From the IMG/VR virus record IMGVR_UViG_3300008220_001770, positions 1 through 20,211 of that record: DNA of 20,211 nt. The stretch is one strand, 5' to 3'. The position numbers and the translations under genes are program-made. Source of the stretch: a virus. The notes under the pieces are model-generated. The model had not been told where the DNA came from and did not search any database. It saw only the letters and a list, made by a program, of their open reading frames with translations. Position 1 is the stretch's first letter; each line of letters begins with the position of its first letter. Shown here piece after piece: positions 1 to 20,211 of the stretch.

Positions 1-57
1 ACTCCAGGCGACAGCGTAGTTCTGCCCGTTGAGTTCGACGTTGATCGCGGATGGCAC
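1..57 (-). CDS. Start of an unidentified phage gene, cut by the window edge
   Basis: Nineteen codons are visible, opening with GTG and reading VPSAINVELNGQNYAVAWS (first residue Met in vivo), with no stop before the edge. The GTG lies three bases after the TAG of the adaptor-like gene, the same tight spacing seen elsewhere in this cluster. A weak purine-rich stretch (GGCGGGA) precedes it. The alternating polar/hydrophobic pattern suggests a beta strand, as in many tail or fibre proteins, but 19 residues cannot support a function. The start is inferred from spacing and frame only. Confidence 0.5.
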   Translation of the reverse strand, partial: MPSAINVELNGQNYAVAWS

Positions 58-60
58 GGG

Positions 61-1341
61 CTATTCCCGCCGTACGTCGAAAATGATGTACTTTCCTGAG
101 GAGTCTTCCTCGATGTGCCAAGCCGCACTGGGTGGCTGCGCGTTCAGGTCTCGCATCGTGTAGCTGGGTTTAGCCAGCATAGCATTAACCTCACTTCTCC
201 AGAAGTTAGGATCATGACGAAGGTCGTCCTTGTCACCTTGACCCATTCGGCTGAAGAAGATTTCAGCGGCCTTGGCCTTGATCAACTCCGCGTGGTTGCC
301 GGCCACCTCAGTGGTCCCAGCTTCCGTGGTCGGCTGGCTCAGGTGTCCCTTACCTCTGAGACGTAGGATATGACCGCGAGTCGGTGCGGCTCCGATGGGA
401 ACGTAGTCTCCATTCGGATCATGAATGTCGAGCTGCTCCTCGACGAAGTTGAGCCCACCACCGATGAAGGTCGTTGGTATCGTGTACTTGTAGACGGGAC
501 CCACAGCCATGTAGCCTGCATCAAAATAGGCCGTACCACCATTTGCCACCTCGAGACGTAGGCCGAGTTGGGTAGCCTCGTCAGGGATGGTTTCATGGAT
601 TTCTAGGTACTGCCACTCATCCACACCTGTGTGGTAATCGCTGGACAGGAAGGTTGTGCCCCCATCAGTATCGACTCGAATCCTAGCCCAGTCGGCGGTA
701 GTCGCGTACACCCAGAATGCCGCATGGACAGTCTTGCCTATCAGCTCCTCGATGTTTACTTGGGCAGTCTGGACTTGTCCCTCTGCGGCACCAGAGGCGA
801 TTATCTTGGCTGAGTTGGTGAGGTGTCGGCGAATCGAGGTCTCGTCGGTGATAGTCGGGGTACCCACCTTAGACCACGAGGGGTGGACGTTGGACGAGGC
901 CGCAGTCTCGAAACCGCTGTTGGACAGAAGGTTGTCTACCACCAGACTCTCGTCTCTGAGAGGTAGGTAAAGATGCGGGAACAACTGCTGTGTGGCCCGG
1001 TTGATGGCTTCGCGTTTAATTGCCGGGTCGAACCGGTGCAGTTCGTAGGTGACGCCCGAGGCTATCTGTGCTGAGAATGCTCGAGTCAGTGTGACGGTGG
1101 TAGAGGAGGCAGTGTACCCATTATCGCCTCGCTTACTACGCCGTACGTTGCCATCGTCGGTGCCAGACCTCATCTTCAGGTAGGCTTGGATACCACCGTC
1201 GTCCTCGGTCAGGTCTGCAAGAGAGGTGTCGATCACTGTGGTGCCATCACCAGCACCCACAGACGTGGTCGAAGACGTATGATAGTCACCGATGTCCCGA
1301 GACATCTCTTCGAGAAGGGTCGCAGCGGTAGTTGTCGCCAT
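61..1341 (-). CDS. Adaptor-like virion protein with an inserted carbohydrate-binding-module-like domain
   Basis: 426 residues; ATG directly abuts the TAG of the preceding 69-codon gene. The N-terminal part (1-130) begins with a helix (LLEEMSRDIGDY), passes through a Ser/Thr/Gly beta-rich stretch, and ends in a helical segment (DPAIKREAINRATQQLFPH). Residues about 137-282 look like a jelly-roll CBM4/9-type module: the opening LLSNSGFE, a Trp-containing strand, a GKTVHAAFWVYA strand, an EWQYLEI strand and a closing TAYFDAGYMAVGP strand are the usual landmarks. The protein then returns to a non-CBM context, with a helix AELIKAKAAEIFFSRM and a short C-terminal strand. The outer parts resemble head-tail adaptor or tail-accessory proteins, but I infer that only from helix content and gene position. 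A tail appendage that binds surface sugars is an alternative. The CBM-like call is moderate; the adaptor call is low. Confidence 0.85.
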   Translation of the reverse strand: MATTTAATLLEEMSRDIGDYHTSSTTSVGAGDGTTVIDTSLADLTEDDGGIQAYLKMRSGTDDGNVRRSKRGDNGYTASSTTVTLTRAFSAQIASGVTYELHRFDPAIKREAINRATQQLFPHLYLPLRDESLVVDNLLSNSGFETAASSNVHPSWSKVGTPTITDETSIRRHLTNSAKIIASGAAEGQVQTAQVNIEELIGKTVHAAFWVYATTADWARIRVDTDGGTTFLSSDYHTGVDEWQYLEIHETIPDEATQLGLRLEVANGGTAYFDAGYMAVGPVYKYTIPTTFIGGGLNFVEEQLDIHDPNGDYVPIGAAPTRGHILRLRGKGHLSQPTTEAGTTEVAGNHAELIKAKAAEIFFSRMGQGDKDDLRHDPNFWRSEVNAMLAKPSYTMRDLNAQPPSAAWHIEEDSSGKYIIFDVRRE

Positions 1342-1551
1342 CTATGCCTCTACTGGAACTTGGTCTGGCTTCTCAGCCCCGTTAGATGAGACACCCAGGT
1401 GGTCTGCCGTAGCCTGTAACTCGTCGAGTTCAGCCTGCAACTCCTGCCGATGCCGCTCGGCCATTATGCGACGAAGCTGTTCCGCAGCTAGGGAGTTCTC
1501 TGAGACCAGCATCTCGATATCTGCCTGCGTTATGCCGTTGACTAGAGGCAT
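1342..1551 (-). CDS. Small helical protein of unknown function
   Basis: 69 residues, starting MPLVNGITQADIEMLVSENS. I chose the ATG at 1551-1549 because its A is the last base of the upstream gene's TAA (TAATG), a junction type used four times in this window. A longer reading from the ATG at 1590 is open but would overlap the previous gene by 40 bases. The middle (about 20-50) is a charged amphipathic helix (AEQLRRIMAERHRQELQAEL), probably a coiled coil; the tail is polar and acidic. The location between a fibre-like gene and an adaptor-like gene suggests a minor structural or assembly role. I do not recognise the family. Confidence 0.7.
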   Translation of the reverse strand: MPLVNGITQADIEMLVSENSLAAEQLRRIMAERHRQELQAELDELQATADHLGVSSNGAEKPDQVPVEA

Positions 1552-1766
1552 TAAGCTACAGACCCGTCCCAAGCTGTGCAGATACTGCAATTTGAGGCGT
1601 GTTGCCGTGCAGTCGGGACAGTCCTGACTTTGGCCTTCTCGCTCGTCTGGTTGCCTGCGGTTAGTTTCGTCCCATAGTTCTGATATGCAACCACCGTGTT
1701 GACGGCACTATTCACGCTATCCCTCAACTCCTGTAGATGCTCTAACGTGGCCTCGTTAGTTGCCAT
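1551..1766 (-). CDS. Small hypothetical protein with a C-terminal CxxC
   Basis: 71 residues. ATG lies two bases after the TAG of the fibre-like gene, with a good ribosome binding site (AGGAG about seven bases upstream). The N-terminal third is helical (MATNEATLEHLQELRDSVNS); the rest is polar and ends with a single C-S-I-C pair near the C terminus. The stop overlaps the next start as TAATG. Within the second half, the -1 frame is also open for a long stretch and continues into the next gene, so the true C terminus deserves checking. Function unknown. Confidence 0.65.
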   Translation of the reverse strand: MATNEATLEHLQELRDSVNSAVNTVVAYQNYGTKLTAGNQTSEKAKVRTVPTARQHASNCSICTAWDGSVA

Positions 1767-1768
1767 AA

Positions 1769-2911
1769 CTACGCTCCTATTGCCTCAAGGCGTTTGTGTA
1801 ATTCCTCATACTGTGAATCCATCCGGTGTCGGTTCTGATAGATACCACCAGCCAGGAGTCTGGTCAACGGCTGTATCCGCATATGGTAGCCGCTGGATGC
1901 TTCAGGGACAGTCTCTAATATACCCATCTCTACCATACGCTCCCTATTTGCCAGTCGTTGCTCCTCGGTGACTTCCGGTACTACATGCTCGACACCCTCG
2001 CCGCTGTAGGCAAATCGCTGCAACTCCGTAGCATCATCATACTGGTCGAATATGAGAATCTCGGTATGCTGACCGGCTGTTGAGCCATCAGTGCCTGTAC
2101 CACTTCCAACTTCTACGCTTAGAGCCCCTGCTGAAGTCAGCTTCATCCCAAGGCTACCGCCGCCCGATACGCGGAAGTCACCGGCATTGTCTGCACCGGC
2201 GCGGACAAACGATATTCGTCCGAGTTCTTCCTCGCCGCCATTAGAGTCGTTTTGCCTGAAAACGAACGCTGGGCCGCAGCCGTCAGATACGTCCCCTTCG
2301 CTGTTGTGTATTAGGTCAAAGGCCCGAACTTCCGCATTCGTGGTAGCAGTTTGACGCTGAAAAACGATGTTTCCCGAGCCTTTGTGTATGAACTGGGCAT
2401 CATTCCAAACATTCCCCGATGCTCCGACGTTGTTGATGTCGTAATTCCCCATGTCGATGTCGCCGTCAATGTCTAGGGCAGCAGCCAGTTGCAGCCCCGA
2501 TGAGTCAGTAATAACACCGTCTGTGATTACCGTGCTTCCAATTGTGAAATCAGTAGTAGCATCAACCGTAGCGGAGGTAAGCGCCGTAACTCCAGTTACC
2601 ACACCAGCGGCAATGCTGATAGTTTTACTGAGCAGGATAGAGGCCATCCCCTGACCGAGGTGCAGAATCGCCGTATCCCCATCTGCCAGCAGGAATTCCT
2701 TTGAATGCCCGCCGTCGTTGACCAGCATCTGGATATCGCCGTCATCGTCTATGTTGGAGAGTACCAGCGAGTTAGCTGCTGTCCCCTGGTGGACACTGGT
2801 GCCCACAATTAGACCACCGATTTCATCATTGGCCGAGTTGGCCGCTGCGATCGGTGTGACACGTGCGTTCAGCCGGATTATTGGACCGGCTGAAGAGCCT
2901 TTCAATACCAT
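1769..2911 (-). CDS. Tail fibre or spike-like protein
   Basis: 380 residues, preceded by a strong purine-rich ribosome binding site (AAGGGGGG). Residues about 90-165 are a low-complexity, beta-prone stretch rich in Thr, Val, Asp, Gly and Ala, with short quasi-repeats such as TSATVDATTDFTIGSTVITD and DIDGDIDMGNYDINNVG. This is the style of phage tail-fibre shafts and of collar segments built from hairpin repeats. Residues about 190-290 are Gly-rich beta (for example DFRVSGGGSLGMKLTSAGAL). The last 20 residues form a heptad-like helix (DSQYEELHKRLEAIG), a plausible trimerisation clip. I see no recognisable catalytic tail-chaperone site. An adhesin or fibre role is inferred from composition and position; the exact receptor function is unknown. 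Confidence 0.85.
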   Translation of the reverse strand: MVLKGSSAGPIIRLNARVTPIAAANSANDEIGGLIVGTSVHQGTAANSLVLSNIDDDGDIQMLVNDGGHSKEFLLADGDTAILHLGQGMASILLSKTISIAAGVVTGVTALTSATVDATTDFTIGSTVITDGVITDSSGLQLAAALDIDGDIDMGNYDINNVGASGNVWNDAQFIHKGSGNIVFQRQTATTNAEVRAFDLIHNSEGDVSDGCGPAFVFRQNDSNGGEEELGRISFVRAGADNAGDFRVSGGGSLGMKLTSAGALSVEVGSGTGTDGSTAGQHTEILIFDQYDDATELQRFAYSGEGVEHVVPEVTEEQRLANRERMVEMGILETVPEASSGYHMRIQPLTRLLAGGIYQNRHRMDSQYEELHKRLEAIGA

Positions 2912-2921
2912 GATGCCCCCC

Positions 2922-3227
2922 TTACATTTGACCGGAGAAGAACGACCAGTCTACGGCCCCATCGGATCCACCCTGCCGAATAAACAGGGCACTGGCGATT
3001 TCCTCTCTCGAACGTAGCCTAACGATGTCTCCCACATTGAGTTGAGTTCCCAATGTGGCCGTAGGAGTAAACCCGCCGTTGCTGTAAACCAGTGCGGCAG
3101 TTCGTACATACCCTTCAGCGAGATCGGCTCCCGCAGGAGGGCTAATCCCTGTGGCGTCACTGATGGTCTGAGCCGCCGTAGAGTGTGCTGTACTTCCACC
3201 AGCCGACAATATAGCTGAGAATGCCAT
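2922..3227 (-). CDS. Small beta-rich structural protein
   Basis: 101 residues starting MAFSAILSAGG, with an AGGAAGG ribosome binding site six bases before ATG. The N-terminal half is rich in Ala, Ser, Thr and Gly; the second half has alternating beta segments (RTAALVYSNGG, NVGDIVRLRSREEI, ASALFIRQGGSDGAVDWSFF). The NVGDIVRLRSR segment resembles a small beta-barrel strand pair. It sits immediately upstream of the fibre-like gene and 11 bases after the zinc-finger gene. A small virion protein (fibre base, decoration or tail tip) is likely. No named family is recognised. Confidence 0.75.
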   Translation of the reverse strand: MAFSAILSAGGSTAHSTAAQTISDATGISPPAGADLAEGYVRTAALVYSNGGFTPTATLGTQLNVGDIVRLRSREEIASALFIRQGGSDGAVDWSFFSGQM

Positions 3228-3238
3228 GTGATACCTTC

Positions 3239-4021
3239 CTAGCCGTGCTTCTTACGCTTGTGTGAGTTCAGTTTCCTTGTGGCCCCACCCTGGCTCATGC
3301 TCTTGGCCTTGTAGGTACAGATGTTGCACGGTGCTACCATCTGTACGGGCTTTGGCTCGACTATGGGCTCAACAAGAGCCTCGTCCTCGTACTCGATCTC
3401 TGGCACTATAGGGGCTACAGGCTCGGCCACAGGGGGTGCCGCCGGGGTAAACCCTGCCATCTTCTGCATGGCTACCAGTGTGGCCTCCTCCCGTTCTGTC
3501 TGCCTAGCTTCCTTGGCGTCCGTCGTCAACTGGCTAATCATCTTGTTCTCTTGCGGATGCTTGTGGCGCATGTGGTCCAGTAAGGACATCTTGCTCAGGA
3601 TGGTAGCCTTTGGACAGACAGGGAGCCCCATGGCTGAGTATGTCTCTCGAGAGGGATCATCCGCGTGGAGCATACACTTGATAGTGCCTACTACAGGCCG
3701 GAATCCAGGGTCATTGGTCGTGAATCTACGAGAACCATCCTCACGGGTCTTCTGAAGCTGCTCCGGTAGCATGTTCAGGTTTGTCCTAGACGGATCCCCT
3801 GTCTCGGTGTCATACATCCAGACATATCCCGCGGAACTCAGCTCAGAGATGGCTGACACCCCCAGACCCTCGTCCGCATTCCCAACGATCGTGTCGTGGG
3901 TATGAGTATCTCCAGGTTCGTCGGCCCTCTCAGCCGTCGCGATCATCTCCTGTAGATATGCCAAGTCGTCAGCTTCATACTCGTTGGTATCCATCTCTGT
4001 TATAGGGGGTGCCATGGTCAT
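3239..4021 (-). CDS. Protein with two Cys/His zinc-finger-like motifs
   Basis: 260 residues. Its ATG overlaps the previous stop as ATGA, with AAGGAG about ten bases upstream; a second Met at residue 3 is a possible alternative start. The acidic N-terminal third (1-65) is followed by a first metal-site candidate: C116, C136, H150 and H153/H155 (C-x19-C-x13-H-x2-4-H). A Pro/Val/Glu-rich linker (about 190-230) follows, with PVAEPVAPIVPE-type repeats. The extreme C terminus carries C232, C235, H254 and H259 (C-x2-C-x18-H-x4-H) in a basic context (HKRKKHG). The C2H2-like spacing implies zinc binding and possibly nucleic acid or protein contact. Such fingers are uncommon in phage morphogenesis clusters. 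The function is unknown; the motifs themselves are plain in the sequence. Confidence 0.8.
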   Translation of the reverse strand: MTMAPPITEMDTNEYEADDLAYLQEMIATAERADEPGDTHTHDTIVGNADEGLGVSAISELSSAGYVWMYDTETGDPSRTNLNMLPEQLQKTREDGSRRFTTNDPGFRPVVGTIKCMLHADDPSRETYSAMGLPVCPKATILSKMSLLDHMRHKHPQENKMISQLTTDAKEARQTEREEATLVAMQKMAGFTPAAPPVAEPVAPIVPEIEYEDEALVEPIVEPKPVQMVAPCNICTYKAKSMSQGGATRKLNSHKRKKHG

Positions 4022-4488
4022 TGCAATCTATCTCCTTTTGGTCCGTATATGGCCTTGGTCGGTCCGATATGTGCGTCCTGAACCTGCTCAACAGCCTTGT
4101 AATAGCTATCATCCAGTTTCCTAGGCTCTATATCTGCTGACTGAGGGTCTTGTTCACGTATCGTATCGGCCAACTCCTGTAGTTCAGCCACTGTATGAAC
4201 TAGGACCCAGCGTCCGGTAGCCTCGTCGGGGACGCCGCTGGGGATGTTGAATCCGTCAGCGGTAAAGTCATCCCGTGGGCCCAAGGATTTCAAATAGACA
4301 GCAGGCCTATCCGACCTGACCACCGTAATCCTCTGAACCCGTTCCCATCCCCGTGAGTCAGACCTCATTTCGTTGGTCTCAGACAGACCGAGAGCGTACT
4401 CGTCCGAGTCCACCGAGAAGGCCACTGACATTAAAGGCGGAAGGCTATCGACATTAGTTGCCACTGGATTCTGCTTTCTCTGATACAC
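4018..4488 (-). CDS. Hypothetical protein, possible small virion or assembly factor
   Basis: 156 residues reading from a GTG at 4488-4486 with AAGGAG about ten bases upstream. This start overlaps the end of the 212-residue gene by 35 bases. The next in-frame start, ATG at 4431 (MSVAFSVDSDEYALGLSE), would avoid the overlap but lacks a visible ribosome binding site, so I prefer GTG with modest confidence. The middle (about 50-100) looks like a small beta domain (WERVQRITVVRSDRPAVYL ... GRWVLVHT). It is followed by a helix (VAELQELADTIREQ) and a polar tail. Its stop is coupled to the zinc-finger gene through ATGA. Family not recognised. Confidence 0.75.
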   Translation of the reverse strand: MYQRKQNPVATNVDSLPPLMSVAFSVDSDEYALGLSETNEMRSDSRGWERVQRITVVRSDRPAVYLKSLGPRDDFTADGFNIPSGVPDEATGRWVLVHTVAELQELADTIREQDPQSADIEPRKLDDSYYKAVEQVQDAHIGPTKAIYGPKGDRLQ

Positions 4489-5092
4489 CGTTCGAGGACT
4501 CCTTAGGAGCCTCTCCGATATCTATATCATCCAGCTTGACGGACCCATTCTTTAGGCCCACAATCACCTGAATCAAGGCAGAGTTCCGCTGACGTTCCAT
4601 TTCCAATTCCATGTCTTTACGTCCAAGTAGTGTCAAGATGATGTCGTTCTGACTATTCTCCATGGCTAGCTCTCTTTTAGGAACCTCTCGAGCCGGTTCC
4701 ACTATCCGTGGCACTGGTCCCGGGGACTCTTTACCGTTCGTTCTATTGCGTATCTCATCTAGTGGTAATCCCATCGCCACGGATAGCTGCCTGTGCCATA
4801 GGGCCCTTGGCATCTCACTGTCAGGAGAGTTCCATTCAATGAACTCAGTCTCAAACAAGTCGGTATTCTCGTTGTAAAACGCTGGAATATGCTGCACGAG
4901 GTGCGGGAACATCTTCTCCAGCTCCGCCCACATGCAGCACATTCTTACCCGCATGGTCTTGGCTAGATAGGGGTTAGTCCATTCACCCAGGCGCTGAAAG
5001 GTGCAATCGCATAGATCGTCGCCATGCACCCACCGGATTTCCGGTATCTCTTCACCTTGTGTCTGATGCAAACCCGTATCTGCCAATACCAT
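4454..5092 (-). CDS. Cys-containing hypothetical structural-cluster protein
   Basis: 212 residues, ATG two bases after the stop of the 98-residue gene. Residues 21-75 look like a compact conserved domain: a CxC (C28, C30), the segment RLGEWTNPYLAKTMRVR, a CC pair (C52, C53), then W55 and an aromatic/hydrophobic run MFPHLVQHIPAFYN. Four cysteines in CxC...CC arrangement could bind a metal, though His23 and His64 could also take part. From residue about 115 the protein is polar and Pro-rich. A helix at about 146-182 (LLGRKDMELEMERQRNSALIQ) could be a coiled coil, and the tail is Ser/Glu-rich. No named family can be assigned. Position suggests a tail assembly or minor virion component. Confidence 0.8.
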   Translation of the reverse strand: MVLADTGLHQTQGEEIPEIRWVHGDDLCDCTFQRLGEWTNPYLAKTMRVRMCCMWAELEKMFPHLVQHIPAFYNENTDLFETEFIEWNSPDSEMPRALWHRQLSVAMGLPLDEIRNRTNGKESPGPVPRIVEPAREVPKRELAMENSQNDIILTLLGRKDMELEMERQRNSALIQVIVGLKNGSVKLDDIDIGEAPKESSNGVSEKAESSGN

Positions 5093-5094
5093 CT

Positions 5095-5391
5095 TTAGGC
5101 CTGGATGTTTGAGACAGTGCCGTCTGCGATTATCTTCCTAAGAACCGTGTCACTAGCGAATATGGCCGAGGAAGTCACGATGGCCCCTGCTGCCGCCGTA
5201 CCGGACTTGAACACCACCGCACTGGTCGGATCGGTGGTGGCGAACGCGGTCTCTGCACCCATGTATAGGTTCCCGCCACTGCCACTAACTGTGTCGTTAA
5301 ATAGGGCCACCTCGGTGCCATCTACATAGACGGACAACCGACTGTTCCCGATATCTCTACGCCAACCGTTATGAGTTGGTCCTGCTGCCAT
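5095..5391 (-). CDS. Small beta-rich virion protein, possible decoration protein
   Basis: 98 residues starting MAAGPTHNGWRRDIG, with an AGGAG ribosome binding site ten bases upstream. The composition is Gly, Ser, Thr, Ala and Val-rich, with alternating strands (RLSVYVDGTEVALF, GGNLYMGAE, TSAVVFKSGTAAAGAIVTSSAIF) typical of small jelly-roll or beta-sandwich virion proteins. A short basic helix near the end (TVLRKIIADG) may cap the fold. It is the only gene in this half of the window with a long structured leader: two perfect hairpins lie within the 110 bases ahead of it, which suggests dedicated control of its level. A head decoration or tail-tube-like role is possible, but nothing in the sequence settles it. 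Confidence 0.75.
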   Translation of the reverse strand: MAAGPTHNGWRRDIGNSRLSVYVDGTEVALFNDTVSGSGGNLYMGAETAFATTDPTSAVVFKSGTAAAGAIVTSSAIFASDTVLRKIIADGTVSNIQA

Positions 5392-5406
5392 AATGTTGTA
5401 CTCCTA

Positions 5407-5424
5407 GTGCGGCTAGGGCCGCAC
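5407..5424 (-). promoter_or_regulatory. Short perfect hairpin just upstream of a ribosome binding site
   Basis: On the minus-strand RNA, GTGCGGC pairs with GCCGCAC (seven base pairs, mostly G-C) around a four-base loop CCTA. The 3' arm ends one base before the ribosome binding site of the 98-residue gene (TAGGAG). No T-run follows, so it is not an intrinsic terminator. It could control ribosome access or mark an RNA processing or stability site. The pairing is seen directly; the role is inferred. Confidence 0.6.
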
Positions 5425-5442
5425 CTGAACTAGAAGGCCTAT

Positions 5443-5496
5443 GGGGTCTGAGGGAACGGAAACGAGGAGAGTTTCCGATGAGACCCCTCAGACCCC
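5443..5496 (-). promoter_or_regulatory. Long nested hairpin in the intergenic leader
   Basis: The outer stem is a perfect 12-base inverted repeat (GGGGTCTGAGGG at 5443-5454 with CCCTCAGACCCC at 5485-5496, as read on the plus strand). Inside it a second perfect stem of seven pairs (CGGAAAC/GTTTCCG, 5457-5477) carries a seven-base loop. No T-run follows on the minus strand, so it does not look like an intrinsic terminator. It lies between the lectin-like gene and the 98-residue gene in the only gene-free gap over 100 bases in this half of the window. An RNase III-type processing site, as in T7 late messages, or a translational control element would both fit. Confidence 0.7.
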
Positions 5497-5501
5497 GTTG
5501 A

Positions 5502-6245
5502 TTACACTGTCCAGTCGCGACTGCCGCGTACCAATAGGTAGTCGGCATCCAACTCCTCATTCGCAGCGCCCTTGGCCTCTACCGCCAGGGCCAACGCCAG
5601 GTCCGTCGAGGTCGATACTGCTCCCGCAAGGGTCTTGACGAGAACCTCGTCAATGTACCACTCCACCTCGCCGGTGATCTTGAGAACCAGCTTCAGTACC
5701 TGCCACTCACCTGCGACTGCGTCGTCGTCGAGGTCGAGAGCCGTGGAGTCGGTTACCGCTGATGCGGAGCCTCCGTTGTACACCGCGTGCCAGTCCTCGT
5801 CGTCGGTCAGATCTGCGGAGAGCAGGAACCCGACAAAGTCGGATGCGGTGTTGGTGATGGTCGTACCCGCACCGTGGACCACGTCATCCTCGATGGACAG
5901 TATGTTGGGATCGATGTCTGAGAACCCAAAGAACACCTCTTTAGTATCGAGGTTGTTCAGTTGAATTCGGCACTCTGCCATGATGGTTCCCATCAGGCCG
6001 ACGTCCCACATGATGTTCGTGCCGACGAGAAGCGTGTGTTTGTCCTCGTTGGTGGTCGTCAAGCGTCCCACGCCGTTCAAGTTCGGGTCCGCAGCCCCCG
6101 TGATGACACCGGAGTCAACATCCTCACTTCCATCACCTCCGATGATGAAGTCGCCGTAATTCCGTGTCGCTGCCGTCTCTGCTATGTTGTCCTCGGTCGT
6201 GAAGTCCGTGAACAACTCTACGATTCCGCGTTCACCCTGTGGCAT
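5502..6245 (-). CDS. Lectin-like (concanavalin A-like sandwich) virion protein
   Basis: 247 residues, acidic. ATG overlaps the end of the HNH-like gene by 14 bases, with AGGAG about 11 bases upstream. From about residue 55 onward the protein is a succession of beta strands typical of a laminin-G or concanavalin A-like sandwich: LTTTNEDKHTLLVG, GTIMAECRIQL, KEVFFGFSD, DFVGFLLSAD, DWHAVYNGG, GEWQVLKLVLKITGEVEWYIDEVLVKTL, TDLALALAVEAKG and the closing DADYLLVRG. The strand pair around WYIDEVLVKTL matches the common pattern in such folds (W-Y-I-D-G/E-x-L-V). It sits two genes downstream of the capsid gene, so a head decoration protein is a good guess; a glycan-binding appendage is the alternative. 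Fold assigned from strand pattern only. Confidence 0.85.
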   Translation of the reverse strand: MPQGERGIVELFTDFTTEDNIAETAATRNYGDFIIGGDGSEDVDSGVITGAADPNLNGVGRLTTTNEDKHTLLVGTNIMWDVGLMGTIMAECRIQLNNLDTKEVFFGFSDIDPNILSIEDDVVHGAGTTITNTASDFVGFLLSADLTDDEDWHAVYNGGSASAVTDSTALDLDDDAVAGEWQVLKLVLKITGEVEWYIDEVLVKTLAGAVSTSTDLALALAVEAKGAANEELDADYLLVRGSRDWTV

Positions 6246-6456
6246 CTTGTTCTTTCTCCTGCTGAAGCTCTAGCTCCAGTTGTTTAATACGCTTCCTATA
6301 GGGAGCGGCTATTTCGGATATGTTGCCCGTCTTGCGGGGTACGGCGGCCAGGTTCTCTAGCCGCACGTCCCCCAAATCGCCATTCATCGCGTGTATTACC
6401 CAGCCCTTAGGAATAGGGCCTCGCCTCGCCGTCCACGCTTCCCGGCGGGCGTTCAT
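6232..6456 (-). CDS. Small HNH-fold protein with degenerate catalytic motif
   Basis: 74 residues, ATG three bases after the capsid gene's TAA, with no clear ribosome binding site, so translation is probably coupled. Residues 13-41 match the core of HNH homing-type nucleases: GPIPKGWVIHAMNGDLGDVR followed by LENLAAVPRKTGN, compared with the usual GPIPEGxVVxHxxGDxxDNRxENLxxV. The normally invariant histidine (second position of the DH/HH pair) is Ala24 here, and the usual Asn of DNR is Val31. Both point to a dead nuclease. A charged helix follows (YRKRIKQLELELQQEKEQ). A structural or DNA-binding reuse of the fold is possible, as is a decaying homing endonuclease remnant. Family recognised from memory of the motif. 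Confidence 0.75.
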   Translation of the reverse strand: MNARREAWTARRGPIPKGWVIHAMNGDLGDVRLENLAAVPRKTGNISEIAAPYRKRIKQLELELQQEKEQDATG

Positions 6457-6459
6457 CGA

Positions 6460-7332
6460 TTAAGACGTGGGTGCGGTTGCGTCCGTGATCCACTCGAAGA
6501 GCCAGTTGCCAGAACTGCGCTCTCCGTAGGCGTACTCGTCGTAGTGGAACAGACTGACCGAGCCTCCACCGATATGCGGCTCGTCGCGCATCCTGATGTA
6601 GGGCGACCTACCCTGCACCAACACGATAGCCTCCTGTGGGAATATCCCATTTTTGACATCGGTATTGCTGTCGATCGGTATGTTGCCATCGGTAAATACA
6701 CCGGCGCTGAAGAGCACACCCTGCATGCCACCCGCGAACGTGTCAGCGGTTCTACCAGCAGGGAGCGGGTAGGTGCCAATGCCACTGACTATCTCGTCCT
6801 GAATGTCCTTTATTGCAAAAGGATGCGCCACTACTCGGAAGGGTGGGTTACCGGGCTCGGTAGCGTTGCCTTGAATACGTGCAATCGCTGCGGAGACATG
6901 ACCGGACGTGCCGGACGCTCCCGCGCTTCCTATCTGGGTGCCGCTGTCGAAGACGGTGATGCCGTCCTCATCCTTCTTGCGCTGGATAGCGTTCTGGGCG
7001 AGGGCACCTGTTTTCGCGTAGGCGTTCTTACTAATCCTGGCTGCTACGCGGTCGGTGATCAGGGTCTGGATACCTACCACCGTCGGCGTGACGGTGAATA
7101 GGGTATCGGAGAGTTTCTGGGGGTTGTTCAACTCGGTGGACTCTTGGATCGCCTGGGCAGAAAGTTGTGCCAAGGAGACCTCATTCCACGACAGACCATC
7201 GCCCTCACCGAGGGTGACAGTATCTACGAGCTGGGGTACGACCCCTTTGAACTCCCTCACGATACGGGCGGACTGTATGATAGTTGGAAGTGAATCCGCC
7301 AGATCTTCTGTAAGGGTCTTGCCGGCTGCCAT
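6460..7332 (-). CDS. Major capsid protein (HK97-fold type)
   Basis: 290 residues. Start and preceding stop overlap as TAATG immediately after the scaffold gene, the classic scaffold-capsid order; a GAGAGGAAT ribosome binding site lies upstream. The N-terminal arm is helical (TLTEDLADSLPTIIQSARIV). It is followed by a stretch consistent with an E-loop (about 45-90: WNEVSLAQLSAQAIQESTEL) and a long spine-like helix (about 92-120: ITDRVAARISKNAYAKTGAL). The A-domain-like segment has FRVVAHPFAIKDIQDEIVSG and later PQEAIVLVQGRSPYIRMRDE, a pattern common in capsid proteins where a linear beta strand precedes the C-terminal part. Length fits a minimal HK97 fold after scaffold-assisted assembly. The call rests on context and secondary-structure pattern, not on a family match. 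Confidence 0.88.
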   Translation of the reverse strand: MAAGKTLTEDLADSLPTIIQSARIVREFKGVVPQLVDTVTLGEGDGLSWNEVSLAQLSAQAIQESTELNNPQKLSDTLFTVTPTVVGIQTLITDRVAARISKNAYAKTGALAQNAIQRKKDEDGITVFDSGTQIGSAGASGTSGHVSAAIARIQGNATEPGNPPFRVVAHPFAIKDIQDEIVSGIGTYPLPAGRTADTFAGGMQGVLFSAGVFTDGNIPIDSNTDVKNGIFPQEAIVLVQGRSPYIRMRDEPHIGGGSVSLFHYDEYAYGERSSGNWLFEWITDATAPTS

Positions 7333-8198
7333 TAGATGTTGATTCCTCTCTTAGAGTAGATTTCACGAAGTCGGATGGCGTCCTGCAAGGATGCTGCATT
7401 TTCGTCGCTGCCCATCCTATCCAGAAATGCCTCGTCGCTGTCTCCGCCTCCGGTGGTTGTCCCTGGGTCGTTGTCCATAACTCCGAGACGCTGGGTAAGC
7501 CCTTCTCGGTCAACTACAGCCTTATCGGCCACAGTCTTAGTCTCAGCCTGTGCAGCAGCTACGGTGGCGATTAGGCTGTCCTCTTTATACTTTAGGTACA
7601 GGTCATCAAAAACCGACAGGTCACGCTTCTCTAGAGGTAGCCCTTGCTGCACCTTGAGAGCCTTAGTCCAATCATCTACCATAGAGGTTCGATCCGATTC
7701 TGGAGTCGTCTCTACCAGAGTCCTGAACTTATCCTGTTTAACTGTGAACTTAGCATTGAACGCTAATTCACTAGTTTGGGTCTGTCCGTCCTGTGCTATT
7801 TTGTCGAGTGCTGCCTGTTTCGCCTCTGGGGATTCGTGGTCACGGAACCCTTCTGCAAGCTGACGTCCCATGATGTCCATTCTTGCAAGGGCCGTTTCCA
7901 GTCCCTCTGACAGAGCCGCGATACGCTCGTCGCCCTGTCCTGCTGCTTTCGCCCGCCCTTCGGCTGTCGAGGTTGCTTGCTTGGAGTCGATAAGTTCTTT
8001 ACGAACTGCCTCCAAGTCGGCTGTTAGACTTTCGATGGTGGGTACGGGTTGCTCATTCACTGCGTCCTTAGCCCTCTGAGCGGAGCCTAGGAGAGGTTCA
8101 TCTCCCAGGGACGCCTCTGAGGATTTCGAGTCGTCAGTCGTCTGAGGGGCCGTATCACCTTCATCTGCCTTCGCCGCCTCGTCTACCTCTGTAACCAT
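7332..8198 (-). CDS. Capsid scaffolding protein
   Basis: 288 residues, ATG preceded by GGAGG at good spacing. The N-terminal 50 residues are acidic and disordered-looking (VDEAAKADEGDTAPQTTDDS). The centre consists of charged helices with coiled-coil character (LTADLEAVRKELIDSKQ; RIAALSEGLETALARMDIMGRQLAEGF; then SLIATVAAAQAETKTVADKAV). The C terminus is a short charged helix (DAIRLREIYSKRGINI), the usual place for coat-binding in scaffolds. Acidity, coiled coils, absence of cysteines and position directly before the capsid gene are the standard signature. It is the first gene after the promoter-terminator island; a TTCG-capped hairpin (8219-8230) lies in its leader. No protease domain is visible. 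Confidence 0.85.
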   Translation of the reverse strand: MVTEVDEAAKADEGDTAPQTTDDSKSSEASLGDEPLLGSAQRAKDAVNEQPVPTIESLTADLEAVRKELIDSKQATSTAEGRAKAAGQGDERIAALSEGLETALARMDIMGRQLAEGFRDHESPEAKQAALDKIAQDGQTQTSELAFNAKFTVKQDKFRTLVETTPESDRTSMVDDWTKALKVQQGLPLEKRDLSVFDDLYLKYKEDSLIATVAAAQAETKTVADKAVVDREGLTQRLGVMDNDPGTTTGGGDSDEAFLDRMGSDENAASLQDAIRLREIYSKRGINI

Positions 8199-8244
8199 CC
8201 GATGTCCTCCGTGGGGTGCCTCCGAAGAGGGATGCCACTAGCAC

Positions 8245-8292
8245 AAAAAAAGGGCCGTTTCGCCAACACCAGAAGGTGTAGCTAGACGGCCC
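8245..8292 (-). terminator. Intrinsic terminator with nested hairpin
   Basis: On the minus strand, GGGCCGT (8292-8286) pairs perfectly with ACGGCCC (8258-8252), followed directly by seven Ts (8251-8245). Inside the loop a second hairpin, ACACC-TTCT-GGTGT (8279-8266), stacks further. It stands between the packaging/internal-protein genes and the capsid genes. With no room for a strong promoter between it and the scaffold start, the capsid genes must depend on read-through or antitermination. Confidence 0.88.
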
Positions 8293-8325
8293 AGTTCAGG
8301 GCGCGTTCAGTATTCAGTTATTGGT

Positions 8326-8344
8326 GACGGGCCACAAGCCCGTC
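8326..8344 (-). promoter_or_regulatory. Perfect hairpin at the predicted 5' end of the leader RNA
   Basis: GACGGGC and GCCCGTC form a perfect seven-pair stem with a five-base loop. It begins about eight bases after the predicted transcription start and is not followed by a T-run. Such a 5' stem could protect the RNA or contact RNA polymerase, as the put hairpins of phage HK022 do; that comparison is analogy only. Confidence 0.6.
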
Positions 8345-8358
8345 GCAATGCCTACATT

Positions 8359-8386
8359 ATTAGACCCTAACACCCAACGGTGTCAA
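8359..8386 (-). promoter_or_regulatory. Sigma70-type promoter reading toward the capsid genes
   Basis: On the minus strand a perfect -35 box TTGACA (8386-8381) is followed after 16 bases by TCTAAT (8364-8359), five of six matches to the -10 consensus. The -10 overlaps the stop codon of the Com-like gene. Transcription would start near 8352. It is the only near-consensus promoter I noticed in an intergenic position here. The spacing is slightly shorter than the optimal 17. Confidence 0.6.
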
Positions 8387-8527
8387 GTGTCGTTTCCTAC
8401 GAGGTCGCTTTATAAGGACTACCTCTAGGTGACATCCCTGGCAGTACAGCTCCCCCTCGTCCATATCCGTGGCCTTGACTAGGAAGGTGCTGCACTCTGG
8501 GCACTTCAGGTCTCGTGGCGCGGTCAC
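8360..8527 (-). CDS. Com-like zinc-finger protein
   Basis: 55 residues, GTG start overlapping the stop of the giant gene as GTGA, ending in a double stop TAATAA. The protein begins VTAPRDLKCPECS and holds C9, C12, C29 and C32 (C-x2-C-x16-C-x2-C), followed by hydrophobic LEVVLI and a basic tail RPRRKRH. This is the layout of Com of phage Mu (a zinc-binding activator of mom translation) and of small zinc-ribbon proteins often placed among phage head genes. The Mu role cannot be assumed: no mom-like gene is in the window. RNA or DNA binding is likely from the zinc knuckles and basic tail. AGGA lies about nine bases before the start. Confidence 0.75.
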   Translation of the reverse strand: MTAPRDLKCPECSTFLVKATDMDEGELYCQGCHLEVVLIKRPRRKRHLTPLGVRV

Positions 8528-11500
8528 TGGTTATTGTCCTGGGACGCAAAGAACTTCCTTCGTGCTTCAGCTTCCTTGGCCCGCTTGATCTCAGTGGCCT
8601 CGAACTCTGCCCGTACATTGTCGAAAACTGGGTTGTTACGATAGCCCCAGAAGATGAGAGCTCGGTCAGCCTCCTCACCTCCTTTATACTTAACCCATTG
8701 CTCCCTGATTGAAAGCTGACCCTTCGGCTTTGCATCAAGGTAGTTGAACAGTCCTTTCAGATCTTGCATATCGACACGTTGCATGAACAACTTACGTCCG
8801 GCTGGTGGAACTCTTAGGTACTCACGCCACTTGCTCTCTAGGCCATTTTCTATGACGTAGTCCTCGGTCAGCGTGAAGTAACCGGATAGCAAATCTCGGT
8901 CCGCACGCAGCTTCTTGATGATATCAGGGTCGTCATCTCGGAACCCCGCTTCTACTATGTCTATGATCTCGTCACCATAGCCATTCTCGAGCCCCTCGAT
9001 TACTTTGTCCTTATCGTCCAGTATAGGTCCATTACGCAGGACATCCAGCCGCTTGTCCCGTTCCTTGTAGTTGAAGTGCAGGGTCTCATCGTCCTCGAGA
9101 TCGTCATCGAATATGAGCCTGATGTAGTGTGCGGTAGCCTCGTCTACAGGTTGACTACCAGGCCTATCCTCGTAGGTATAATCCGACGCATCGGAATGGA
9201 GTTTTCGTATCGTATCATTTCGGCCATAGTGTTCAGCCTGCTCTTTTGCGATCTTGGTCCGTAGACTTCTGCCAAACGTGGCTTTCTGTCCCTCTTTGAG
9301 CTTGCCTTCATTTGATAGACGGTTCGTTAGGGCTAAATCGTTCAACCTACCTGTGTACCGAGTATGCTCAGTGGTAAGTGCTTGTTTGTACTCGACCACA
9401 CCAGCATTACGGGCGTCCCTCGTGATATTCCTCTGCTCCCACGCCTCGTTGACCTCCGAGTTCTGCAACACACGTTCTTGCTCAGGCCCGTCCAACGAGA
9501 AGTAATCCTTTCCAACAAGGTCACTGAGAGACGGGTCTGTCTCTATCGCGTTGTTCGCCACCTCTTTGAACTCCTCGTTCGTGGTGATCGGGCTGCTCTT
9601 GAGCCCGAATGTGCCACCTAAACCTGCTGCCGCGGCCCCCGTCAAATCTCCCTCCAACGCCTTGGACCCAGCCTGCGCCGCCTCCTCGAAGGAGAATGGA
9701 GCGAGTGAGCCCAAAGCCCACATGCCGAAGTCCATGTTCAGGCCCGGGTCAGGGTTTTGTTCTCCGATTGCGTTTTCCTCGAACATATATAGGTCCATCA
9801 ATGCCTGAACCGGTCCAGATGCTAGGCTCCTAATCGAACTGGCAGGATTCATAATAATGGACACCAGCGAGTCGTAAGTACCAAAGAGAGAGAAGTCCCT
9901 ACCGCCGATCCGTACCCTCATGAAGTTACTATTCTTGCGGAACGAGGGCTTGTAGGACGGTGCGAAGTTCTCATCCAAGAACGGACGGAAGTCGGTCTCG
10001 TTGCCTAGCATCGCGTTCAGTCCCACGGTCATAAGTGTGCCCTGCCCTATGAGACGAAAGACTGCTCGTCGGGCTAACCGGTTCTCGATAGATGCTCCGG
10101 GTACCGTGCCCTTGACGGCGTTGAGTGTGGTCGTGAGGCGTGACTGTAGGAAGCGAGGAGCGAATAGAGCAATGTCTCCCAAGGTGCCAAAGCTCTTACC
10201 CTCGGTCCAGCCCGTGGCGTTGTTCACGAACTTGGCTATCCTCTCCATGTCACCGGAGTCGATGATCTCCTGTAACGTCCGCTTCTGGCCTAGCCCCACA
10301 CCGGGTATTTTTTTATCGAAGGGTAACTTGGCGGCTGCTTTGCCAGCATAGCTAGCCAGCCAACCACCACCAGCCATCTCGTCTCGGAGGATGGAGTCGG
10401 CCCACTGGAGACGTACGGCGTCACCGTAGTAACCGAAGGACCGGTTGAACATTTCGATAGAACTCTTGGCGACACTCGGGGCCTGAGCCGTACCCAGTTT
10501 GAATTCGGTGTGAGCACCACCAATGCGTAGGAAGTGCCGAGCCCACTCGGAGGATTGTAGCCTACCCGTAGCCTTGGCTTCTATATTGAACTGTCCCATG
10601 TACGCGCCTAAAGAGTGTTCACTCCCAATCGCTTTAAACATCACCTTCATCGCCTCTTGGGTTGCCTTTGGCGCATTGTGCATAGCCAAAAGTCCCTGGA
10701 TACCAGGAGCAGAAAAGTCGGCGGTAGACCTTATGCTACGGTGTAGGTTGGTGATGGATTCTATGCCTAGTTGGATATGCTTCAGATCACTGGTATCCAT
10801 CTCCCTATTGATGGCCTTTGCCACTTCTCCCGGGAAACCTACTCCCTGTAGGTTGAATGCCTTGATGGCACGCTCTCCCAGAGGCACCTGACTCGCAATC
10901 TCTTTCGCCTGCGTCCAACTAAGCATGATACGCTGCAACTCAACCCTGGCGTCGTTCAGGCCTAGATCTGTGATCATTGAGTTTATCTGGGCCCGCTCGG
11001 TGGCGTTCGTGGCGTTCTCCAAGGCGCGGTTAAGCCTACGTTGGTCACGCTCGAGCATGGTTACATCACGTTTTAGCCCGTTTAAGGTACGCTCCTTGTC
11101 GGTCATGTTTCGGACGATTTTGGCGTTCTTTACCATCTCCTGACGCGATGCCTTCAGGATGTCGTCAGTCAGGTCTCCCTTTTCGATCAGGTCGTCCACC
11201 TTTGCGGCGGAGTTCTCAACCGCGTCAGCAGCCTTAGTGACCAAATTGGTCATTTTCCTTGACAGGGCATTGGCCTTGTTGATATCTGTTATCGATGGTG
11301 TACCGGGTGGGGTCATGAACAGGAACTGCTCCGCCTCTGACGCGGCCTTGTTCCACTCCTCAATCAGGGCATCCAGCTTCTTAGAGTCCTTATTGGCATT
11401 GCCCTTTGCGAACTTGAGTTGCTGCGATATCTCGCCAGCATCTTTGGTGAAGGAGATAGTCTCCTCACGGGCAATCCCCAGGTCAGCCCTAGCTTCAGCC

Positions 11501-13440
11501 ATATCGGCTGGTGTGTACCCATCGTAGGATCCGAATCGCTCCTCGGCCTTCGTTAGACGATTGGTTCCAGCATCCCTGGCACGCTGCTGCCTATTCTCTA
11601 TCTGTTTGAGCGTGTTGATGCGTGCAGACTGACCTATGGATGTACGAACCCTACTGGCAATCTTGGCCCTTTCTTTAGTTACCGCGTCCCTTAGGTACGG
11701 GTCCAGCCGCTCCTGTGACGTGCTTGCCAGCTTCTTACCGGTCACAGGGTCCACCGCCGACATGGCGTATTCACGTACGGCCTTGTTGGAAGTCTCTCTG
11801 TACACGTCCGCGATGTAATCTCTAACGGCCACACCTGGCGATGGGAAGTGCCTGTCTTCTAGGAGTTGTCTTTCGATTTGTGCTGCGTGAGTACCTTCAC
11901 GTCTGGTCTTAGCTGAGTTATTGGATGCCCCTATCCGACCACTGGCAGATTCTAATCCGTCATCAACGGAGCCACGAGGCCAGTAGAACGGACCAGGAGA
12001 CTCGTCTAATACCGACAGGGGGATATTATCAACGTCGCGGTCAAAACGGATGATATTTCTTATCTCGTTCTCGATCGCAACCTGCTCGTACGGATTCAGC
12101 ATCTCACGGTATCGTCTCATCGCTGCCTTTTGTGGCCCCGTGAGATGCGGCCAATACTTGTCTAGATTCTCAGCTATATCGCCTATGGATGGGCCTGCCT
12201 CAGGAATGTTCTCAACATGCTTTAGACTTTTCTCATTAAGACCTTCGGTGACGAGGTTGTTCTGGTTCATCGGGAAATGTTGTCGGATGCTATCGCTGAT
12301 CTCGTGACTCAGAGAGGTCGATACACTTTCTCCCCTCAGTACCATACTGTTCCGGTAGCCGAACGTGGGGTGCATAACCGAGTCATAGGGCACAGGCCGT
12401 ATGATGTTCATGAATTCGTCGTATCGAGATAGGCCGCTGGTGATATCGGGAGGATTCAGAACCTTCTTTGCGACAGGCCCGGGTTTCACTTGGCTCCATT
12501 TAAGGCCGCGTCCATCAAAGCCACGGAAGATTCGTGTCGGATCCTCTACAAAGGCCCCGACCCGTCGTTTTGCCAGAATCGAAGCGTTCTCGTAAATCTT
12601 GCCAAGGACAGGGATGTTATTCTTAGTAAGCCTTACGGTACCCGTTACTTGACCGACTACTACCTTCGGACCTTCCATCAGAAGGCCCCCCAACAGACGC
12701 TCGTACCAGGGTCGGTCTATCCCTAATTCTGTCAATCGACGTCTTATCTCGAACTGCTGCTTCGGGGTCAGCAGATTACCCAGCTCTTTCGTTCTGGGAA
12801 GTCCATTTGCATCGAATTGTTCCTCGAGTGTGATCTTCCGCGCAGCCTGGTTGCGCTCTTTCCAACCGTCCATGACTCCTTCGGGCAGAGCCTCTAGTGG
12901 GAAGGTGACTCCTTTAAGCATCTTCTGCTCGAGGGGTACGAACCAGCGATCGAGGTGTTCTAGACGAGTCCTCTCCTCTGGGTCCACACGGAACTCAGCC
13001 TCAGTGCTACTGATCGTCGGTGTCGTGAAAAAATCAGCGATACTAGATATTTGAGGACCTATAATAGGACCTCCGAACAAACTTTCCTTCGCGAAGCCAG
13101 ATATAGCCTCGTCTAAACCACTAGGCTTTAGCCCGCCCTGAATCTTCTCACGAGCACGTTCAAAGGACGTCCCCTCACGTAGAAAGTCCTGTGTCATGTA
13201 ATCGGCACCGAGGCCCCTCTCCCTTGCGGCCAAGGGATCAGCACGGAACTCGTTGAGGATATCCTCTCTCTCCCGCTGACCCGGCTGCTGGCCTGGTAGA
13301 AGCGATAACATCTCGTCAACATTAAGAGGGTCTTTAAATGAGGTCGGCTTGAATCCGAGTGGTAGAATAGTCTTTTGAGCACGACGTTCAGCGGCTTCAA
13401 GTCCCGGTTCTAAGTTAGGATCACTACCACGGTTAACCAT
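8524..13440 (-). CDS. Giant internal virion / ejection-type protein
   Basis: 1638 residues, start overlapping the previous stop as TAATG with AGGAG upstream. Residues 6-22 carry the SDPNLEPGL tag shared with the basic protein at 20209-19703. Residues 245-290 hold a hydrophobic stretch (YERLLGGLLMEGPKVVVGQV); 580-860 is long, charged and helical, probably coiled coil. Residues 905-1105 carry motifs I associate from memory with very large phage proteins (LPD / internal-core type): DFSAPGIQG, KIPGVGLG, then FVNNATGW and LFAPRFLQSRL. A second hydrophobic segment follows at about 1126-1146. The C-terminal 350 residues are charged and helical. Size, hydrophobic segments and a place after portal fit a T7 gp16-like protein ejected with DNA. 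I find no convincing transglycosylase, protease or polymerase motif. A virion-packaged enzyme remains possible. Confidence 0.85.
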   Translation of the reverse strand: MVNRGSDPNLEPGLEAAERRAQKTILPLGFKPTSFKDPLNVDEMLSLLPGQQPGQREREDILNEFRADPLAARERGLGADYMTQDFLREGTSFERAREKIQGGLKPSGLDEAISGFAKESLFGGPIIGPQISSIADFFTTPTISSTEAEFRVDPEERTRLEHLDRWFVPLEQKMLKGVTFPLEALPEGVMDGWKERNQAARKITLEEQFDANGLPRTKELGNLLTPKQQFEIRRRLTELGIDRPWYERLLGGLLMEGPKVVVGQVTGTVRLTKNNIPVLGKIYENASILAKRRVGAFVEDPTRIFRGFDGRGLKWSQVKPGPVAKKVLNPPDITSGLSRYDEFMNIIRPVPYDSVMHPTFGYRNSMVLRGESVSTSLSHEISDSIRQHFPMNQNNLVTEGLNEKSLKHVENIPEAGPSIGDIAENLDKYWPHLTGPQKAAMRRYREMLNPYEQVAIENEIRNIIRFDRDVDNIPLSVLDESPGPFYWPRGSVDDGLESASGRIGASNNSAKTRREGTHAAQIERQLLEDRHFPSPGVAVRDYIADVYRETSNKAVREYAMSAVDPVTGKKLASTSQERLDPYLRDAVTKERAKIASRVRTSIGQSARINTLKQIENRQQRARDAGTNRLTKAEERFGSYDGYTPADMAEARADLGIAREETISFTKDAGEISQQLKFAKGNANKDSKKLDALIEEWNKAASEAEQFLFMTPPGTPSITDINKANALSRKMTNLVTKAADAVENSAAKVDDLIEKGDLTDDILKASRQEMVKNAKIVRNMTDKERTLNGLKRDVTMLERDQRRLNRALENATNATERAQINSMITDLGLNDARVELQRIMLSWTQAKEIASQVPLGERAIKAFNLQGVGFPGEVAKAINREMDTSDLKHIQLGIESITNLHRSIRSTADFSAPGIQGLLAMHNAPKATQEAMKVMFKAIGSEHSLGAYMGQFNIEAKATGRLQSSEWARHFLRIGGAHTEFKLGTAQAPSVAKSSIEMFNRSFGYYGDAVRLQWADSILRDEMAGGGWLASYAGKAAAKLPFDKKIPGVGLGQKRTLQEIIDSGDMERIAKFVNNATGWTEGKSFGTLGDIALFAPRFLQSRLTTTLNAVKGTVPGASIENRLARRAVFRLIGQGTLMTVGLNAMLGNETDFRPFLDENFAPSYKPSFRKNSNFMRVRIGGRDFSLFGTYDSLVSIIMNPASSIRSLASGPVQALMDLYMFEENAIGEQNPDPGLNMDFGMWALGSLAPFSFEEAAQAGSKALEGDLTGAAAAGLGGTFGLKSSPITTNEEFKEVANNAIETDPSLSDLVGKDYFSLDGPEQERVLQNSEVNEAWEQRNITRDARNAGVVEYKQALTTEHTRYTGRLNDLALTNRLSNEGKLKEGQKATFGRSLRTKIAKEQAEHYGRNDTIRKLHSDASDYTYEDRPGSQPVDEATAHYIRLIFDDDLEDDETLHFNYKERDKRLDVLRNGPILDDKDKVIEGLENGYGDEIIDIVEAGFRDDDPDIIKKLRADRDLLSGYFTLTEDYVIENGLESKWREYLRVPPAGRKLFMQRVDMQDLKGLFNYLDAKPKGQLSIREQWVKYKGGEEADRALIFWGYRNNPVFDNVRAEFEATEIKRAKEAEARRKFFASQDNNQ
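13375..13425 (-). other. Shared N-terminal peptide tag, copy in the giant protein
   Basis: Residues 6-22 of the 1638-residue protein read SDPNLEPGLEAAERRAQ. Fifteen of 17 positions match residues 17-33 of the basic protein. The codons differ silently at nine of the 15 matching residues, so the match is at peptide level. After the tag the two proteins diverge completely. Confidence 0.85.
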
Positions 13441-16184
13441 TAGGCGCTCCTACTAAACGTGCTAAACCCACCGCGTAGAGCCCGTCGATCCCGCTCCTCA
13501 CGATCCCGTTCGGCCTCTGTTTCAGCCTGCACACGCGCACGTTCCTCTTCGTTCTGCCTTCTCTGTACGGTAGACGGTTGCACGTCGAACTCAGCCGTTA
13601 GTGCGCCTGATTCTTGTGCCAAGAAGTCTGCCTTGGACAGGCCAGCATGGGTCGGACCTCTAGCCGTAGTTTGCTCTGGAGCAGGTGTGACCTTACCGGT
13701 AGAGGCATCGACCACCTCCCCGAATCGAGCCTGGAAGACATCCTCGGCCTCTTGGTAGCGGCGTTGGCCCTCTTCACGAAACCTTTCGTCGAATTCCTTG
13801 GTGCCAGCCTCACGGATCAGGTACTGCTGCAAGAACGGATCACCCCCGGACAGATCAAGAGCCGCTTGGGCTAGCTCCGTGTCCGTACCGAAGTCCAGTC
13901 CGAACAACTCCTCCTGAGTGATGGTGCCTGCGGAGCCGAGTGTCGGTAGAGGTGCGATGCCCGCTGAAACCAGGGCACGTTGGGCCGATACGGGGATGCC
14001 CGGTATCCGAGTCGGGTCTATCTGAGCCGCCTCCCGGGCTATCCTAGCCTCGAACTGGCTCTGCGTCTCGAAGGCGGGTATCGAGGGGTCAAATGTTCGG
14101 CGTGCTCGTTCTTCAGCATTGAGAGCTTCATCGAAGGCGCTCAGACCTCGTTGAGTCCCCATCTCGATGTCGCCCGGGAATACCGAGCCCCGCCCCTCTA
14201 TGGCCTCAGGCGGTGCGACCTCAGGCTCTGCCAAAGTATCTCTGATAAATCTGGGTATGTCCTTAGATACATCAACACCGGGTGCCAAGTTTCGGATTGC
14301 GGTCTGTAGTTGGAACTCCAACTGGTCTAGTGTGCCGCCCTCTCGCAAGAACTTCTGATACTCTCTGCTGCCGCCGAGACCTTGGAGTTGAAACTCAAGT
14401 TCCCCACGGCTGATAGAGGCTAGATTGTCTTTGGTGATGGCATCTAGCCTCGCCTCCTCCTCCGTGGCCGCTACTTCGCCCTCTGTTAAGGCAACATCAG
14501 CAAGATGCCTGGAATGAGCCTGTTCTACAAGTTCCATAGGTAAGGGAGTATCTTGAGGATTCGTTGCAATGAACGTCAAAATCTCTTCTTGGTCATCTTC
14601 GAGCAGGTCATCGAAATCCATGAACTTGAATGCTTCGGAGTCTAGACCCGACTCGAAAACTAGAATCCGTGCCAAAGCCTTGAGCTTCGTAGGAGTCCTG
14701 ATGGTTTCCGCGAACTCAGCCGCTGCCTCAGCCTCAGCCTCAGCCGTTTCTTTGGCGATCTCGGCTGTTTCTTCGTCTATCTCAGCCTGCTGAGAGGCGG
14801 CCAAGGAGATGTTGGCCTCACGGGCCGTGATCTCTCCGCCCGCCTCTAGGATTTGTCCTAAGCGGTATATCTCTTTTTCGTTAACATTATCCGCATCTAA
14901 TCCTAGTAGGTTATCCAGGGCATTTTTAACAGCCTTGTCACGGGCTGGCGGGTCGTCCTGAATCTTCTGGAGGTTTATGATCGCCTCGGCCTCACGTTGG
15001 GCCGCGACATCGTCGTCTAAGTCTCCTTGGAAGGTGGTTGCCTGATCCTCTGCGAACGATACTAGGTTCTCGGCATATTGATCTTCTGAAATGTTTTTGC
15101 CCAAGGAGGTTTCATAGTTGCGTAAGGCCTGTATCCTAGCATCACGGGCATTCTTAAAGGCGGTGTACTGTTTTAGCTGGTCTTCAGGAGATACTCCCTC
15201 GTCGGTAGTACGTCTCGCATTAACGAATTGATTCTTAGAGAACAGTTCCTGTCCTGCATCGGTCATCAGGACACGATCCACGATAGATGCGGCAGCAGCA
15301 TTATCGAATTTTTTGTTGGAATAACCCCCTGCTATCCGAATACTCTCGTCCCGACCGGTGACCGCCGTTGGCACCTCAACCTCGAGCCATGAACCAGTGG
15401 GAACGATGGTCTCGCCAGCTTGTATGTCCTCTACCTTTAAGGTTTGGGCGAACTGGGTCACGGCCTCGGAGAAGTCCTGAGGTGTTGGTAGGTATCGACC
15501 TAACGGGTCATCCTCAGCCCCTACCGCTCCTTCGACCAAACCAGCAGCCTCGCGGTTAGCCTTCAGGGCCATGGTACTGTCGAACCATGTGCCGATGTCC
15601 ACCGATGCTGTCCAGTCTGCTGCCTGAGGTAGCAGGGACCTGTTCACATTGATGTTGTCTTCTTCTCTGATAGCCAGCGACAATTCCGGGGTCATACCTG
15701 TAGATCCCGTTCGGTTGATATTGGCGGTTTCTAAGCCAGCGACCAGTGAGTCCAGTTTCATCTTATTCGTGATTACTTCAGGGAAGTTACGAATCTCTCT
15801 ATTGCGCTTCTCGATTACGTGTAGCATCGCCGCATCTATCTCGGGAAGGCCTATTGAAGCACTGATGGTGAACTTACTTGGATCGGGATTCAGTAGAAGA
15901 TTGGCGACTTTATTTTTGTTCTCAGTCGTGTTTACAATAGAGAATGATATGCGCCCTGGGTCATCCATCCTGGCATGAACGTCCCTAAGAGTTTCGGTAA
16001 TGAGCTGATCAATCTGCTTTATGTTGTACCCGGTCCTGCGTGTGGCATCCTCGACGGTTACCGTAAGAAACAGCGGCGTACTTTGTGAGGCAGGGGTCTT
16101 ATATCCTGGCTCATCCTCCTCTGTTTTTGGAGGTAGGAGTAGAGCGTTTATACGTTTTTGTAGTTCTTCCTGTGGGGTTGCCAT
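13440..16184 (-). CDS. Large acidic, helix-rich candidate internal virion protein
   Basis: 914 residues; GAGGT ribosome binding site just before ATG. Residues 1-130 appear mixed alpha/beta (LFLTVTVEDATRR, RISFSIVNTTENK, KFTISASIGLPEI). Residues 335-500 are helical and end in a long Ala/Glu helix (about 465-495, AEIAKETAEAEAEAAAEF). A short duplicated phrase, LEFQLQ, occurs at about 596-601 and 622-627. The C terminus (about 870-905) is a highly charged helix with RARVQAETEAERDREERDRR. There is no signal peptide or membrane segment. Its place between portal and the 1638-residue protein suggests that the two work together in the head core or ejection apparatus. No family is recognised, and an assembly-chaperone role is possible. 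Confidence 0.82.
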   Translation of the reverse strand: MATPQEELQKRINALLLPPKTEEDEPGYKTPASQSTPLFLTVTVEDATRRTGYNIKQIDQLITETLRDVHARMDDPGRISFSIVNTTENKNKVANLLLNPDPSKFTISASIGLPEIDAAMLHVIEKRNREIRNFPEVITNKMKLDSLVAGLETANINRTGSTGMTPELSLAIREEDNINVNRSLLPQAADWTASVDIGTWFDSTMALKANREAAGLVEGAVGAEDDPLGRYLPTPQDFSEAVTQFAQTLKVEDIQAGETIVPTGSWLEVEVPTAVTGRDESIRIAGGYSNKKFDNAAAASIVDRVLMTDAGQELFSKNQFVNARRTTDEGVSPEDQLKQYTAFKNARDARIQALRNYETSLGKNISEDQYAENLVSFAEDQATTFQGDLDDDVAAQREAEAIINLQKIQDDPPARDKAVKNALDNLLGLDADNVNEKEIYRLGQILEAGGEITAREANISLAASQQAEIDEETAEIAKETAEAEAEAAAEFAETIRTPTKLKALARILVFESGLDSEAFKFMDFDDLLEDDQEEILTFIATNPQDTPLPMELVEQAHSRHLADVALTEGEVAATEEEARLDAITKDNLASISRGELEFQLQGLGGSREYQKFLREGGTLDQLEFQLQTAIRNLAPGVDVSKDIPRFIRDTLAEPEVAPPEAIEGRGSVFPGDIEMGTQRGLSAFDEALNAEERARRTFDPSIPAFETQSQFEARIAREAAQIDPTRIPGIPVSAQRALVSAGIAPLPTLGSAGTITQEELFGLDFGTDTELAQAALDLSGGDPFLQQYLIREAGTKEFDERFREEGQRRYQEAEDVFQARFGEVVDASTGKVTPAPEQTTARGPTHAGLSKADFLAQESGALTAEFDVQPSTVQRRQNEEERARVQAETEAERDREERDRRALRGGFSTFSRSA

Positions 16185-16192
16185 GGTTTACC

Positions 16193-16360
16193 TCAGACCC
16201 TACCTATGCCAAGGCGTTTTTTCGCTTCTGTGACCGGGTTGGGAGCCCCCGCGGTCGAGTCGAACTTCTCGCCCTTGGACTTATCCGCCAGTTTTATGTT
16301 CTCAGCGTGGTGCGCGATGATCCTCTGAACCGCCTGGTTGGTCGATGCTGCATCTGCCAT
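16193..16360 (-). CDS. 55-residue hypothetical protein between portal and the large internal protein
   Basis: MADAASTNQAVQRIIAHHAE, then a Lys-rich middle (KLADKSKGEKFD) and a C-terminal basic helix (TEAKKRLGIGRV). The ATG overlaps the portal stop as TAATG and has an excellent ribosome binding site (AGGAGG, nine bases upstream, inside portal), so it is almost certainly translated. It stops eight bases before the 914-residue gene. Small, basic and polar; perhaps a portal-associated or head-completion peptide. It is easy to miss because it is short. Function unknown. Confidence 0.8.
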   Translation of the reverse strand: MADAASTNQAVQRIIAHHAENIKLADKSKGEKFDSTAGAPNPVTEAKKRLGIGRV

Positions 16361-18150
16361 TAGAGGCCACCTCCTAGTAGGTCTGCCAGACCGGCATTCT
16401 CACCGCCACCGTTGACCCCGCCCGCGGCATGACGTAAGCGGTCGGAGTCTTCCAGCTCAACCCCTTCGGCCACGTTGGGATTCTCGCCTGCCGCTATCGC
16501 TGCTTCTGCCTCTCGAGCCGCCTGGAACTCCTTCTCGAATCCCAGTCTAGCAGCTACCGGGCCCGCGACCTGTTGCCGTACCCCCGGATCGCGATATATG
16601 TCGTCTTCTTCCAGAGAGGTGCGAATAGCCTCGATATCGGGTGTCCGACGATGGTCTGAGTGGAACTGCTCGAAGCCGATCAATCGGTCTCTGTACAGCC
16701 TGGTACCCAGGTCGATGTCACGCATACGTGCCAACTCGTCTTCTATCTCGAATCGGGCGTTTATATGGTAACTGTGATAGATATCAGACCTGAATAGTTG
16801 CTTACCGCGTGCGCCGATGGTCCCACCAATATCCACTAACCGCAGGATACGTCCGCCAACTTCGGTAGCTAGGTCTTCCATCCTGACTACGGGGGCCGCG
16901 AACTTTCGGTTGGTCTGCCCTGTCAGGATCTGTTGCTGCCCCAGCGTCACTACCCCCGGCTGCTTCTGACCGGCGGTATCTCTGGAATAGGTGGCGAACT
17001 CGATATCACGGTCGATGTCTGCTCCCTCTTGGAAGAAGAATCGTTCGGCATCAGGGGTAGGGACGAGGAATACCTCTTCCTTACCGTCCTGTCCTGCCTG
17101 TCCGATACCATCGCCAGCCAGTGACCTCTGCAATTCGGCAGTGTCCCCGGTCGTCATGTACTTCTGGAACGCCCGTCTGATCATCAGGGTATGGGTGGCG
17201 TTCATCCGTTGGGTCTCCATCTGGAGGTCGTCCATCACCGGATGAAGGATTCCTATGGCGTCGTACTTGGGATCGTAGTCCTCCAGCGTCGTGGGCTGCA
17301 TACCCCACCCCGCGAAGGCGTGGCCGTATGGAACGAATCCTGCTATGGACGGCTCGATATAGACCATTTCGCCGTCAGCCAGGAAGGCGTGCCAGCCATT
17401 GTTATAGAAGTCGGATGTCTTGATCCAGTCGAACATACCGATATCGCTGTGATTCTTGATGAGCCACTGCTTGGCCGTCCTGCGCTGCTGCCTGGACCCC
17501 GACTTGTAACGGCTGAGTTCCTCGACCTGATGAGCCCGCATACGCCCAGTCTTGATGGCGAACCGGGGACTGGACTCCTCGGGGTCCATCAGAACCCGTG
17601 CCGGGTGAACGGCCCGTAACCGGATGGGGTTCCAGTACCGTAGTTCGGTCTGATATATATCCTGCCGAAGTTTGAACTCCTTATCGGTCTCATCTGCGAA
17701 ACGAGTGGGCGGTTGCGGCTTGTCGCGCTCCGACCATGTCGGCCCTTCGACCGGGAAGTACCCGTAATGTGCGCCGTGGCGACCGAGCTGTTTCCAGAAC
17801 AGGGCTGTCTCGAGTCTGGCCGAGTCTGTTTCCACGGCCAGAAGACCCGTTTCTACCCGTTGTGCCGCTGTTTTGTGATTTGAATTCTTATCTATGAGGG
17901 GTTCTCGATTCCATTTCGGACTGAAGGCCAAGAACGCATCACTGGCGTGGTCCACGATGGCTCGACCTCTACCCGGACGCATGTTACCGCGTTGCCGTCG
18001 GTGCTCATCGAGATTCCATACCTTGTAGTTACCCTGATAGAACTCGTCGTACCTTGCCCACTGGTCGTGGGTTCCAGACCAGGTCTCGATGAGTGCTCTC
18101 TGTGCGTCCATGACCATTTCGATCGTGGGTTTATCCTGCGTAGTAGCCAT
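16360..18150 (-). CDS. Portal protein
   Basis: 596 residues, the expected length for a portal, nine bases after the terminase stop with an AGAGGT ribosome binding site. The early part has a helix with Trp and Tyr (ETWSGTHDQWARYDEFYQGN) and then IVDHASDAFLAFSPKWNREP (65-84), the position and style of the conserved N-terminal wing strand of portals. The middle has the RLRAVHPARVLMDPEES strand. About 400-450 is a helical stem/crown-like part (ITGQTNRKFAAPVVRMEDLA), with an Ala/Glu-rich C-terminal tail. The terminase-portal order is typical. The protein assembles as a 12-mer at one capsid vertex, the channel for DNA packaging and exit. The call rests on order, length and general pattern. Confidence 0.85.
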   Translation of the reverse strand: MATTQDKPTIEMVMDAQRALIETWSGTHDQWARYDEFYQGNYKVWNLDEHRRQRGNMRPGRGRAIVDHASDAFLAFSPKWNREPLIDKNSNHKTAAQRVETGLLAVETDSARLETALFWKQLGRHGAHYGYFPVEGPTWSERDKPQPPTRFADETDKEFKLRQDIYQTELRYWNPIRLRAVHPARVLMDPEESSPRFAIKTGRMRAHQVEELSRYKSGSRQQRRTAKQWLIKNHSDIGMFDWIKTSDFYNNGWHAFLADGEMVYIEPSIAGFVPYGHAFAGWGMQPTTLEDYDPKYDAIGILHPVMDDLQMETQRMNATHTLMIRRAFQKYMTTGDTAELQRSLAGDGIGQAGQDGKEEVFLVPTPDAERFFFQEGADIDRDIEFATYSRDTAGQKQPGVVTLGQQQILTGQTNRKFAAPVVRMEDLATEVGGRILRLVDIGGTIGARGKQLFRSDIYHSYHINARFEIEDELARMRDIDLGTRLYRDRLIGFEQFHSDHRRTPDIEAIRTSLEEDDIYRDPGVRQQVAGPVAARLGFEKEFQAAREAEAAIAAGENPNVAEGVELEDSDRLRHAAGGVNGGGENAGLADLLGGGL

Positions 18151-18159
18151 GTTACCTCT

Positions 18160-19701
18160 CTAGAAATCCCGTGGCAGAGCCATGTCCGTACCTGCCTCTG
18201 TGAAAGAGAATACCATTTCACGCATCTGCCAGCATATCCCGACTGCGAACGGGTAGTCGTCATGGGCCCCACCAAGAGCCTCGTCCCTACCCCTATTTTT
18301 TGGGTTTCGATATACAGATGCGAACTGGTCTATACCCGCCTCGTTGGGAATATGTATCTGCCCCGACCGAACGGCCATCTTCAGTTCGTTCCACAGCAGT
18401 CTACGGCTTACCTCGTCGGTATGCCAGCCCTCCAGTCTCCTGCCACCGGCGGTCTTGCCACGGTATATCTTCCTATTAGGATATTTTTTGAGTTCAACGA
18501 CCTTGATGACGGTCTTGCCGTTATCGTTATCTTCGATACCCCAGAATGGGAATCCATAAACCTCCATCAAAGCCAGGGACTCGAGGGCGAAGTCTTCGGC
18601 CTCAAGGGTATTGTCCATCAGATCAGCGACGACGACACCGGTATCACGTTCCATGATGACGGTCACGCTGAAATCAAGCTCGACACCCAGAGAAACGTCG
18701 GACCCGGCGATATACCGCTGACCCGGTCGTGGTAGCTGGTATACATTGCCCTTACCGTTAATACCTACGGTCTTGAGGACTTTTCGGACATCGTAATTAC
18801 GCATATCGTCCAGGCGCTGACGTACGAACGAGGCCAGCTTTATGGACGCGGAGAGTGCTACTTCTGCGGTCGCAGGATATTCTTTCTCGAACTGAACGTC
18901 GTCCATAGACTCAGCTTTACGATCGGCAAGCCACTGCGCGTCGCGTCCGGGTACTACCTTCCACGAGAAGAATACCGGCGTCCAGTGTTTGTCCACCGAT
19001 TCGCGGTAGAGTCTCTTGAACCCACTATTAAGGGTCTCGTGGTTAGATGTCGAGACGATAATAGCCTGTCCACCGGCATCGACGGTTGGCATCAGGGTCC
19101 CATAAGAGGTGTCGTAATACTCGTGGAAGTCTGCCTCATCCATCACGAAGAACGAGAACGTGGCACCGCGTCCTGCACGTTTCGTACTGGGATACGCCCT
19201 CAGACGGCTCCCATTCGCGAACTGTACAACGGTGGTATTGTCCTTGATGATCTCCATCTGGAGGTGTGCCGGTAGGTAATGGTGGTTGAGCATCCCCTTG
19301 CCCAGGAACTCTACCGCCTCGTCCTCGCCCTGGGAGAACAGGCCTCCCTCGGTATTGGGAGCGTAGCAGCGCCATAAGGCATATGCCGCAAGGATGGTGG
19401 TGGCCCCTATCTGTCGGGCCTTGAGCCAGACAATACGGTCATTTACCAGGGTCATATCGTAATTGGGGTCGTCGGTATCCTTGTTCACCACGTCAGTAAG
19501 TGTATGAACAATATCTTCCATGTGGGGCCACATGGTGAAGTTGATGAGGCCGAAGTTCTCGGGCATACCGGGAGCTACCGGCGGCTTCTTGACCCGTACG
19601 AAGTTCTTCAGAAAGTACCCAAAGTCGTGTTCGACCAGCCACCGTTGGGCTTGTTTCTCTTCTTCGGTAAGTACGCCGGTGCGTTCGGCTGTGAGAGTCA
19701 C
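18160..19701 (-). CDS. terL: Terminase large subunit
   Basis: 513 residues from a GTG start one base after the basic protein's TAG; no ATG is available before residue 57. The ATPase half has a Walker A-type loop KARQIGATT (94-102), Walker B FFVMDEAD (184-191, catalytic E189) and a coupling motif STSN (217-220). The nuclease half has the RNase H-like acidic triad: D335 in IAGSDVSLG, E390-D391 in WGIEDN, and D481/D482 in HDDYPFA. All motifs are intact. It is the motor that pumps DNA through the portal and cuts the concatemer. No obvious small terminase is in the window unless the basic protein upstream fills that role. Confidence 0.96.
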   Translation of the reverse strand: MTLTAERTGVLTEEEKQAQRWLVEHDFGYFLKNFVRVKKPPVAPGMPENFGLINFTMWPHMEDIVHTLTDVVNKDTDDPNYDMTLVNDRIVWLKARQIGATTILAAYALWRCYAPNTEGGLFSQGEDEAVEFLGKGMLNHHYLPAHLQMEIIKDNTTVVQFANGSRLRAYPSTKRAGRGATFSFFVMDEADFHEYYDTSYGTLMPTVDAGGQAIIVSTSNHETLNSGFKRLYRESVDKHWTPVFFSWKVVPGRDAQWLADRKAESMDDVQFEKEYPATAEVALSASIKLASFVRQRLDDMRNYDVRKVLKTVGINGKGNVYQLPRPGQRYIAGSDVSLGVELDFSVTVIMERDTGVVVADLMDNTLEAEDFALESLALMEVYGFPFWGIEDNDNGKTVIKVVELKKYPNRKIYRGKTAGGRRLEGWHTDEVSRRLLWNELKMAVRSGQIHIPNEAGIDQFASVYRNPKNRGRDEALGGAHDDYPFAVGICWQMREMVFSFTEAGTDMALPRDF

Positions 19702-19702
19702 A

Positions 19703-20209
19703 CTACTTCAAGCGTTTTCTAGGAGCCGCTGCTCTAGGGCGTGCTGGGGCCCTCTTTTTTGGTGTTGCTGGCTTCCGCCTTGGTGTTGGAGGCATCAGTT
19801 CCATTGTACGCGGGTTTACTCTACGCCTCGTCGGTGCAGGGTCACCTTTACGCCTGGGCGGTGTTGGTAGTAGCTGCCTTGGGGAGACGGGTGCAGGTTT
19901 GCGCTTCCCCCGTGGTGGAGCCGACTTGGCTCCCAGGGCTCGCCCTCTTTTTATCCCGGCTGCTCCTCCCTGAAGTTCTGCCGGGGCCTTCTTCTTAGGT
20001 GTCGCCCTACCAGGACTTTTGAATGGGCGCATAGCTTCCATCATCTTCTCTATCATCTGTTTTTGGAGAGACTTTAGCTCTGCACTTTGTGAGGCCTTCT
20101 TCTTTGGAGCCTGTGCCCGTCTGGTGGCGGCTGCAAGACCCGGCTCAAGGTTAGGGTCACTCGTCCGTTTCCGACGTGCGGGTGTCTTCCGCTTTGGTGC
20201 TGGCATCAC
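19703..20209 (-). CDS. Highly basic Lys/Arg/Pro/Ala-rich protein with shared N-terminal tag
   Basis: 168 residues as read from GTG at 20209-20207; an ATG at 20206-20204 is an equally good start, and the frame could continue beyond the window. By my count 49 residues are Lys or Arg and only about eight acidic. After a basic opening (PAPKRKTPARRKR) comes the tag SDPNLEPGLAAATRRAQ (17-33), then a short amphipathic helix (AELKSLQKQMIEKMMEAM). The long C-terminal tail is built of PTPPRRK / PTPRRKPATPKKRAPA-like repeats, reminiscent of histone H1-type or HU C-terminal tails. DNA binding and condensation is the natural inference. Position just upstream of terL is where small terminases often lie, but no helix-turn-helix is visible. 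A packaged DNA-compaction protein is my preferred reading. Confidence 0.75.
   Translation of the reverse strand: MMPAPKRKTPARRKRTSDPNLEPGLAAATRRAQAPKKKASQSAELKSLQKQMIEKMMEAMRPFKSPGRATPKKKAPAELQGGAAGIKRGRALGAKSAPPRGKRKPAPVSPRQLLPTPPRRKGDPAPTRRRVNPRTMELMPPTPRRKPATPKKRAPARPRAAAPRKRLK
20111..20161 (-). other. Shared N-terminal peptide tag, copy in the basic protein
   Basis: Residues 17-33 read SDPNLEPGLAAATRRAQ, matching the start of the giant 1638-residue protein at 15 of 17 positions. A basic cluster (RRKRT) precedes it here, whereas only five residues precede it in the giant protein. Confidence 0.85.
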
Positions 20210-20211
20210 AT

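Follow-up and report, generated by a model that had tools for sequence, protein, structure and literature searches.

The internal head proteins of phage T4 are taken into the prohead core by a common N-terminal peptide, and related basic proteins with such targeting sequences are carried by the T-even phages (PMC9026906). The head of phage P1 contains DarB, a 250-kDa protein whose first 30 residues, but not the first nine, are enough to carry a reporter inside; truncation experiments pointed to residues around 6-10 as critical, and the targeting was shown without reference to cleavage (PMC9024508). A signal common to the Dar proteins was also sought in the P1 study, and none was found (PMC9024508). 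Phage-type polyvalent proteins form a third relevant group, for which packaging into the virion and injection are predicted (PMC5512222).

The locus compared with these systems is a 20,211-base record of an uncultivated virus, probably a marine phage, analysed over its whole length (referred to as the window). All main genes lie on the minus strand. From the right edge the order is a basic 167-aa protein, terminase, portal, a 55-aa protein, a 914-aa acidic protein, a 1638-aa giant protein, a Cys-rich 55-aa protein, a scaffold-like protein, and capsid. The features needed below are as follows.

19703..20206, minus strand: basic protein, of 167 aa if it starts with the ATG at 20206; the frame continues without a stop as far as the contig edge
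20111..20161, minus strand: first copy of the shared peptide, SDPNLEPGLAAATRRAQ, residues 16-32 of the basic protein if counted from the ATG at 20206
18160..19701, minus strand: terminase large subunit (Pfam Terminase_6N and PHROG 2)
16360..18150, minus strand: portal protein, candidate partner of the peptide; its structure model matches portal proteins
13440..16184, minus strand: 914-aa acidic protein, with a detectable relative only in L010, the nearest locus by terminase
13447..13451, minus strand: AGGAG, a ribosome-binding-like site six bases before the ATG of the giant
8524..13440, minus strand: giant, 1638 aa, a divergent, polyvalent-protein-like member of the family occupying the slot between portal and scaffold
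13375..13425, minus strand: second copy of the shared peptide, SDPNLEPGLEAAERRAQ, residues 6-22 of the giant
9481..10923, minus strand: conserved core of the giant, residues 840-1320; its model matches 'large polyvalent protein associated domain' proteins
7332..8198, minus strand: scaffold-like acidic protein, pI 4.5, candidate partner of the peptide, named from its position
6460..7332, minus strand: major capsid protein, with relatives 64% identical in IMG/VR

Judged by profile, the terminase assignment is certain. Profile searches gave no match for the portal protein, and its structure model had 113 matches at E<=1e-3, many of them named portal. The capsid aligned with the annotated capsid of Pelagibacter phage HTVC111P (tblastn, E=4e-6); this phage and HTVC026P, at 25-29% identity, are the nearest annotated phages by capsid. 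HTVC111P has the terminase-portal-scaffold-capsid order of the window, with an annotated scaffold in the slot where the scaffold-like protein precedes the capsid, but, unlike the window, it has no giant gene in the corresponding slot. The 914-aa acidic protein is a probable inner-head or ejection partner, judged by its position. It is almost an orphan, its relatedness being confined to part of the syntenic L010 protein, and the same slot in relatives usually holds a protein of similar size.

Two further small genes were noted in this region. Directly after the capsid gene (6232-6456, minus strand) lies a 74-aa HNH-like protein that shares 73-77% identity with its best relatives across 57 residues and thereby exceeds the capsid in conservation; where an HH pair normally has its second His, Ala or Asn is present. 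The Cys-rich 55-aa protein between giant and scaffold (8360-8527, minus strand) is zinc-ribbon-like, and small Cys-rich proteins fill the same slot in L064, L072, and L076.

An earlier note on this DNA had reported that the 17-residue peptide SDPNLEPGL[A/E]AA[T/E]RRAQ is shared by two otherwise unrelated proteins, with about 71% of the bases matching and nine synonymous codons, and the match was reproduced at the positions given above (15/17 residues and 36/51 bases, or 70.6%, identical). Nothing else was found in common between the basic protein and the giant. The partner of the giant is strongly basic, as had been described, with a pI of 12, a net charge of about +40, 29% K+R, and 17% Pro. 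The ungapped match reaches one conserved Arg further, to R-x-SDPNLEPGL.AA.RRAQ, with a BLOSUM62 score of 77; the pair ranked first among all protein pairs of the window, the runner-up scoring 50, and had an E of ~6e-6 in a screen of N termini. Because the basic protein is of low complexity (rich in P, A, K, and R), chance similarity was considered, and it is extremely unlikely: 1000 shuffles gave a mean score of 34.5 (sd 3.7) and a maximum of 52, and the matched stretch lies outside the low-complexity part.

The whole record was searched for further copies, as the earlier note had proposed, and only these two were present. Residues 722-738 of the 914-aa protein were considered as a third copy and rejected as not significant, since 6% of shuffled tags match equally well, and weak matches between the tag and PDB sequences of staphylococcal surface repeats (E 0.003 or worse) were taken as chance.

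The N-terminal location is firm for one protein and likely for the other. The start of the giant is a sound assignment, judged from the TAATG stop/start overlap and the AGGAG upstream of it. The frame of the basic protein runs to the contig edge without a stop; its probable start is the ATG at 20206, which is part of a supporting TGATG stop/start overlap (20208-20204).

Constraint on the shared peptide was assessed at the codon level. Identical codons encode six of the 15 conserved residues, and synonymous codons the other nine; the six compare with 4.7 (sd 1.7) expected from independent choice, and silent sites are saturated. The two copies gave a dN of 0.16 and a dS of 3.26, and a simulated neutral copy given 15 base changes kept about 8 of the 17 residues on average and 15 in 0 of 20,000 trials; because the pair was picked for its peptide match, these constraint figures overstate certainty somewhat, by an amount judged too little to overturn them. 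The result agrees with the proposal that selection acts on the peptide and not on the DNA. The longest exact DNA run common to both copies, flanks included, is 6 bases, so that a DNA element and an assembly repeat are both excluded; neutral duplication is disfavoured by the simulation. The two copies could instead be the relic of an old recombination event that copied one gene start onto the other and left little present function. Phage genes are mosaic, and the tag, found in no homologue, must have arisen or moved within the lineage; such a relic would nevertheless be expected to keep only about half of the residues that are identical here, and we regard this explanation as very unlikely. We have high confidence that the tag is genuine, common to the two proteins, and under constraint.

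An all-against-all comparison of protein N termini was used as a blind screen. Applied to a segment of T4, it ranked the capsid-targeting sequence of IPII and IPIII first (S=59, against 77 for the window pair), and it therefore detects the right kind of signal. In 11 other phage records, most of them nearly whole, it picked out nothing beyond ordinary paralogues and repeats. Among its kin, the pair of the window is thus an exception.

The giant had been described as an ejection-type protein. It is a very large protein encoded among the virion genes of a terminase/portal phage, and it had no Pfam or PHROG match. The model of its core (pLDDT 67.8, moderate confidence) had 8 BFVD matches at E<=1e-3, four of which are named polyvalent (the best of these at E=1.8e-6), and no match in a fold search against the PDB. 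In L010, a giant in the same slot carries LPD38 (E=1e-16). The LPD38 polyvalent proteins (PMC5512222) thus resemble the giant of the window in very large size, in being encoded with virion genes, and in the core fold match, and differ from it in that the window giant lacks a Pfam match and is not significantly joined by sequence to the L010 giant with the family profile. On the modelled fold and the LPD38 domain of the syntenic L010 giant, an ejection-type role is likely. The part of the earlier description that is supported is the membership, by fold, in a class with predicted packaging and injection, and the place beside portal, scaffold, and capsid.

Relatives were collected by scans with the terminase, the giant, and the capsid, which gave about 150 loci. 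Their gene order is terminase, portal, a small gene, a gene for a protein of ~900 aa, giant, scaffold, and capsid, and iterated profile search placed the giants in one family with a fixed place between portal and scaffold. None of the giant homologues recovered carried the tag, and the phage collections that were searched did not contain it. When each half of the tag was scanned against IMG/VR as an exact motif, only unrelated proteins and wrong frames were returned; no match was obtained in phage records, in plasmids, or in 84,980 bacterial and archaeal genomes. Neither IMG/VR nor those 84,980 genomes contained a close relative of the giant, and no homologue of the basic protein was detected, the ~150 relative loci included. 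The tag is genome-specific. Conservation of the motif in homologues, which the earlier note had itself chosen as the test of its proposal, thus went against it.

A wider N-terminal signal in the family was also looked for. A conserved N-terminal island in the giants, suggested by picked pairs (L035/L070 and L067/L075) and by a first test, vanished under a position-matched control over all pairs, in which the first 30 residues were no more conserved than residues 32-91; there is thus no family-wide sign of an N-terminal signal. In the genomes of relatives, no second protein matched the N terminus of its giant. An N-terminal match between giant and ~900-aa protein in L051 and L070 (S=46) was weak and not significant genome-wide. 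Another repeated N-terminal motif does occur in the family, namely a short tandem repeat, RxLTAAEADPFGxT, in the N-terminal region of the giant of L044 (6500-11924) and also in L043, L054, and L096. In L061 (7345-12205) the giant region appears split into several frames, either by a frameshift or naturally.

Head targeting is the reading that we infer to be the best for the tag, and the chance that it is a docking motif sending both proteins into the assembling head is judged to be about even. One constrained peptide, placed at residues 6-22 in a giant and close to the start of a pI-12 protein encoded in the same late cluster, is what a shared head signal would be expected to look like by analogy with T4 and P1. 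The late genes of the phage would be expressed together; the exposed N-terminal peptide, which may form a Ser-Asp-Pro-Asn turn leading into a short basic helix, would bind one common site on an inner prohead component, most likely the acidic scaffold or the portal; the giant and the small basic protein, of DNA-binding type, would thereby be enclosed together in the head; and the giant, perhaps with the basic protein, would exit together with the DNA when a cell is infected. The most natural candidate receptors are the scaffold and the portal. Of the earlier capsid-targeting proposal, the selection on the peptide, the class of the giant, the basic partner, and the T4 and P1 precedents speak in favour, and the absence of the motif from the giant homologues speaks against.

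The nature of the peptide may also be compared with its T4 counterparts. The capsid-targeting sequence of T4 IPI, IPII, and IPIII is, like the tag, a short N-terminal peptide on otherwise different proteins, and its bearers include small internal head proteins (PMC9026906, PMC3012670). A short N-terminal peptide on at least two unrelated proteins, the T4 arrangement, is found in the window, with the start of the basic protein only likely. The T4 peptide begins at residue 1 and is cut by the prohead protease at Glu (about residue 10), whereas the tag offers no shared site and its removal at Glu is not indicated: no common Glu lies at its end, the second half of the basic copy (LAAATRRAQ) being without Glu. 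The tag shows no resemblance to the T4 peptides (MKTYQEFIAEA, MKTFKEFTS). The DNA encoding the peptide is identical between ipII and ipIII (30/30 bases) and is saturated at silent sites between the window copies, and one window bearer, unlike those of T4, is a 1638-aa protein. The profile matches of the window included no prohead protease gene, and conservation of the capsid protein among relatives begins at its first residue. No cleavage is therefore proposed, and the tag, if a targeting signal, is probably retained, as read from the missing common site and protease gene. Since the DarB targeting was shown without reference to cleavage, the missing site counts against membership of the T4 type only. 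The likeness to DarB is by description: both are giants, with a signal within the first 30 residues, most sensitive around 6-10, in DarB (PMC9024508), and with the tag at residues 6-22 here. Among the Dar proteins no shared signal sequence was found, whereas the tag is common to a second protein.

The position of the basic gene, which abuts the terminase gene and is followed next but one by the portal gene, a portal by fold, suggests another use of the peptide, as a docking site for the packaging motor or portal (for example, bridging terminase, portal, and DNA) and not as a cargo address; the basic protein would then work during packaging, with the giant seated on the portal. The gene preceding the terminase in relatives is often small-terminase-like, which is consistent with this. 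The tag, however, occurs in no relative although all have terminase and portal, and nothing links it to DNA packaging, so that such a docking site is considered unlikely. A role outside the virion common to both proteins, such as attachment to a host factor or chaperone, or of the two to one another, during infection, is quite unlikely: constraint at the protein level is silent on where the peptide works, and the tag is lineage-specific, as are many host-interaction motifs, but an N-terminal tag in a polyvalent-type giant better fits the packaging precedents (PMC9024508, PMC9026906).

The description of the head-targeting arrangement as an undescribed head-loading system was too strong, short N-terminal head-targeting peptides having been described in T4 and P1. 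The new aspect would be the occurrence, outside the T4 group, of a visible tag common to a small basic protein and a giant of polyvalent type. More tentatively, and short of an even chance, the tag may be part of a transferable head-loading code, in which a peptide and an inner-head receptor enrol the giant and a lineage-specific, DNA-condensing basic protein, and new cargo joins by gaining the peptide.

To our knowledge, the entry of giant polyvalent-type proteins into the head has been shown experimentally for very few phages. A visible shared tag would make this question testable, and, given related genomes, the tag alone would let other cargo be spotted; it would also be a further natural peptide with which proteins could be loaded into phage heads. 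Even if targeting is not its function, the tag remains well supported as a constrained motif that links two otherwise unrelated genes.
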